Assembly (NCBI RefSeq): GCF_009938015.1
Contig: NZ_AP021884.1
Span: forward strand, 1,909,501-1,973,500
From: Sulfuriferula plumbiphila
GTDB lineage: Bacteria; Pseudomonadota; Gammaproteobacteria; Burkholderiales; Sulfuriferulaceae
Direction: 5' to 3'
Length of the DNA stretch: 64,000 nucleotides
Position numbers and translations under genes: made by a program. Shown here in pieces: positions 1-64,000 of this stretch. The notes below the pieces were generated by a model. It was not told the origin of the DNA. It made no database searches and saw only the letters and a list, made by a program, of their open reading frames with translations. The first letter of the stretch is position 1, and each line of letters starts with the position of its first letter.

Positions 1-765
1 TCGCAGCAGGCGTTCCGGCTGCTGGGCGCGAATCCGGACAGCCAGGCCGCGGTGGCGGCGTTGTGCAGCGCTGCGGCACTCGATTATGGGTTTATTCCGG
101 CCACGCGGCGGCTCAGTGATTTCGGCCTGGTAGTGATGGATATGGATTCCACCCTCATCACCATAGAATGCATTGATGAAATTGCCGACATGATCGGCGT
201 CAAACCGCAAGTGGCACAGATTACCGAAGCCGCCATGCGCGGTGAGATTGACTTCTCCGAGAGCCTCACCCGGCGCGTGGCGTTGCTGGCGGGGCTGGAC
301 GAAGCCGCACTGCAACGCGTGTATGACGAACGCCTGCAACTCTCACCCGGCGCGGAAAAAATGCTCGGCACGCTCCAACAGCACAACATCAAGACACTGC
401 TGGTATCCGGCGGCTTCACGTTCTTCGCGGAGCGCCTGCAGGTACGGCTGGGGCTGGATTACACCGCGTCCAATACACTGGAAGCTGTCGGCGGCAAGCT
501 TAGCGGACGCGTGCTGGGGCAGATCGTTGACGCCCAGGGCAAGGCCGACCATCTCAATCGCATCCGTACCGGGCTGGGGCTGAAGCGCGAACAAGTCGTG
601 GCCGTGGGCGACGGCGCCAACGACCTGAAAATGATGGCTGAGGCAGGCGTATCCATTGCTTACCACGCCAAGCCGGTGGTGCAGGCGCAGGCAAGCTACG
701 CATTGAATTTCACTGGGCTGGATGCCGTCATTCCCCTGCTCGGAATCCAGGAAAATTCAATCTAA
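1..765 (+). CDS. serB: Phosphoserine phosphatase SerB (5' end outside window)
   Basis: SerB removes the phosphate from O-phosphoserine in the last step of serine synthesis. The reading frame is open from base 1, so the start lies upstream of the window. The HAD-family motif I DMDSTLI is visible, followed by motif II around LLVSGGFTFF and the late GDGANDLKMM motif that binds Mg. The C-terminal half is complete and ends at TAA. The visible N-terminal remnant matches the variable regulatory part of proteobacterial SerB. SerA and SerC are encoded 50 kb away in the same window, so the whole phosphorylated serine route is represented. Family assignment is secure; only the N-terminus is unseen. Confidence 0.95.
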   Translation, partial: SQQAFRLLGANPDSQAAVAALCSAAALDYGFIPATRRLSDFGLVVMDMDSTLITIECIDEIADMIGVKPQVAQITEAAMRGEIDFSESLTRRVALLAGLDEAALQRVYDERLQLSPGAEKMLGTLQQHNIKTLLVSGGFTFFAERLQVRLGLDYTASNTLEAVGGKLSGRVLGQIVDAQGKADHLNRIRTGLGLKREQVVAVGDGANDLKMMAEAGVSIAYHAKPVVQAQASYALNFTGLDAVIPLLGIQENSI

Positions 766-776
766 AAACGATCAAT

Positions 777-875
777 TTAACCACGGAGCGCACGGAGAAA
801 TGAGAAGGCAAAAACCAGGACGCCTCGCCGGTCTTGATTTTTGCCTTCTCATTTCTCCGTGTTCTCAGCGGTTAA
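777..875. repeat. Long intergenic inverted repeat, CCACGGAG family
   Basis: Two arms of 38 bases (777-814 and 838-875) are near-perfect reverse complements, differing at about four positions, around a 23-base loop. The arms contain CCACGGAGCGCACGGAG and its complement. The structure fills the gap between serB and the convergent GGDEF/EAL gene, so it could also act as a two-way transcription stop, although no clear T-run follows. A shorter relative with the same core sits at 47751-47817, which marks this as a dispersed palindromic repeat. Confidence 0.85.
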
Positions 876-944
876 CTGCTTTTCCAGAGTTAATCCAGCG
901 CGGATCGCGCAGGATCACAGCCATCAGACACGTGCCGCCACAGA

Positions 945-3056
945 TCAGGTTTTGCACAAGGTTTCCGCATTTTCGGGCATGTGAATCCAGTTACCCTGCA
1001 CAAAATCCACACCGATTTCTTTCAGTATCAGCAATACGCGCTCACTGTCCACAAATTCGGCGATAGTCAACAAGCCCATCTGGTGGCCGATCTTGTTAAT
1101 GGCTTCGACCATCGCCAGATCGATGGCATCGTCTGCCATCTCCTTGACGAAGGCACCGTCAATTTTCAGGTAGTCCACATTCAGATTTTTCAGGTAATTG
1201 AGCGATGACAGGCCACTGCCAAAATCATCCAGGGCAAAGCGACAGCCGAGCAATTTGAGTTCGTTGATAAACGCGTTTGCTGCACTGAGATTTGTAATGG
1301 CGGCAGTTTCGGTAATCTCGATACACAAACTTTGCGCCAGCGCCGGGTGGGTTGCGAGATGCGCCTTCAGATATTGCACGAAGCCTATATCGCACAGCGA
1401 AGCGCCCGACACGTTTACTGCCCAGGTTTGTAGTCCGCTGCCGCCAGATGCGACATAGGCTTCGCACAGCTTGAAGCTGTTTTCCATTACCCAGCGATCC
1501 AGCAAGGGCATCAGGTGGTAGCGCTCGGCTGCCGGGATGAACGCCATCGGCAGGATGCATTGACCGGTCTCGTCAATCATGCGCAGCAGCAACTCCACGT
1601 GCAATCCCGGTTCATTGGTCTGCAAGGGTTTGATCTGCTGAAAATACAGTCGCAGCCGGTTTTCTGCGATGGCCTGATGGATACGGTTGAACCATTGCAT
1701 TTCACCGCGGCGCCTGGCCAGTTCGCTGTCTTGCATCTGATACAGGTGAATGCGATTGCGGCCATTATCCTTGGCGGCGTAACAGGCTGCGTCCGCCGCG
1801 GTGAGCAGACTGACAACGCTGTCGCTTTCCTGGTTGATCATGACAATACCGATACTGACTCCCACCATGAAGGTTTTTTCGCCCACGCCGAAACGGAAAT
1901 TCTGCACCATGCTGCGCATGGTTTCGGCAAGCATCAGCGCCTTGCCCTGTGGACAGTTTTCCAGCAGCAGGCCGAATTCGTCGCCACCCAGGCGCGCCAG
2001 GGTATCGCGCTCGCGTACTTCCTGCTGCAGATGCAAGGTGAGCTGGCGCAGCAGTTCATCGCCTGCCACATGGCCGCAGCTGTCATTGACGATCTTGAAC
2101 TGGTCCAGATCCATGTAGCACAGGGCATGCTCTCTACCCTGGTGCTGCGCGCTGGACAAGGCACGCTCCAGCCGCACTTCGAACTCGCGCCGGTTAATCA
2201 GCCCGGTGAGCATATCGTGGCTGGCCTGATAGCTGAGTTTGGCGGTGGCCTGCAGAACTTGCTCGTGCAGGTTGTCATGCGCCTGATGCAGCTCGCTCAC
2301 CATGTCGTTGATACCATTTTCCAGGATGCGGAACTCATCGTCATTGCCATCCAGTTGCACGCGCACTTCCAGATTGCCCTTGCCGATTTTTTCCACGGCA
2401 CCAGCCAGCTTCATGATCGGTACCGTGATGTCGCGCCCCAGGCGCAGCGCCAACAGGGCAGTAGCAATGAGCGCGGCGATAGTCAGCAGGGCGGCGCTGC
2501 GCAGTACCGCATTCTGACGCTCCACGGTGGTCGCGCGGGATAGCTCTATGGTGACGTAGCCCAGAGGAGGGGCATTGTCTTGCTGCCTGACTAAAGACGG
2601 CGATGTTGAAGTAAACCCGTAATCATCCGCCTGAATTTCAGTCTGGCTGATAGGCATGCGAAATATTAGCGAGCTGGATTGCGTGGCGACTGTCGCCATC
2701 CCTTTCTGGCTGGACAGGAGAATGTCGCCGGACTGGGTGCCAGCCAATTTGCTCTGTTTAAGGCCGTTGCTGGCCAGCACCTTGCCGGTGCGATTCATGA
2801 TGTACACAGCGATTACATCCGGATCGGCAAGCGCAGAATCGGCCAGCCCCTGCAGTATCTGGCTATTACCGGAAAACACGCCATACGCGCAGGTGGGTGC
2901 CAGGTGGCGTGCAATTGCCATGCCGCGTGTGCGCAGTGCCTGATCCAGGTCGGTGATGCGCGACATGGTGAAAAAATAGCCTAAAGACAGTGCCAGCAAT
3001 GTGGCAGGCAGCAGTGCCAGCAACAGAACCCGGTGACGGATGCTTGATTTCATCAT
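945..3056 (-). CDS. Membrane-bound GGDEF-EAL cyclic-di-GMP protein
   Basis: The 703-residue protein has an N-terminal membrane segment (about residues 8-28), a periplasmic sensor region, a second membrane segment near 185-205, a HAMP linker, then GGDEF (about 275-435) and EAL (about 455-695) domains. The cyclase motif GGDEF is intact and is preceded by RERD, which fits the RxxD inhibitory site. In the phosphodiesterase domain the catalytic Glu is kept although EAL reads ELL (VELLLR), and EITE, the DD pair of ALDDFGSG, the LKID lysine and the TIAE glutamate are present. Both activities are therefore possible. Its start overlaps by four bases the end of a periplasmic binding-protein gene, which suggests joint expression and possibly a ligand-sensing pair. 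The signal sensed is unknown. Confidence 0.9.
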   Translation of the reverse strand: MMKSSIRHRVLLLALLPATLLALSLGYFFTMSRITDLDQALRTRGMAIARHLAPTCAYGVFSGNSQILQGLADSALADPDVIAVYIMNRTGKVLASNGLKQSKLAGTQSGDILLSSQKGMATVATQSSSLIFRMPISQTEIQADDYGFTSTSPSLVRQQDNAPPLGYVTIELSRATTVERQNAVLRSAALLTIAALIATALLALRLGRDITVPIMKLAGAVEKIGKGNLEVRVQLDGNDDEFRILENGINDMVSELHQAHDNLHEQVLQATAKLSYQASHDMLTGLINRREFEVRLERALSSAQHQGREHALCYMDLDQFKIVNDSCGHVAGDELLRQLTLHLQQEVRERDTLARLGGDEFGLLLENCPQGKALMLAETMRSMVQNFRFGVGEKTFMVGVSIGIVMINQESDSVVSLLTAADAACYAAKDNGRNRIHLYQMQDSELARRRGEMQWFNRIHQAIAENRLRLYFQQIKPLQTNEPGLHVELLLRMIDETGQCILPMAFIPAAERYHLMPLLDRWVMENSFKLCEAYVASGGSGLQTWAVNVSGASLCDIGFVQYLKAHLATHPALAQSLCIEITETAAITNLSAANAFINELKLLGCRFALDDFGSGLSSLNYLKNLNVDYLKIDGAFVKEMADDAIDLAMVEAINKIGHQMGLLTIAEFVDSERVLLILKEIGVDFVQGNWIHMPENAETLCKT

Positions 3057-3745
3057 TGCTCCTGCTCCCAGCGCGGCAATGCTTCCTGCAACCCGATCTC
3101 GTCAGGCACGCGGATACCCAGCGCCTGAATATCAATTTTGTTATACAGCAGCGCGCCGGGCAGCACCAGCAGCAGGTCGCTGGCTGCCAGCAAGCGCTCC
3201 AGCGCTGGCACGATTTCGCTCCTGTTGGGTATCAGTTCGCTGATCACCTGCATTTTCTGCAATCTGGCAGCCGCCAGTAGCGCGCCCAGTTCTTGCCGGT
3301 CCTGCTCGGGACGGACCAGGTGAATCAAGGCAAGTTGGCGTGAGTAAGGCTGATCAAGATAAATGGCGCTAATCGGCCGATATTCTCCGTTGACCGGGTA
3401 GTCCAGCGCATCGAAGCCGTCTTTGGGAACCAGCACAGCAAGGATGGGAACGCGTGTATCCAGCGCAAGCGCTGCCTGGGTGGCTTTCATCCCGACGCTA
3501 ACCAGCAGGCGAGTGTCCGCAGACAGGGCGTCTTCGGCACGCGCCAGCGAGGCTTCAGCCGCGACGTCGACGGTGGGACGATCATGCTGCAGTTGCGCGC
3601 GAAAACTGTCTGCCACTTCCTGATAAGGTGCGCTTTTATCACTCAACAACACCAGCACGCCTGTTGCCCAGGAAGGTGCACAGAGCAGCAAACCTGGCGC
3701 CGTCAATAATATGAGCCGGCACAATACCAGCCAGCTCACGCGCAT
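3053..3745 (-). CDS. Putative periplasmic ABC-type substrate-binding protein
   Basis: This 230-residue protein begins with a signal peptide (MRVSWLVLCRLILLTAPG then a small-residue region ending in ATG). An in-frame start 13 codons upstream is possible, but the Met at 3745 directly precedes the signal sequence. The mature part (VLLSDKSAPYQEVADSF, later LLVSVGMKATQAAL and PILAVLVP) resembles the family of uncharacterised ABC transporter periplasmic components that often lack a cognate transporter. None is encoded here. The gene overlaps the following GGDEF/EAL gene by four bases, so I infer it may hand a ligand signal to that protein. The ligand is unknown. Confidence 0.65.
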   Translation of the reverse strand: MRVSWLVLCRLILLTAPGLLLCAPSWATGVLVLLSDKSAPYQEVADSFRAQLQHDRPTVDVAAEASLARAEDALSADTRLLVSVGMKATQAALALDTRVPILAVLVPKDGFDALDYPVNGEYRPISAIYLDQPYSRQLALIHLVRPEQDRQELGALLAAARLQKMQVISELIPNRSEIVPALERLLAASDLLLVLPGALLYNKIDIQALGIRVPDEIGLQEALPRWEQEQ

Positions 3746-3814
3746 GGCTGCGCCGGAGCCGGCAAGTGCCGAAAGAAGTGGCACGCGTCTCTGCTTTTAC
3801 TTGAATTGGCGCAG

Positions 3815-4516
3815 TTACTCCGCCAGGGTGGTGCGCCACAGGCTGGCTCTGCGGCTTTCCTGTTCCAGCCGGGTGAGTTCGGTGTCGTGCGCGGCCAATT
3901 CCTGGGTATCGGCCAGGATAACCCGTAACGGGGCATGCATACTGCTGTGCTGATGACCGAACTGGGCGGGTGCGGTCTCCACTTCCATGACCAGACTCTC
4001 CTGGCCACGTGTCATCCCGAGATATACCGCGCCCAGCAACTCGGCATCCAGCAACGCGCCGTGCAAGGTACGGCTGGTACTATCCACGGCGTAGCGCCTG
4101 CACAGAGCGTCAAGATTGTTTTTTTGACCAGGATGCAGGTCTTTAGCCAGCTTGAGGGTGTCGGTAACGGCCGGGCAGTATTCGACCAGGGGCGGGCGAT
4201 CGAGGCGCTGCAATTCAGCATTGAGGAAGCCCATATCGAACGGCGCATTGTGGATCACCAACTCGGCCCCGCGCAAAAATGCAATCAGCTCATCCACGAT
4301 ATCGGCAAAGCGCGGTTTGTCCTGCAGGAATTCGCTGGTCAGGCCGTGCACTTGTTGCGCGCCCGCGTCGATGTCGCGTTCCGGATTAAGATACCGATGA
4401 AAACGGTTGCCAGTCAGGCGCCGGTTGACCATCTCCACTCCGGCCACTTCGATAATACGATGCCCTTGCCTGGGGTCGAGTCCGGTAGTTTCAGTATCGA
4501 GAAAAATTTGTCGCAA
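3815..4516 (-). CDS. dnaQ: DNA polymerase III epsilon subunit (proofreading exonuclease)
   Basis: DnaQ is the 3'-5' proofreading exonuclease of the replicative polymerase. All three exonuclease motifs are visible: ExoI FLDTETTGLD at the N-terminus, ExoII HNAPFDMGFLNAEL, and ExoIII with HGALLDAELL, giving the DEDDh catalytic set. I chose the TTG at 4516 because the strand reads GGGGAGA shortly before it and the protein then begins LRQIFLDTETTG as in the family; longer in-frame extensions run into rnhA. The product is 233 residues, near the usual length. It follows rnhA with a 25-base gap, the common dnaQ/rnhA pairing, here codirectional. Confidence 0.95.
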   Translation of the reverse strand: MRQIFLDTETTGLDPRQGHRIIEVAGVEMVNRRLTGNRFHRYLNPERDIDAGAQQVHGLTSEFLQDKPRFADIVDELIAFLRGAELVIHNAPFDMGFLNAELQRLDRPPLVEYCPAVTDTLKLAKDLHPGQKNNLDALCRRYAVDSTSRTLHGALLDAELLGAVYLGMTRGQESLVMEVETAPAQFGHQHSSMHAPLRVILADTQELAAHDTELTRLEQESRRASLWRTTLAE

Positions 4517-4541
4517 GGCCGGTTCTCCCCTGTTTTTATGG

Positions 4542-4991
4542 TTACTGTACTGACAGTACACCCTGATTGGCGAGCGCATCAGCGCGCTCGTTGCCGGGAT
4601 GCCCGTTATGACCTTTTACCCACAGCCAGTCTACCTGATGCTGGCTGACCAGCTCATCCAGGCGCTGCCACAAGTCCACGTTTTTGACTGGCGTGTTGGC
4701 GCTGGTGCGCCAGCCGCGCCGTTTCCAGTTCGGCAGCCATTCAGTGATCCCCTTTAATACATATTGCGAATCGGTATGGATGCACACCCGGCTGCTGCGT
4801 TTCAAACTTTGTAATGCCTCGATAACAGCGGTTAATTCCATGCGGTTGTTGGTAGTCAGGCGCTCCCCGCCGACCAGTTCCTTGCGATGCTCTCCACTGA
4901 CCAGCAATGCACCCCATCCGCCTACACCGGGGTTACCCTTGCACGCGCCATCCGAATAGATATTTATTACGGGCAAACCATGGTCATTCAT
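4542..4991 (-). CDS. rnhA: Ribonuclease HI
   Basis: RNase HI cleaves the RNA strand of RNA-DNA hybrids, for example R-loops and primers. The 149-residue product has the family layout: [12 protein letters not shown] with the first catalytic Asp, then [13 protein letters not shown] with the catalytic Glu, HTDSQYV with the next Asp, and [19 protein letters not shown] carrying the conserved His and last Asp. Its start overlaps the end of the upstream methyltransferase gene by eight bases, implying one transcript methyltransferase-rnhA-dnaQ. No anomalies are seen. Confidence 0.97.
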
Positions 4992-5739
4992 TGGGGTGTT
5001 TCAACTTTCTATATTGATTCAGGTTCACCACATTACGCGCAGCCGGCGTCAGCGCTGCAGATTTAACGGCTGGCTCGCGCCAGTTGGGCATGATCAGGCG
5101 CATTCCCTGCACACGTTTGACGGCCTCGATGAAATAGACGCCACCGCCCATTGCCCACCAGCGATCCCCAGCCGCTTCCATAAATGCAAACCGCTGTAGC
5201 CATTTGGTCTGGCTAAAGGGCGGCGTGTAGCAACACATTCTGCCGCCCTGCGTTTCAAAACCCAGCAGGGATAACCAGTCCTTGAGACGCGGTAGCGTGA
5301 TAAAACGCCCACACCACGGGAATCCGCCCTCACGCTGTTTCAGCCAGCGGCTGGCGCCCCACAGGCTGCGCGGATTGAAACCGCTGATGATCAAATGACC
5401 TTCCGGCATCAGGATGCGTTCCACCTCGCGCAATACCTGGTGTGGGTGCGCCGCAAATTCCAGCGTGTGCGGAATCACCACCAGATCCATCGACTGGCTG
5501 GCAAACGGCAGCAACTCCACATCCGCGCGTAGCGCCACTGTCCCGTCATACCCCACCCGGTAACGCTGCGGAATACGGCAGTTGCGCAGCAAATCGAACT
5601 CGGGGTGACCAATCTGCACAGCATTAAAGCCGAACACATTGGCTACCACGCTGTCAAAATAGGCACTCTCCCGCGCCAGCAGATGCTGGCCGAGTGGCGT
5701 TGCCAGCCATTCATCCAGAGAAGTACACATTTGCGCCAT
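4984..5739 (-). CDS. Class I SAM-dependent methyltransferase
   Basis: The protein (251 residues from the ATG at 5739) belongs to the methyltransferase-11 type fold. Visible are the segment [17 protein letters not shown], an acidic position in [13 protein letters not shown], and the strand [25 protein letters not shown] followed by [15 protein letters not shown]. The start at 5739 has AGGATA just upstream; a GTG 13 codons earlier would run into the divergent gloB. Genes of this type commonly lie between gloB and rnhA in beta- and gammaproteobacteria. The substrate is not known to me. Confidence 0.85.
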
Positions 5740-5753
5740 GCTATCCTGTTCAA

Positions 5754-6533
5754 ATGCATTCTGATATTTATCTGGCACCGGTTCGCGCCTTTGCCGACAA
5801 CTATATATGGGTAATCCATCGCGATGCCTGCGCTGTCGTGGTTGATCCCGGCGACGCGCGTCCGGTCATGCAGTTTTTGCGCGACAAGCAGTTACGGCTT
5901 GTCGCCATTTTAACCACTCACCACCATGCCGACCACACCGGCGGCAATCTGGCGCTGCTGGCACACTATCCTGTGCCTGTTTACGGTCCAGCCAGCGAGA
6001 ATATTCCTGGTATCACCCGGCCGCTACGCGATGGAGATACGGTGTCGCTGCCGGAGCTGATGCTGGATTTGAGCGTGCTCGAGGTGCCTGGACACACCGC
6101 CGGCCACATCGCCTATTATGGTACAGCTAGCTTGCTGTGTGGCGATACACTATTTGCTGCGGGTTGCGGCAGGCTGTTTGAAGGCACGCCCGCACAGATG
6201 GCTGCCTCGCTTGCCCGGCTGGCACAACTGCCTGACGACACGGCTGTCTACTGTGCGCATGAATACACCCTCGCCAATATCGCTTTTGCATTAAGCGTGG
6301 ATGGCAACAACCCGGCCTTGATCGAGCGCGCCCGCATCGAACAGGATAAGCGTGCAGCGGGTTTACCTACCTTGCCTAGCAGCATCGGCCTGGAAAAAGC
6401 GACCAACCCTTTTTTGCGCTGCCACGCAACTGCATTGCGTGAAGCGGCTGAATCCTGGGCAGGCAAATCATTACCGGACGACCTCGCCGTATTCGCAGCC
6501 TTGCGTGAAATGAAAAACGGGTTTCGCGCATAA
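5754..6533 (+). CDS. gloB: Hydroxyacylglutathione hydrolase (glyoxalase II)
   Basis: GloB hydrolyses S-lactoylglutathione to lactate and glutathione, the second step of methylglyoxal detoxification. The metallo-beta-lactamase signature TTHHHADHTGG binds the two metals, and further ligands appear in VPGHTAGHIAYY, CGDTLFAAGCGRLFEGT and CAHEYTLAN. The C-terminal glyoxalase II domain ends in LREMKNGFRA, typical for the family. I use the ATG at 5754 (MHSDIYLAPVRAFADNY), giving 259 residues; the frame is open farther upstream but that part overlaps the divergent methyltransferase gene. The two starts are only 14 bases apart, so the promoters must overlap coding DNA. Confidence 0.96.
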   Translation: MHSDIYLAPVRAFADNYIWVIHRDACAVVVDPGDARPVMQFLRDKQLRLVAILTTHHHADHTGGNLALLAHYPVPVYGPASENIPGITRPLRDGDTVSLPELMLDLSVLEVPGHTAGHIAYYGTASLLCGDTLFAAGCGRLFEGTPAQMAASLARLAQLPDDTAVYCAHEYTLANIAFALSVDGNNPALIERARIEQDKRAAGLPTLPSSIGLEKATNPFLRCHATALREAAESWAGKSLPDDLAVFAALREMKNGFRA

Positions 6534-6594
6534 CATGCACCAAATCCGGGCGCCTTGACCCCCTCTACCCGCTCCGGTACCATCAGTCCCAGTT

Positions 6595-8277
6595 ATGGAT
6601 AAGTCCCCGGGCCTGAAAATTTTTCGCCATCCACTGTACCTTTGCTTACTGGCTTTGAGCCTGGCCGTGCCAGCACTCGCTGAAGCCGACGGCACAGTCG
6701 GTTCAGACACGGCGCAGAACATCGCAACCACTTCCGCCACCCCAGATACTCAACCCCCACCCGCCGCCACAAACCCAAGCCCGGTGCCGGTGACTGACAG
6801 CACGCTGAACGGTCCGGATGCCGCCCCTGCCAGCGGCTTGATCCGGGCCAGTTATGCCGCGCCGGACACAGTGGATGCGACTGACGCCCGCTCCCTGGAT
6901 ACGGGCGACTTGTGGCAACGCATACGCAACGGCTTCGCGCTCAAACAGCTGGATAGTCCGCTGGTTGCAACCCACGTCGACTGGTATGCCCAGCGCCCGG
7001 ATTATCTGCGCCGCACGATAGCACGCAGCAAGCTGTATCTGTTCCACATTATGGAGGAGGTACAGAAACGCGGCATGCCCGCAGAAATCGCATTGCTGCC
7101 GATTGTGGAAAGCGCATTCAACCCCATGGCCTATTCGCGCAGCCATGCGTCGGGTATCTGGCAATTCATTCCTTCCACCGGCAAGGATTTCGGTCTCAAG
7201 CAAAACAGCTGGTACGACGGACGGCGCGACATCGTGGCAGCAACGGATGCCGCACTCGATTATCTGGACAAGCTGCATACCATGTTTGGCACCTGGAACC
7301 TGGCACTGGCCGCGTATAACTGCGGCGAGGGCTGCGTTTCCCGCGCCATCGCCAAAAACCAGGCGCAGGGTTTGCCCACCAATTACCTCAGCCTGAGCCT
7401 GCCCGCCGAAACCCGGCACTATGTCCCCAAGTTGATGGCGGTGAAAGAAATCATTTCCGATCCCGGCATGGTCGGGCTCAGCCTCGACAGCATTCCCAAT
7501 CAGGCCTACTTCGTTTCAGTCAGCCTGCATCAGTCAATAGACGTGAAGCTGGCGGCCAAGCTGGCAGACATGCCAGTCAAGGAATTCAAATCGCTCAACC
7601 CGGCATTCACAAAACCCGTTGTCCGCTCGGATTCAGCCCAACCCATCCTGCTGCCTGTAGACAGGGCCGAAGCCTTCTCCGACAACCTTAAAAATTACGA
7701 TCGCCCGCTGGTAAGCTGGCAGCTTTACCCGGCCAAAAAGGGTGAACGCGCGGTGGCCATCGCCAAAAAATTCGGCGTGACTGTGGCTTGGCTCAAGCAA
7801 CATAATGAATTCAAACTCACCCGCAAAGGCAGGTTGGCAGCCAATTATTCCCTGATGCTGCCGCTTGGGAACAAGGTGGACACCGCGCTGGCCGCCGCAC
7901 CCACGAAATCGCCAGCAGCCGTGCGCCATACGACACGCACAGTCAAGGTCAAACGTGGCGATACGCTCGCTGCACTGGCCAGGCATCATGGTGTCAGCAT
8001 TGCCGAAATCAAACGCTGGAATCGCTTGCGTGGCGAGCATCTGCGGGCAGGCAGCCAGCTTATTGTTGCCGAAGCGGATAGCGTGGCACACCATAACGAG
8101 ACTACGCACAAGGTGTCTGCGCACCACGCCAAAGCCAGGCACTACACGGTGAAACACGGCGACTCTCTGTCTGGTATTGCGAAAAAATTCGATGTTTCGG
8201 TGGAAGACATCCAGCACTGGAATAGCATCAAGCACCACACCGTAATCAAACCGGGTACCAGGCTGGTACTGAATTAG
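6595..8277 (+). CDS. mltD: Membrane-bound lytic murein transglycosylase D with LysM repeats
   Basis: MltD cleaves the glycan strands of peptidoglycan. The 560-residue protein starts with a signal peptide (about residues 1-29, hydrophobic LYLCLLALSLAVPALA), followed by a Pro/Ala-rich low-complexity linker. The SLT catalytic domain (about 150-290) has the catalytic Glu in LLPIVESAFNP and the downstream SGIWQFIPSTG and AAYNCGEG motifs. Two clear LysM modules lie at the C-terminus (VKVKRGDTLAALARHHGVS and HYTVKHGDSLSGIAKKFDVS), with a weaker one before them. The start is 61 bases after gloB; no lipobox cysteine is visible, so membrane attachment may differ from E. coli MltD. Confidence 0.93.
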   Translation: MDKSPGLKIFRHPLYLCLLALSLAVPALAEADGTVGSDTAQNIATTSATPDTQPPPAATNPSPVPVTDSTLNGPDAAPASGLIRASYAAPDTVDATDARSLDTGDLWQRIRNGFALKQLDSPLVATHVDWYAQRPDYLRRTIARSKLYLFHIMEEVQKRGMPAEIALLPIVESAFNPMAYSRSHASGIWQFIPSTGKDFGLKQNSWYDGRRDIVAATDAALDYLDKLHTMFGTWNLALAAYNCGEGCVSRAIAKNQAQGLPTNYLSLSLPAETRHYVPKLMAVKEIISDPGMVGLSLDSIPNQAYFVSVSLHQSIDVKLAAKLADMPVKEFKSLNPAFTKPVVRSDSAQPILLPVDRAEAFSDNLKNYDRPLVSWQLYPAKKGERAVAIAKKFGVTVAWLKQHNEFKLTRKGRLAANYSLMLPLGNKVDTALAAAPTKSPAAVRHTTRTVKVKRGDTLAALARHHGVSIAEIKRWNRLRGEHLRAGSQLIVAEADSVAHHNETTHKVSAHHAKARHYTVKHGDSLSGIAKKFDVSVEDIQHWNSIKHHTVIKPGTRLVLN

Positions 8278-8300
8278 GTTTTTTCAGCAGGAATATTCAT

Positions 8301-10295
8301 TCAAGGTATCTGATTCGCCAGATGGCACCACACCACCTGATGCGGACTGATTTCGGTCTGGCCCGGATATAGCCTTCCGCATACCTCCATGGCATGCGCA
8401 CAGCGCGGATGAAAATGGCAGCCTGCCGGCGGTTGTGCAGGCGACGGCAAATCCCCGTGCAGCCGGATCACCGGTGGCCGTGGCCCCGTTATGACCGGCG
8501 CGGCAGAGAGTAAGGCCTGGGTATAAGGGTGGCGCGGACGCTCCAGTACGGTTTGGGTGTCGCCCATTTCCACAATACGTCCCAGATACATCACCGCGAC
8601 GCGCTGCGCCAGATAGTCCACCACCGGCAGATTGTGGGTAATGAACAGGTAACTCAGCCCCAGCTCGTTTTGCAAATCTTTCAGCAGGTTGAGAATTTGC
8701 GCCTGCACGGACACATCCAGCGCGCTGGTGGGCTCGTCGCACACGATCAGCCGTGGACGCACCGCCAGCGCACGGGCGATAGCGATGCGCTGGCGCTGGC
8801 CACCGGAAAATTCATGCGGATAACGGTGCAGCGCAGTCTGCGCCAAGCCAACCTGGTCGAGCAATCGCGCCAGCGCTTTTCTGCGTGCCCCGGCGGCAGG
8901 CTCGACGCCCAGTGCCATCATGCCTTCTTCCAGTATCTCCACCACGCGCATACGCGGGTTGAGCGAACTGTACGGATCCTGAAAAACCATCTGGAATCCG
9001 CTGCGCTGTGCACGCAACCCGGCTGCACCGAGCCGGGTGAGCTCGCTGCCATTGAACAGCACACTGCCCGCAGTCGGTTTGACCAATTGAATAATGGCCT
9101 TGCCCACGGTGGTTTTACCGCAACCGGATTCGCCCACCAGCGCCAGCGTTTCGCCTACCCCGATATCCAGCGACAACCCATCCACTGCCTTGACTGCGCC
9201 GACCTGGCGTTGCAACAGACCGCTCCGAATCGGAAAATGCACTTGCAAATTACGCACGGCCAAAAGCGCTGTCGCTGCTTTGCTCACCGCAGCTTGCGTC
9301 ACTGAAGCCGCGGGTATGGGCATGGCTGTGCCGCTGCCGGCGGGTGCCAGATGACAGCGCACTGCGTGTCCCTGTGCAAGCTGCGTCCACGCCGGTGCCT
9401 CGCGCTGGCAACGCTCAAAAGCAGCATCACAGCGCTGGGCAAAACGGCAGCCGGCGAACGCGCTGTCGAGCGCGGGTACCATGCCCGGTATGGTTTCCAG
9501 CGCACCGCCGCGCTGCCCCCTGCCCGGCAGCGCGGCAAACAGCTTGCGGCTATAGGGGTGAAACGGCGCGGCAAAAAACGCATCGCGTGGTGCGGTTTCC
9601 ACCAGTTCACCGGCATACATCACGCCTACGCGATCCGCCATTTCCGCCACCACCCCCAGATCGTGGGTGATGAGCAACATGCCCATGCCGCGCTCCCGCT
9701 GTATGCTGCGCAGCAATTGCAACACCTGCGCCTGTATCGTCACATCCAGCGCGGTGGTGGGTTCGTCGGCAATGAGCAGGCGCGGATTGCCTGCCAGTGC
9801 AATGGCGATCATTACGCGCTGTTTCATCCCGCCGGATAACTGGAATGGATATTCGCTGATACGCCGCGCGGCATCCGGCAGACCAGCGGCATTGAGCAAG
9901 TGGATGGACTCGGCACGCAAGGCTGCGCCGCCAAGATTGCGATGGCGGCGCAGCGATTCGCCGACCTGCTCGCCGATGCTGAGCACCGGGTTGAGACTGG
10001 TCATCGGTTCCTGGAAGATCATGCCGATCGCACCACCGCGCACGGCACGCATGGACGCCTCGGGCAGTGCCAGCAAGTCGCGCCCTTCCAGAAAAACCAT
10101 CCCGGCATCAATGCTGCCATGCTCCGGCAACAGACGCATGATGGACAATGCCGTCATGGATTTACCGCACCCGGATTCGCCCAGCAGCGCAAAGGTTTCA
10201 TTGGCAGATACGCTGAAACTCACGCCATCCACAGCGCGCACGGCACCGATGCGGGTGCGCAGGCCGGTTATCTGCAACAACGGGGTGGGCTTCAT
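8301..10295 (-). CDS. yejF: Duplicated ATP-binding subunit of Yej-type peptide ABC importer
   Basis: This 664-residue protein contains two complete ABC ATPase domains in tandem. Each has a Walker A (GESGCGKSMTALS and GESGCGKTTVGKA), a signature motif (LSGGMKQRV and FSGGQRQRIAIARAL) and a Walker B (LLIADEPTTALD and LIVCDEPTSALD). Both halves carry the oligopeptide-transporter C-terminal Cys-containing segment (CRFAQRCDAAF and CHFHPRCAHAM). The arrangement and the neighbours match YejF of the YejABEF system, which imports oligopeptides and, in E. coli, microcin C. The start codon overlaps the end of yejE by four bases. Confidence 0.93.
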   Translation of the reverse strand: MKPTPLLQITGLRTRIGAVRAVDGVSFSVSANETFALLGESGCGKSMTALSIMRLLPEHGSIDAGMVFLEGRDLLALPEASMRAVRGGAIGMIFQEPMTSLNPVLSIGEQVGESLRRHRNLGGAALRAESIHLLNAAGLPDAARRISEYPFQLSGGMKQRVMIAIALAGNPRLLIADEPTTALDVTIQAQVLQLLRSIQRERGMGMLLITHDLGVVAEMADRVGVMYAGELVETAPRDAFFAAPFHPYSRKLFAALPGRGQRGGALETIPGMVPALDSAFAGCRFAQRCDAAFERCQREAPAWTQLAQGHAVRCHLAPAGSGTAMPIPAASVTQAAVSKAATALLAVRNLQVHFPIRSGLLQRQVGAVKAVDGLSLDIGVGETLALVGESGCGKTTVGKAIIQLVKPTAGSVLFNGSELTRLGAAGLRAQRSGFQMVFQDPYSSLNPRMRVVEILEEGMMALGVEPAAGARRKALARLLDQVGLAQTALHRYPHEFSGGQRQRIAIARALAVRPRLIVCDEPTSALDVSVQAQILNLLKDLQNELGLSYLFITHNLPVVDYLAQRVAVMYLGRIVEMGDTQTVLERPRHPYTQALLSAAPVITGPRPPVIRLHGDLPSPAQPPAGCHFHPRCAHAMEVCGRLYPGQTEISPHQVVWCHLANQIP

Positions 10296-11701
10296 TGCGT
10301 CCTCCCGCGCGGGTCGAACGCATCACGCACGCTGTCGGCGAACAGGTTGGCGGCCAGCACCAGCGCGAACATGAACACAAACGCCGCGCTGAGCTGCCAC
10401 CACACGACCGGTTCGCGCGCCATTTCCAGGCGCGCCGAGTTGATCATGTTGCCCCAGCTGTACATGGCCGGATCCACCCCCACTCCCACGTAAGACAACA
10501 CCGCCTCGGCCAGTACCAGACCGGAAAAATCCATGACCACGGTAATCAGCACCAGATGCTGCAGATTGGGCAGAATATGACGCGTGATAATGCGCCAGTG
10601 CGACACGCCAAACGCGGTGGCGGCCTGGATATATTCCTGTTCGCGCAGTTTCAGCGTCTCCCCGCGCAGCAGACGGCACAGCCCGGTCCAGCTGGTCACG
10701 CCGAGGATCAGGCACAGAAACAGCAGCCGAACATCGCTGCGCGCAGCCGAGGTGTCGAAGACGTCCGGGTGGGCTTCGATATATACCTGCATAATGAGCA
10801 CCGCAGCCGCGATCAGCAGCACACCCGGAATGGAATTCAGCGTGGTGTAGAGATACTGGATCAGATCGTCCGCCCAGCCGCGGAAATAGCCCGCCACAAT
10901 CCCCAATAACAGCGCGAATGGCAGCATCACCAAAGTCGTCAGCGTACCGATGACCAGGCCGGTACGTATGCTTTTCAGCGAACTGTACAGCACGTCCTGG
11001 CCCACTTTGTCGGTACCAAATACATGATAGCCGGCTGCCAGTTGAGCAATGGCCAGACCCAGCACCAGCAGCATGGCGCAGGTCATCAGCAGGGTGCGCC
11101 ACGGAACCGCATTGCCGCCACGCAGCAGGCGAACAAGTGCCGCAGTCAGGCCTCCAGCCTGGTGGCGTGCCAGCAAAGCGGCCAGCAGCAAAGCAAGAAG
11201 CGCCGTCAATGCCAGCCCCTCGATCAGGCCCAATGCGATCCGCTGCACAATGTCGCGCGTCCACTGCGTGTACGGATCAGCCAGCCGCGCGCCGCCATAT
11301 TTCAGGCGCGGATAAATACGCAGCGTGCTGCCATTGGCCAGCGCGATGGTTTCCCTGGCATAAAGATGCGTCGCCAGCGGTGCCGAGTAGGTTTTCTCCT
11401 TGTGCGTGCGCAGATCGGGAAGCATGGCATCGAGTACGCTGAGCACCTCGACCCCGTATTGCACCGGCTGCCCGGCTTTCATCGCCAACGCGGGGCGGTA
11501 ATGCAGCGAATCCAGCAACCCGATTACCACAAACACCGCCAGCACCACTGCCGCTGCCATGCCGGTGGGGTTGGTCAGTACACGCCGCCATGGCGCACGC
11601 AGATGGTCGTGACGGCGCACATACCAGGTGAATAGGCCTGCCCCGGCCAGCAGCAGGAATATCAGCGCATCCGTCCACAGCATGACCGGCTTGAACATCA
11701 T
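10292..11701 (-). CDS. yejE: Yej-type ABC importer permease YejE, elongated
   Basis: This is the second permease subunit. The C-terminal half has the binding-protein-dependent transport fold with the EAA-like loop ATAFGVSHWRIITRHILPN that contacts the ATPase. At 469 residues it is well over the roughly 340 of E. coli YejE (remembered length): extra hydrophobic helices (LLALLLAALLARHQ and LLMTCAMLLVLGLAIAQLAAG) and a soluble stretch around residues 75-150 are inserted between the N-terminal anchor and the permease core. The gene overlaps both neighbours by four bases, so all Yej genes are translationally coupled. Confidence 0.9.
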   Translation of the reverse strand: MMFKPVMLWTDALIFLLLAGAGLFTWYVRRHDHLRAPWRRVLTNPTGMAAAVVLAVFVVIGLLDSLHYRPALAMKAGQPVQYGVEVLSVLDAMLPDLRTHKEKTYSAPLATHLYARETIALANGSTLRIYPRLKYGGARLADPYTQWTRDIVQRIALGLIEGLALTALLALLLAALLARHQAGGLTAALVRLLRGGNAVPWRTLLMTCAMLLVLGLAIAQLAAGYHVFGTDKVGQDVLYSSLKSIRTGLVIGTLTTLVMLPFALLLGIVAGYFRGWADDLIQYLYTTLNSIPGVLLIAAAVLIMQVYIEAHPDVFDTSAARSDVRLLFLCLILGVTSWTGLCRLLRGETLKLREQEYIQAATAFGVSHWRIITRHILPNLQHLVLITVVMDFSGLVLAEAVLSYVGVGVDPAMYSWGNMINSARLEMAREPVVWWQLSAAFVFMFALVLAANLFADSVRDAFDPRGRTQ

Positions 11702-12675
11702 TGCAGGCGCACCCTTGGGTCAGCCAGGGTGTAGGAAATGTCGGTCAGCAACAGCCCGATGATGTAGAGCGCCGAACCGATGAACACCATGGCGCGCACA
11801 ATGGCAAAATCCTGCGACTGGATGGCGTCAATGGTGTAGCTGCCCAGACCCGGGATACCGAAAAATGACTCGGTAATCAGGCTGCCCATGAACAGCAGCG
11901 GCAACACCACCACCGCGCCGGTGAGGATGGGGATCATGCCGTTCTGCAACACATGGCGGAACAGCACGCGCCACTCGGACAGGCCCTTGGCACGCGCCGT
12001 ACGCACGTAGTCCCTGGCGATTTCCTCGAGGAAAATAGTGCGGTACCAGCGCGCGCCGCCGCCTATTCCCGCAACGATGGAAACCAGCACCGGAAGAATG
12101 ATGAAGCGCAGCCCGTCCATCCCGCCGCTGAAGCCTGAAATCGGCACCAGATGCCACAATTTGGCGATGAGATACTGACCGGCGATGATGTAGAACAACC
12201 CGGAAATGGACATCAGCACCACGCACAGCACCACCCCCCAGAAATCCAGATAGGTGGCACGGAAAAACACCATGAGCAAGGCAAAGGTGACGTTCACCAG
12301 CAGCCCGATGACAAACACCGGCACCGCAATCGCCAGGCTGGGGCCGGCGCGGGTCTTGATCTCATGCCAAATATCGCGCCCGTCGTCGGAGGTGCCGAAA
12401 TCAAGCACGAACATGCGCGCGGATTTTTCGAAAAAAATGCTATGGGTGACTTTATTGATGCCCGGCGCGCTGGCGTCATAGAACAGCGGCGCATTGTAGC
12501 CGTGCTCCGCCTTCCAGTTGCTGATTGCCTGCGGTGTGACGCGTTTCATGCCCAGATGCATACGCGCCATATCATCTGGCGTATTGACAACGAAAAACAA
12601 TGCGAAGGTCAGCAGGTTTACCCCGACCAGTATCGGGATGGCGTATAAAATGCGGCGCAGCAGATAGGCAATCAT
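11698..12675 (-). CDS. yejB: Yej-type ABC importer permease YejB
   Basis: First permease subunit of the peptide importer. The start at 12675 gives the family N-terminus MIAYLLRRILYAIPILVGVN; the frame runs upstream but only inside yejA. The 325-residue protein has about six membrane helices and the EAA-like loop TARAKGLSEWRVLFRHVLQN followed by GMIPILTGAVVVLPLLF. Between helices one and two is the periplasmic loop typical for YejB (MARMHLGMKRVTPQAI). It overlaps yejA by four bases (ATGA) and yejE by four bases. Confidence 0.93.
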   Translation of the reverse strand: MIAYLLRRILYAIPILVGVNLLTFALFFVVNTPDDMARMHLGMKRVTPQAISNWKAEHGYNAPLFYDASAPGINKVTHSIFFEKSARMFVLDFGTSDDGRDIWHEIKTRAGPSLAIAVPVFVIGLLVNVTFALLMVFFRATYLDFWGVVLCVVLMSISGLFYIIAGQYLIAKLWHLVPISGFSGGMDGLRFIILPVLVSIVAGIGGGARWYRTIFLEEIARDYVRTARAKGLSEWRVLFRHVLQNGMIPILTGAVVVLPLLFMGSLITESFFGIPGLGSYTIDAIQSQDFAIVRAMVFIGSALYIIGLLLTDISYTLADPRVRLQ

Positions 12676-14828
12676 CGCGCCGCACTCCGTTCGCGCTGCC
12701 GCCACGCCCACAGCGCAGGCGCCAGCGCCGCGATCAGCGCCAGCAATAACAGCAGCAATGGCCACAGCACCGGCTGATTCCAGCGCTCACGCAATCTCTC
12801 GCGCAATTGTGGGTCAATGCGCCGGTATTTCAGCGTATTGTTGGCCATCACATTGGGCTTGCTGGGTGCGACCCAGGCATGGCTCAGGCTGAATGCCTTG
12901 GGAAAAAACCCGAACAGCCAGGGCGAGTCCGCGCGCACGATGTTCACCATGCGGTCGATGATGGCCTGCCGCTCGGCGCCGTTATCCAGGTATTTCATCT
13001 GGTCGAACAGGCGGTCATATTCCGGATTGCTGTAATTCGCTGCGTTCTCGCCGTTTTTGCCCACTTTCATGTTGGGTCCGTAGAGCAGAAACAGGAAGTT
13101 TTCCGGATCGGGATAATCCGCATTCCAGCCCCATTCGAAGAGCTGCTCGGTGCCACGCCGCATCTTGTCCTGAAAACGGTTGTAGTCGGTACTGCGCACC
13201 ACCAGCTGGATATTCAGCCTGGCGAACTGTTTGCTCATCCAGTCCAGGCGCGATTTGGCATCCGGGCCGCTGGCGGCAGTATCGAAATACAATACCAGCG
13301 GGGCGCCGCTGTTGGCATCGCGCCCGTCCGGATAGCCGGCCTCGGCCAGCAAACGTCGCGCTTCCGCGATCGAGCGCCGCACAGGTTGACCATTGACCAG
13401 CCGGTACACCACCGGGTTCACCCCGGCCGCGCCGCCCACGTAGCCGAATATGCCCGGTGGAATCGGCCCTTGCGCAGGGATACCGCGCCCATTGGCAAAA
13501 ATGGAGATGTATTCCTCATAGTCCACCGCAATGGCAATCGCCTGGCGTAATTTGCGGGCGCGCTCGCCGGATCCGCCCACCACCGAATCGAGCATGTTAA
13601 AGCCCATGTAGCTGCTCGATGGCCGTACCGCCGTGGTCAGCCGGATACCCTTGGCGCGCATCGCTGCAGATGGCTGCGGCACACCCCGGGCGTCGATCTG
13701 CACGGCCTGGTCAAAGCTATCCGAGCTGATGCCGGACGTATCATAGTAGCCCTGCAAAAACTTGTTCCAGTAGGGGATGGTTTCCTTTTCCAGGCTGAAA
13801 ACCACCTTGTCAATAAACGGCAGCGGCTTGCCGGCATCCCTTAACAGGCCGGCGGCTGCGTCTCCCGGCTCACCCGTGCGCGGATAGGTCTCAGCGTGGA
13901 AATTCGGGTTTCTCTCCAGCACCATCTGGCGATTGGGATTGTTCCGGGTCAGCATGTACGCGCCCGTACCCACCGGGTACCAGTCCAGACTCAGGTTGCG
14001 GTCGGCCATGCCGGGTTGCGCGTAGAAGCGCTCCACTTCGGGCGGCACCGGCGCGAAAAACGGCATCGCCAGCCAATACAGGAATTGCGGGTATTTGCCG
14101 CGCAGTTTGATGCGGTAGGTGTAACGATCCACTATCTCCGCACCGGCCAGCGGATAACGCCGCAGATCAGGATATGCCCCGCGCGGCAGGCTGCGCGCTG
14201 CCTTCTCCAGACGCGCTGCATAGTCTTTCAGGCCGATGATGTATTCGGCCATCACCCCCAGAATGGGGGAATTGAGTTGCGGCGCGGCGAGTCGTTTGAT
14301 CTCGTAAACATAATCTCCCGCCACCAGTTCGCGGGTGCCGGTGTGACGGAAATCGCTGAGTGTCTGGATGCCATGCCAGTCGCCTGGTCTCATGTCCTGA
14401 TAGCGCAGCCTGCCCTGGGCATCGCGCGCAAAGGCCGGATGGGGCTGGTAGTAAATACCGGGTCGAATATGGATTTCGTATACGCTCTCGGCAATTGCAG
14501 AAACAGGCGCAGTGGCGGGCAGGGGCCTGCCTGCGGCGTCATAATAGGTCACCGTAGGCATTTGCGCTGCTGTCAGCGGGATGAGCGTATAAGGCCGTTT
14601 CAGGTAGTGGTACTGCAACGGTGGTTCATAAATCTGCGCGGTGAATTCCGCTTCATTGCTGGCATAGGAGCGTGCCGGATCGAGATGTTTGGGCCGCTCT
14701 TCGAATGAAGAATAGAGAATGTTGCCGCCGCGTTCGGCTGCCGGATAGGGGTCGTTCCAGGTGCCATTGCCACACGCGCTCAATAGCAAAGGCAGTATCA
14801 GCAGGGAAAATAGCCGAAAAAAATTCAT
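12672..14828 (-). CDS. yejA: Extracellular solute-binding lipoprotein YejA (family 5)
   Basis: The protein starts with a lipoprotein signal peptide ending in LLLSAC, so it should be anchored by the lipidated Cys near residue 19. The remainder is an SBP family 5 (oligopeptide-binding) domain with recognisable ARSYASNEAEFTAQIYEPPL, WYPVGTGAYML and RQAIAIAVDYEEYI. At 718 residues it is longer than the approximately 600 of E. coli YejA. A C-terminal hydrophobic helix (LWPLLLLLLALIAALAPALWAW) followed by basic residues is unusual for a binding protein and suggests a second membrane anchor. It is the first gene of the yejABEF unit. Confidence 0.9.
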   Translation of the reverse strand: MNFFRLFSLLILPLLLSACGNGTWNDPYPAAERGGNILYSSFEERPKHLDPARSYASNEAEFTAQIYEPPLQYHYLKRPYTLIPLTAAQMPTVTYYDAAGRPLPATAPVSAIAESVYEIHIRPGIYYQPHPAFARDAQGRLRYQDMRPGDWHGIQTLSDFRHTGTRELVAGDYVYEIKRLAAPQLNSPILGVMAEYIIGLKDYAARLEKAARSLPRGAYPDLRRYPLAGAEIVDRYTYRIKLRGKYPQFLYWLAMPFFAPVPPEVERFYAQPGMADRNLSLDWYPVGTGAYMLTRNNPNRQMVLERNPNFHAETYPRTGEPGDAAAGLLRDAGKPLPFIDKVVFSLEKETIPYWNKFLQGYYDTSGISSDSFDQAVQIDARGVPQPSAAMRAKGIRLTTAVRPSSSYMGFNMLDSVVGGSGERARKLRQAIAIAVDYEEYISIFANGRGIPAQGPIPPGIFGYVGGAAGVNPVVYRLVNGQPVRRSIAEARRLLAEAGYPDGRDANSGAPLVLYFDTAASGPDAKSRLDWMSKQFARLNIQLVVRSTDYNRFQDKMRRGTEQLFEWGWNADYPDPENFLFLLYGPNMKVGKNGENAANYSNPEYDRLFDQMKYLDNGAERQAIIDRMVNIVRADSPWLFGFFPKAFSLSHAWVAPSKPNVMANNTLKYRRIDPQLRERLRERWNQPVLWPLLLLLLALIAALAPALWAWRQRERSAAR

Positions 14829-14854
14829 ATCGGGTGAGTTTAACCCAGCCTGCG

Positions 14855-14883
14855 TGAAGCGTCACGGCGCAAGCGGGTATAAT
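14855..14883 (+). promoter_or_regulatory. Candidate sigma-70 promoter for fabI
   Basis: A perfect TATAAT lies at 14878-14883. Seventeen bases upstream is TGAAGC (14855-14860), a weak match to the -35 box. The start codon of fabI follows 28 bases after the -10 box, with AAAGGAAA as ribosome-binding site. The divergent yejA begins at 14828, so this short gap must serve both directions. Confidence 0.55.
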
Positions 14884-14911
14884 GTTCGGGCTTTTCACTA
14901 AAGGAAAAACC

Positions 14912-15697
14912 ATGGGATTTCTCAACGACAAACGCATTTTGATCACCGGTCTCATCAGCAACCGCTCCATCGCCTACGGTGTGGCTCAGGCGTGCAAACG
15001 CGAAGGTGCCGAGCTGGCCTTCACCTATCAGGGTGACAAGGTCAAGGACCGGGTGACGGAATTTGCCCAGGAATTCGGCAGCGAACTGGTGTTCCAGTGC
15101 GATGTGGCCAGCGATGAGGAAATCACCCAGCTATTTGCCGATCTCGGTCAACATTGGGACGGACTGGATGGGATTGTGCACTCGGTCGCCTTCGTGCCCA
15201 AGGCCGCGCTGGCCGGGGACTATCTGGAGTCGGTGACGCGCGAAAATTTTCACATCGCGCATGACATCAGCACCTACAGTTTTACCGCGCTGGCCAAGGC
15301 CGGCCTGCCGCTGATGCAGGGACGCCCCGCCGCTCTGCTTACTTTGTCCTATCTCGGTGCCATTCGCTCGGTGCCCCATTACAACGTCATGGGCCTGGCC
15401 AAGGCCAGCCTGGAATCCAGCGTCTATTACATGGCCCAGAGCCTCGGTCCGAAAGGTATTCGCGTCAATGCCATTTCGGCTGGCCCGATCAAGACCCTGG
15501 CGGCCAGCGGCATCGCGGATTTCGGCAAAATATTCAGCCACGTCGAGAAAAATTCCCCGCTACGGCGCAACGTGAGCATTGAGGAAGTCGGCAATGCCGC
15601 CGCCTTCCTGCTGAGTAACCTGGCGAGCGGAATTACCGGTGAAATCACCTACGTGGACGCCGGTTTCAACACCACCGCCGGCGCCGATATGGGGTAA
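14912..15697 (+). CDS. fabI: Enoyl-[acyl-carrier-protein] reductase (NADH) FabI
   Basis: FabI performs the last reduction of each fatty-acid elongation cycle. The 261-residue protein begins [20 protein letters not shown], the FabI form of the dinucleotide-binding motif. The catalytic pair fits Y-x6-K in [11 protein letters not shown], and the substrate loop [15 protein letters not shown] is present. The start at 14912 is chosen for its AAAGGAAAAACC leader; ten in-frame codons upstream lack family similarity. It is monocistronic and converges on the hemerythrin gene. Confidence 0.96.
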
Positions 15698-15803
15698 TCC
15701 CGGCTAAGCGCTGCGCACGGAAAATCGCCGGAATTGCCGGGTGACCTGGCGAGGCGGGCGGCGGGCGGAAAAGTTTTTGCAAGTATCCACGCACTGATGG
15801 CGG

Positions 15804-16511
15804 TTATTGCTGCACGTTTAACAACATTCGCTGTACGCGTGTCAGCAGCGCCTGCCTGTCCCCGGGCGACGCCATGCGCAAGGCGATGTCCCATTGTGGA
15901 AACAGATTCTGCTCTTCGCGGTGTTCATGTTTGGCCATCACGCCGGACAGAATCGCCAGGAATGGCGATACTTCCCAGGCTTGTACCGGTTCCTCGCCCG
16001 CAAACAGGGATTCGATATTCGCTGTCTGGGCAAGAATATCGTCATGCTCGTGCAGCATGGTGGCAATGGGGTCGGTATTAGGTATCTGGAAGCCGGGCGC
16101 CAGGATGTCATTCTCGACATGAATATGCCGTTCCAGCCTGGAAGCGAATTCAGTGATCAGCGGCGCCGCTTCGGCAATCCTGCCTGCATTCACAAGCTGG
16201 AGCGCCAAACCGAACAATTCGTCCAGGCGCTGGTGGTCAAGGGCGAGTATCTCCATCAGACCGCTGGGCGCGACATCCTCGCGATGGCGAATCAGCACCC
16301 GCCACTCGCCGGTTTCTTCTGCGCTGATCTGCCAGCTCAGAATATGGCGCAATTGCAGGTTCAGGCTTCGCAGCATCAATAACGGTTCCTGGCGGGTCAG
16401 CAAATGAATGGTTTCACCCCGTTGCAGATCCTTGACGGCAAGGAGCGCGGCGGTTTGCAGCCGGCTCGCCGCCACAGTGCATAAATCGATCATGGTTTCC
16501 CGTGTATTCAT
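15804..16511 (-). CDS. DUF2249-hemerythrin fusion protein
   Basis: The 235-residue protein has two parts. Residues about 8-80 (RLQTAALLAVKDLQRGETIHLL then WRVLIRHRED) look like DUF2249, a small TusA-like fold. Residues about 85-225 form a hemerythrin/HHE four-helix domain: LDHQRLDELF, HIHVENDIL, LHEHDDIL and KHEHREEQNLFP supply the His and acidic ligands of a di-iron site that binds oxygen or NO. The start overlaps the ubiT stop by four bases, so it is the last gene of the ubiU/ubiT unit. I infer an oxygen- or NO-related role; no experimental function is known to me. Confidence 0.8.
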   Translation of the reverse strand: MNTRETMIDLCTVAASRLQTAALLAVKDLQRGETIHLLTRQEPLLMLRSLNLQLRHILSWQISAEETGEWRVLIRHREDVAPSGLMEILALDHQRLDELFGLALQLVNAGRIAEAAPLITEFASRLERHIHVENDILAPGFQIPNTDPIATMLHEHDDILAQTANIESLFAGEEPVQAWEVSPFLAILSGVMAKHEHREEQNLFPQWDIALRMASPGDRQALLTRVQRMLLNVQQ

Positions 16512-16978
16512 GACAGCAGTTCCGCCCTGATTCTTGTCCGCACACTATCCGGCAACCAACGCATCACAAATAGCTGCGACGGCTCCACCGAATCCAGGAT
16601 ATTTTTGATCAGCAGGCCAAGCTCGGTGTCGCCTTCCATGTACAGCCGTCGTCCGAAAAAAAGCGTGTCGGGGTCTTCCTCACGCAAGGCCAGCCTGAGA
16701 AAATCGCGCGCGCACGCGCCGATGGTCAAATCCGGCGTCGGGCTGAAGCGCCGCGCGACAAAGCCGCGACGATCGGTGCCGAGGAAAAACGCCAGCCTGG
16801 CGTCCGTCACCCGGATGCACACCGATTTGTTCCGCAACGGCAGCAGCCGCTCCGGCTGGATGCTGCGCCCCAGCATCCGATTCAGGCTCGCCGCCAGCAA
16901 TACCGAATGCGGTGCAGGCGGCAGCAGCGCAAGCGCGTCGGCGATCGCCGCGGGTAAAACAGAATTTTGTTGTTTCAT
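16508..16978 (-). CDS. ubiT: SCP2-domain protein, UbiT-like (O2-independent ubiquinone synthesis)
   Basis: The 156-residue protein is a sterol-carrier-protein-2 domain with the UbiT/YhbT features: RNKSVCIRVTDARLAFFLG, DLTIGACARDFLRLALREEDPDTLFFGRRLYMEGDTELGLLIKNILDSV. In E. coli UbiT binds ubiquinone intermediates and works with UbiU and UbiV in the anaerobic hydroxylation pathway. It follows a DUF116 gene by 21 bases and overlaps the hemerythrin gene by four. Context and domain agree; the symbol is by analogy. Confidence 0.8.
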   Translation of the reverse strand: MKQQNSVLPAAIADALALLPPAPHSVLLAASLNRMLGRSIQPERLLPLRNKSVCIRVTDARLAFFLGTDRRGFVARRFSPTPDLTIGACARDFLRLALREEDPDTLFFGRRLYMEGDTELGLLIKNILDSVEPSQLFVMRWLPDSVRTRIRAELLS

Positions 16979-16999
16979 GTTGGCCGTCGCCTCACCCTT

Positions 17000-17665
17000 T
17001 CACCCCGTGCGGGGCACGAATTTGATCACCTGCTGCAATACTTCCGTATCCAGATGCGCCTGTGCCTGAAACTGGCCGGCATAGGCCAGTTCCTCCTGTT
17101 TTAACTCGTAGCAGTTTGCACCGCTGATATCCATCAGCAGCGCGGGCATGCCCGCCTGTTGAAAGGCGCGGTGGCGCTTGATGAAAAAGCTGCTGCAACA
17201 CATGCCGATGTAAGCCGGGACATCGCGTGCTTTCATATCGGCAAGTGTCTCCACAAGATGTTCATAGTGGGTAACTGTGGTCACCTGCATGCCACGCTCC
17301 CGCGCCAGGCGATAAGCCTCCCCGACCTCGCACAGCCCGCATTCGGTGCAGCCGTCGCGCGAATGCCATTTGCACCAGGCCGGTTTTGCGCAGTACGGCA
17401 CCAGCATGACACTTGCCTGGCTCAAAATCTGCCGCGCGCTTGCTGCCTGCGGGCTGTATACCATCAGGGCGTTAAGCTGCCTGCTGCTGAGCTGGACGTC
17501 ACTGTGCAGGGATAGCTTGTCCAGCAGGATGTGTAATAGCCGCGCCACATCTTGCGCGCCAAATCCCAGCGTATCCGCGCCGTTCTCTCGAAAAAAATCC
17601 ATGCTGCGCTGGTGCGTATGCGCTATCGGCAAACCTTGCAGCGCACGTTGTAATTTGCACAACAA
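17000..17665 (-). CDS. DUF116-like cysteine-rich protein fused against truncated ubiU
   Basis: The C-terminal two thirds resemble DUF116: YCAKPAWCKWHSRDGCTECG, then LCEVGEAYRLARERGM, IGMCCSSFFIKRHRAFQQAG and ISGANCYEL. At least eight cysteines are arranged like metal or Fe-S ligands. The function of DUF116 is unknown. The start is uncertain: TTG at 17665 (LLCKLQRALQGLP) or ATG at 17602 (MDFFREN). The frame continues upstream inside ubiU but there it is only an out-of-frame shadow. The coding start lies within the aberrant tail of ubiU, so the two genes overlap by up to 43 bases. A UbiV gene would be expected at this position and is absent. Confidence 0.6.
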   Translation of the reverse strand: MLCKLQRALQGLPIAHTHQRSMDFFRENGADTLGFGAQDVARLLHILLDKLSLHSDVQLSSRQLNALMVYSPQAASARQILSQASVMLVPYCAKPAWCKWHSRDGCTECGLCEVGEAYRLARERGMQVTTVTHYEHLVETLADMKARDVPAYIGMCCSSFFIKRHRAFQQAGMPALLMDISGANCYELKQEELAYAGQFQAQAHLDTEVLQQVIKFVPRTG

Positions 17666-18534
17666 ATCGCCGGGATGTAGGCCGGGCTGCGCTGCCGCCC
17701 CTCGATCTTGATGGCGGCAATGCCGATGCGCATCAGTTCCGGCAACAGCTCCAGCGTGTTGAGGCTGGCCGGTTCCTCGATGGCGTAATAGGTTTCGCCG
17801 CCCACCTTGAAACGCCCCTTGCACAAGGTCGGGTAACCGGCATTTTCAGTATCGGCATAACGGTCTATCAATACGCCATTGAGCCGGGATTCCAGGCCCT
17901 GAGCGGTTTGTTTCCAGCGCACCGCCTTGGCGGGAGAACACACGCCGCAGGTGTTGGGCGATTCCCCGGTGACATAGGATGACAGCGCGCAGCGCCCTTC
18001 CACCATGACGCACAGGCTGCCGAAGCCGAACACCTCGATTTCCACCGAAGTATGTTTGCGCAGGTGTTCAGCCTGCGCCATGGAAAGGACGCGCGGCAGC
18101 ACGGCGCGGCTGACACCGAACTGCTCCTGGTAAAAATTGATCGCCTCGTAGTTGGTCGCGGAACCCTGCACCGACAAATGCCGGCGCAGCTGCGGATGAT
18201 GCTCTGCGGCGTATTGCATCAATCCCAGATCCGCCACAATGATCGCATCCACCCCCAGGCCGGCGGCCTGATCCACCGCGTCCTGCCAGCGTTGCCAATT
18301 CCCGGTTTGCGGGTAAGTGTTCAGCGCCACCAGGACTTTTGCTCCGGCTGAATGGGCAAAACGTATGCCCTCGCGGGCGGCGCTGGTGTCGAAATTCAGA
18401 CCGGCGAAGTTGCGCGCGTTGGTACCGTCTCGGAAGCCGATGTAAACGCAATCAGCGCCGTTATCCACCGCAGCTTTCAATGCCGTCAAACTGCCTGCCG
18501 GACATACCAGGTCCAGCTTCGCTTCAGGCGACAT
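17623..18534 (-). CDS. ubiU: U32-family UbiU, C-terminally truncated
   Basis: UbiU is a U32-family Fe-S protein that, with UbiV, hydroxylates the ubiquinone ring without oxygen. The sequence matches through most of the length: LVCPAGSLTALKAAVDNGAD, VYIGFRDGTNARNFAGL, GRCALSSYVTGESPNTCGVC, YPTLCKGRF and EEPASLNTLELLPELM. The cysteines expected to bind the cluster are retained. After KIEGRQRSPAY (about 17677) similarity stops and 17 unrelated residues lead to a stop; by comparison with E. coli UbiU roughly 45-50 C-terminal residues are missing. The ATG at 18534 has AAGGA upstream; an earlier ATG at 18552 is also possible. It may be non-functional or rescued by the adjoining DUF116 protein. Confidence 0.75.
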   Translation of the reverse strand: MSPEAKLDLVCPAGSLTALKAAVDNGADCVYIGFRDGTNARNFAGLNFDTSAAREGIRFAHSAGAKVLVALNTYPQTGNWQRWQDAVDQAAGLGVDAIIVADLGLMQYAAEHHPQLRRHLSVQGSATNYEAINFYQEQFGVSRAVLPRVLSMAQAEHLRKHTSVEIEVFGFGSLCVMVEGRCALSSYVTGESPNTCGVCSPAKAVRWKQTAQGLESRLNGVLIDRYADTENAGYPTLCKGRFKVGGETYYAIEEPASLNTLELLPELMRIGIAAIKIEGRQRSPAYIPAICCANYNVRCKVCR

Positions 18535-19478
18535 GAGCCCATTCCTTTGCATAGTATTGATCCTGCGCGAACTGGCCCTGGCGGTGGTTGCGCCGCCGCA
18601 GTTCGGCTTCGATGCCGTTCAGCACATTCCATTTCTGTGAGCACCAGGCCGGCGCCAGCAGAATATCCTGCGCCGCCGTGCCGGTTACCCGGTGGAACAC
18701 GATGTACTCCGGCGTGCGCTCGATCAGATCGGTGGCGATCGCAGGTAGTCGCCCATGCCGAGGGGCGAATATTCGCCGCGCCTCCACTGGTTCGCCAGTT
18801 GCGTGCCTTTCACCACGTGCAGCGGATGCAGCTTCAGGCCGTCCACGCCCAGCGCCAGTACCGTATCGAGGCTGCTGTGGTAGTGCGCATCGCTCTCGCC
18901 GGGCAAGCCGAGGATAAGGTGGGCGCACACCGGAATGCCGCGTCGTCTGGCGGCTACCACGGCGGTCCGGCATTCCGCCAGGCCGTGCCCGCGGTTGACG
19001 CGCGCGAGGGTTTCGTCAAAGGCGGATTGCAGCCCCAGTTCCAGCCACACTTCCAGCCCTTCCTCGCGGTAGCCGGCAAGCAGGTCAAGCACCGCATCCG
19101 GCACGCAATCCGGGCGCGTGCCCACCGCCAGGCCGATCACGTCCGGCTCGGACAGGGCTTCCCGATAGAGTGCGTCCAGCTGCTGCACGCTGGCGTAGGT
19201 GTTGGTGTAGGCCTGGAAGTAGGCAATGAAGCATCGCGCGCGGGTGCGCCTGGCAATTGCGCGCCGCCCGGAGGCAAGCTGGCTGGCAATGGAGGGCGCG
19301 TCGCGGCCATTGGGGCTGAACGCGAGGCATTATTGCAGAAAGTGCAGCCGCCGATGCCTTTGCTGCCGTCCCGGTTGGGACAGGTAAAACCGGCGTCGAG
19401 AGCAATCTTGTGCACCCGCTGGCCATGGCGCCGCAGCATGAACTGTCCGAAGGTGTGGATGTAGTCCGAAAGCGCCAT
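18524..19478 (-). pseudogene. TIGR01212-type radical SAM protein, two frameshifts
   Basis: Three consecutive reading frames together spell one YhcC/TIGR01212 radical SAM protein. The N-terminus (MALSDYIHTFGQFMLRRHGQ, FTCPNRDGSKGIGGCTFCNN) carries the cluster cysteines. The frame then shifts at about 19319-19324, after which ARCFIAYFQAYTNTY and LYREALSEPDVIGLAVGTRP continue in another frame. A second shift at about 18741 separates YSPLGMGDYL from AIATDLIERTPEYIVFHRVTG. Each shift is explained by loss of one base. The stop overlaps the ubiU start region. Either the gene is decaying or the assembly has local indel errors. It is the first gene of the ubiU unit. Confidence 0.75.
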
Positions 19479-19599
19479 AATCGTCAGCCTGCAAAGCTGG
19501 GCGTCGCATTCCTATCGGTAATTAATATATAAGGATACGTTAATCTGCGAGCAAGCTATCACAATAAAATTGTGGCGACAAGCGCGCCGAAGTGCCACC

Positions 19600-19613
19600 T
19601 TGACATGGATCAA
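19600..19613. promoter_or_regulatory. FNR-like binding site upstream of the ubiU/ubiT unit
   Basis: The palindrome TTGACATGGATCAA differs by one base from the FNR/ANR consensus TTGAT-N4-ATCAA. It lies about 125 bases upstream of the radical SAM start, between that gene and the end of the nitronate monooxygenase gene, so it can only serve the minus-strand ubiU unit. E. coli ubiUV is FNR-controlled, so the site fits the locus. I could not assign a convincing -10 box at the spacing of a class II site. Confidence 0.5.
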
Positions 19614-19743
19614 GGCCAGCGTATACCGCGTCCGTTGGCATGGTAAAAATGGCCAGAATCGACCCCGATTTCTCCAAGTCGAAGCGCCGATGGCAAGCCC
19701 GGCCGACGAGACACATGCTGCTGCGCGGCTGCAGCTGGTGCGC

Positions 19744-20907
19744 TTATGAAAGCGCAGGCTTGCTGCCGTTAAGCAGATATTCCAGCAGTTCCCGCACTGG
19801 CCGGATGGCGGCGCCGAACGGCAGGCTTTCCGAGCCCCTGAAGAACAAGCCCTTGCCGATATCGCCGCGCAGGGCGGCGGCCAGCTGTGAATCGATGCAG
19901 AATTGTCCGGCCTTCGCGATGCCATCGCGCAGTCCGCACTGGGTCAGACAATGCAGCCCGGACGCGCAACGCTCCGGATGGCTTTTGGCATCCCCCTGCA
20001 GCTTGCTTTCCCGGCGCAGGTAATTTGCCAGCCATGGCGTCAGTACGGCGCGCGCAGGCAAGCCGGCAACGCTCATGAAAGTGACGATGTCTTCCGGCCT
20101 GGCCTCCGCCAGCACTTTTTTGAAATTGGGATGGGCGTCACTCTCCTCGGTAACCGCGAACGGTGTACCGAGCTGCACCGCGGCGGCGCCGAGTGCGAGC
20201 AGGTCGCGAATTTTTTCGTAGGTATTGATACCGCCGGCCGGGATCAGCGGGATCTGTTCGCGTTCGATGCCCATATCCTTGAACAACTGGAACACACTTT
20301 CCAGAACCCCGGGGAAATCGAAACGGGGATCGTTGATGTCCTCCGGCCTGGGGGCGCCAAGATGGCCACCGGCATAGCGCGGGTGCTCGATCACGATGGC
20401 GTCGGGCAGGCGCTTCTTGCGCATCCATTTCTTCAGCACGATGCCGATTCCACGCGCATCGGACAGGATGGGGATCAACGCCACCTCGGGAAAACCTTCG
20501 GCCAGTTCGGGCAGATCCAGCGGCAGACCGGCACCCATCACGACGGCCTGTGCCCCGCTCGCACACGCCTGGCGCACCAGTGCGGCATGCTCGGCCACCG
20601 CCTTCATCACGTTGACCGCCACCAGCCCCTCGCCACGCGCCGTGTCGAGAGCGGCTTTAATCTCCCGTTCCAGTGCCACCAGATTGAGTTTATCCAGCGC
20701 CGCCTTGTCCCGGCAATGCTTTCCCTGTGCCACCAGATCGGGGTGATGGTGGCGCAGGTCGATGCTGGCAATGGTGCCGACCGCGCCCAGCCGCGCCACC
20801 GCGCCCGCCAGCCGGTGCGCGGATACGCCCACGCCCATGCCGCCCTGCACGATGGGCAGCAAACGCCGGCCTTTAAGGTATAAGGGGGGCAAATCCGTCT
20901 CCAGCAT
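19744..20907 (-). CDS. Nitronate monooxygenase / 2-nitropropane dioxygenase family
   Basis: An FMN-dependent TIM-barrel enzyme of the nitronate monooxygenase family, 387 residues. The N-terminus IVQGGMGVGVSAHRLAGAVA is the typical start of the barrel. The FMN-binding region shows PLIPAGGINTYEKIRDLLALGAAAVQLGTPFAVTEESDAH. Members oxidise alkyl nitronates, and some relatives are enoyl-ACP reductases of the FabK type; FabI is encoded nearby, so nitronate detoxification is more likely, but the substrate is open. The 265 bases after its stop hold the FNR-like site, and about 230 bases before its start contain nothing I recognise. Confidence 0.85.
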   Translation of the reverse strand: MLETDLPPLYLKGRRLLPIVQGGMGVGVSAHRLAGAVARLGAVGTIASIDLRHHHPDLVAQGKHCRDKAALDKLNLVALEREIKAALDTARGEGLVAVNVMKAVAEHAALVRQACASGAQAVVMGAGLPLDLPELAEGFPEVALIPILSDARGIGIVLKKWMRKKRLPDAIVIEHPRYAGGHLGAPRPEDINDPRFDFPGVLESVFQLFKDMGIEREQIPLIPAGGINTYEKIRDLLALGAAAVQLGTPFAVTEESDAHPNFKKVLAEARPEDIVTFMSVAGLPARAVLTPWLANYLRRESKLQGDAKSHPERCASGLHCLTQCGLRDGIAKAGQFCIDSQLAAALRGDIGKGLFFRGSESLPFGAAIRPVRELLEYLLNGSKPALS

Positions 20908-21136
20908 ATAGCCACCTCAAGACAACCGCCTCCCATGCAGGACAGGGTGGGAATTGGCGATCTTCATATCTGTGCAAAGCGCGTTATGCCGGAACCACAA
21001 CATACCCATCGAAGGCTCCGGGTATCAGATCATGCTTAATCTTTTGCAGATCGTCCAGTTCCGCACCTTGCAGCATGGCAAGTCGGCGCCGAGCGGGCGA
21101 AACCTGGCACTGCGCCGGAGCTTCGCCCGACAGGAT

Positions 21137-23035
21137 TTATTGCGGGGGTTTGTCCAGGCTTGCGCGACGGATCTCGATCTTGGCCTTGCTTTCCAGGCTG
21201 GTGAGATAGTCGGCAAAATCAACTTGCGCTGTCAATTGCGCAAGTTGATCTTGCACGGCCTTGACCTTGGCGGCATCTGCTGCTGGTGGAGGAATCACCC
21301 GGGTCACGCGTGCCAAGGTGTAGCTACCATCTGCGCCAACTGCACCGACATACGCAGGTAAATGCTGCGCATCAGCGCTAAATACAGGCTCAAGCAAATC
21401 CCTCGGTAAGGCAGTGGCCTGCTGCCGTGTAATCAGCTGGAATGCGCTCCATTGCACGCCGGGTTCCTTGCCCGCACGCAATTGCGCCAAATCCTGCTGG
21501 CCCTGTTTTTCGGCCAGCGCTATCGCCTGGGTGCGTTTGAGCTGCTGCTCAATGGCAGAGCGTACCGCATCCAGAGGTTGCAGCGCAGCGGGTTTGTATT
21601 CGAGCAGACGTGCCGACACCAATGTGTTGGGAGCAACTTCGATGGCTTCGGTATTGCGTTTGTTTTTCAGTACATCGTCAGAAAACAGCGCTTGCAGCAT
21701 TTTTGGATTTGCCAGCAGGCTGCTGTCGCCTCCCTTACGGTTTAGCCAACCCGAGTCTGTCACTTGCAATTTAAGCGCATCGGCCACTGGCTTGAGACTG
21801 TCGGATTGTTCGTAAACTTGATTACTGAATGTTTCCGCCGCATCGGCAAAGCGTTTGCCGGCTTTCTGCGCCTGCAAATCGCGCACGATATCCGCCTCAT
21901 CCAGACTGCGCGCGCGGGCAGGCCTGATGCCCGTCAATTCGATGATGTGGTAACCAAATTCACTCTGTACGGGCTGGCTGATGTCACCGCTACGCATTGC
22001 GAACACGGCATCTGCAAAAGGTTTAACCATTGCATTGCGCGGGAACCAGCCCAAATCGCCGCCCTGCAAGGCTGAACCCGTATCACTGGATTCATGTTTG
22101 GCGACTGCAGCAAAGCTGGCCGGGTCAGCTTTGACTTGCTGGTAAATGGCCTCGGCACGGGCTTTGGCCACAGCGCGTTTTTGGGCATCATCGCCGGGAT
22201 TGACCGCAATCAGGATATGGCTGGCACGGCGCTGCTCGGGCTCGCTGTATTTGGCACTGTTCTGATCGTAATACTGCTTGACCTCGGCGTCGCTGATCTT
22301 AACCTGGCTGGCCAGCGCATCCTGCGCCAGCACCACATACTGGAAGCGCGCCTGTTCTGGCAAGGTGTAATCGGCCTTATGTGCGTTGTACCAGCTTTGC
22401 ACATCCGCAGCACCCACCCGGGTCTGGCCCAGGAATTGTTCGGGCGTGAGCTTAATGGTGCTGATTTCGCGTTGCTGCTCATACGCCTGCAAAAAACGCG
22501 CGGCAACATTGGAGGGCACGATGGCTGAAGCCTGGAAAACCGAACGCACATCGTTAATCAACAATTCCTGGCGTAGCTGATTTTCAAACTCGCTGATGCT
22601 CATGCCTTGTTGGCGCAGCACCTGATCATAACGGGTTTGCGAGAACTGGCCGTTTTCCTGAAACGCGGGCAGGCTGGCAATAATCCTGGCCATTTCTGCG
22701 TCGCTGACCACCATGCCCGCTTTGCTGGCCGCATTGATAATCAGGCGCTGGTTGATGACGCCATCCAGAACCGATTTGCGAATTTTCGGATCATTAAACA
22801 TGGCCGGATCATATGCTGCCCCCATGGATGCGCGCATTTCCTGCTGCTGCGCCTTGATGGCACGGTCGAATTCCTGGCGTGTCACCTTGTCGCCATTCAC
22901 ACTGGCAAGGACATCGCCATCGCCGCTCTTGTTAAAATAAGATTCCACTCCCCACAGCATGAAAGGAATGGTAATCAGCGCCAGAATGACTTTGGCGAGC
23001 CAGCCTTGTGCGCGTTCGCGAATTGCATCAAGCAT
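21137..23035 (-). CDS. ppiD: Periplasmic folding chaperone PpiD (SurA-N and PpiC domains)
   Basis: PpiD is a membrane-anchored periplasmic chaperone near the Sec translocon. The 632-residue protein has one N-terminal membrane helix (WLAKVILALITIPFMLWGVE), a SurA-N-like helical domain (residues about 40-200), and a parvulin domain (about 265-360) with RRASHILIAV, GGDLGWFPRNAMVKPFADAVF and SEFGYHIIELTGI. A second, degenerate parvulin-like region follows. It lies directly behind hupB and two tRNA genes, the frequent lon-hupB-ppiD order, but a terminator at 23064-23090 separates it from the tRNAs. Confidence 0.94.
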   Translation of the reverse strand: MLDAIRERAQGWLAKVILALITIPFMLWGVESYFNKSGDGDVLASVNGDKVTRQEFDRAIKAQQQEMRASMGAAYDPAMFNDPKIRKSVLDGVINQRLIINAASKAGMVVSDAEMARIIASLPAFQENGQFSQTRYDQVLRQQGMSISEFENQLRQELLINDVRSVFQASAIVPSNVAARFLQAYEQQREISTIKLTPEQFLGQTRVGAADVQSWYNAHKADYTLPEQARFQYVVLAQDALASQVKISDAEVKQYYDQNSAKYSEPEQRRASHILIAVNPGDDAQKRAVAKARAEAIYQQVKADPASFAAVAKHESSDTGSALQGGDLGWFPRNAMVKPFADAVFAMRSGDISQPVQSEFGYHIIELTGIRPARARSLDEADIVRDLQAQKAGKRFADAAETFSNQVYEQSDSLKPVADALKLQVTDSGWLNRKGGDSSLLANPKMLQALFSDDVLKNKRNTEAIEVAPNTLVSARLLEYKPAALQPLDAVRSAIEQQLKRTQAIALAEKQGQQDLAQLRAGKEPGVQWSAFQLITRQQATALPRDLLEPVFSADAQHLPAYVGAVGADGSYTLARVTRVIPPPAADAAKVKAVQDQLAQLTAQVDFADYLTSLESKAKIEIRRASLDKPPQ

Positions 23036-23063
23036 AGTCGTTATGTATAGAGCTCAGGCAAAC

Positions 23064-23090
23064 GAAAAAAGGCGAACTTGCGTTCGCCTT
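23064..23090 (-). terminator. Rho-independent terminator after tRNA-Val/tRNA-Asp
   Basis: On the minus strand AAGGCGAAC pairs perfectly with GTTCGCCTT around a four-base loop, and six T residues follow. It lies seven bases behind the tRNA-Asp CCA end and 29 bases before the ppiD start codon. Confidence 0.85.
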
Positions 23091-23096
23091 CCGTAT

Positions 23097-23173
23097 TGGC
23101 GGAGTGGACGGGACTCGAACCCGCGACCCCCGGCGTGACAGGCCGGTATTCTAACCAACTGAACTACCACTCC
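23097..23173 (-). tRNA. tRNA-Asp (GTC)
   Basis: A 77-base cloverleaf with encoded CCA. The acceptor stem GGAGTGG pairs with CCACTCC, the anticodon loop reads CTGTCAC with anticodon GTC, and the T-arm carries GGTTCGAGTCC. It closely matches the proteobacterial tRNA-Asp. It is likely cotranscribed with the tRNA-Val 23 bases upstream. Confidence 0.97.
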
Positions 23174-23196
23174 AGATACCGGTGTTGTCATACTGG

Positions 23197-23272
23197 TGGT
23201 GGGTGCTGAGGGGTTCGAACCCCCGACATTCGCCTTGTAAGGGCGACGCTCTACCAACTGAGCTAAGCACCC
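23197..23272 (-). tRNA. tRNA-Val (TAC)
   Basis: A 76-base cloverleaf with encoded CCA. The acceptor stem is GGGTGCT/AGCACCC, the D-arm reads TAGCTCAGTTGGTAGAG, the anticodon is TAC in the loop CTTACAA, and the T-arm has GGTTCGAACCC. It lies nine bases after the hupB stop and before tRNA-Asp. Confidence 0.97.
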
Positions 23273-23281
23273 GGAAAGGCG

Positions 23282-23554
23282 CTAGTTTACTGCATCTTTC
23301 AGCGCTTTTCCAGCGCGGAACTTGGGAACTTTGGCCGCTTTGATCTTGATTGCTGCGCCAGTACGCGGATTGCGGCCGGTGCGGGCAGCGCGTTTACCAA
23401 CATAGAAAGAACCAAAACCAACCAGCGTTACCATATCACCTTTTTTCAGGGCAACTTTAACTGCATCAACAGCAGCATCCAATGCACGGCCTGCTGCTGC
23501 CTTGGAAATATCGGCAGATTCGGCGATAGCATCTATCAATTCGGATTTGTTCAC
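23282..23554 (-). CDS. hupB: DNA-binding protein HU-beta
   Basis: HU bends DNA and compacts the nucleoid. The 90-residue product matches HupB over its length: [40 protein letters not shown] with the DNA-contacting arm, and the C-terminal [13 protein letters not shown] choose GTG at 23554 because AAAGGGGA lies just upstream and the protein length then equals the family's 90; the frame extends 15 codons farther without similarity. It follows lon and precedes the tRNA pair. Confidence 0.96.
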
Positions 23555-23652
23555 GTGTGTCCCCTTTCTCGTAGAGTCAGCCACAGGAATACCCTGCATC
23601 CGCTTTATAGCAAGCCGGAAAAGCTTGTGTCAAGCGGCTTCCAGCAATTCCA

Positions 23653-23680
23653 CATAAAAAACCGCCGCGTCGGGCGGCAA
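23653..23680 (-). terminator. Rho-independent terminator behind lon
   Basis: On the minus strand CCGCCC, a four-base GACG turn and the partly complementary CGGCGG form a GC-rich hairpin followed by six T residues. It lies between the lon stop and the hupB start, so the two genes probably have separate transcripts. Confidence 0.7.
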
Positions 23681-23704
23681 TTCCCTGATCAGGCAAAAAA
23701 ACTG

Positions 23705-26128
23705 CTAATGCTTGGTGACTACAGCCGCGACGTCAGCTTCAGCTGCTGCCACAGGTGTCCCCTCAACGGCAGGAATTGGCTCCCCAGGCAATGCTTCAGG
23801 CATCCGCTCCAGCGCCATTTTCAGCACCTGGTCTATCCACTTGACGGGCTGGATATCGAGCCTGTTCTTGATGTTTTCCGGAATCTCCACCAGGTCACGC
23901 ACGTTTTCTTCAGGAATCAATACAGTCTTGATTCCGCCTCGATGTGCGGCCAGCAGTTTTTCTTTCAAGCCACCAATGGGCAGCACCTCGCCGCGCAGCG
24001 TGATCTCACCCGTCATTGCCACATCCGCGCGTACCGGAATGCCAGTCAGCACCGATACCATCGCGGTACAGATGCCTACACCGGCACTCGGTCCGTCTTT
24101 GGGTGTGGCACCCTCGGGCAAGTGGATGTGGATATCATTCTTCTGGTAAAAATCCTGCGGAATGCCCAATACTGCAGAGCGACTGCGCACCACCGACATC
24201 GCGGCCTGGATGGATTCCTGCATCACCTCGCCAAGCTGGCCGGTGGTGATCATTTTGCCCTTGCCAGGCAACAGTACGCTCTCGATGGTAAGCAGTTCAC
24301 CGCCCACTTCCGTCCATGCCAGGCCGGTCACCTGGCCAATCTGGTTGTTCTTCTCGGCAACGCCATAGTTAAAGCGGCGCACACCCAGATACTTGTCCAG
24401 ATTGCGGGCAGTCACGCTGATCTTGCTGGCTTTGCCCTGTTTCATGAGCAAGGCCTTGACGCCTTTGCGGCAGATTTTGGCGATATCGCGATCCAGGTTG
24501 CGCACCCCGGCTTCACGCGTGTAGTAACGCACGATGTCGCGCAACGCGCTCTCGGATATCACGAATTCTTCGGGCTTGAGGCCATTCGCCTTCATCTGCT
24601 TGGTCACCAGATAACGTTCGGCGATATTAACCTTTTCGTCCTCGGTATAGCCCGACAGACGGATGATTTCCATCCGGTCCAGCAGCGCGGCAGGAATGTT
24701 CAGGGTGTTCGCCGTGGCCACGAACATCACATCGGAGAGATCGAATTCCACCTCCACGTAGTGGTCTGCAAACGTATGGTTCTGCTCCGGATCCAGAACT
24801 TCGAGCAGCGCTGAAGAGGGATCGCCGCGGAAATCCTGCCCCATCTTGTCCACTTCGTCCAGCAGAAACAGTGGGTTACGGACACCGACTTTGCTCATGC
24901 TCTGCAGGATTTTGCCTGGCATGGAACCAATGTAGGTACGCCGGTGCCCGCGAATCTCGGACTCGTCGCGCACGCCGCCCAGCGCCATGCGGATAAACTT
25001 GCGGTTAGTGGCCTTGGCAATGGACTGCCCGAGCGAGGTCTTGCCCACTCCAGGCGGGCCCACCAGGCACAAGATCGGGCCTTTGAGCTTGTCCACACGC
25101 TGCTGCACCGCAAGGTACTCGACGATGCGTTCCTTTACCTTGTCCAGACCATAGTGATCGAGATCAAGTATCGTCTCTGCTTTTTTCAAGTCCTTGCTGA
25201 TCTTGGTTTTTTTCTTCCAGGGCAATCCCACCAAGGTTTCAATGTAGCTGCGTACCACCGTCGCTTCCGCCGACATGGGCGACATCAGTTTGAGTTTTTT
25301 CAGTTCAGCCTCGGCCTTGGCGAGTCCTTCCTTGGACATGTGCGCTTCCTGGATGCGCTTCTCCAGGTCTTCGAGGTCGGCACCCTCTTCCATATCGCCG
25401 AGTTCTTTCTGGATCGCTTTGACCTGCTCATTCAGGTAATACTCGCGCTGGCTTTTTTCCATCTGGCGCTTGACGCGGCCACGGATGCGTTTTTCTACTT
25501 GCAGAATGTCAATTTCGCCTTCCATCAGGCTCATCAGATGTTCGAGACGGGCACGCACCGGAAACATTTCCAGGATTTCCTGTTTCTGTTCCAGCTTCAG
25601 CGGCAAGTGCGCTGCAATGGTATCCGCGAGGCGCCCGGCTTCGTCGATGCCAACCAGCGAGGTAAGTATTTCGGGTGGAATTTTTTTGTTGAGCTTCACA
25701 TACTGGTCGAACTGCGCAACCAGCGCGCGGCGCATCGCCTCTGCCTCATTGTCGGCACTGGTGTCGTCGGCAGGCACCAGTTCGGCGTGCCCGACAAAAT
25801 GGCTATCCACATCCGAATATTCGATCACCCTGGCGCGCTGATTACCCTCAACCAGCACTTTTACCGTGCCGTCCGGCAATTTGAGCATCTGCAATATCGT
25901 GGCAACAGTACCGATGGTGTACAAATCATCTGGCGAGGGCTCATCCTTGGCGGCAGATTTTTGTGCCACCAGCAGGATGTTCTTGCCCGATTCCATCGCA
26001 GTTTCCAGCGCCTTGATGGACTTTGGCCGTCCGACAAATAAAGGAATAACCATATGCGGGAACACAACAACATCTCGCAATGGTAAAAGCGGGAGCGTTA
26101 ATTCTTCGGAATCTTGGAGTAAGGCCAT
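23705..26128 (-). CDS. lon: ATP-dependent protease Lon
   Basis: Lon degrades misfolded and regulatory proteins. From ATG at 26128 the protein has 807 residues. It shows the N-terminal substrate domain ([20 protein letters not shown]), the AAA+ Walker [16 protein letters not shown] and Walker [12 protein letters not shown], and the C-terminal protease domain with catalytic Ser in [15 protein letters not shown] and Lys in [14 protein letters not shown]. The start gives the usual family N-terminus; 15 further in-frame codons upstream are not conserved. A sigma-32-like promoter precedes it, consistent with heat-shock control. Confidence 0.97.
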
Positions 26129-26171
26129 GGTGGTGTTTAACCTTATGTCAGTGAAAATAGACCAGGACACC

Positions 26172-26200
26172 AAATGCGGGGCGGCTCATGCAAATTCAAG
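26172..26200 (-). promoter_or_regulatory. Sigma-32 (heat-shock) type promoter for lon
   Basis: The minus strand has CTTGAA (26195-26200), a 13-base spacer and CCCCGCATTT (26172-26181), close to the RpoH consensus CTTGAA-N12-15-CCCCATNT. The lon start codon lies 43 bases downstream. The rest of the 160-base clpX-lon gap holds one GC-rich hairpin (26257-26282) just behind clpX. Confidence 0.7.
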
Positions 26201-26287
26201 TCGCACCTGCACCGATGTGCCACAAGCGATTGAATCCAGGTGAAAACTTTTTTACTCGCGGGCGAACTTCAATATGCCCGCGATGTT

Positions 26288-27547
26288 TCAGGAAGCCACT
26301 TTTGGCTGGTCAGAATAAATGAGCAATGGCTTGCCGTCACCGCTGATGACCGATTCATCCACTACTACCTTAGTGACATTGTCCATGGAAGGAAGTTCGA
26401 ACATGGTATCAAGTAGCGCGTGCTCAATAATGGAACGCAGTCCACGCGCACCGGTTTTGCGTTCCAGCGCGCGTTTGGCGATCGCTGCCAATGCGCTGTC
26501 ACGAAACTCGAGTTCTGCACCCTCCATCTCGAACAGCTTGGCGTATTGTTTGGTCAGTGCGTTTTTAGGTTCGGTGAGGATGGTCATCAACGCCGCCTCG
26601 TCCAGCTCTTCGAGCGTGGCAACGACTGGCAGGCGCCCAACGAATTCAGGAATCAGGCCGAACTTGATCAAATCTTCCGGTTCCACATCGCGCAGCAACT
26701 GCGAAATATTGCGGCTATTATCCTTGCTTTTCACTTCTGCACCAAAACCGATCCCGCCTTTGGTGGAGCGGTTCTGCACCACTTTCTCCAGGCCGGAGAA
26801 TGCGCCACCGCAGATGAATAGAATATTGCTGGTATCTACCTGAACAAATTCCTGGTTCGGGTGTTTGCGCCCGCCTTGCGGGGGGATCGAGGCAATTGTA
26901 CCTTCAATCAGTTTCAACAGCGCCTGCTGCACACCCTCGCCGGATACGTCACGGGTAATCGAGGGATTGTCGGATTTGCGCGAAATCTTGTCTATTTCAT
27001 CAATATAGACGATGCCGTTTTTTGCTTTTTCGACATCGTAATCGCATTTTTGCAGCAGCTTCTGGATGATGTTTTCCACATCCTCGCCCACATAGCCCGC
27101 TTCGGTAAGCGTTGTGGCGTCGGCGATGACGAAGGGCACGTTCAATAGACGCGCCAGGGTTTGCGCCAGCAAGGTCTTGCCCGACCCGGTGGGGCCGATC
27201 AGCAGGATATTGCTCTTGGACAGTTCCACATCATCTTTGCCGCCCTGGTGGCGCAAGCGCTTGTAATGGTTGTATACCGCGACCGAGAGAATACGTTTGG
27301 CGGTTTCCTGACCGATCACGTATTCACCCAGAATTTCCTGAATTTCGCGGGGAGTAGGCAAGTCGGATTTGCTGGACTTGCCGCCCTGCCCCTGCTGCAC
27401 TTCTTCACGGATGATGTCGTTGCACAGTTCCACGCATTCATCGCAAATGAATACAGAAGGCCCTGCGATCAGCTTGCGGACTTCGTGCTGACTTTTGCCG
27501 CAGAATGAGCAATAGAGCAGTTTTTCGCCGCTTCCTTTATCTGACAT
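26288..27547 (-). CDS. clpX: ATP-dependent Clp protease ATP-binding subunit ClpX
   Basis: ClpX unfolds substrates for ClpP, including ssrA-tagged proteins made through the tmRNA at the other end of this window. The 419-residue protein has the N-terminal zinc-binding domain ([11 protein letters not shown] and [10 protein letters not shown]), Walker [16 protein letters not shown], pore loop GYVGEDVE, Walker [12 protein letters not shown] and the ClpP-contacting region around [11 protein letters not shown]. It starts 30 bases behind clpP, as in most proteobacteria. Confidence 0.98.
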
Positions 27548-27577
27548 AAAACTCTCCGTTGACTGAGGTGGCCGGCG

Positions 27578-28207
27578 TTAGCCGACGTTGTCCATGCGGC
27601 TGGTAATCACCTTGTCTACCAGGCCATATTTCACGGCTTCGTCCGCACTCATGAAATTGTCACGATCCGTGTCTTTCTCAATGGTTTCCTTGGATTGGCC
27701 GGTGTGATGCGCCATCATGCCATTGAGCCGCTCGCGCAGATAAATGATTTCCTTGGCGTGGATTTCGATGTCCGAAGCCTGACCCTGGAAACCACCGCTG
27801 GGTTGATGAATCATCATGCGTGAATTGGGCAGGCAAAAACGTTTTCCCTTGGCGCCTGCGGTAAGCAGGAATGCACCCATGCTGGCCGCCTGCCCCATGC
27901 ACAGGGTACTCACATCCGGCTTGATGAACTGCATGGTGTCATAAACCGACAGCCCGGCAGACACCGACCCTCCGGGGGAGTTGATATACAGATAAATATC
28001 CTTGTCCGGGTTTTCCGATTCCAGGAACAGCAATTGCGCGACCACCAGATTGGCTGTGACTTCGTTCACGGGGCCTACCAAAAATACAACACGTTCCTTG
28101 AGCAGCCGCGAATAAATATCGTAGGCACGCTCACCCCGGCCGCTTTGTTCGACCACCATGGGTACCAGACCCAAGCCTTGCGGCTCCCAGCTACGGCTAT
28201 CCATCAT
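27578..28207 (-). CDS. clpP: ATP-dependent Clp protease proteolytic subunit ClpP
   Basis: ClpP forms the proteolytic chamber of ClpXP. The 209-residue sequence shows [32 protein letters not shown], the catalytic Ser in [11 protein letters not shown], catalytic His in MMIHQPSGG and the Asp in [15 protein letters not shown]. Two adjacent Met codons can serve as start. The gap to tig is only four bases, so tig-clpP-clpX appear to be one operon. Confidence 0.98.
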
Positions 28208-28211
28208 CCTG

Positions 28212-29516
28212 TTACGCCTTTCCCATCAATTCGTCGAAACTGACCGACTGGTCTTCGACCTGAACACGCTCCAGCGCCCATTCCACAACATTGTTTTCCA
28301 ACGCCAGAGACTCGATTTCCTGCATGCGCTCGGGGGTTTGATGATGCCACTTTATCACTTCCTGCGGATCTTCGTAACTTTGCGCAAATTCCTGAATCAG
28401 GGCAGTGATCTGCTCCGGTTTGGCAGTCAGTTCATTGACGCGCACCGCTTCGGCAAGAATCAGCCCCAGGCTGACCCGGCGCATAGCCTGCTCAGCAAAT
28501 ATATCGGCAGGTAACGGCACATCATTAACATTCATGCCACGCGCCTGCATGTCTTTGCGTGCATTCTGCATCAGACGCTGGGTTTCCATTTCCAGCAGCG
28601 ACCTGGGCACATCAATTTTGGTGCTGTCCAAAAACGCCTGCATGATTTGCTCTTTGAGCCTGGCATGAATGCGGTTTTTAACTTCGCGTTCCAGATTGGC
28701 CTGGATTTCAGCGCGCATTTTTTGCACGTCGCCATCGGTGATACCCAGGCTCCTGGCGAACTCGGCATCCACTTCCGGCAGCTGTGGCGCGGCTATATCC
28801 ACAACCGATACCTCGAACGCAGCCGTTTTGCCAGCCAGCTCCCTGGCGTGATAATCGCCCGGAAAAGTCACGTTAAACGACGTGTTGTCGCCCGCTTTCA
28901 CGTCAACCAGCGCCGTTTCAAACTCCGCCAGCGTGCGGCCTTCGCCCAGCACCACGCGGAAGCCCTTGGCTTCACCGCCGGCAAATACGGCACCGTCAAT
29001 TTTCCCCACATAATCCAGCGTGACCAGATCGCCGGTCTGCGAAGCGCGGTCAACGGTATTGAACTGCACGCGCTGTTTGCGCAGTACATCCAGGGTTTTG
29101 TCCACATCGGCATCGCCTACCGTGACCACCGGACGCGTGATTTTGGCGGAGCCGATATCCCCCAGGGTAATTTCGGGGTAGACCTCGAACGTGGCGGAAA
29201 ATTCGATGGCTTCCTTGTCCGCCGCATCGGTTCTGGGTTCAATGCGCGGATAGCCTGCCACTTTGAGCCGGTGTGCCTGTATGGCATCCATGAAACTCTT
29301 TTGCACGGCATCGCCCAGTACCTCCTGATGAATCTGGCCGCCGTATTGCTTGGTGACCAGGCTCAACGGCACCTTGCCACGGCGGAAACCATCCAGTTTG
29401 GTATTGCGGGCGATGTCGCGGAGGCGATTGTTGACCTCGGTTTCGATCTGTTGCATCGGCACGGCCAGGTTGATACGACGTTCCAGGGTGCTGATTTGCT
29501 CGAGGTTGACTTGCAT
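28212..29516 (-). CDS. tig: Trigger factor
   Basis: Trigger factor is the ribosome-bound chaperone and prolyl isomerase that meets nascent chains. The 434-residue protein has the ribosome-docking motif in [12 protein letters not shown], the FKBP-type domain ([20 protein letters not shown]) and the helical C-terminal domain. The ATG at 29516 is preceded by TAAGGATT and gives [20 protein letters not shown] as expected; the frame upstream runs into tRNA-Leu. It is the first gene of tig-clpP-clpX. Confidence 0.97.
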
Positions 29517-29552
29517 GAGGAAAATCCTTACTGATGGACAAGTTATAAATTC

Positions 29553-29637
<85 letters not shown>

Positions 29638-29727
29638 AAACCGCCAAGTGTAATATAATTGCTGCTTCGCTGTCAGCTTCTGTGCCCAATAGCGCCGGTT
29701 TATCGAGACTATTGCTCGCCACCCTAC

Positions 29728-30540
29728 ATGTCCGTTGGTCATTACGAAAATTTCCCGGTTGCGTCCATTCTGCTGCCGCGCCGCCTGCGCCACCCGGTCG
29801 CGGTCATTTACCGTTTTGCGCGCAGCGCAGACGATATCGCCGATGAGGGCGATGCGACCCCACGGCAACGCCTGGCCGGGCTCGATGCTTACCGCGCCGA
29901 ATTAAGCCGCATCGAAGCGCGCCTGCCACCCCTCACACCATTATTCGTGCAGCTCGAAACCATCATCCGCAGGCATGCACTGCCGTTGCAGCCGTTCCGT
30001 GATCTGCTCGATGCATTTTCGCAGGATGTGGTCAAAACCCGCTACGCTCATTTTGGTGAGGTGATGGCGTACTGTAAAAAATCCGCCAACCCGGTGGGAC
30101 GACTGATGCTCGCGCTGTATGGCGAAACCGATACACGCAGCGTGGCTTATTCCGATGCCATCTGTTCCAGTCTGCAGCTCATCAATTTCTTGCAGGATGT
30201 GGCGATCGACTACCAGAAAGGCCGCATTTATCTGCCGCAAGACGAGATGGCGAAATACCACGTGGACGAAGCGCAGATTGCGCGCCATGACGCCAGTGGA
30301 CTGTGGCAGCCATTCATGCTGGCGCAGATCGAGCGTACCCGTAAAATACTGCAGGCCGGGGCGCCGCTCGGCAAGGTACTCAAGGGACGCATTGGGCTGG
30401 AGTTACGCATGATTATCATGGGTGGCGCCACCATTCTGGAAAAACTGCACAAGACCCGCGGCGATATCTACACCCGGCGCCCGCTGCTGAATAGCGCCGA
30501 CTGGCTCAACATGCTGTACCGCGCCGTGCGCGCCAACTAG
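29728..30540 (+). CDS. hpnC: Squalene synthase-like protein HpnC
   Basis: In the HpnCDE route farnesyl diphosphate is turned into squalene; HpnC releases hydroxysqualene from presqualene diphosphate. The 270-residue protein starts MSVGHYENFPVASILLPRRL, a typical HpnC N-terminus. Aspartate-rich motifs of the squalene/phytoene synthase fold are visible as ARSADDIADEGD and LINFLQDVAIDYQKGRIYLP. Codons upstream of ATG 29728 are open but not conserved. It is the first gene of hpnC-hpnD-hpnE. The later hopanoid cyclase gene shc is not in the window, so hopanoids are inferred, not shown. Confidence 0.93.
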   Translation: MSVGHYENFPVASILLPRRLRHPVAVIYRFARSADDIADEGDATPRQRLAGLDAYRAELSRIEARLPPLTPLFVQLETIIRRHALPLQPFRDLLDAFSQDVVKTRYAHFGEVMAYCKKSANPVGRLMLALYGETDTRSVAYSDAICSSLQLINFLQDVAIDYQKGRIYLPQDEMAKYHVDEAQIARHDASGLWQPFMLAQIERTRKILQAGAPLGKVLKGRIGLELRMIIMGGATILEKLHKTRGDIYTRRPLLNSADWLNMLYRAVRAN

Positions 30541-30549
30541 GACACCGCC

Positions 30550-31383
30550 TTGGATCCCCACCAGTACTGTCAGGACAAAGCCGCCGCCAGCGGTTCCAGT
30601 TTTTACTACAGTTTCATGTTCCTGCCCCCCCCCAGGCGCCGTGCCATTGTCGCGCTGTATGCCTTCTGCCGCGAGGTGGACGACATCGCCGACGAGTGTA
30701 CCGACACCAACGTGGCGCGCACCAAGCTGGCCTGGTGGCGCGCCGAGGTGGCCGACCTGTACCGGGGCGAGCCGCATCATCCAGTAAGCCACGCCCTGGC
30801 ACCGGTGATCAAGCAGTTCGACCTGCCCGCCGAGCAATTGCTGGAAATCATCGACGGCATGGAAATGGATTTGACCCAGCACCGTTATGCCGATTTCAAA
30901 TCGCTGCGGCTCTATTGCCACCGCGTGGCGGGGGTGGTGGGCGAGCTGTCGGCGGTGATTTTCGGCCACACCGAGCGCGCCACCTTGCGTTATGCGGCGG
31001 ATCTGGGCCTGGCCTTTCAGCTAACCAACATTATTCGCGACGTGGGCGAAGACGCCCGCCGCAACCGTATTTATCTGCCGATGGACGAGCTGGAACAGTT
31101 CAGCGTCAGTGCTGCCGACATCCTCAACGCACGCGAAACCGATAATTTCCGCCAGCTCATGGAATTCCAGTACCAGCGCGCCCAGCGCTTCTACGAACAA
31201 GCCTTCGCCGCCCTGCCCCGTGCCGATCGCAAGGCGCAGCGCGCAGGGCTGGTGATGGCGGGCATCTACCGCACCCTGCTGGAGGAAATCCGCAGCGAGG
31301 GATTCAAGGTACTCACCCAGCGCACCGCGCTCACCCCGCTGCGCAAGCTGTGGATCGCGTGGCGCACCTGGATGAAGGCTTGA
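30550..31383 (+). CDS. hpnD: Presqualene diphosphate synthase HpnD
   Basis: HpnD joins two farnesyl diphosphates to presqualene diphosphate. The 277-residue sequence has the two Asp-rich motifs REVDDIADE and LTNIIRDVGEDARRNRIYLP, and the substrate region SFYYSFMFLPPPRRRAIVALYAFCR is split here only for length in this note. The likely start is TTG at 30550 (TTGGATCCCCACCAG), nine bases after the hpnC stop; no ATG is near. The product length fits the family. Its stop is followed two bases later by the hpnE start. Confidence 0.93.
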   Translation: MDPHQYCQDKAAASGSSFYYSFMFLPPPRRRAIVALYAFCREVDDIADECTDTNVARTKLAWWRAEVADLYRGEPHHPVSHALAPVIKQFDLPAEQLLEIIDGMEMDLTQHRYADFKSLRLYCHRVAGVVGELSAVIFGHTERATLRYAADLGLAFQLTNIIRDVGEDARRNRIYLPMDELEQFSVSAADILNARETDNFRQLMEFQYQRAQRFYEQAFAALPRADRKAQRAGLVMAGIYRTLLEEIRSEGFKVLTQRTALTPLRKLWIAWRTWMKA

Positions 31384-31385
31384 CC

Positions 31386-32657
31386 ATGCACGTCGCCATT
31401 ATCGGTGGCGGCTACGCAGGCATGGCTGCTGCCGTGACCCTGGCACAGCACGGGATAAAAGCGGCGCTATTCGAAGCCAGCCAGACGCTGGGTGGGCGCG
31501 CGCGCCGGGTGATACTGAACGACATCTGCCTGGATAACGGTCAGCACCTGCTGCTGGGAGCGTATAGCGAGACCTTGCGTTTGGTAAAACTGGTAGCGCC
31601 CGCTGATGCAGCATGGCTGCGGCGTCCGCTACAATTGCATACCCTGGGCGGGTTGCGGCTCTCTGCACCATACCTGCCCGCGCCGCTGAATACCTTGCTG
31701 GCACTGCTCGGCGCACGCGGCATGAGCGCCGGCGAACGTTTTCGCGCCATTCGTTTCATGCTGGTGCAACGCCGCGCGCATTTTAAATTAAGACAGGATA
31801 TGCCGGTTGCGCAGTTGCTGGCGCACCACGCCCAGACGGCTGCATTGGTGGATAAACTGTGGGCGCCGCTGTGTATCGCCGCGCTCAATACGCCGATTGC
31901 CACCGCCTCGGCGCAGGTATTCCTCAACGTGCTGCGCGACAGTCTGGCGCGCCGCCGCAGTGACAGCGACCTGGTTTTTCCGGTACGTGATCTCTCCGCG
32001 CTGTTTCCGCAGCCCGCTGCGGATTTTGTCCGCACCCACGGCGGTGCCGTGACAACAGGGAAAACGGTGGAAGCGATTACCCAAACCGCAGCGGGTTTTT
32101 CTGTGCATGGCGGTAACTACACCCACCTGATCTGTGCCGTGGCACCGTATCAGGCAACGCGCCTGCTGGCCGGACTGGACGAGCTCAATCAGGTACGCAC
32201 CCTTATCAATGCATTTCATTACCAGCCGATAGCCACGGTGTATTTGCAGTACCCTGCCCAGGTGATGCTCGCGAAACCCATGCTGGGCCTGGCTGGCGGA
32301 CTCGCTCAGTGGGTGTTTGACAGGGGAATCACCCACCATCAGCACGGCCTGCTGGCCGTGGTCATCAGCGCCGAAGGCCATCACCGCAAACTTGCAGCGG
32401 CGGTGCTGGCGCAGCAAGTGGATGCAGAATTGCGCAGCGCGCTGGGGGCCTTGCCGGCGCCGCACTGGCATAAAGTCATTGTCGAAAAACGCGCCACTTA
32501 TTCGTGCGATGCCGGGTTGCAGCGCCCGGCTCAGGCCACGGCGCTCAAAAATTTCTACCTGGCGGGGGATTACACCGCCAGCGATTACCCTGCCACACTC
32601 GAAGCTGCAACACAAAGTGGCGTAAAATGCGCACAACTGATATTGGAACAAACATGA
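31386..32657 (+). CDS. hpnE: Hydroxysqualene dehydroxylase HpnE
   Basis: HpnE is the FAD-dependent enzyme that reduces hydroxysqualene to squalene. The 423-residue protein starts with the dinucleotide-binding motif HVAIIGGGYAGMAAAVTLAQ and has the amine-oxidase type second motif LGGRARRVILNDICLDNGQH. Near the C-terminus FYLAGDYTASDYPATLEAA is the usual FAD-contacting end. The ATG at 31386 comes two bases after the hpnD stop, and the stop overlaps the next start by four bases (ATGA). Confidence 0.93.
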   Translation: MHVAIIGGGYAGMAAAVTLAQHGIKAALFEASQTLGGRARRVILNDICLDNGQHLLLGAYSETLRLVKLVAPADAAWLRRPLQLHTLGGLRLSAPYLPAPLNTLLALLGARGMSAGERFRAIRFMLVQRRAHFKLRQDMPVAQLLAHHAQTAALVDKLWAPLCIAALNTPIATASAQVFLNVLRDSLARRRSDSDLVFPVRDLSALFPQPAADFVRTHGGAVTTGKTVEAITQTAAGFSVHGGNYTHLICAVAPYQATRLLAGLDELNQVRTLINAFHYQPIATVYLQYPAQVMLAKPMLGLAGGLAQWVFDRGITHHQHGLLAVVISAEGHHRKLAAAVLAQQVDAELRSALGALPAPHWHKVIVEKRATYSCDAGLQRPAQATALKNFYLAGDYTASDYPATLEAATQSGVKCAQLILEQT

Positions 32658-33403
32658 AAAACTACCAGGCACCCTCTGATTTATTGAAAGACCGTGTCAT
32701 CCTTGTCACCGGCGCCGGGCAAGGCCTGGGGCGCGAAGCCGCACTGGCTTACGCGGCACACGGCGCTACCGTAATCCTGCATGGACGCGACGTGCCCAAG
32801 CTGGAACAGGTTTATGACGAAATCGAAGCAGCGGGCTACGCGCAAGCCGCCATTATTCCGCTGGATCTGAATGTCGCCGATGACCAGGCTTATGAAGGCC
32901 TGGCTGGCTCGATCGGCATGCAACTCAAACGCCTGGATGGCATCCTGCACAATGCAGCCGCGTTTTACAGCGCGTGCCCGCTCGAACTGCAAACCATGGA
33001 GCAATGGCTCACGCTGATGCGCGTCAACCTGATTGCGCCATTTGCGCTGACCCGCGCGTGCCTGCCGCTGCTCAAACAATCGCCCAGTGCATCGGTGATC
33101 CTGACCGGCGAATCGCACGGCCATCACCCCGCAGCGTACTGGGGCGGCTATGCGGTATCCAAAGCCGGCATGGAACCACTGACGCAGATATGGACGCAGG
33201 AATGGGAAATGCTCTACCCCAACATGCGCATCAATACCCTGATCCCGGGACCAGTGGCCTCTCCCAAGCGCCGCAAGACCCACCCGGGCGAAGACCCCGA
33301 CACGCTGCCGCAGATGCCCGACCTGATGCCAGCCTATCTCTATTTGATGGGCGCAGATAGTGCAGCCGTCAAGGGCCGGATCATCGAACTGAATAATGCC
33401 TGA
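32654..33403 (+). CDS. Short-chain dehydrogenase/reductase, YciK-like
   Basis: A 249-residue classical SDR. The NAD(P)-binding motif TGAGQGLGREAAL, the DLNVAD strand, HNAAAFY for the NAG position and the catalytic YAVSK (Tyr-x3-Lys) are clear; the Ser is probably in LTGESHGHHPAAYWGG. It resembles the YciK family, whose substrate is unknown. The start overlaps hpnE by four bases and its end overlaps the following kinase frame by eight, so it belongs to the hpn unit by translation coupling. Confidence 0.85.
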   Translation: MKNYQAPSDLLKDRVILVTGAGQGLGREAALAYAAHGATVILHGRDVPKLEQVYDEIEAAGYAQAAIIPLDLNVADDQAYEGLAGSIGMQLKRLDGILHNAAAFYSACPLELQTMEQWLTLMRVNLIAPFALTRACLPLLKQSPSASVILTGESHGHHPAAYWGGYAVSKAGMEPLTQIWTQEWEMLYPNMRINTLIPGPVASPKRRKTHPGEDPDTLPQMPDLMPAYLYLMGADSAAVKGRIIELNNA

Positions 33404-34727
33404 AACCGGTGCCAGACTTGCCGACATGCCGCAGCTCAAACTGGGGCGCTACGAAATCGCCGCCGAAATCGGACGCGGCGCGATGGGCACTGTTTACAAG
33501 GCACACGATCCTCTGATTGAACGTACGGTTGCGCTCAAGACCATTCGTCTCGACCTGTCTCATCAGGCACACCAGGTATTCGAGGAACGCTTCTACCGCG
33601 AGGCCAAATCGGCTGGGCGCCTCAATCATCCCAACATCGTCACTATCTACGACGTAGGGGAAACCGACGGCAGTGCTTACATTGCCATGGAATACCTGCA
33701 AGGGGAGTCGCTCGATACGCTGCTCGATAACCACATCCGCCTACCCATTGAGCGCATTGCCCATATTACGCTGCAGATTGCCAATGGTCTGGCCTACGCA
33801 CACCAGCATGGCGTCATTCATCGCGACGTCAAACCCGCCAACATCATCCTGATGCGCCGTGGCAGGGTAGTCAAGATTACCGATTTCGGCATTGCCCAGA
33901 TCCCGACCAGCGCGCAAACCGGGGACGGCGCATTGCTTGGGTCGCCGCGTTATATGTCCCCCGAACAGGTGCAGGGCAGAATTGTGGACGGCCGCAGCGA
34001 CGTGTTCTCGCTGGGTGTGGTGCTGTACGAGATGCTGACCGGACGCACGCCATTTACCGGTGACGACCTCAGCACCATTCTCTACAACATCATGAACTTC
34101 GAACCCGCCCCACCCAGCAGCGTGAACCAGGATGTGCCGCATGCATTCGATCGCATTGTCATGCGCGCACTGTCCAAGCAGCCTGCCGGGCGCTATCCAA
34201 CTGCACGCGACATGGCCACTGACCTGCGCGCCCTGCGCGGTGTAACGCCAATGGTGGTTCAGCCTGTCAACCCTGCACCGGACACCCCCGCTACCCTGCT
34301 GGCGCGAACTCGGCAAACCGACAAGGCGATGTTGCGCACTTTGCTGAGCATGATCAGCCTGGGGATTGCCACCGTTGCCGTGCTGGCGATGATCGCACTG
34401 CTGGTAAGTTCGGACGCCAGTCATGCGCCCCCGGTCACGCATTACATTAGAGCCATCATTGCTGTGCCTGCGCCAATTGCCTCACCCAGCCAGTCGGCGG
34501 CACAAAAATTCATTTCGGTCCCAGCAGATCGCGTTCAAACGGTCAAAAACAATCAACCTAACCGGATTGCCATCGCCGCATTGGACAAAAAAATTCAGGC
34601 GCTCAAAATCAAGCGCGCTGAGTTACTGGCGAAATTTACCGAGCTTCATCCTGACGTGGTGATTGCCACCCTGCAGATCAAGCGCCTGGAAAAAGAAAAG
34701 CGCAAGCTGGCGCGAGAAAAAGGCTGA
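33396..34727 (+). CDS. Membrane-anchored Ser/Thr protein kinase (PknB type)
   Basis: Residues about 15-275 form a complete Hanks-type kinase domain: P-loop IGRGAMGTVYKA, catalytic Lys in ALKTI, HRDVKPANI, DFGIAQ and SPEQVQG. A basic/proline linker leads to a membrane helix (about residues 312-336), then some 105 residues outside the cytoplasm. The tail ends in LLAKFTELHPDVVIATLQIK with a short coiled coil, reminiscent of the segment next to the second membrane helix of Wzz/GumC-type polysaccharide co-polymerases. A start at 33396 overlaps the SDR gene by eight bases; ATG at 33426 (MPQLKLGRYEI) is the alternative. Substrates are unknown. Confidence 0.88.
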   Translation: MPETGARLADMPQLKLGRYEIAAEIGRGAMGTVYKAHDPLIERTVALKTIRLDLSHQAHQVFEERFYREAKSAGRLNHPNIVTIYDVGETDGSAYIAMEYLQGESLDTLLDNHIRLPIERIAHITLQIANGLAYAHQHGVIHRDVKPANIILMRRGRVVKITDFGIAQIPTSAQTGDGALLGSPRYMSPEQVQGRIVDGRSDVFSLGVVLYEMLTGRTPFTGDDLSTILYNIMNFEPAPPSSVNQDVPHAFDRIVMRALSKQPAGRYPTARDMATDLRALRGVTPMVVQPVNPAPDTPATLLARTRQTDKAMLRTLLSMISLGIATVAVLAMIALLVSSDASHAPPVTHYIRAIIAVPAPIASPSQSAAQKFISVPADRVQTVKNNQPNRIAIAALDKKIQALKIKRAELLAKFTELHPDVVIATLQIKRLEKEKRKLAREKG

Positions 34728-34737
34728 ACCGGCGTCG

Positions 34738-36099
34738 CTACCCCTGCTCGCGCAGGTACGCCACCGCATCCTGCAGGCGTTCCACTGCAATGACGTCCAT
34801 CCCCGCAATCGCCTGGCGCGGCTTGTTGGCAGCAGGCACGATGGCGCGGGTGAAGCCCAGCTTGGCGGCCTCTTTCAGGCGCTCCTGGCCACGCTGCACC
34901 GGACGGATTTCCCCTGCCAGACCAACCTCGCCAAACACTACAAGTTTATCCTGCATTGCCTTGTTTTTGAATGATGAAACTATCGCCAGCAGCAACGGCA
35001 AATCCGCCGCCGGCTCGTTGATGCGCACCCCGCCCACCGCGTTGATGAACACGTCCTGGTCATAACACGCCAGGCCGGCATGGCGGTGCAGCACTGCCAG
35101 CAGCATCGCCAGACGGTTCTGCTCCAGGCCGACACTGAGCCTGCGCGGATTGGGCGACGGCGACGACTCCACCAGCGCCTGAATCTCCACCAGCAACGGG
35201 CGCGTGCCCTCCTGGGTCACCATCACGCACGATCCGGGGACGTCGGCACTATGCCCGGACAGGAAAATCGCCGACGGGTTGGATACGCCTTTCAGCCCCT
35301 TGTCGGTCATCGCGAACACCCCCAGTTCGTTGACCGCGCCGAAGCGGTTCTTGAACGCCCGCACCAGTCGGAAGGCGGAACTGGTGTCGCCCTCGAAATA
35401 CAACACCGTATCGACGATGTGCTCCAGCACGCGCGGCCCGGCCAGCGCGCCTTCCTTGGTGACGTGGCCGACCAGGAAAATCACCGTGCCGGTCTGCTTG
35501 GCGTAGCGCGTCAACTGCGCCGCACACTCGCGCACCTGCGCCACCGAACCGGGCGCGGATTGCAGCGCCTCGGAATAAACCGTCTGGATGGAATCGATTA
35601 CCGCGATGAAAGGCTTGTGCTCGTTGAGCGTGGCGAGAATTTTCTCCAGCTGGATTTCCGCCAGCAATTGCAGATCTGCGGCATCCAGCTGCAAGCGATG
35701 CGCGCGCAAGGCAATCTGCCGCGCCGATTCCTCGCCGCTCACATACAGCGTCCTGTGCGCCGCACTCATGCCAGACAGCGCCTGCAACAGCAGCGTGGAC
35801 TTGCCGATGCCCGGATCGCCGCCGATCAGCACCACCCCGCCCTTCACCACCCCGCCGCCCAGCACCCGGTCGAGCTCGCCGATGCCGGTGGCGACGCGCT
35901 CGTCCTCGACCGCTTCCACCGCAGCCAGTGACACCACCTGGCTCACCACCGACAGCGCGCTGTAGCGCGACGGCGCAGCGACCCCGGCAATGGTTTCCAC
36001 CAGCGTGTTCCAGGCGTGGCAGGATGGGCACTGGCCTTGCCACTTGCTCAAAGTGTCGCCGCATTCGGTGCAGGAATAGAGGGTTTTTGCTTTAGCCAT
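34738..36099 (-). CDS. radA: DNA repair protein RadA
   Basis: RadA is a RecA-like helicase that aids branch migration in recombination. From ATG 36099 it has 453 residues: an N-terminal zinc finger (CTECGDTLSKWQGQCPSC), Walker A GGDPGIGKSTLLLQ, the RadA-specific KNRFG motif in RAFKNRFGAVNELG, and a C-terminal Lon-protease-like domain (INAVGGVRINEPAADLPLLL). The frame extends upstream without similarity. It ends ten bases from the convergent kinase gene and follows cysM by 20 bases. Confidence 0.96.
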   Translation of the reverse strand: MAKAKTLYSCTECGDTLSKWQGQCPSCHAWNTLVETIAGVAAPSRYSALSVVSQVVSLAAVEAVEDERVATGIGELDRVLGGGVVKGGVVLIGGDPGIGKSTLLLQALSGMSAAHRTLYVSGEESARQIALRAHRLQLDAADLQLLAEIQLEKILATLNEHKPFIAVIDSIQTVYSEALQSAPGSVAQVRECAAQLTRYAKQTGTVIFLVGHVTKEGALAGPRVLEHIVDTVLYFEGDTSSAFRLVRAFKNRFGAVNELGVFAMTDKGLKGVSNPSAIFLSGHSADVPGSCVMVTQEGTRPLLVEIQALVESSPSPNPRRLSVGLEQNRLAMLLAVLHRHAGLACYDQDVFINAVGGVRINEPAADLPLLLAIVSSFKNKAMQDKLVVFGEVGLAGEIRPVQRGQERLKEAAKLGFTRAIVPAANKPRQAIAGMDVIAVERLQDAVAYLREQG

Positions 36100-36119
36100 C
36101 AGATTATCCGTAGAACCGC

Positions 36120-37013
36120 TCAGGCCGGAAACACCCCGGTCGATAGATAGCGGTCGCCGCGGTCGCACACGATGGAAACGATCACGGCATTTTCCACCTG
36201 CTTCGACAGTTCCAGCGCCGCGAACAGCGCACCGCCGGAGGACACGCCGGCGAAGATGCCCTCCTCGCGCGCCAGGCGCCGGGTGGTTTCTTCGGCGTCG
36301 TGCTGGCCGACGTAGATCATCTGGTCGATGCGCGAGAAATCGCAGATTTTCGGCAGGTAGGCCTCCGGCCATTTGCGGATGCCGGGGATTTGCGCGCCGT
36401 CCTTGGGCTGCACGCCGACAACCCGGATCGCCGGGTTTTGTTCCTTCAGATAGCGCGCGGTGCCCATGATGGTGCCGGTGGTGCCCATGCTGCTGACGAA
36501 ATGGGTGATGCTGCCTTCGCTATCGCGCCAGATTTCCGGGCCGGTGCCCTCGTAGTGCGCCAGCGGGTTGTCCGGGTTGGAGAACTGGTCGAGGATGATG
36601 CCTTTGCCTTCAGCCTGCATTTTATTGGCGACGTCGATGGCTTCCTCCATGCTGCCGGCCTTGCTGGTAAGCACGAATTCCGCGCCGAAAGCACGCATGG
36701 TCTGGCGGCGTTCCAGGGACAGGTGCTCAGGCATGACCAGGATCATCCTGTAGCCGCGCATGGCGGCGGCCATCGCCAGCGCAATGCCGGTGTTGCCGCT
36801 GGTGGCCTCGATCAGGGTATCGCCGGGCCGGATGTCGCCGCGCGCTTCGGCGTGGGCGATCATGGACAGCGCCGGGCGATCTTTCACCGAACCGGCCGGG
36901 TTGTTGCCCTCCAGCTTGACCAGGATGGTGTTGCTGGTTTCGCCCGGCATGCGCTTGAGCCGCACCAGCGGGGTGTTGCCGACGAAGTCTTCGATGGTTT
37001 TGAACTGGGGCAT
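36120..37013 (-). CDS. cysM: Cysteine synthase CysM
   Basis: A PLP-dependent O-acetylserine sulfhydrylase of the CysM type that makes cysteine from O-acetylserine and sulfide or thiosulfate. The 297-residue sequence shows the PLP lysine in NPAGSVKDRPALSMI, the substrate loop EATSGNTGIALAMAAAMRGY and the phosphate-binding GVSSGGALFAAL. ATG 37013 starts the conserved MPQFKTIEDFVGNTPLVRLK; open codons upstream belong to the intergenic repeat region. It lies between hldD and radA. Confidence 0.95.
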   Translation of the reverse strand: MPQFKTIEDFVGNTPLVRLKRMPGETSNTILVKLEGNNPAGSVKDRPALSMIAHAEARGDIRPGDTLIEATSGNTGIALAMAAAMRGYRMILVMPEHLSLERRQTMRAFGAEFVLTSKAGSMEEAIDVANKMQAEGKGIILDQFSNPDNPLAHYEGTGPEIWRDSEGSITHFVSSMGTTGTIMGTARYLKEQNPAIRVVGVQPKDGAQIPGIRKWPEAYLPKICDFSRIDQMIYVGQHDAEETTRRLAREEGIFAGVSSGGALFAALELSKQVENAVIVSIVCDRGDRYLSTGVFPA

Positions 37014-37045
37014 AGCGGCCTCGGCACGAAATGAGTGATTGATCA

Positions 37046-37067
37046 GACAGGATTCACAGGATTTTTT
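37046..37067. repeat. Single copy of the GACAGGATT repeat
   Basis: GACAGGATTCACAGGATTTT differs by one base from the arm of the inverted repeat at 38094-38170. It occupies the 58-base gap between hldD and cysM. The two places bracket hldD in the same orientation. Confidence 0.7.
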
Positions 37068-37071
37068 AGTC

Positions 37072-38073
37072 TCAGCCAGTGTGCGCCGCGCGCAGCACCT
37101 CCACATAGCGTGCCGTACCCTGTTCCACGCTAAGCAGCGGTGCGTCGTAGCCGGCCTGGCGCAGGGCGGAAATATCGGCCTGGGTGAAGCTCTGGTATTT
37201 GCCCTTGAGCGCAGCGGGAAAATCCATGTATTCAATGATGCCGCGGGCTTGCAGCGTAGCCAGATCCAGCGGCGGCTCGCCGGCATGGGCACGGCAGGTG
37301 TTGATGACTGCTACCGCGACATCGTTGAAGGTCTGGCTGCGACCGGTGCCAAGGTTGAAAATGCCGGATTGCCCGGGATGGTCGAGGAACCACAGGTTGA
37401 CCTTGACGACGTCTTCGATGGAAACAAAGTCGCGGCGCTGTTCGCCGTTGGCATAGCCGTCGCAGCCTTCGAACAGCTTCACCTTGCCGTGGGTGCTGTA
37501 CTGGTTGAAGAAATGGAACGCCACCGAGGCCATGCGTCCCTTGTGCTGCTCGCGCGGGCCGTACACGTTGAAATAGCGGAAACCGGCGATCTGCGCGGTC
37601 TTGTCGTGCCACATGCGGCGCACCGCCTGGTCGAACAGGAACTTGGAATAGCCGTAGACATTGAGCGGCGACTCGTGCGCGCGCTGTTCGCTGAACACGC
37701 TGCCCGCGCCGTACACCGAAGCGGATGAGGCATACAGGAAAGCGGTGTTGTTTTCCTGGCAAAAATTGAGCAGATCCAGGGAGTAGCGGTAGTTGTTTTC
37801 CATCATGTAGCGGCCGTCGGTTTCCATGGTGTCGGAACACGCGCCCTCGTGGAACACCGCCGCCACCTCACCGTCCAGTGCATCCGAGTGGATGAGTTCG
37901 AGAAATTCGTGTTTGTCCAGGTAATCCGCAATTTCGCAATCGGTGAGATTCCTGAATTTGTCGGCTTTGGCGAGGTTGTCCACTGCGATAATGTCGGTAA
38001 TGCCACGCTCGTTGAGCCCCTTGACCAGATTTGCGCCAATGAAACCCGCTGCGCCAGTAACGATGTAATACAT
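37072..38073 (-). CDS. hldD: ADP-L-glycero-D-manno-heptose 6-epimerase
   Basis: HldD (RfaD) converts ADP-D-glycero-heptose to the L-glycero form for lipopolysaccharide inner core. The 333-residue SDR starts [20 protein letters not shown]. Family signposts include [29 protein letters not shown] with the catalytic Ser, [13 protein letters not shown] with Tyr-x3-Lys, and [16 protein letters not shown]. Gaps on both sides contain copies of one intergenic repeat. Its functional partner hldA is the next gene upstream. Confidence 0.97.
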
Positions 38074-38093
38074 GCTGTTTCCTTAATTGATTA

Positions 38094-38170
38094 GACAGGA
38101 TTAACAGGATTTCTCAGGATTTACATTGAGCAACCCGATTTTTCCTGTAAAAAATCCTGTTAATCCTGTC
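38094..38170. repeat. Perfect 19-bp inverted repeat, GACAGGATTAACAGGATTT
   Basis: GACAGGATTAACAGGATTT at 38094-38112 is the exact reverse complement of 38152-38170, with a 39-base loop that contains further partial copies (TCAGGATTT and TTTTCCTG). It fills the gap between hldA and hldD. A one-mismatch half copy lies at 37046. This resembles REP-type dispersed palindromes; transcripts through it would fold into a stable hairpin. Confidence 0.85.
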
Positions 38171-38179
38171 CATGCTTTG

Positions 38180-39109
38180 CTATTCCTCAAACAACTCTTG
38201 CGGGTGCACCACCGCCGTACCCAGCTTGCCGACCACGATGCCGGCCGCACGGTTGGCCCAGGTGACGGATTCCTCCAGGGTCAGACCGGCCGCCAGCATG
38301 ACACCCAGGGTGGCAATCACGGTATCGCCCGCGCCGCTGACATCAAACACCTCCTGCGCCTCGGTGGCCTGGTGGAACACACCCTCGGCAGTAAACAGGG
38401 TCATGCCTTCCTCGCTGCGGGTGACCAGCAGACCTTTCAGGTTCAGCTCCAGACGCAGCGCTGCGGCCTTGGCACGGAATTCGTCCTCGCCTTTCCAGCT
38501 CCCCGCCACTTCGCGGAATTCGCTGCGGTTGGGGGTAAGCAAGGTGGCATTGCGGTAGCGTGCGTAGTCGTCGCCTTTGGGATCGACCAGCACCGGCACC
38601 CCGCGGGCGTTGGCGGCGGCAATCATGGCTTCAATGTGCGTCAGCCCGCCTTTGCCATAGTCGGACAAAATCACCAGCGCGTAATCCGCCAGCATGGCAT
38701 GGAAGCGGTCCAGCTTGTCGGCCAGCACGGCATGACTGGGCGGCGTTTCGAAATCAATGCGCAGCAACTGTTGCTGACGGCCGATGACGCGCAGCTTGAT
38801 GATGGTCGCCAGCGTGGCGTCCTGGTGCAGGCTGGCGTGGATGCCATCCGCCTGCAGCAGACGGGCGACGGCAGCGCCCGCTTCGTCGGCGCCGACAACA
38901 GATAACAGGGTGCTGTTTGCACCCAGCGCTGCGGCATTGCGTGCCACGTTGGCGGCACCGCCCAGGCGTTCTTCCTGACGGTTGATCTTGACCACCGGCA
39001 CCGGCGCCTCGGGCGAAATGCGCGCCACATCGCCAAACCAGTAGCGGTCCAGCATCACATCCCCCACCACCAGGATGCGCGCGCCGGCCAAAAGCCGATC
39101 CGGTTTCAT
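38180..39109 (-). CDS. hldA: D-glycero-beta-D-manno-heptose-7-phosphate kinase
   Basis: The kinase half of heptose activation (RfaE domain I), 309 residues, PfkB family. Visible are [20 protein letters not shown], the sugar-binding [17 protein letters not shown], and the ATP/anion-hole motif [20 protein letters not shown] with the catalytic Asp. The nucleotidyltransferase half found in fused HldE of E. coli is missing, so a separate hldC must exist outside the window. Its start overlaps the ugd stop by four bases. Confidence 0.95.
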
Positions 39110-40428
39110 TGGCGGCCGATGGCGAGGTATTCGAAACCTGCCGCGCGCATGCTGGCCGGGTCGTACAGATTGCGGCCATCAAAAATCAGCGGCGTTTTCA
39201 ACGCGGCCTTCATCGCGCTGAAATCCGGGCTGCGGAAAACTTTCCACTCAGTGACGATGGCTAGCGCATCCGCGCCCTGCAATGCCGCCATGGGATTATC
39301 CACCAGTTGCAATTGCGGATGGTCGCCATAAATACGCCGGGTTTCATGCGCGGCTGCCGGATCGTGCGCGGCCACCTTGGCACCGCGCTCCCACAAACCC
39401 TCCATCAGTACGCGGCTGGGCGCCTCGCGCATGTCGTCGGTGTTGGGTTTGAATGCCAGCCCCCAGACAGCGAAGGTCTTGCCTTGCAGATCATTGCCAA
39501 AGCGGGCAATGATTTTGTCCAGCAGTACGTGCTTTTGCGCATCGTTGGCGACTTCCACCGCATCGATGACATGCATCGGCGCACCGTATTCACCCGCTGT
39601 GCGGCGCAGCGCCTGTACGTCTTTGGGGAAGCACGAGCCGCCGTAGCCACAACCGGGATAGAGGAAGTGATAGCCAATGCGCGGATCCGAGCCAATGCCG
39701 TGACGCACGTTTTCAATGTCCGCACCGAGTTTTTCCGCCAGATTGGCGAGCTCGTTCATGAACGAAATGCGCGTCGCCAGCATGGCGTTGGCGGCATATT
39801 TGGTCAGTTCCGCCGAGCGGATATCCATTGTAATGAGGCGTTCGCGGTTGCGCTGAAACGGGGCATACAGGGTACGCATCATCTGCGTGGCATGCTCGTT
39901 GTCGGTACCGATGACGATGCGGTCCGGGCGCATGAAATCCTCTACCGCGGCGCCTTCCTTGAGGAACTCCGGGTTGGAAGCAACGCTGAATTCCAGCTTG
40001 ACCGCACGCCGCTCGAGCTCTTCCTGCAATGCCGCACGCACCTTGTCGGCGGTGCCGACCGGCACGGTGGATTTGTCCACCACCAGCTTGTAATCGGTCA
40101 TGTGTTTGCCGATGTTACGCGCGGCGGCGACCACGTATTGCAGGTCGGCGGAACCGTCCTCGTCCGGCGGCGTGCCCACGGCAATGAACTGGATCGCGCC
40201 GTGCTGCACGGCGGCTTCAATATCGGTGGTAAAACGCAGGCGGCCCGCGGTCACGTTGCGCTTGACCATGTCCTCCAGACCGGGCTCGTAAATGGGGATG
40301 CCGCCGCCCTGGAGGATGGCAATTTTTTTGGCGTCCACGTCCAGGCACAGCACGTCGTTGCCAACTTCGGCCAGACAGGTTCCGCTTACCAGGCCGACAT
40401 AGCCTGTTCCGATGACCGTGATTTTCAT
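39106..40428 (-). CDS. ugd: UDP-glucose 6-dehydrogenase
   Basis: Oxidises UDP-glucose to UDP-glucuronate for surface polysaccharides or lipid A modification. The 440-residue protein starts [20 protein letters not shown] (NAD motif), has the catalytic Cys in [20 protein letters not shown] and the C-terminal domain [19 protein letters not shown]. Four-base overlaps with pyrF upstream and hldA downstream place it in the lapA-lapB-pyrF-ugd-hldA coupled unit. Confidence 0.97.
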
Positions 40429-41132
40429 GTGTTCTCCCAGTTTGATATTTCGGTGTGGATGCCCTGCAAAGCCTTGAGCGGATCTGCCGCATGGGTAATC
40501 GGCCGGCCAATCACCAGATAGTCCGAACCTGCCGCCAGCGCCGCAGCCGGTGTCATTACCCGCTGCTGATCACCCAGCGCCGCCATGGCCGGACGAATGC
40601 CGGGGGTGACCAGGCAAAACGGCTGCCCAAACGTGCGCTTAAGCAGGGCTGCCTCCTGCGCCGAACATACCACGCCATCCAGCCCCGCAGCATGGGTCAG
40701 AGACGCCAGGCGCAGCACTGCGTCCTGCGGGCTGCCGGCAACGCCAATCGCCGCCATATCCTGTTCGCCCATGCTGGTGAGGAGGGTGACGGCAATCAGC
40801 AGCGGGCGCTGCGCTGATTCACCCAGCGCCTCACGTGCAGCGCGCAACATGGCAGTCCCGCCCATGGCATGGACATTCATCATCCACACACCAAGGTTTG
40901 CCGCTGCCTTGCAGGCAAGTGCTACGGTGCTGGGGATGTCATGGAACTTGAGGTCAAGAAACACCGCAAAGCCCTTGTCGGCGAGCGACTCCACAAAGCG
41001 GGGACCGGCGGCAGTGAATAGCTGCTTGCCAACCTTGAGACGACACAACTGCGGATCGAGCTGAGCGACCAGCGCCATGGCGCTGTCTGCGTCCGGGTAG
41101 TCCAGCGCGACAATGATTTTCGGATCCTTCAT
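40425..41132 (-). CDS. pyrF: Orotidine 5'-phosphate decarboxylase
   Basis: Last step of UMP synthesis. The 235-residue barrel has the N-terminal [17 protein letters not shown], the catalytic Asp-Lys set in [14 protein letters not shown] and the phosphate-binding VTPGIRP and [15 protein letters not shown] 41132 overlaps the lapB stop by four bases; codons farther upstream lie within lapB. The lapA-lapB-pyrF order is as in E. coli. Confidence 0.97.
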
Positions 41133-42289
41133 TCTTCCCTTTTCTGCGGCGGAAAACTGTCCCAGCTGCCGCATGCCGGGCAATGCCAGAAGAATTTGCG
41201 CGCCTTGAAGCCGCATTTTTCGCATTGATACATGGACTGGCGCTGGCTGTAGCTGTACACCAGCCCCTTGATGATTTGCAGGTCCTGGCGGCGCTCGATG
41301 GGGGCGCCCAGCAGTTCGGCTTCCACATAGCGGTCCAGACCGCGCAGGCTTGGGCTGCGGCGCAATTCTTCCTGCGCCAGCTGATAGGCTGCCTCTGCGC
41401 CCTGGGTTTTGAGCGTACCGGCGAAAACCGCGTTGAACAGCTCAAATGACGGATGCCGCGCCAGTGCAGCGCGCAGCCACGCCAATCCCTCCGGCTCGCG
41501 TCCCAATGCACGATAGCAGTCCATCAGGCGATCGGTAATCAGCGCCAGATGGACGCTACTCTGGGCTTCCACACGTTTCCACAATGCGATTGCGGCTTCA
41601 TGTGCACCATTGGCGGCCTCGATTTCGCCCAGCAACATGTTGGCACGCACGCAATTGCGGTTAACCGCCAGCGCTTCTTCAAGATGCGCACGCGCAGCTT
41701 GCGGGTTACCGTGAACGTTTTCGATGGTGGCGAGCTCGCAAAAATAATGCGCGATTTCGATGTGATACGGCTGGCTGGAAATCAGCGCAAGTTCGCGTGC
41801 GGCGGCAATCGCCTTGTGCCAGTCCTTCACCTGCACATAAATTTCCAGCAGGAATTTGCGCGCCTGACCGGCATATGCGGTTTTTTCCAGCCGGTTGAAA
41901 ATATCCTCTGCGCGATCGAGCAGACCCGCCTTGAGATAATCCTGACCCAACTCGGACAGCGCCTTGAGCTTTTGCTCATCGGGCAGGTCATCGCGCTCGA
42001 CCAGATTCTGGTGCATACGAATGGCACGCTCCACCTCGCCGCGCTTGCGGAACAGGCCACCCAGGGCAAAGTGCAGATCCACTGTGTCGCTGTCCACTTT
42101 GACCACTTCAATAAAGGCTTCGATGGCCTTGTCCGGCTGCTCATTGAGCAGGTAATTGAGCCCCTTGAAATACGAGGCGGGCAGACTGCGCGATTCGCTC
42201 ATCGCGTGACGAATGTCGACGCGCGCGGCCAGCCAGCCCAGGCCAAAAAACAGCGGCAGCGCCAGCAGCCACCAAAGTTCAAATTCCAT
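41129..42289 (-). CDS. lapB: Lipopolysaccharide assembly protein LapB
   Basis: LapB (YciM) is an inner-membrane TPR protein that in E. coli controls FtsH turnover of LpxC and so balances LPS. The 386-residue protein has one N-terminal helix ([20 protein letters not shown]), a chain of TPR motifs over most of its length, and a rubredoxin-like metal site at the C-terminus ([20 protein letters not shown]). The lapA gene lies 17 bases upstream. Confidence 0.95.
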
Positions 42290-42306
42290 TATTGTTGTTC
42301 GCTCAA

Positions 42307-42585
42307 TTAATTGGGTGACATCTCATCGGGCAAGGCAATTTGCCTGGCCTCGGCATCCTTGCGCAGGCGTGCCAGTTCGCGGCGCTGCCGAAACAGATAG
42401 CCCATGCATGCGGCGACGCCCACCACTGCACCTGCCACAAAAAACATCAGTAGGATCAGCACCAGTGGCGCCTGCCATTCATAGCCGAGGTAGTAACTCA
42501 GGGTAACCACATCGCTATTCTTTATCGCAAATCCGAGCAGCAAGATGAACAAAACCCCTTTCAGTATCCACCCAAGATAACGCAT
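42307..42585 (-). CDS. lapA: Lipopolysaccharide assembly protein LapA (DUF1049)
   Basis: A 92-residue membrane protein with two helices (LKGVLFILLLGFAIKNSDVV and PLVLILLMFFVAGAVVGVAA) and a basic cytoplasmic tail RQRRELARLRKDAEAR, the layout of LapA. It partners LapB. A strong terminator just upstream separates it from ihfB, so it begins a new transcription unit. Confidence 0.92.
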   Translation of the reverse strand: MRYLGWILKGVLFILLLGFAIKNSDVVTLSYYLGYEWQAPLVLILLMFFVAGAVVGVAACMGYLFRQRRELARLRKDAEARQIALPDEMSPN

Positions 42586-42643
42586 CGATTACTCCTGCTC
42601 ATCGGCAATGCCTGATTTTAACCTTTGCGCCCCGCTTCGCCCA

Positions 42644-42674
42644 TAAAAAAACGGCATGTCTTGCGACATGCCGT
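42644..42674 (-). terminator. Rho-independent terminator behind ihfB
   Basis: ACGGCATGTC and GACATGCCGT pair perfectly over ten bases with a four-base loop; on the minus strand seven T residues follow. It ends the rpsA-ihfB transcript. Confidence 0.9.
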
Positions 42675-42683
42675 TTACTTGGA

Positions 42684-42727
42684 GCTTGCCCGTGAATAAT
42701 GTGGCGTTAAATCATTCACGGACAAGC
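42684..42727. other. Second hairpin between ihfB and its terminator
   Basis: GCTTGCCCGTGAAT (42684-42697) and ATTCACGGACAAGC (42714-42727) pair with one mismatch around a 16-base loop. It starts 17 bases after the ihfB stop and has no T-run. It may protect the 3' end of the ihfB mRNA or assist the terminator that follows. Confidence 0.6.
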
Positions 42728-42744
42728 CATTAGGCCCGCTGAAC

Positions 42745-43038
42745 TCAGACTGCCTTGCAATCCACGCGCTCACGCAACTCTTTACCAGCTTTGAAGTGAG
42801 GCACGTATTTCTCGGGCACTGCCACCTTCTCGCCGGTTTTAGGGTTGCGCCCCAGGCGCGGGGGACGGTAGTTCAGGCTAAAGCTGCCAAAACCGCGAAT
42901 TTCGATCCGCTCCCCTTCAGCCAGGCTTTTGGAAACTGCGTCCAGTATGGTCTTGACCGCCAGTTCTGCGTCGGTAACGACCAACTGGGGATAGCGCGCG
43001 GCAAGCCGCACAATCAGCTCCGACTTGGTCATGGACAC
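42745..43038 (-). CDS. ihfB: Integration host factor beta subunit
   Basis: IHF bends DNA at specific sites for recombination, replication and transcription. The 97-residue product has [19 protein letters not shown], the arm region [20 protein letters not shown] and [21 protein letters not shown], as expected for the beta subunit. It follows rpsA by five bases, the ancient rpsA-ihfB pairing. Confidence 0.96.
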
Positions 43039-43043
43039 GCCTT

Positions 43044-44765
43044 TCAGGACTCGAGGTTCTTATTATCAAGCTTGGCCTTCAATAGCGCACCCAGACTGGT
43101 CGTGCCGGTACTCGCGGATTGATCGCCCGCCAGCTTTTGCAGTGCCTCGGTCTGTTCAGCATTATCCTTGGCTTTTACCGAAAGATTGATACTGCGGTTT
43201 TTACGGTCGATATTGATGATCATCGCCTCAACTTCGTCGCCGTCCTTGAGGTGAGTGCGGATGTCTTCCACGCGATCACGCGACAGCTCGGAGGCACGCA
43301 GATAACCTTCAACTTCATCCGCCAGCTGGATCACGGCACCTTTGGCATCCATGGATTTGACTGTGCCTTTGACCATGCTGCCCTTGTCAAAAGCAGACAC
43401 GTAATTGTTGAACGGGTCGCCTTCCATCTGTTTGACACCCAGCGAAATACGCTCGCGTTCCACGTCGATGGCCAGCACCATGGCTTCCACTTCATCGCCT
43501 TTCTTGAAGTTGTGCACGGCTTCTTCGCCAGGCTGACTCCAGGACAGATCGGACAGGTGCACCAGGCCATCAATGCCGCCAGGCAAGCCGATGAACACGC
43601 CAAAGTCGGTAATCGACTTGATCTGGCCGCTCACCTTGTCGCCCTTCTTGTGATTCATTTCGAAATCATCCCACGGGTTGGACTTGCACTGCTTCATGCC
43701 CAGGGAAATACGGCGGCGCTCTTCGTCGATCTCAAGCACCATCACTTCCACTTCATCGCCCAGCTGAACCACTTTGGACGGATGCACGTTTTTGTTGGTC
43801 CAGTCCATTTCGGACACGTGCACCAGACCTTCGATGCCCGGCTCGATTTCCACGAACGCGCCGTAGTCGGTCAGATTAGCCACTTTGCCGAACATGCGGG
43901 TACCGGTTGGGTAACGGCGCGACAGACCACTCCATGGGTCGTCGCCCAATTGTTTGATACCCAGGGAAACGCGGTTTTTTTCCTGGTCGAACTTGAGGAT
44001 TTTGGCTTCCACTTCGTCGCCCACCTGCACCACTTCGGACGGATGCTTGACACGACGCCAGGCCATGTCGGTGATGTGCAGCAGGCCGTCGATGCCGCCC
44101 AGATCCACGAACGCGCCATAGTCAGTGATGTTTTTGACCACGCCCTTGACGATGGCACCTTCCTTGAGGCTGTCCATCAGCACCTGGCGATCGGCACCCA
44201 TGCTCTGTTCCAGCACAGCGCGACGCGATACCACCACGTTGTTGCGCTTGCGGTCGAGCTTGATGACCTTGAATTCCATTTCCTTGTTTTCGTACGGCGC
44301 GGTGTCCTTGACCGGGCGGATGTCCACCAGCGAACCGGGCAGGAAGGCGCGGATACCGTTCACCATCACAGTCAGACCGCCCTTGACCTTGCCGTTGACC
44401 ATGCCGGTGACGATTTCGCCGTCTTCCATGGATTTCTCCAGGCTGATCCAGGCCGCCAGGCGCTTGGCCTTGTCGCGCGACAGCTTGGTCGAACCATAGC
44501 CGTCTTCAAGCATCTCAATGGCCACGCTGACAAAATCGCCTATTGCGACTTCAAGCTCGCCATGGTCATTACGGAATTCTTCGGTAGCAATCAGGCTTTC
44601 GGATTTCAGCCCGGCGTTTACGGTGACGAAATTATCGTCAATCGCCACGACTTCGGCGGTAATGACTTCACCCGCGCGCAGTTCCTGGCGCGTCAAGCTC
44701 TCTTCAAAGAGGGCGGCAAAGCTTTCAAAACTGGGTTCGGTAGAGGAAGAAGCAGTAGACATCAT
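43044..44765 (-). CDS. rpsA: 30S ribosomal protein S1
   Basis: S1 binds mRNA on the small subunit and is needed for initiation on most transcripts. The 573-residue sequence carries six S1 (OB-fold) repeats, seen as recurring GxVxxxxDFGxFV-type strands, for example [20 protein letters not shown] and [20 protein letters not shown]. The start is one of two adjacent Met codons. Upstream, between cmk and rpsA, the palindrome AACCCGGTTACCGGGTT (44822-44838) is followed by TGTGATAAT, which could be an extended -10 for rpsA. Confidence 0.97.
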
Positions 44766-44839
44766 GAAAAGTAAAGGCCTAAAAATCCGCGTTCAGATGC
44801 GGGGTAAATTATCACAAAGCCCAAACCCGGTAACCGGGT

Positions 44840-46813
44840 TCAAGCACCTTGCCCGGATTGCCTGGCCTGATAGCAAGCCAGCACCGTGGCGACCGCCTGG
44901 TCGATGGACAGGTGCGTGGTTTCCAGCAGGATGGCATCCGCGCCTTGCTTGAGTGGCGCTACGCTACGTGCCGCATCACGCGCATCACGTTCGCTTAACT
45001 CTTCAAGCAAGTTTGACAGATTAGCATCGAATCCTTTTTCCATCAACTGCTTATAACGACGTTGCGCACGTTCCTCGGCACTGGCTGTGAGGAAAATTTT
45101 GGTCGCAGCATCGGGAAACACCACCGAGCCCATATCGCGTCCATCGGTTACCAGACCGGGTGCCTGACGGAAGGCACGCTGGCGTTCCAGCAGGGCGGTG
45201 CGCACCGCAGGCAGCGCCGCCACCTTGGACGCGCCATTACCAATTCTCTCGGTGCGCAATTCATCGCTCACCCGTTCACCGTCCAGCCAGATTTCACCGC
45301 CCTCGAAACGCACATCCAGATTGCGCGCGAGTTGCGCCAGCGCCGCCTCATCATCCAGCGCGACACCACGCCGCTGCGCCGCCAGTGCGGTAAGGCGGTA
45401 TAACGCCCCGCTGTCCAGATAGTGGAACCCCAGTGCGCGCGCGACCAAGGCCGCGACCGTGCCCTTGCCGGAAGCGGAAGGGCCGTCTATCGCAATGACA
45501 GGGATGTCCGTGCTCATGACCGAGCGCTGGGTTATCGAGGCAAACGCCTCGAAATATCCCGGGAACGTCTTGTTCACGCATTTCGGGTCGTTAATCCGCA
45601 CTGCCACGCCGCCCAGTGCCACCAGCGAAAAGCACATCGCCATGCGGTGGTCATCGTAGGTATCAATCGTTGCGGGTTGAAGCTGCACGGGCGGCGTCAC
45701 ACGCAGGAAATCCGCGCCCTCCTCCACTGTCGCTCCCAACTTGCGCAGCTCCGTCGCCATGGCGTGGATGCGGTCGGTTTCCTTCACCCGCCAGCTGCCG
45801 ATATTGCGCAGCATGGTAGAGCCCTGCGCAAACAGCGCCGCCACCGCGATGGTCATGGCGGCATCGGGAATGTGATTGAAATCCGCGTCGATGCCATGCA
45901 GGCGACCCTGTGCCGACGCCTCCACCCAGTTCCCGCCCATCGCAATGGTTGCGCCCATCTGCTGCAGCGCCTCGGCAAAGCGGATGTCGCCCTGGATGCT
46001 GGCGCTGCCCACGCCTTCCACCCGCACCGGGCCGCCGCCGATGGCGCCCGCCGCCAGGAAATATGACGCCGAAGACGCATCGCCTTCGACGTAAATGCTG
46101 CCGGGGCTGCGGTAAACCTGGCCCGCAGGCACGGTAAAGGCTTGCCAGCCGTCACGCTCGACTTCCACGCCGAAGCGGCGCATCAGGTTCAGCGTAATCT
46201 CGATGTAGGGCCTGGAAATCAGTTCGCCGATGACCCGGATGGTGATGGATTTGCCGGTAAGGGGTGCCGCCAGCAACAGCCCGGTCAGAAACTGGCTCGA
46301 CACATTACCGCGCACCGCCACCTCGCTTGCTTCCGTCAATTGCGCAGGCGCAATCTTTAACGGCGGGAAATCCGCGTTGTCCAGGTAGTCGATCTGCGCA
46401 CCGAGTTGGCGCAAGGCATCGACCAGATCGCCGATGGGTCGCTCATGCATGCGCGGCACACCACGCAAGGTGTAATTGCCGCCGCAGAGCGCCAGGGCCG
46501 CCGTGAGCGAGCGGAACGCGGTGCCCGCATTGCCCAGCGACAACTCGGCCTGCTTGACCGGAAACGCCCCGCCCACTCCCTGTACGACATAGTCTTGCGT
46601 GTCACCGCGGCGGATCCAGTTCACACCCAGACAGGCAAGCGCATCCAGCATCACGCGGGTATCGTCGGAGTCCAGCAGGCTTCTCACATCCGTTGTGCCC
46701 TGCGCGAGCGCGGACAACAGCAGAATGCGGTTGGAGATACTTTTGGAACCGGGTAACTGAATCGTGCCCCGGGCGCGAGTCAGCGGGGAGAGGTCGAGAA
46801 ATTCCATCATCAA
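44840..46813 (-). CDS. aroA-cmk: AroA-Cmk fusion: EPSP synthase / cytidylate kinase
   Basis: One uninterrupted frame of 657 residues holds two enzymes. Residues about 1-430 are 3-phosphoshikimate 1-carboxyvinyltransferase: [33 protein letters not shown] and [17 protein letters not shown]. After a short joint ([12 protein letters not shown]) residues about 437-657 are cytidylate kinase: [33 protein letters not shown] and [14 protein letters not shown]. The fusion joins the shikimate pathway and CMP phosphorylation; I recall this bifunctional form from other betaproteobacteria. A Met at the joint (MSTDIP) could also allow separate Cmk synthesis. It is followed by rpsA as cmk is in E. coli. Confidence 0.95.
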
Positions 46814-46854
46814 TTTTTTGGCGAATGCTTGGGAAATATATGGGATCAGCGCGA

Positions 46855-47724
46855 TTATCCACCAGACCAGCGCACACGCGCCGTTTGCGCACGCCTGAAC
46901 GCCGCTTCCAGCGCTGTTGCATCCTCTGCCGCCAAGGCTGCCCGCATCTGCTCCAGGCTTGCCTGATACTGCGCAATTTCACTTAACAATGCTTCCCGGT
47001 TCGCCAGTGCAATATCGCGCCACATTTCCGGGCTGCTGGCAGCGATGCGGGTAAAATCGCGGAAGCCGCTGGCGGCGAAGCTGAACAGGGTGTCGGCATT
47101 GTCGCGGCGGGCGATCATGTCCACCAGTGTGTAGGCCAGCAGGTGCGGCAAATGGCTGACCGTGGCGAAGATGGCATCGTGTTCGATGCTGGGCATTTCG
47201 CTGACCTTGGCACCGCAGGCTTGCCAGAGCGCGCGCACTTTTTCCATCGCAGCCTGATCCGATTGCGGCAGGGGCGTGAGGACGACATTCCTGTCTTGAT
47301 ACAGGTCAGCGCGGGCGGCACCGGCTCCGCAGGTTTCCGCACCGGCGATGGGATGGCCGGGTACGCAGTTGGGCAGGTGCGCAGCGAGGTGTTGTTGCAT
47401 CAACGCGGCCACATCCTGCTTGGTACTACCGGCGTCGGTGATGAGGGTTTCCTCACCCAGGTGCGGCGCGATGGCTTGCATCAGGACGGCCATCTGGCCA
47501 ACGGGCACGGCGAGCAGCACGACGTCCGCGCCTTGCACGGCTGTTGCGGGCGATGCGGCGATGCGGTCGATGATGCCGAGCTTGAGTGCCGCTTCAAGGT
47601 TGGCCCGGCTCCGCCCCACGCCAACCACTTCACCTACCGCAGCGGCCTGCTTCAGCGCCAGCGCGACCGAACCGCCGATCAGTCCGACACCGAATATGGC
47701 GAGTTTGTTGATGTGCGTGGTCAT
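46855..47724 (-). CDS. tyrA: Prephenate dehydrogenase
   Basis: Oxidative decarboxylation of prephenate toward tyrosine. The 289-residue protein starts [19 protein letters not shown] (NAD motif) and has [11 protein letters not shown], the substrate motif [16 protein letters not shown] and [15 protein letters not shown] with the conserved His. No chorismate mutase or ACT domain is attached, as is usual for the betaproteobacterial form. It lies between the DAHP synthase gene and aroA-cmk. Confidence 0.95.
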
Positions 47725-47750
47725 TGTCTACGCCGTGTTGAAAGACATTT

Positions 47751-47817
47751 TAGCCACGGAGGGCACAGAGCACACGGCGTTTCCTTTGTGATATTTTCTC
47801 TGTGTTCTCCGTGGCGA
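47751..47817. repeat. Intergenic inverted repeat, CCACGGAG family (short copy)
   Basis: The 20-base arms 47751-47770 and 47798-47817 match as reverse complements at 17 positions around a 27-base spacer. The core GCCACGGAGGGCACAGAG is shared with the longer repeat at 777-875. It fills most of the 99-base gap between tyrA and the DAHP synthase gene. Confidence 0.8.
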
Positions 47818-47823
47818 ATGCAT

Positions 47824-48840
47824 TTAGATATCCCGGCCCAGCACCTGGGCGATGCCCTTGAGCTCGACCATCAGGTTCTTGAGCTCATCGGGATTCAGCG
47901 CCTGATCGGCGTCACACCAGGCTTCGCAGGGTTTGGGGTGCATTTCCACCAGCAGGCCGTCAGCACCGGCAGCGATGGCAGCGCGGGACAGTGCAGGCAC
48001 CATCCACGCCTTGCCGCCTGCATGGGAGGGGTCAACAATCACCGGCAAATGAGTTTCTTTTTTCAGCACCGGGATGGCAGTCACATCGAGCATGTTGCGG
48101 TAGTAAGTCTCGAAACTGCGCACGCCGCGCTCGCAGAAGATGATGTTGTGGTTGCCGCCGGCGGCAATGTATTCGGCCGCCATCAGCCACTCGGAGACGG
48201 TTGCGGACATGCCGCGCTTGAGGATGACCGGCTTGTTGGTGCGGCCCACTTCTTTGAGCAAATCGAAGTTCTGCATATTGCGCGTGCCGATCTGGATCAC
48301 GTCCACATTCCATTCCAGAAAGGTGTCGAGCATGCGCACGTCCATGAGCTCCGTCACGATGGGCAGGCCCTGTGCGTCGGCGGCCCTGCGGAACATTTCC
48401 AGGCCTTCCACGCCCTTGCCCTGGAAGCTGTAGGGGCTGGTACGCGGCTTGAAAGCGCCGCCGCGCATCAGGCGGCAACCGGCTGCTTTCACAAATCGGG
48501 CGGCGGCGTCCATCTGTTGCCGGGTTTCCACCGAGCACGGACCGCCGATAACCTGGATGGTGTTGCCGCCAAGTGGAATCCCCTTGATGTCAATGACGCT
48601 ATTTTCCTTGTGCCACTCGCGCGCCACGATCTTGTAAGGTTTGACGATATGCATGGACTGTTCCACGCCTGGCAGGGCGTCAATCAGTTCCTGATCTATA
48701 CTGCGCTCGTCGCCGATGGCGCCAATAATGGTGCGCTCAACGCCGCGCGAGATATTGGCATCGCAGCCATATTCCTTGATTTTTTTTACTACCCCGTCAA
48801 TCTGGGTTTCCGTTGCCTCGGGGCTCATTACGACGATCAT
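47824..48840 (-). CDS. aroF: DAHP synthase, type I-beta with ferredoxin-like regulatory domain
   Basis: Condenses phosphoenolpyruvate and erythrose 4-phosphate, the entry to aromatic synthesis. The 338-residue protein has an N-terminal ferredoxin-like domain ([20 protein letters not shown] to about residue 70) known in this subtype for feedback binding of aromatic amino acids. The catalytic barrel shows [51 protein letters not shown] and [12 protein letters not shown]. This is not the E. coli AroG type. Its start overlaps hisC by four bases. The symbol is used loosely. Confidence 0.9.
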
Positions 48841-49943
48841 GCTTGCTCCTTAAGGGCGCTTTCCAGCGCCTGCAAAAATGTTGTGTTTTCAGCGGCCAGA
48901 CCGATGCTGACGCGCAGGTGTTCGGGCATGGCGTAATTGCCGATGGGGCGGACAATCACACCTTTTTCCAGCAGGCGCCGGTTCATGGCAGCGGCATTGC
49001 CGATGCGGATGGCGAGGAAGTTGCCAAACGACGGAATGTAGTCTAGCCCCATCAACAGCAGGCCCTGGGTAATCTGGCGCATACCGAGCTGGTTTAATGC
49101 GTAGCTGCGCGCGATGAAATCGGTGTCGTCGAGCGCGGCGGCAGCCGCGGCCAGCGCCAGGCTGTTGACGTTGAACGGTTGGCGCACGCGGTTCATCATG
49201 TCGGCCACCCCGCGGCTGGTCAACCCATAACCTACACGCAAACCGGCCAGACCGTAAGCTTTGGAGAAGGTGCGGCTCACCACCAGATTGGGAAAACGCT
49301 GCAGCCACGCCAGTGCCTCGGATTGTTTATCCTGCGGCAGGTATTCACCATAGGCTTCGTCCAGCACTACGATGACGTTTTCCGGCACGCGCTGCAGGAA
49401 AGCCAGCAGCTCCGGATTGGCTAGCCAGGTGCCGGTGGGGTTGTTGGGGTTGGCGATGAATACCACGCGTGTATCGGCGCGGATGGCGTCGAGCATGGCA
49501 TCGAGGTCATGACCATAGTCATGCGCGGCGGCCTCGATACCTTGCGCCCCTACTGCCTGGGTAGCGAGCGGATAGACGGCAAAAGCATGCCGGGAGAACA
49601 CCGCCGAGCTAGCCGGTGCAAGGAATGCCCGCGCCACCAGTTCCAGTACATCGTTGGAGCCGTTGCCGAGCACGATCTGCCCGCCAGGCACGCCCAGCTT
49701 GCGGGTAAGCGCGGCTTTCAACTCGAAGCCACTGCCGTCCGGATAGCGCGCGATGTCGAGCAGCGCGTTATCAATTGCGGCCAGCGCCTTGGGGCTGGGG
49801 CCGAGCGGATTTTCGTTGGATGCCAGTTTGACGATGCTGTGCTCGGCCAGGCCGAGTTCGCGTGCCACTTCTGCAATCGGCTTGCCTGGCGGATACGGCG
49901 CAATGGCGCGCACGTATTGCGGGGAAAGATCACACAGGTTCAT
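48837..49943 (-). CDS. hisC: Histidinol-phosphate aminotransferase
   Basis: A PLP aminotransferase of 368 residues. It shows the substrate end [36 protein letters not shown] and the PLP lysine in [18 protein letters not shown]. Family HisC acts in histidine synthesis, but in this position among pheA, tyrA and aroF it may also transaminate phenylpyruvate and hydroxyphenylpyruvate, a known broad specificity of HisC paralogues. It overlaps aroF by four bases and follows pheA by nine. Confidence 0.92.
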
Positions 49944-49952
49944 TATTCTGGT

Positions 49953-51017
49953 CTACAGAACGCCTACCGGGTAAGCACCCAGTATTTTCAGAAACGCCGC
50001 TTTTTCCTGCAATTCAGTCAGTGCTGCGGCGACAGGCGGTTCATCGCGGTGGCCCTCCACGTCAATAAAAAACACATACTCCCACAAGCCGGAGCGCGCC
50101 GGGCGCGATTCAAATTTGGTCATGGAAACGCCATGGCGCGCCAGGGGCTGCAACAGTTCCACAACCGCGCCAGGCCGATTGTGCGCAGACATCAGCAGCG
50201 AGGTCTTGTCGTGGCCTGAGGGAGTCGCATCATGCTTGCCTATCACCAGGAAGCGGGTGGTGTTGTCAGGGTCGTCTTCAATATTCTCGGCCAGGCGCTG
50301 CAAGTCATACAGTTCGGCGGCTGCCTCACCTGCAACTGCCAGTGCGGCAGGGTCGGCTGCGGCCATGCGCGCCGCTTCGGCGTTGCTCGCCACGGGTACG
50401 CGCGGCACGCCGGCCAGATTGCGGTTGAGCCATTCATGGCACTGCGCCAGCGACTGGCTGTGCGAATAAAGCACCGCGACGCCGTCCAGGCCGGGCACTT
50501 TGCGCAACAGGTGCTGATGGATGCGTAGCGCCACCTCACCACAGATTTTCAAAGGGGTGTCCTGCAATAAATCCAGGGTACGGTTGATGGCGCCTTCAGT
50601 GGAGTTTTCCACCGGCACCACGCCGTAGTCCGCCCTAGCGGAGGCCACGTCGTGAAACACCTCGTCTATCGAGGCGCAGGGCGTGGGGGCGGCAGCATGG
50701 CCAAAGTGCTTCTGCGCGGCAGCCTGGCTGAACGTACCCAATGGCCCCAGAAATGCAACCGACAGCGGTTTTTCCAGTGCCAGGCAGGCCGACATGATTT
50801 CGCGGAACAGGCGCGCGGCCGTTTCGTCCGTCAAGGGGCCGGGGTTGCGTTCCTTGATGCGGCGCAGCACCTGGGCTTCGCGCTCGGGACGATATACCGT
50901 GCCATTTTTCAGACGGCCGATGGTCTGGGCGCGGGCGGCGCGCTGGTTGATGAGATTAAGGATTTCGACATCCAGCGCATCAATTTCGGCGCGTAATTGT
51001 TGTAAATCTTCAGCCAT
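49953..51017 (-). CDS. pheA: Chorismate mutase / prephenate dehydratase (P-protein)
   Basis: A 354-residue bifunctional enzyme of phenylalanine synthesis. Residues 1-90 are an AroQ-type chorismate mutase (LRAEIDALDVEILNLINQRA). Residues about 90-270 form the dehydratase with AFLGPLGTFSQAAAQKHFG, VPVENSTEGAINRTLDLL and the catalytic TRFLVIG. The C-terminus is an ACT domain (KTSLLMSAHNRPGAVVELLQ and KFESRPARSGLWEYVFFID) that binds phenylalanine for feedback. Two bases separate it from the serA stop. Confidence 0.96.
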   Translation of the reverse strand: MAEDLQQLRAEIDALDVEILNLINQRAARAQTIGRLKNGTVYRPEREAQVLRRIKERNPGPLTDETAARLFREIMSACLALEKPLSVAFLGPLGTFSQAAAQKHFGHAAAPTPCASIDEVFHDVASARADYGVVPVENSTEGAINRTLDLLQDTPLKICGEVALRIHQHLLRKVPGLDGVAVLYSHSQSLAQCHEWLNRNLAGVPRVPVASNAEAARMAAADPAALAVAGEAAAELYDLQRLAENIEDDPDNTTRFLVIGKHDATPSGHDKTSLLMSAHNRPGAVVELLQPLARHGVSMTKFESRPARSGLWEYVFFIDVEGHRDEPPVAAALTELQEKAAFLKILGAYPVGVL

Positions 51018-51019
51018 GG

Positions 51020-52198
51020 TTACGCCGTGGGCAAATAGCGCACTGCCAGCACGCCGCTAATGGCACACAGCTCTTCCACTACCGAATCGGGAACACTGCT
51101 ATCCACATCCACCAGGGTATAAGCCATGTCGCCCCTGGATTTGTTTACCATGTTGTGGATATTGAGCCCGGCATTCGCCATCGCGGTGGAAATCTGGCCC
51201 AGCATGTTGGGCACATTGGCATTGGCGATGGCCACACGGTAGGCCGATTCGCGCGGCATGTTCACGTTGGGAAAATTGACGGCGTTGAGGATGTTGCCGT
51301 TTTCCAGATAATCGGTCACCTGCTCGGCCACCATCACCGCGCAGTTTTCCTCGGCTTCGCCGGTAGAGGCCCCCAGGTGCGGCAGGCACACCACGCCAGG
51401 CTGGCGCTGCAGCGCATTGGCAGGAAAGTCGTTGAGGTAAGCATGCAGCTGGCCGGATTGCAGGCCGGCCAGCGCGGCGGCGTTGTCCACAATACCTTCG
51501 CGGGCAAAGTTAAGCAGTACCGTGCCCGGCTGCATCATGGCGATACGCTCGGCATTGATCAGGTTACGCGTGGCGTCCAGCAGCGGAACATGTAGCGTAA
51601 TAAAGTCAGCGGCTTTCACCACTTCTTCCACACTGTTGGCTTTTTTGACCCGGGCAGGCAGGCGCCAGGCAGCCTCTACCGTAATCGCCGGGTCGAAGCC
51701 GATGACGTTCATGCCGAGCTTGATGGCGGCATCGGCCACCAGCGAGCCAATCGCCCCCAGGCCGATCACGCCGAGGGTGCGGCCGGGCAGCTCGCTCCCG
51801 GCAAAAGCTTTCTTGCCCGCCTCGGTGGCCTTGTGCATTTCTTCGTCGCTGCCGGTGAGGGTTTCCACAAACCGGATTGCCGGAATCAGGTTGCGCGCAC
51901 CCATCAGCATGCCCGCGATGACCAGTTCCTTGACCGCATTGGCATTGGCGCCAGGGGCATTGAACACCGGCACGCCGCGCTCGGACAGTTTTTTCACCGG
52001 GATGTTGTTGGTGCCGGCACCGGCACGGCCAATCGCCAGCACCGAGGCGGGGATATCCATCTCGCGCAGGTTGGCGGAGCGCACCAGAATCGCATCCGGC
52101 TGCACCACATCGCTGCCCACGACATAGCTCGCGGGCAGGCGCGCCAGTCCCCGCTTGGAAATGGTGTTCAGGATCAGGACTTGAAAAGTCTTAGGCAT
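51020..52198 (-). CDS. serA: D-3-phosphoglycerate dehydrogenase
   Basis: First enzyme of serine synthesis, 392 residues. The NAD domain has LGVIGLGAIGSLVADAAIKL, the active site shows GRAGAGTNNIPV with the substrate-binding region, LNFAREGIVD and the catalytic His in CLPHLGASTGEAEENCA. A C-terminal ACT domain (residues about 315-392, VPNMLGQISTAMANAGLNIH) is the regulatory serine-binding type. Its start overlaps the serC stop by eight bases. Its place between serC and pheA differs from the gyrA-serC-pheA order I recall as common in betaproteobacteria. Confidence 0.94.
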   Translation of the reverse strand: MPKTFQVLILNTISKRGLARLPASYVVGSDVVQPDAILVRSANLREMDIPASVLAIGRAGAGTNNIPVKKLSERGVPVFNAPGANANAVKELVIAGMLMGARNLIPAIRFVETLTGSDEEMHKATEAGKKAFAGSELPGRTLGVIGLGAIGSLVADAAIKLGMNVIGFDPAITVEAAWRLPARVKKANSVEEVVKAADFITLHVPLLDATRNLINAERIAMMQPGTVLLNFAREGIVDNAAALAGLQSGQLHAYLNDFPANALQRQPGVVCLPHLGASTGEAEENCAVMVAEQVTDYLENGNILNAVNFPNVNMPRESAYRVAIANANVPNMLGQISTAMANAGLNIHNMVNKSRGDMAYTLVDVDSSVPDSVVEELCAISGVLAVRYLPTA

Positions 52199-53279
52199 TT
52201 TTCTGCTCGAAAGCTTTCATGTAATCCACCAGCGCCGCCACACCCTCGATCGGCATGGCGTTGTAGATGGAGGCGCGCATGCCGCCCACCGAGCGATGGC
52301 CTTTTAGCTGCAGCAGGCCATGCTCCCTGGCACCTTTGAGAAAAGCCTCGTCCAGCGCGGCGTCTTTCAGGGTGAACGGGATATTCATGCGCGAACGGTT
52401 GTCGCGCGCCACCGGGCTGGCGTAGAAGTCGGTCGCGTCAAGATAGTTATAGAGCAAATCGGCTTTGGCGATGTTGCGCTTCTCCATCTCGGCCAGCCCG
52501 CCTTCGCGCTTCAGCAACTGGAACACCAGCCCGGCGATGTACATGGCGTAGGTGGGCGGGGTGTTATACATGGATTCATTGTCGGCATGGGTCTTGTAGT
52601 CAAACATGGTGGGCGTACCTGCCACGGCCTGGCCGATCAGGTCTTCGCGCACAATGACGATGGTCAGTCCGGCCGGCCCGATGTTTTTCTGCGCACCGGC
52701 GTAAATCAGGCCAAATTGGCTCACATCAACCGGGCGCGACAAAATGGTGGACGACATATCCGCCACCAGCGGCACATTGCCAGTCTGCGGCGTCCAGAAG
52801 ATTTCCACGCCGCCGATGGTTTCATTCGGCGTGTAATGCACAAAGGCCGCATCGGGATCGAGCTTCCAGGCATCCTGGCCAGGCGCGTAGCTGAAGTTCT
52901 TGTGTTCGCTGCTCGCCACCACATTGACCGCGCCGTAACGCTTGGCTTCCTTGATGGCTTTTTTCGACCATTCACCGGTGTTGAGATAATCCATACTGGC
53001 TTTGCCGCGCAGCAGGTTCATCGGCACCATGGCAAATTGCGAGGATGCGCCGCCCTGCAGGAACAGCACCTTGTAGTTGGCAGGGATCCCCATCAACTCG
53101 CGCAGGTCGGCTTCCATCTGGGCGGCGATTCCCATGAATTCCTTGCCGCGATGGCTCATCTCCATCACCGACATGCCGCTGCCATGCCAATCCACCAATT
53201 CGTCGCGGGCTTGTTCGAGCACAGCTTTCGGCAATACCGCAGGGCCAGCGCTGAAGTTGTAAATATCACTCATCATCAA
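52191..53279 (-). CDS. serC: Phosphoserine aminotransferase
   Basis: The second serine-pathway enzyme, also used in pyridoxine synthesis. The 362-residue protein shows YNFSAGPAVLPKAVLEQA, the conserved GMSVMEMSHRGKEF, LFLQGGASSQFAMVPMNLL, and the PLP lysine in IYAGAQKNIGPAGLTIVIV. The C-terminal HRSVGGMRASIYNAMP is family-typical. It lies 44 bases behind gyrA and overlaps serA by eight bases. Confidence 0.97.
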   Translation of the reverse strand: MMMSDIYNFSAGPAVLPKAVLEQARDELVDWHGSGMSVMEMSHRGKEFMGIAAQMEADLRELMGIPANYKVLFLQGGASSQFAMVPMNLLRGKASMDYLNTGEWSKKAIKEAKRYGAVNVVASSEHKNFSYAPGQDAWKLDPDAAFVHYTPNETIGGVEIFWTPQTGNVPLVADMSSTILSRPVDVSQFGLIYAGAQKNIGPAGLTIVIVREDLIGQAVAGTPTMFDYKTHADNESMYNTPPTYAMYIAGLVFQLLKREGGLAEMEKRNIAKADLLYNYLDATDFYASPVARDNRSRMNIPFTLKDAALDEAFLKGAREHGLLQLKGHRSVGGMRASIYNAMPIEGVAALVDYMKAFEQKNA

Positions 53280-53323
53280 TACCTTAAGATTCGTTTTTAA
53301 TCTTTAAAATCAAACAATCAGGT

Positions 53324-55879
53324 TCAGCATTCTTCGTCGTCACGTTCCAGCACCCGTTCCAGGCCGATGAGCTTTTGCCCGTCATCGAGGTTAATCAGGG
53401 TAACGCCCTGCGTGGCGCGTCCCATCTCGCGCATTTCATTGACACGGGTACGGATCAGCACGCCGCCATCGGTAATCAGCATGATCTCGTCGTCCGGTTC
53501 GACCAGAGTAGCAGCAACCACACGTCCATTGCGTGGCGTAGTCTGGATCGCGATCATGCCTTGCGTGCCCCGGCCGTGGCGAGTGTATTCGCCAATATTG
53601 GTGCGTTTGCCATAGCCGTTTTCAGTCGCAGTGAGTACGGATTGCTGTTCGTTCTCTGCGACCAGCAAGGAAATGACCTTCTGCCCGGGCGCAAGTTTCA
53701 TGCCGCGCACGCCGCGTGCACCGCGCCCCATGACGCGCACGTCATTCTCGTCGAAGCGCACCGCCTTGCCGCCATCCGAAAACAGCATGATGTCGTGACT
53801 GCCTTCGGTGACGGCAACCCCAACGAGGTAGTCGCCCTCGTCCAGCCCCACGGCGATGATACCGGCGCGGCGCGGGTTGGAGAACTCGGACAGCGCGGTT
53901 TTCTTGACCACGCCGTGGGCGGTGGCCATGAATACATAGCGGTTATCGGCGAATTCCCTGACCGGCAGGATGGCATTGATTTTCTCGCCTTCCGACAGTG
54001 ACAACAGATTGACGATGGGCTTGCCGCGCGAAATGCGGCTGCCCTGCGGCACCTCGTAGACCTTGACCCAATATACCTTGCCAAAATTGGAGAAGCACAG
54101 GATGTAGTCGTGGCTGTTGGCGATGAACAGGCGCTCGATGAAATCGTCTTCTTTGGTCGGTGCGGCCTGCTTGCCGCGTCCACCGCGTTTTTGCGCGCTG
54201 TAATCGTCCAGCGGCTGCGACTTCATGTAGCCGCCGTGGGACAGCGTCACCACCATGTCCTGCGGCGTGATCAGGTCTTCCACACTCAAATCCTGGGCGT
54301 AGACAACGATCTCGGAACGGCGCTTGTCGCCGAATTGCTGCTTCACCAGGCCAATTTCGTCGGTGATGATGGCGGTAATGCGCTCGGGCTGGGCGAGAAT
54401 GTCAAGCAGGTCGGCGATTTTGGCGACCACCTCTTTGTATTCGCTGAGTATCTTGTCCTGCTCCAGCCCGGTCAGGCGTTGCAGGCGCAGCTCCAGAATG
54501 GCTTGCGCCTGCGCATCAGACAGCCGGTAGCCGTCTTTGGAGAAACCAAACTCGATTGCCAGCCCCTCGGGGCGGAAGGCATTGGCGTCGGCCACTGCGC
54601 GGGACAGCATTTCCTCCACCAGTTGCGAGCGCCAGGTTTTGGCCATCAGGCCTTCCTTGGCTACAGCCGGCGTGGGCGCAGCCTTGATCAGAGCGATGAT
54701 TTCGTCCACATTGGACAGCGCCACCGCCAGACCTTCCAGGATGTGGCCGCGCTCGCGCGCTTTTTTCAGCTCGAATACGGTGCGCCGCGTGACCACCTCG
54801 CGGCGGTGACGCAGGAAAGCAACCAGCATCTGCTTCAGGTTCAACAGGCGCGGCTGGTTATCCACCAGTGCCACCATGTTCATGCCGAAGCTGTCCTGCA
54901 TCTGCGTGTGCTTGTACAGGTTGTTGAGCACCACCTCGGGCACTTCGCCGCGTTTCAGCTCGATCACCACGCGCATGCCCGACTTGTCCGATTCGTCGCG
55001 CAGGTCGGAGATGCCTTCCATTTTCTTTTCGCGCACCAGCTCGCCGATCTTGATCAGCAGGTTGGCCTTGTTCACCTGGTAGGGCAGCTCGTCGATGATG
55101 ATGGACTGGCGGTTGCCGCCCTTGTCCAGGTCTTCGAAATGGGTGCGCGCGCGGATCACCACGCGGCCACGGCCGGTGCGGTAGCCTTCGCGCACGCCGA
55201 CCAGTCCGTAAATGATGCCCGCGGTAGGGAAATCCGGGGCCTTGATGATATCAATCAGCGCTTCGATATCGGTTTCCGGGTTATCCAGCAGGGTAAGACA
55301 GGCATCGCACACATCGGTCAGGTTGTGCGGCGGGATATTGGTCGCCATGCCGACCGCGATACCGGACGAACCGTTAATCAGCAGATTGGGGATCTTGGCC
55401 GGCAGAATCAGCGGCTCGTGCTCGGAACCGTCATAGTTCGGGCCGAAATTCACCGTTTCCTTGTCGAGATCGGCCAGCAGCTCGTGGGCGATCCTGGACA
55501 TGCGGATTTCGGTGTAACGCATGGCCGCCGCGTTATCACCGTCCACCGAACCGAAGTTGCCCTGGCCGTCGACCAGCGGATAACGCAGGGAGAAGTCCTG
55601 TGCCATGCGCACGATGGTGTCGTACACGGCGGTGTCGCCGTGCGGGTGGTATTTACCGATCACGTCGCCCACGATGCGCGCCGACTTCTTGTAGGCCTTG
55701 TTCCAGTCGTTGGACAACTCGTGCATGGCAAACAGCACGCGGCGGTGCACCGGCTTCAGGCCGTCGCGCACATCGGGCAGGGCACGCCCCACAATCACGC
55801 TCATCGCGTAATCAAGGTAGGAGCGGCGCATTTCCTCTTCGAGGCTGACGGGAAGCGTTTCTTTAGCGAAAGATTCCAT
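53324..55879 (-). CDS. gyrA: DNA gyrase subunit A
   Basis: GyrA cuts and rejoins DNA during supercoiling. From ATG 55879 it has 851 residues. The catalytic Tyr lies in [14 protein letters not shown], and the quinolone region reads [20 protein letters not shown], with Thr where E. coli has Ser83 and the Asp87 position kept. The GyrA box QKRGGRGK marks it as gyrase rather than topoisomerase IV. The C-terminal beta-pinwheel ends in an acidic tail RDDEEC. Codons upstream of 55879 are open but not conserved. Confidence 0.97.
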
Positions 55880-56020
55880 TGAGCGGTCTGGTTTTATGAG
55901 GGAGCGGAAAACCATGCGATTCTAGCATGCGCAGCCTACCCGGCAAAACCAGCCGCTCGCCAGCCTTGTCAGGCGGCGGGCGGGCCTTTATAGTGCGGCG
56001 AACCTGCTCAAATATTGATC

Positions 56021-57346
56021 ATGCCAGAAACCCCCGCTCACTCTATCGAAACCCTTATCGAAGCCCGCTGGGTCATCCCCGTCGAACCGTCCGGCACGCT
56101 GCTCACCGATCACAGCGTGGCCGTGGACGGTGGCCGTATTGTCGCCATCCTGCCCACTGAAGAAGCGCGCCGCCATTTTGTGGCACAGCGCTACCACCGG
56201 CTCACCGACCATGCGTTGATCCCCGGCCTGATCAACCTGCACACTCATGCGGCAATGACACTGTTGCGCGGCTACGCCGACGACCTGCCGCTGATGGAAT
56301 GGCTGAAAGGGCACATCTGGCCGACGGAGAACCGCCATATCTCGCCCGATTTCGTACGCGACGGCACGCGCATCGCCTGCGCCGAAATGCTGCGCGGTGG
56401 CACCACCTGTTTCAACGACATGTATTTTTTCCCGGAAGCGGTGGCGGAGGCGGCGCTGGGAGCGGGGATGCGCGCCGCTATCGGACTCATCGTGATTGAT
56501 TTCCCGACGGCTTATGCAGGCGACTCCGACGACTACCTCAACAAGGGCTTCGCCCTGCGCGACCGCCTGCGCGATGAGCCGTTGCTCTGCTTCACCCTCG
56601 CCCCGCACGCGCCCTATACCGTAGGCGACAAGACCTTCGGGAAAATCGCCACTTTCGCCAGCCAGCTGGACTTGCCGATTCACGTTCATCTGCACGAAAC
56701 CGAGGACGAGATCCGCCAGAGCCTGGCGCAGCACAATCTGCGCCCGCTGGCACGGCTGCATAACCTGGGCTTGCTGGGTCCCGGTCTCATCGCCGTCCAT
56801 GGCGTGCACCTGACGCCCGATGAGCAGGCCCTGCTGGCCGAACAAGGCTGCCACGTGGCACATTGCCCGGCCTCCAACCTCAAGCTCGCCAGCGGTTTTG
56901 CGCCGGTCGTGGCGCTGGCCGGACAGGGCGTCAACATCGGCATCGGCACCGACGGTGCGGCCAGCAACAACAAGCTCGACATGTTCAGCGAGATGCGTCT
57001 GGCCGCCCTGCTCGCCAAAGGTGTGGCCAACGCCGCCGCCCTGCCCGCCCATGCCGCGCTGCAAATGGCCACGCTTAACGGCGCACGCGCCTTGGGCCTG
57101 GACGACAGTATCGGCTCGCTCGCGCCCGGCAAGCTGGCTGATATAGTAGCGGTGGATTTATCCGGCATCGAGACCCAGCCCTGCTTCGACCCGATATCCA
57201 CCCTGGTTTACGCTGCCGGGCGCGAACAGGTCAGCCACGTCTGGGTGGGCGGCGAACTGCGCCTCGACAGCCGCCAGCTCACCCGCCTGGACGAACGGGA
57301 ACTTAAGTTGACCGCCAACGTCTGGCAATCACGGATTACGCACTGA
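56021..57346 (+). CDS. mtaD: TRZ/ATZ-family amidohydrolase, MtaD-like deaminase
   Basis: A metal-dependent deaminase of 441 residues, most like 5'-methylthioadenosine/S-adenosylhomocysteine deaminase. The metal ligands appear in INLHTHAAMTLLRG, then HVHLHETEDEI, the His in AVHGVHLT and the Asp in IGIGTDGAASNNKLDM. ATG at 56021 is preferred over a TTG two codons earlier. It begins mtaD-ubiG-gph, a conserved betaproteobacterial trio; UbiG produces S-adenosylhomocysteine, so salvage of that by-product would fit the neighbourhood. Substrate inferred. Confidence 0.85.
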   Translation: MPETPAHSIETLIEARWVIPVEPSGTLLTDHSVAVDGGRIVAILPTEEARRHFVAQRYHRLTDHALIPGLINLHTHAAMTLLRGYADDLPLMEWLKGHIWPTENRHISPDFVRDGTRIACAEMLRGGTTCFNDMYFFPEAVAEAALGAGMRAAIGLIVIDFPTAYAGDSDDYLNKGFALRDRLRDEPLLCFTLAPHAPYTVGDKTFGKIATFASQLDLPIHVHLHETEDEIRQSLAQHNLRPLARLHNLGLLGPGLIAVHGVHLTPDEQALLAEQGCHVAHCPASNLKLASGFAPVVALAGQGVNIGIGTDGAASNNKLDMFSEMRLAALLAKGVANAAALPAHAALQMATLNGARALGLDDSIGSLAPGKLADIVAVDLSGIETQPCFDPISTLVYAAGREQVSHVWVGGELRLDSRQLTRLDERELKLTANVWQSRITH

Positions 57347-57358
57347 AAGAGAAAAACC

Positions 57359-58057
57359 ATGAGCAACGCCGACCAACTGGAACTCGACAAATTCAGCGCC
57401 CTCGCCCACAAATGGTGGGATCCCAACAGCGAATTCAAGCCCCTGCACGAGATCAACCCGCTGCGCCTGGACTACATTGACCGCCTGGCCAGCCTGAACG
57501 GCAAAACCGTCCTCGACGTTGGCTGCGGCGGCGGCATTCTGACGGAGAGCATGGCCGGGCGCGGGGCCATAGTCACCGGCATCGATCTGGCGGAAAAATC
57601 CCTCAAAGTCGCCAGACTGCACCTGATCGAATCCGGCGCCAAGGTGGACTACCGGTGCACCCCGGTGGAAACGCTGGCGGCTGAGCATCCTGCCAGTTTC
57701 GATGTCATCACCTGCATGGAAATGCTCGAACACGTACCCAACCCGGAATCCGTGGTGCGCGCCTGCGCCGAGCTTGTCAGGCCGGGCGGCTGGGTGTTTT
57801 TTTCCACCCTTAACCGCAACCCGAAAAGCTACCTGTTCGCGATCATCGGCGCGGAGTATGTGCTCAATTTACTGCCGCGCGGCACGCACGATTACGCCAG
57901 ATTCATCAAACCATCCGAGCTGTCGCGCTTTGCACGTGGCGCCGGGCTGGCGGTGAACGACCTCATCGGCATGACCTACAGCCCGCTTACCAAGGTCTAC
58001 AAGCTGGAACACGATACCGCCGTGAACTACACCATCGCCTGCCGCCGCCATGGTTAA
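57359..58057 (+). CDS. ubiG: Ubiquinone biosynthesis O-methyltransferase UbiG
   Basis: UbiG makes both O-methylations of the ubiquinone ring. The 232-residue sequence has [20 protein letters not shown], the SAM motif [19 protein letters not shown], and [20 protein letters not shown]. The end [10 protein letters not shown] matches the family. It starts 12 bases after the deaminase gene and its stop overlaps gph by eight bases. Confidence 0.97.
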
Positions 58058-58703
58058 CGCCGTCCTGTTCGATCTCGACGGCACGCTGGTGGACACCGCG
58101 CCCGACCTCGGCTATGCGCTCAACCAGCAGCGCCAGATGCACGGCCTGCCGGAAATGCCGCTGGAACTGATCCGCCCCTACGCCTCACACGGCACCGTCG
58201 GGCTGTTGCAAATCGGCTTTGCCATCAGCCCGGAGCACCCGGCATTCCAGGACCTGCGCGCCGAATATCTGGAACTCTACGAGCAAAACATCAATCAGTT
58301 CAGCACCCTGTTCCCCGGCATGATGGAACTCCTCGACGAGCTGGAAATACGCGGCCTGCCGTGGGGCATCGTCACCAACAAACCGGCGCGCTTCACCGCC
58401 CCGCTATTGGAGCAAATGGGCCTGGACGACCGCGCCGCCACCGTCATCAGCGGCGACACCTGCGCCCACCCCAAACCGCATCCCGAGCCCATGCTCGCCG
58501 CCTGCCGCGAGATCGGTGTGCTGCCCGCAACCTGCGTCTACATCGGTGACGCCGAACGCGATGTCGAAGCCGCCCATGCCTGCGGCATGCCCGCACTGAT
58601 CGCCGAATACGGCTACCTCGGCCCGCAAGACAACCCGCTGGAATGGGGCGCGGACGGCTTTATCCAGTCCCCCACCGCGCTACTCGAATACCTCGGCTAC
58701 TGA
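58050..58703 (+). CDS. gph: Phosphoglycolate phosphatase
   Basis: A HAD-superfamily phosphatase, 217 residues, that hydrolyses 2-phosphoglycolate; relatives next to ubiG include MupP. Motif I is [20 protein letters not shown], motif II lies in [11 protein letters not shown], and motif IV is [18 protein letters not shown]. The start overlaps ubiG by eight bases. No terminator is obvious before the tmRNA gene 72 bases on. Confidence 0.92.
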
Positions 58704-58775
58704 TTGGTGTACAATCAAGTCCATTGTGGGTTGGAACTTTTCATGATCCGACCCCTCTATGTAACAGCGACATCC

Positions 58776-59140
58776 GGGGGCGACCTGGCTTCGACGTGGG
58801 TTGCAAAGCAGAGCAGGGCATACCGAGGACGGACTACCTCGTAAATACAATCCGAAATCGTTTAACTGCAAACGACGAAACTTACGCTCTGGCCGCTTAA
58901 TTGCGCCAGACCCTACACCAGCTAGCATACGAGGTGGGCCGGGCAACCGGCAGTAGGGTAATTTCAGTATGATCGCCTTGTCCAGGGTTGCTTTGGACAA
59001 GGTTAAAACCAAGGCAACTCGCTGGCTTCCAGCCTGTTCGGTGGGCGTGAAGCAGGTTAAAACCAAATTACCGGACTAAGTATGTAGAACTGTCTGTAGA
59101 GGGCTTGCGGACGGGGGTTCGATTCCCCCCGCCTCCACCA
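58776..59140 (+). ncRNA. ssrA: Transfer-messenger RNA (tmRNA)
   Basis: tmRNA rescues stalled ribosomes and tags the unfinished protein. The 365-base gene begins GGGGGCGACCTGGCTTCGAC and ends with the T-arm GGTTCGATTCC, the acceptor strand CGCCTCC and ACCA, which pair with the 5' end. The tag frame starts at GCA 58868 and encodes ANDETYALAA with TAA at 58898-58900. ClpXP, which degrades tagged proteins, is encoded at 26-28 kb. Accessory DNA begins shortly behind its own terminator. Confidence 0.97.
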
Positions 59141-59148
59141 TAATGTGA

Positions 59149-59181
59149 AATCCCAACCCTTATCCGGTTGGGATTTTTTTT
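59149..59181 (+). terminator. Rho-independent terminator of ssrA
   Basis: AATCCCAACC and GGTTGGGATT pair perfectly over ten bases around a seven-base loop, followed by a run of eight T residues. It starts nine bases after the tmRNA CCA end. Confidence 0.92.
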
Positions 59182-59216
59182 GCCCGTTCCCCCAGTGTTG
59201 GCGCGGTTTTCGAGCT

Positions 59217-59334
59217 TGACCTCTTGAGCGCACCCCGGCCGAAGTCGCCGTTTCCGTCGTGCATTCCACCGTTTTTCTCTCTCTGTTCTCTGCTGACCTC
59301 TTGACCGTGCAAGTGCCGAAGTCCGCTGTTTTCG
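59217..59334. repeat. Imperfect direct repeat of about 40 bases beside ssrA
   Basis: Copy A (59217-59256) and copy B (59294-59334) share TGACCTCTTGA at their start, GCCGAAGTC in the middle and a TTTYCG end. They lie in the 232-base non-coding gap between the ssrA terminator and merR. Behind them an imperfect hairpin (about 59350-59403, CGGTTGC and GCAACCG as outer arms) follows merR on the minus strand. The repeats may be recombinase sites or remnants of an element end. Confidence 0.55.
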
Positions 59335-59413
59335 CGGGTTTAAGGGCAGGCGGTTGCGGTTTTCGTCTGCTCAGGCGTCGGCGACCGAAAACGGAGGCAA
59401 CCGGTCTGGACGC

Positions 59414-59821
59414 TCACGCCGCCTGCAACGCCGCAATCAGCGGACACTGCACTTCCCCGCTCGCGGCGCAGCAGCGCTCGACGAGACCCTGCAGCGCACC
59501 CTCAATCCTTTTCAGATCGGCAAGCCGAGCGCGCACATCCGTGAGCTTGCGCTCGGCCTGCTCGCGGGCCTCGTTGCAATGCGACCCGTCCTCGAGCTTC
59601 AGCAAGTCCGCGATCTCGTCGAGGCTGAACCCCAGACGCTGAGCGGACTTGATGAAGCGCACGCGCGCCAGATCCGCCTCGCCGTAGCGGCGGATGCCGC
59701 CCAGCGGGCGGTCGGGCTCCTGCATCAAACCCTTGCGCTGGTAGAAGCGGATCGTTTCGACGTTGACCCCGGCGGCCTCGGCCAGGACGCCAATGGTCAG
59801 GGTTTCGGGTAGTTCGTTCAT
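59414..59821 (-). CDS. merR: Mercury-responsive regulator MerR
   Basis: MerR represses and, with Hg(II), activates the mer promoter by twisting DNA. From ATG 59821 the protein has 135 residues. The helix-turn-helix reads [20 protein letters not shown] with the following wing [20 protein letters not shown]. The three mercury-binding cysteines are present: in [12 protein letters not shown] and in [15 protein letters not shown]. It is divergent from merT across a 42-base gap holding the operator. Confidence 0.95.
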
Positions 59822-59826
59822 GGCAC

Positions 59827-59857
59827 TTGACTCCGTACTTAAGTACGGAAGTAAGCT
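59827..59857 (+). promoter_or_regulatory. mer operator-promoter
   Basis: TTGACT (59827-59832) and TAAGCT (59852-59857) are separated by 19 bases, the overlong spacer typical for MerR-controlled promoters. Between them lies the palindrome CCGTACTTAAGTACGG (59833-59848), the MerR site. The merT ATG follows only six bases after the -10 box, so a transcript would start at or next to the start codon. Confidence 0.92.
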
Positions 59858-59863
59858 TACGCC

Positions 59864-60235
59864 ATGAAACCAGATTCCCCAACTGAATCTCGAACCAGCG
59901 GTGGGCATGGCGCGCTACTGACCGGCGGTCTAGCCGCCATCCTCGCTTCTACCTGCTGCCTCGGCCCCTTGGTGCTGATCACGCTGGGTGTCTCCGGCGC
60001 GTGGATCAGCAACCTGACCCTGCTCGAACCGTATCAGCCCTTCTTCACCGGTGCGGCGTTCGTGGCACTGTTTTTCGCGTACCGGCGCATCTGGCGACCC
60101 GTTGCTGCCTGTGAGCCCGGGCAGGTCTGCGCGCTGCCACAGGTCAACCGCAGTTACAAGGCGTTGTTCTGGGTCGTGGTTGCGCTGGTCATCGCTGCGC
60201 TCGGATTCCCGCTGATCGCGCCCTGGTTTTACTAA
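59864..60235 (+). CDS. merT: Mercuric transport protein MerT
   Basis: MerT is the inner-membrane protein that takes Hg(II) from MerP into the cytoplasm. The 123-residue protein has three membrane helices, the Cys pair in [17 protein letters not shown] in helix one, and the cytoplasmic pair in [11 protein letters not shown]. It is about seven residues longer at the N-terminus than the 116-residue Tn501/Tn21 form. No leader with a ribosome-binding site fits between promoter and ATG. Confidence 0.95.
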
Positions 60236-60247
60236 AAGGAAACTGCC

Positions 60248-60532
60248 ATGAGAAAACTCGTTGCCCTGGCGGCGTTGGCCGCGATGACCTCGCCCGTCTG
60301 GGCTGCCACGCAGAGCGTCACGCTGTCCGTGCCGGGCATGAACTGCGCCACTTGCCCGATCACGGTCAAGAAAGCGCTGACCAAGGTCTCCGGCGTCAGC
60401 AAGATCGACGTGAGCCTGGATCGACGTGAGGCCAAGGTCACGTTCGATGATGCGAAGGCGAACGTCGAGGCCCTCACACGCGCCACCAAGGACGCAGGTT
60501 TTCCGTCCACTTTGGCGGAAGCCGCCAAATGA
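60248..60532 (+). CDS. merP: Periplasmic mercury-binding protein MerP
   Basis: A 94-residue periplasmic metal-binding protein. A signal peptide (MRKLVALAALAAMTSPVWA) precedes a heavy-metal-associated domain with the binding motif GMNCATC. AAAAGGAA lies before the ATG. It passes Hg(II) to MerT. The stop overlaps the next start by four bases. Confidence 0.95.
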   Translation: MRKLVALAALAAMTSPVWAATQSVTLSVPGMNCATCPITVKKALTKVSGVSKIDVSLDRREAKVTFDDAKANVEALTRATKDAGFPSTLAEAAK

Positions 60533-60750
60533 CTGCGGTGATCCTGGAATCGACGCTGACCTGTCCCGAGTGCGGCCACGCCAAGACCGAGACGATGCCG
60601 ACAGACGCCTGCCAGTGGTTCTACGATTGTGAGCAGTGTCACGCCGTTCTCAAGCCCAAGCCGGGTGACTGCTGTGTGTACTGCTCCTACGGCACAGTGC
60701 CCTGCCCGCCGATTCAGGAGCGTGGCAAGGGCGGTTGCTGCGGTAGCTAA
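60529..60750 (+). CDS. GDCCVxC-domain small cysteine-rich protein
   Basis: A 73-residue protein with 11 cysteines: TCPECGHAK, FYDCEQCHAVL, the signature GDCCVYCSYGTVPCPPIQ and a C-terminal GGCCGS. This is the GDCCVxC family, some members of which carry selenocysteine; here all positions are cysteine and no in-frame TGA is used. The family is often next to mer genes. I infer metal binding or metal hand-over; function unknown. It overlaps merP by four bases and its stop abuts, without a gap, the stop of the convergent gene. Confidence 0.85.
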   Translation: MTAVILESTLTCPECGHAKTETMPTDACQWFYDCEQCHAVLKPKPGDCCVYCSYGTVPCPPIQERGKGGCCGS

Positions 60751-61227
60751 TTACGCGAGTCGCAGCCGCTCACGCTGCTCGTCCCACCGCTGGGGAATGG
60801 CACGACGGCTGACGCTTTCCAATGTCACGCCGGCAGCCGCACCGGTTGCGCAGGCTTCAACGATGCTGGGTGCCAACTGTGCCAATCGGGCGATCCGACT
60901 GGCACGACCCAAATCGAAGCCTTCAGCTTCAGCGATCTCAGTGATCGATGCGAAGCGCCCTTCGTCCATCAACCTTTGCCAGTGATGCGCGAGGCCGAGC
61001 GCACGCATCAAAGGCGTGTCCTGCGCGGCCGCCTTCATCAATCGCTCGCGGCGAGCCTCGTTCTGGAACTCCTGCGGCGCATCCAGCGGCGTGATGACCT
61101 GCTTCTTCAGGCCCCGGCGTACGAGCGTCCAGGGCAGGAAGGTTTCCATCTGCACGCCGCCAGCGAGCAGCGGCGTCTGATACGTCACAGGGTCGCCCTT
61201 GGCGTGGCCGCGATGCTTCTTGCTCAT
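60751..61227 (-). CDS. Recombinase-associated helix-turn-helix protein, paralogue B
   Basis: A 158-residue protein, METFLPWTLVRRGLKKQVI in its first third. The C-terminal part (WQRLMDEGRFASITEIAEAE, RIARLAQLAPSIVEA, TLESVSRRAIPQRWDEQRER) looks like a ParB/KorB-style helix-turn-helix and matches, from memory, the C-terminal end of many large serine recombinases. It is a paralogue of the gene just upstream. The ATG at 61227 overlaps that gene's stop by four bases. It is the last gene of the recombinase operon. Confidence 0.65.
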   Translation of the reverse strand: MSKKHRGHAKGDPVTYQTPLLAGGVQMETFLPWTLVRRGLKKQVITPLDAPQEFQNEARRERLMKAAAQDTPLMRALGLAHHWQRLMDEGRFASITEIAEAEGFDLGRASRIARLAQLAPSIVEACATGAAAGVTLESVSRRAIPQRWDEQRERLRLA

Positions 61228-61595
61228 ACGTCCTCCTCGAAGGTGGCCATGAGCTGGCGCTGGGCGTGCCAGTCGACCGTCAGGCGGTTTCGCTGAAACC
61301 AAATCAGCGTCAGCCGCCGTGGCTGCTTGCCCGCCATGAACTGCTCAATGATGTCGGGGGCCAGCAGGGTCAGGCGCAGCAGTTCGTTGACCACCGAGTG
61401 GTGCAGCTTCTCGGCGCGGGCGATGGCGGAACCGCTCTGCATCGCGCCGGTGTCCAGCAGGTGCTGCCAGTAGAAGGCGCGTGCCACACCGTCGAGCAGT
61501 GTCACGTCGTGGACGTGCCGGTCGTCGGCAGCCACGCGTTGGACGCCTCGGCGGCGAAACGTCAGGGGCACGAAGGTTTCCATCGACTCGTCCAT
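61224..61595 (-). CDS. Recombinase-associated helix-turn-helix protein, paralogue A
   Basis: A 123-residue protein that aligns along its length with paralogue B: METFVPLTFRRRGVQRV, then YWQHLLDTGAMQSGSAIARA, ELLRLTLLAPDIIEQFMAG, LTLIWFQRNRLTVDWHAQRQ. The second half is the same helix-turn-helix module. Start and recombinase stop share a base (TGATG), a sign of translational coupling. A role as DNA-binding or directionality partner of the recombinase is my inference. Confidence 0.65.
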   Translation of the reverse strand: MDESMETFVPLTFRRRGVQRVAADDRHVHDVTLLDGVARAFYWQHLLDTGAMQSGSAIARAEKLHHSVVNELLRLTLLAPDIIEQFMAGKQPRRLTLIWFQRNRLTVDWHAQRQLMATFEEDV

Positions 61596-62983
61596 CAGGC
61601 TTCGACCTCCAGCAGTTCGGCACCGATGCTGTCCGGGGCGAACTCCTTGATCAGCGCGTTCCAACCCACCTCACGCCACTTCACCTTGATCCCCTGCACC
61701 TCGCCCGCGTGGACGAGATCGATGCGCTCGATCATCAGATTGGCGATGCGGTGGCGCTCGACTGGGAACAGTTGATCCCACACGTTGTTGAGCCGTCCCA
61801 TGGCCATCACGGTCGTGGCCTCGTCGATCTGTGCCCCGTTGCGTTGGATGTGCCGCACCACCGACGCCACAGTTTCCGGGCTGGTCAGCACCGTGCGGAT
61901 CTGGGCCACCACCGCCCCCTCGATCTCCAGCGCAGGCAGGCGCTCGTAGCCCTTGCCCGGCGCGCCGAACCGCGCTTCCGACTTGGACACGTAGTAGTGG
62001 TACTTGCGCCCGTTCTTGCGCGAGTAGGTCGGGTACATCCGTTCGCCCGAGGGCGCGTACAGCAGACCGCGCAGCAACGCGTCAGTGCGCGACCTGATCT
62101 TGGTCTCGACCGACCGAGTGTGACCGTCCTTGGCCAGCACCTCGTGAACCCGGCCCCACAGCCCGGGATCGATGATGGCTTGATGCACTCCCGGGTACCA
62201 ACTGCCCTTGTGCGACAACTCCCCGAGGTAGATGCGGTTGCGCAGCAGCTTGTGCAGGTACTTCTTGTCGATGCGCGTGCCCGCCCGCGTCTGGCCGTCC
62301 TGTGTCGTCCACGCCTTGGTCGTGATGCCATCGAGCGTCAGGTTGGCGGCAATCTGGGTGGGCGAGCCGATGGTCAGCATCTCCTCAAAGATGCGCCGCA
62401 CCACCGCCGCCTCGGTGTCGTTGATGACCAGCAGACGGTTCTCGACGTCGAAGCCGAGCGGCGGCACGCCACCCATCCACATCCCTTTGCGCTTGCTGGC
62501 GGCGATCTTGTCGCGGATGCGCTCGCCGGTGACCTCGCGCTCAAACTGGGCGAAGGACAGCAGCACGTTGAGCATCAGCCGCCCCATCGAGGTGGTGGTG
62601 TTGAACTGCTGCGTGACCGACACGAACGACACGCCGTGGCGCTCAAACACCTCAACCATCTTGGAGAAGTCGGCAAGGCTGCGCGTCAGGCGGTCAATCT
62701 TGTAGACCACTACGATGTCGATCTGGCCGCGCTCGATGTCGGCCATCAGGCGTTTCAGCCCGGGCCGATCCGTGTTGCCGCCGGAGAAGCCGGGATCGTC
62801 GTAGTCGTCGGCCACCGGAATCCATCCTTCTGCGCGTTGGCTGGCGACGTAGGCTTGGCCAGCCTCCTTCTGCGCGTCGATGGAGTTGAACTCCTGGTCA
62901 AGGCGTTCGTCCGACGACACCCGGCAGTAGACGGCGCAGCGTTTGCGCGCCTTGGGAGAGGCGATGTGGGTGGCGTCGCTCAT
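61595..62983 (-). CDS. Large serine recombinase (resolvase/invertase family)
   Basis: A 462-residue site-specific recombinase. The N-terminal catalytic domain has the nucleophile Ser in RCAVYCRVSSDERLDQEF, VVVYKIDRLTRSLADFSKMV and SFAQFEREVTGERIRDKI. A recombinase domain follows (GGVPPLGFDVENRLLVINDT to about residue 300), with KKYLHKLLRNRIYLGEL. No cysteine zinc ribbon is seen. The usual C-terminal helix-turn-helix module of close relatives seems to be missing here and encoded separately downstream. ATG 62983 overlaps the DUF2924 stop by four bases. Confidence 0.9.
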   Translation of the reverse strand: MSDATHIASPKARKRCAVYCRVSSDERLDQEFNSIDAQKEAGQAYVASQRAEGWIPVADDYDDPGFSGGNTDRPGLKRLMADIERGQIDIVVVYKIDRLTRSLADFSKMVEVFERHGVSFVSVTQQFNTTTSMGRLMLNVLLSFAQFEREVTGERIRDKIAASKRKGMWMGGVPPLGFDVENRLLVINDTEAAVVRRIFEEMLTIGSPTQIAANLTLDGITTKAWTTQDGQTRAGTRIDKKYLHKLLRNRIYLGELSHKGSWYPGVHQAIIDPGLWGRVHEVLAKDGHTRSVETKIRSRTDALLRGLLYAPSGERMYPTYSRKNGRKYHYYVSKSEARFGAPGKGYERLPALEIEGAVVAQIRTVLTSPETVASVVRHIQRNGAQIDEATTVMAMGRLNNVWDQLFPVERHRIANLMIERIDLVHAGEVQGIKVKWREVGWNALIKEFAPDSIGAELLEVEA

Positions 62984-63432
62984 TGCGCACCTGCCTTGCC
63001 GGTCAGGCCGAAGAACAGTGGCCCCGACCAGTGCGTGCCCGTGATCTGCCGGGCCACGGCTGTCAGGCTCTTGAAGGTGCTGCCCTCGTACTCGAACAGA
63101 CCTTCGGCGGTGACCGCCACCTTGTGCTCGCGGTCGCCCCATTCGCGCAGCAGCACGGTGCCGGGCGCGAAGTTGGTGTCGCGCGGGCGAGCCCGCAGCT
63201 TGATCTTGGAATGCTTGGCACCGATGGCCTCCAGGCGCTGGCGCGTGTTGTGCGCCAGACCGCCGAAGGCTTCCTCCTGCATCTTGTAGGCGATGCGCGA
63301 CTCGATGAAGACGCGGTTGGGGTTGATGGGGCGGCTGCTGAAGTACCGATCCCACACTGGCCACAACTCGGCGATGGGCAGGCTCGACAGCTCCGCGATC
63401 CGCGCGGCGACGGATGCTTGTTTCTCGTTCAT
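62980..63432 (-). CDS. DUF2924 protein
   Basis: A 150-residue DUF2924 protein: RIAELSSLPIAELWPVWDRY, FIESRIAYKMQEEAFGGLAH, PGTVLLREWGDREHKVAVTA and TGTHWSGPLFFGL. The family is found next to serine recombinases in phages and integrative elements; its function is unknown, possibly DNA binding. The ATG at 63432 shares a base with the preceding stop (TGATG), better supported than the GTG one codon upstream. Confidence 0.85.
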   Translation of the reverse strand: MNEKQASVAARIAELSSLPIAELWPVWDRYFSSRPINPNRVFIESRIAYKMQEEAFGGLAHNTRQRLEAIGAKHSKIKLRARPRDTNFAPGTVLLREWGDREHKVAVTAEGLFEYEGSTFKSLTAVARQITGTHWSGPLFFGLTGKAGAQ

Positions 63433-63623
63433 CACAACTTCTCCGTTTGATAGGGGGTTGTATGAACGCGCTGGTCGGGCAGGAAGCCAAGGCCAACTTC
63501 TCTCTGTTTTGGCGCTTCTGCGACGACTGTGCGGACGATGGCGGCCGCAAGGATGGCGGTGATTTCACCAGCGCGGGCGCTAGCGGACATCTCCGAGGGA
63601 GATGCGAGTTCGAGGTTCTTCAT
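63432..63623 (-). CDS. Small ORF heading the recombinase operon
   Basis: A 63-residue product beginning MKNLELASPSEMSASARAGE and ending FLPDQRVHTTPYQTEKL. GGAG lies seven bases before the ATG at 63623. The stop overlaps the DUF2924 start by one base, the same coupling as elsewhere in this operon, which argues that it is translated. A central helix EITAILAAAIVRTVV resembles small conserved proteins in the same place of other elements (from memory). Function unknown. Confidence 0.6.
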   Translation of the reverse strand: MKNLELASPSEMSASARAGEITAILAAAIVRTVVAEAPKQREVGLGFLPDQRVHTTPYQTEKL

Positions 63624-63785
63624 GACGGCTCCGAGGAATTGCAACCGTCTCAGATGATGTGCGCGATGTTCCGAAGCGGATGGCAATTCCGGGTAATCGG
63701 ACTCGTCCGGTGGCGCGGCCCCGAAGCCCCGGCAGGCCAGCGGCGCTTGCCTGGCAGGGAACCTGATTGCGCGTTAACGAAACAG

Positions 63786-63814
63786 TTGACAGGTGCCGAT
63801 CTGCTCGATACGAT
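63786..63814 (+). promoter_or_regulatory. Sigma-70 promoter for the XRE gene
   Basis: TTGACA (63786-63791), a 17-base spacer and TACGAT (63809-63814) form a near-consensus promoter. GTTAAC, GTTGAC and GTCAATTAAC motifs within and around it could be operator half-sites. It lies in the 227-base gap between the recombinase operon and the XRE gene; I see no clear promoter for the opposite direction. Confidence 0.7.
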
Positions 63815-63850
63815 GGCGTCAATTAACTAATCACGCAACTAGGTCACAAC

Positions 63851-64000
63851 ATGGCATTTGGTGCCTACATCAGACAGAAGAGGGAGGCGAAGGGCATTCA
63901 GATGAATGACTTCGCCCGGCAGCTGGAAATCTCGCCTGCCTACTGGTCGCGCATAGAGCGCGACATCGAGAAGCCGCCCAAGGACGAGCTGATCCGCAAG
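63851..64000 (+). CDS. XRE-family transcriptional regulator (3' end outside window)
   Basis: The first 50 residues of a Cro/CI-type regulator are present: MAFGAYIRQKREAKGIQMND followed by FARQLEISPAYWSRIERDIE, a complete helix-turn-helix. The gene is cut by the window edge. Divergent from the recombinase operon, it is placed as the element's repressor; similar N-termini occur in regulators paired with ImmA/IrrE proteases, which cannot be tested here. Confidence 0.85.
   Translation, partial: MAFGAYIRQKREAKGIQMNDFARQLEISPAYWSRIERDIEKPPKDELIRK

What the first reader, a model, noticed from the sequence alone, without database searches (positions are those of the whole stretch)
61224..63623. Serine recombinase operon with its C-terminal DNA-binding module split into two tandem paralogous genes
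Seen: five minus-strand genes (63-residue ORF, DUF2924, recombinase, paralogue A, paralogue B) joined by TGATG or ATGA overlaps at 63432, 62980-62983, 61595 and 61224-61227. Paralogues A and B align with each other (METF[LV]P at the start, then a helix-turn-helix region ending in an LT...W..QR pattern). From memory, the same module ends many large serine recombinases, but the 462-residue recombinase here stops before it. Inference: the recombinase works as a multi-protein machine whose target choice or direction is set by the detached, duplicated modules plus DUF2924.
Basis: partly seen in the sequence, partly recalled or inferred. Interest (0 to 1): 0.7.

Follow-up and report, generated by a model that had tools for sequence, protein, structure and literature searches.

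The report
Phage integrase with separate target-choosing subunit
This is the integration operon of a prophage inserted at the end of a small-RNA gene; its DNA-cutting enzyme keeps its tail-end DNA-binding part as separate small proteins, and in relatives one of those small proteins changes together with which RNA gene the phage inserts into.

Summary
The five overlapping genes are real: the integration operon of a prophage inserted at the 3' CCACCA of ssrA (58776-59140). Phage AcaML1 has the same five genes, two annotated 'recombinase large/small subunit', and is published as integrated in ssrA (PMC3826726, passages). A and B are one family. Of 291 related loci (not deduplicated), the module is fused to the recombinase in 72, one separate gene in 145, two in 41; 33 show none. 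A resembles the ParB/Noc DNA-binding domain (Foldseek E only 0.2). New here: in 32 distinct two-module operons (24 ssrA, 8 tRNA-Phe), A tracks the target beyond the recombinase's own relatedness (partial Mantel 0.80, p 0.0005; nearest neighbour 32 of 32); B and DUF2924 show no such extra link. I read A as a target-selecting subunit, exchanged between recombinases. Limits: three supported independent switches; no gain over the recombinase in single-module relatives; 11 of 43 distinct junctions fit neither RNA gene nor attP, including loci with AcaML1's own A; no experiment. A new variant of large serine integrases.

The parts
58776..59140 (+). ssrA (tmRNA) gene used as integration site; its last six bases CCACCA (59135-59140) are the junction core
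   Evidence: ARAGORN; junction comparison; in 54 of 54 loci with an element-end hit (two-module, truncated and later-fetched loci) CCACCA precedes the element end
59141..59250 (+). left end of the element (attL, phage-derived half) with its own terminator hairpin
   Evidence: 13 element ends aligned for a profile: 12 follow ssrA or tRNA-Phe, the 13th is the start of the AcaML1 record
59414..60750 (.). cargo between element end and integrase operon: merR (-), merT, merP, GDCCVxC protein (+)
   Evidence: Pfam/NCBIfam; not between ssrA and B in G059
60751..61227 (-). protein B, 158 aa, second copy of the module
   Evidence: phrog_14161 3.4e-36; 39 B copies form one clade, support 99
61224..61595 (-). 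protein A, 123 aa, ParB-like HTH module; proposed target-selecting subunit
   Evidence: phrog_14161 1.9e-39; AF2 mean pLDDT 86; Foldseek Noc/ParB; tracks target
61595..62983 (-). large serine recombinase (integrase) R, 462 aa, without the C-terminal module and without zinc-ribbon cysteines
62980..63435 (-). DUF2924 protein D, co-conserved with R
   Evidence: PF11149 4.5e-51; detected in 245 of 258 loci with a module
63432..63623 (-). 63-aa ORF S, first gene of the operon
   Evidence: homologues in AcaML1 (76% identical) and G059
63851..64000 (+). start of a divergent regulator-like ORF of the prophage, cut by the window end (XRE type is my reading of the sequence)
   Evidence: ORF; similar ORF in G059

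Best explanation
The operon encodes a multi-protein phage integrase. R is a large serine integrase that joins phage DNA to the 3' CCACCA end of tmRNA or tRNA genes (junctions shown; the chemistry is inferred from family membership). In an ancestor the C-terminal ParB-like HTH module was part of R; one gene separation gave a co-translated small subunit, and one later duplication gave A and B (tree; polarity inferred). A binds the RNA-gene half of attB and/or its look-alike in attP, joins R on the site, and so decides whether the phage enters ssrA or tRNA-Phe (inferred from co-variation and apparent natural exchange of A). B and DUF2924 are accessory or directionality factors (inferred, role open).
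For: Module: separate in one clade of R (support 92) and fused to R's C-terminus in the sister clade (88) and in WO-type proteins. Integration: CCACCA precedes the element end in 43 of 43 distinct junctions, 30 of which are ssrA or tRNA-Phe ends. In 80 genome loci, 39 had an RNA gene in the held flanks and 39 of 40 RNA-gene calls face the operon with their 3' end (L083 has two overlapping calls, so 38 of 39 distinct). AcaML1 has no PF00589 match in its whole record and G000 none inside the element, yet AcaML1 is integrated in ssrA (PMC3826726, passages). Fold: A's best solved neighbours are Noc, Spo0J, ParB and SopB. Target: identity Phe-Phe, tm-tm, Phe-tm is 0.81, 0.72, 0.50 for A against 0.90, 0.88, 0.86 for R and 0.81, 0.64, 0.62 for B; partial Mantel of A given R 0.80, p 0.0005, of B given R -0.002, of DUF2924 given R -0.21. 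R of L174 (Phe) and L165 (ssrA) is slightly nearer the Phe group in both (0.88 v 0.85; 0.90 v 0.86), but A fits each one's own target (0.77 v 0.49 Phe; 0.72 v 0.48 ssrA). Fewest label changes: R 4, A 1, B 2. Of 19 loci fetched with a Phe-type A, 8 had a readable junction, all tRNA-Phe (three from contigs seen before); of 43 fetched with the window's A, 9 were ssrA and none tRNA-Phe. Fourteen A columns separate the groups, among them residues 65, 67 and 70 of A (66, 68, 71 in that call's count), at the start of model helix 66-77, the second HTH helix in my reading.
Against: Only 3 supported independent target switches; the sign test cannot reach 0.05, and the Mantel permutations ignore phylogeny. 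In 39 single-module loci the module predicts the target no better than R. 11 of 43 distinct junctions fit neither ssrA, tRNA-Phe nor the attP look-alike (two of them have an ssrA-like tail); L081, L082 and L173, among these, carry an A identical over the aligned stretch to that of AcaML1, so an ssrA-type A does not always mean ssrA, unless these are arms of neighbouring elements. L084 and L181 use ssrA though their A is nearer a Phe-type reference (L079) than the window's A. The first ~25 residues of B co-vary too, so the exchanged block is larger than A. A patch in R co-varies partly, with L165 as an exception. L162's label rests on a short ssrA tail. Foldseek E for A is only 0.2. No contact of A with R was modelled. 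In 41 of 80 genome loci no RNA gene lay in the held flanks.
Confidence: 0.57

Rival explanations
1. A and B are recombination directionality factors or excision regulators, and the link of A with the target is hitch-hiking of a recombined DNA block.
For: Serine integrases work with small directionality factors (recalled); an RDF-bound serine integrase is solved (SPbeta, 9dxd, listed). The exchanged block includes the first ~25 codons of B.
Against: The module is part of the recombinase polypeptide in 72 loci, which suits a constitutive domain. B lies between A and the att end, yet most of B does not track the target, so simple linkage to att is a poor explanation.
Confidence: 0.2
2. A and B are transcription regulators or immunity proteins of the phage that happen to sit in the operon.
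For: HTH-like fold; a plasmid homologue is annotated as LacI-family regulator.
Against: Position directly after R, C-terminal fusions to R, and co-occurrence with R in alpha-, beta- and gammaproteobacterial records.
Confidence: 0.08
3. Target choice is set by R itself (a catalytic-domain patch or the zinc-ribbon-like domain) and A merely co-evolves.
For: R windows at about residues 104-149 correlate with target, r 0.69 and 0.62; nearest neighbours by R are right for 29 of 32.
Against: L165 has the Phe-type patch but uses ssrA; no R column separates the groups, while 14 A columns do; partial Mantel of R given A is negative.
Confidence: 0.13

Closest known systems
Acidithiobacillus phage AcaML1 (JX507079; PMC3826726, passages seen)
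   Same: same five-gene order; R 85%, A 71%, B 45%, D 81%, S 76% identical over aligned codons; integrated in ssrA; no PF00589 match
   Different: the record names only large and small subunits and leaves B, D and S hypothetical; the ten paper searches listed in the full report showed no link of a subunit with target choice
Large serine integrases (TP901-1, Bxb1, SPbeta, A118, phiC31)
   Same: resolvase, recombinase and zinc-ribbon-like domains
   Different: the module profile matched no recombinase chain of the PDB at E up to 10, only Spo0J and a ribonucleotide reductase; zinc-ribbon cysteines are missing here
Wolbachia phage WO recombinase
   Same: the module is fused at the C-terminus (residues 364-475, E 3e-23); a DUF2924 gene directly upstream of a recombinase is reported in a Wolbachia wStri study (PMC10299305, passages)
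   Different: single polypeptide; the WO-type L357 keeps zinc-ribbon cysteines
Dehalococcoides ssrA genomic islands (DsiB/DsiA, PMC3146451, passages)
   Same: serine recombinase with smaller partner genes at ssrA, one partner with a ParBc domain
   Different: CcrB-type integrase; DsiA has a catalytic domain; DUF2924 does not occur in the text; homology of the partners was not tested here
AcaML1-like prophages of Methylococcus (PMC12924245, passages)
   Same: prophages reported at ssrA and tRNA-Phe, AcaML1 named as closest reference phage for one group
   Different: not connected with a recombinase subunit in the passages seen

Membership tests
Large serine recombinases / integrases | N-terminal resolvase catalytic domain followed by Recombinase domain | tested here: met
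   PF00239 2.4e-42, PF07508 1.1e-11
Large serine recombinases / integrases | zinc-ribbon domain with cysteine ligands | tested here: not met
   PF13408 match below cut-off; no cysteine in these columns in the window's protein and in 39 of 40 two-module proteins. The two core domains still place it in the superfamily; the claim is 'variant', not 'typical member'.
Large serine recombinases / integrases | site-specific integration of a mobile element | tested here: met
   junction mapping; no recombination assay
phrog_14161 'recombinase' module | profile match | tested here: met
   A 1.9e-39, B 3.4e-36
ParB/Noc/Spo0J DNA-binding proteins | HTH DNA-binding domain fold | tested here: inconclusive
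   Foldseek's best hits are Noc/ParB/Spo0J, prob up to 0.99 but best E 0.2; profile to Spo0J E 0.077
ParB/Noc/Spo0J DNA-binding proteins | N-terminal ParBc domain | tested here: not met
   no Pfam ParBc match in A or B at E up to 1
Recombination directionality factors | switches integrase from integration to excision | not testable with these tools
   needs an assay
DUF2924 (PF11149) | profile match above cut-off | tested here: met
   173 bits, cut-off 31.2
Dehalococcoides DsiB ssrA-islands | CcrB-type integrase overlapping attL with a catalytic DsiA partner | tested here: not met
   R matches the CcrB model at 123 bits, cut-off 900; R does not overlap attL and no other operon protein has a resolvase domain

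The most novel reading that the evidence does not exclude
A family of serine integrases works with a detachable, exchangeable DNA-binding subunit that chooses the integration gene, much as HsdS chooses the site for type I restriction enzymes (recalled comparison): phages move between ssrA and tRNA-Phe by acquiring another A gene (about 0.4 kb) while keeping their recombinase.
Probability: 0.47. Interest if true: 0.82.

Novelty: new variant of a known kind. Interest (0 to 1): 0.63.

Why it matters
How large serine integrases recognise att sites, and how they could be retargeted, is a long-standing question, because recognition is thought to lie in one polypeptide (recalled). Here nature seems to have put part of it into a separate, exchangeable protein, so target choice could be tested by leaving genes out or comparing natural operons. 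The family also lies at many tRNA and tmRNA gene ends, which the Islander paper said serine integrases were not known to do for tRNA genes (PMC4383910, passages). For ssrA a published precedent is Dehalococcoides (PMC3146451, passages).

Tried and rejected
Rejected: a chance ORF cluster (order conserved). Rejected: a tyrosine integrase as the real integrase (no PF00589 in AcaML1 or inside G000's element). Rejected: A and B as decayed copies (purifying selection). A duplicated ssrA end was looked for by exact repeats of 13 bases or more and not found; the right end instead carries a T-arm look-alike shared with AcaML1.

Negative or weak: the module did not beat R as target predictor in 39 single-module loci, out of 41 with a facing RNA gene. 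No Pfam or NCBIfam match above cut-off for A, B or S. VIA-align was not available. G886, found with a Phe-type A (80% identical, one TAG inside), has R in two frames and an element end with no RNA gene found, so it is unresolved; G1030, found with the window's A (97%), lies at tmRNA as predicted; G957 and G895 gave no element end or RNA gene. L337 and L352 count as 'one' but sit in the fused clade, perhaps frameshifts.

Rows dropped: for the 32-operon test, loci without exactly two modules, with R under 430 residues, or whose junction did not fit the ssrA or tRNA-Phe pattern were left out (AcaML1 was labelled from its paper), and 38 labelled loci became 32 after removing identical operons. L078 failed the pattern; L384 (tRNA-Phe) had a partial R. 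An earlier run had a wrong tRNA-Phe pattern and found no Phe loci. The earlier 19-locus table used hand labels. The 291-locus survey was not deduplicated, came partly from capped 'best 80' lists, and was drawn with both split and fused queries, so its proportions are not frequencies in nature.
Full report
OBSERVATION. The five minus-strand genes exist as described, with TGATG or ATGA overlaps. Going downstream they are S (63 aa), D (DUF2924), R (462-aa recombinase), A (123 aa) and B (158 aa). B ends at 60751, outside the finding's interval. Pfam identifies R as Resolvase plus Recombinase with a sub-threshold zinc-ribbon match, and D as DUF2924; A, B and S have no Pfam match above cut-off. PHROGs put A and B in one family, phrog_14161, described as 'recombinase'.

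WHERE IT LIES. The window is G000:C1:1909501-1973500. The operon is the left end of a prophage: terminase-, tail- and lysozyme-like genes follow to the right beyond the window (my reading of the translations). ARAGORN finds ssrA at 58776-59140. In G059, whose R is 91% identical, the operon lies directly beside ssrA without the mercury genes. Comparing elements shows that the element begins right after the CCACCA of ssrA or tRNA-Phe and brings its own terminator-like hairpin. An element-end profile had a usable hit in 54 two-module, truncated or later-fetched loci; all 54 (43 distinct junctions) have CCACCA just before it. Of the 43 distinct junctions, 22 fit the ssrA pattern, 8 tRNA-Phe, 2 the attP look-alike and 11 none of these, L078 and L422 among them with an ssrA-like tail. 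The right end in G000 is at about 2045697, where a T-arm look-alike and upstream bases resemble the end of the AcaML1 record; that record begins and ends with the same ten bases CCACCATTTA. So the element is about 77 kb, followed in tandem by a second element with its own D-R-module operon.

PUBLISHED RELATIVE. Phage AcaML1 has the same five genes, with R and A annotated as recombinase large and small subunit. A later paper calls it an inducible temperate phage integrated in the tmRNA gene, lists 10-base repeats, and tested element borders and sites by PCR (PMC3826726, passages). The 2012 genome note is not held. The AcaML1 record has no PF00589 match, nor has G000 inside the element, so the serine recombinase is the likely integrase in both. 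Another serine recombinase-like ORF lies at G000 2041127-2042692 (my reading) and cannot be excluded for G000 alone.

SURVEY. Scans with an alignment of 11 recombinases gave the best 80 genome and 80 viral loci (both lists capped); three fused proteins as queries led to 90 more viral loci. Classifying 291 loci, not deduplicated: 145 have one separate module, 41 two, 72 have the module fused to the C-terminus of R, 28 have none but end too soon, 5 have none. DUF2924 was detected in 245 of the 258 with a module (69 of 72 fused, 136 of 145, 40 of 41). In a draw of 398 genomes of the window's phylum, 99 have a module match. On a FastTree of 281 R sequences the separate-module loci form one clade (support 92), the main fused group another (88), which also holds L337 and L352 scored as 'one'; WO-type fused proteins lie outside under midpoint rooting; the two-module loci except L245 form one clade (99), which also holds two single-module loci (L176 and L184, cut by their contig ends). 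Of the modules, 39 B form one clade (99); 39 of 41 A form one clade (99) with two single-module entries, while L088 A and L245 A lie elsewhere. I infer one separation and one duplication; the direction of the first depends on the root.

WHAT THE MODULE IS. AlphaFold2 of A gives mean pLDDT 86, with a low-confidence first 30 residues holding a short hairpin and then a confident helical domain. Foldseek's best solved neighbours are Noc, Spo0J, ParB and SopB, probability up to 0.99 but E no better than 0.2; a profile search gave Spo0J at E 0.077. A fused recombinase (L266, pLDDT 82, pTM 0.42) resembles Bxb1, SPbeta and phiC31 integrases. No zinc-ribbon cysteine is left in 39 of 40 two-module, 83 of 141 one-module and 26 of 70 fused proteins, so the loss is not tied to the separation.

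RNA GENE ENDS AS TARGETS. Of the 80 genome loci (1.35 Mb), 39 have an RNA gene in the held sequence and 41 have none. ARAGORN made 40 calls; 39 face the operon with their 3' end (15 tmRNA, 9 Ser, 7 Ala, 4 Phe, 2 Met, 1 Thr, 1 Lys), one does not. L083 has two overlapping tmRNA calls, so 38 of 39 distinct. With even odds 39 of 40 has p about 4e-11, though related loci are not independent. [quoted passage not shown] a Dehalococcoides paper had already proposed ssrA-specific serine integrases (PMC3146451, passages), and AcaML1-like prophages at ssrA and tRNA-Phe are listed in PMC12924245 (passages). Ten paper searches (listings, with passages of some papers) showed no paper tying a separate subunit to integration-site choice; most subscription papers are absent from that library.

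TARGET AND MODULE A. L174 and L165 gave the clue: R of both is slightly nearer the Phe group, while A matches the group with the same target. More loci were then fetched by A-type and R queries. Of 19 loci fetched with a Phe-type A, 8 had a readable junction, all tRNA-Phe, three of them on contigs seen before; of 43 fetched with the window's A, 9 were ssrA, none tRNA-Phe, 6 had other ends and 28 none. Of 38 labelled loci, 32 distinct operons remained: 24 ssrA, 8 tRNA-Phe. Mean identities within Phe, within ssrA and between: R 0.899, 0.879, 0.861; A 0.809, 0.722, 0.495; B 0.808, 0.635, 0.622. Partial Mantel with target: A given R 0.796 (p 0.0005), B given R -0.002 (p 0.48), R given A -0.48 (p 1.0), R given B 0.14 (p 0.08). 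Nearest-neighbour target prediction: A 32, R 29, B 31 of 32; with neighbours limited to R identity under 0.90, A 30, R 20, B 21 of 32. Fewest label changes: R 4, A 1, B 2 (all). DUF2924, found in 31 of 32, gives -0.21 given R. Windows show the signal across A and the first ~25 residues of B, plus a patch in R at about residues 104-149 that L165 contradicts. Fourteen A columns separate the groups, among them residues 65, 67 and 70 (one search counts them 66, 68, 71), at the start of helix 66-77 of the model. B lies between A and the att end, so plain linkage to att is a poor explanation.

LIMITS. On the R tree only three supported independent pairs differ in target; A goes the same way in the three, but the sign test cannot be significant. 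In 39 single-module loci with a repeated target type, nearest neighbours by module were right 18 times and by R 23 times (21 v 21, 17 v 19, 13 v 19 at stricter settings). L084 and L181 use ssrA though their A is nearer the Phe reference L079 than the window's A. L081, L082 and L173 have AcaML1's A over the aligned stretch but ends that fit no RNA gene; they may be arms of neighbouring elements or other sites. Two further genomes gave one agreement (G1030) and one unresolved decayed copy (G886). Polarity, physical contact of A with R, and the roles of B, D and S remain inference.

VERDICT. A real, conserved, partly published operon; the detached-module idea is right but general to a clade, and the most interesting part is the evidence that A chooses the target. 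New variant of a known kind.

Noticed in passing
window 59414-60750: A short mercury operon (merR, merT, merP, GDCCVxC protein) sits between the element end and B. The same slot holds MerR plus a cation-efflux protein in L077 (similar ORFs in L087), Thoeris ThsA/ThsB in L165 and a toxin-antitoxin-like pair in L084 (my reading): a cargo slot beside the integrase.
   Followed up: partly
G000:C1:2018374-2032318 (L009, L010), right of the window: The same 77-kb element carries a BREX-type defence set: BrxA, PglZ, BrxHI, BrxC, BrxF.
   Followed up: partly
G000:C1:2045697-2050604 (L011): A second D-R-module element in tandem at the right end, 59% identical in R, beside a short ORF that looks like a truncated P4-type tyrosine integrase (my reading).
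   Followed up: partly
G000:C1:2045665-2045697; AcaML1 record end (L075): The phage arm at the right end imitates a tRNA T-arm ending in CCACCA, so attP and attB look alike on one side.
   Followed up: partly
window recombinase, about residues 104-149: A cluster of linked substitutions in the catalytic domain marks the tRNA-Phe users L079, L080, L171, L172 and L174 plus L165, suggesting recombination inside R as well.
   Followed up: partly
L081, L082, L159, L166, L173, L387, L389, L433: Element ends preceded by CCACCA but by no recognisable RNA gene; three share a GTCAACC(G/A)TCC(G/A)CCACCA stretch (L081, L159, L166), perhaps another att type.
   Followed up: no
L245: A second, weaker module hit after the first in a distant relative may be an independent duplication.
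   Followed up: no
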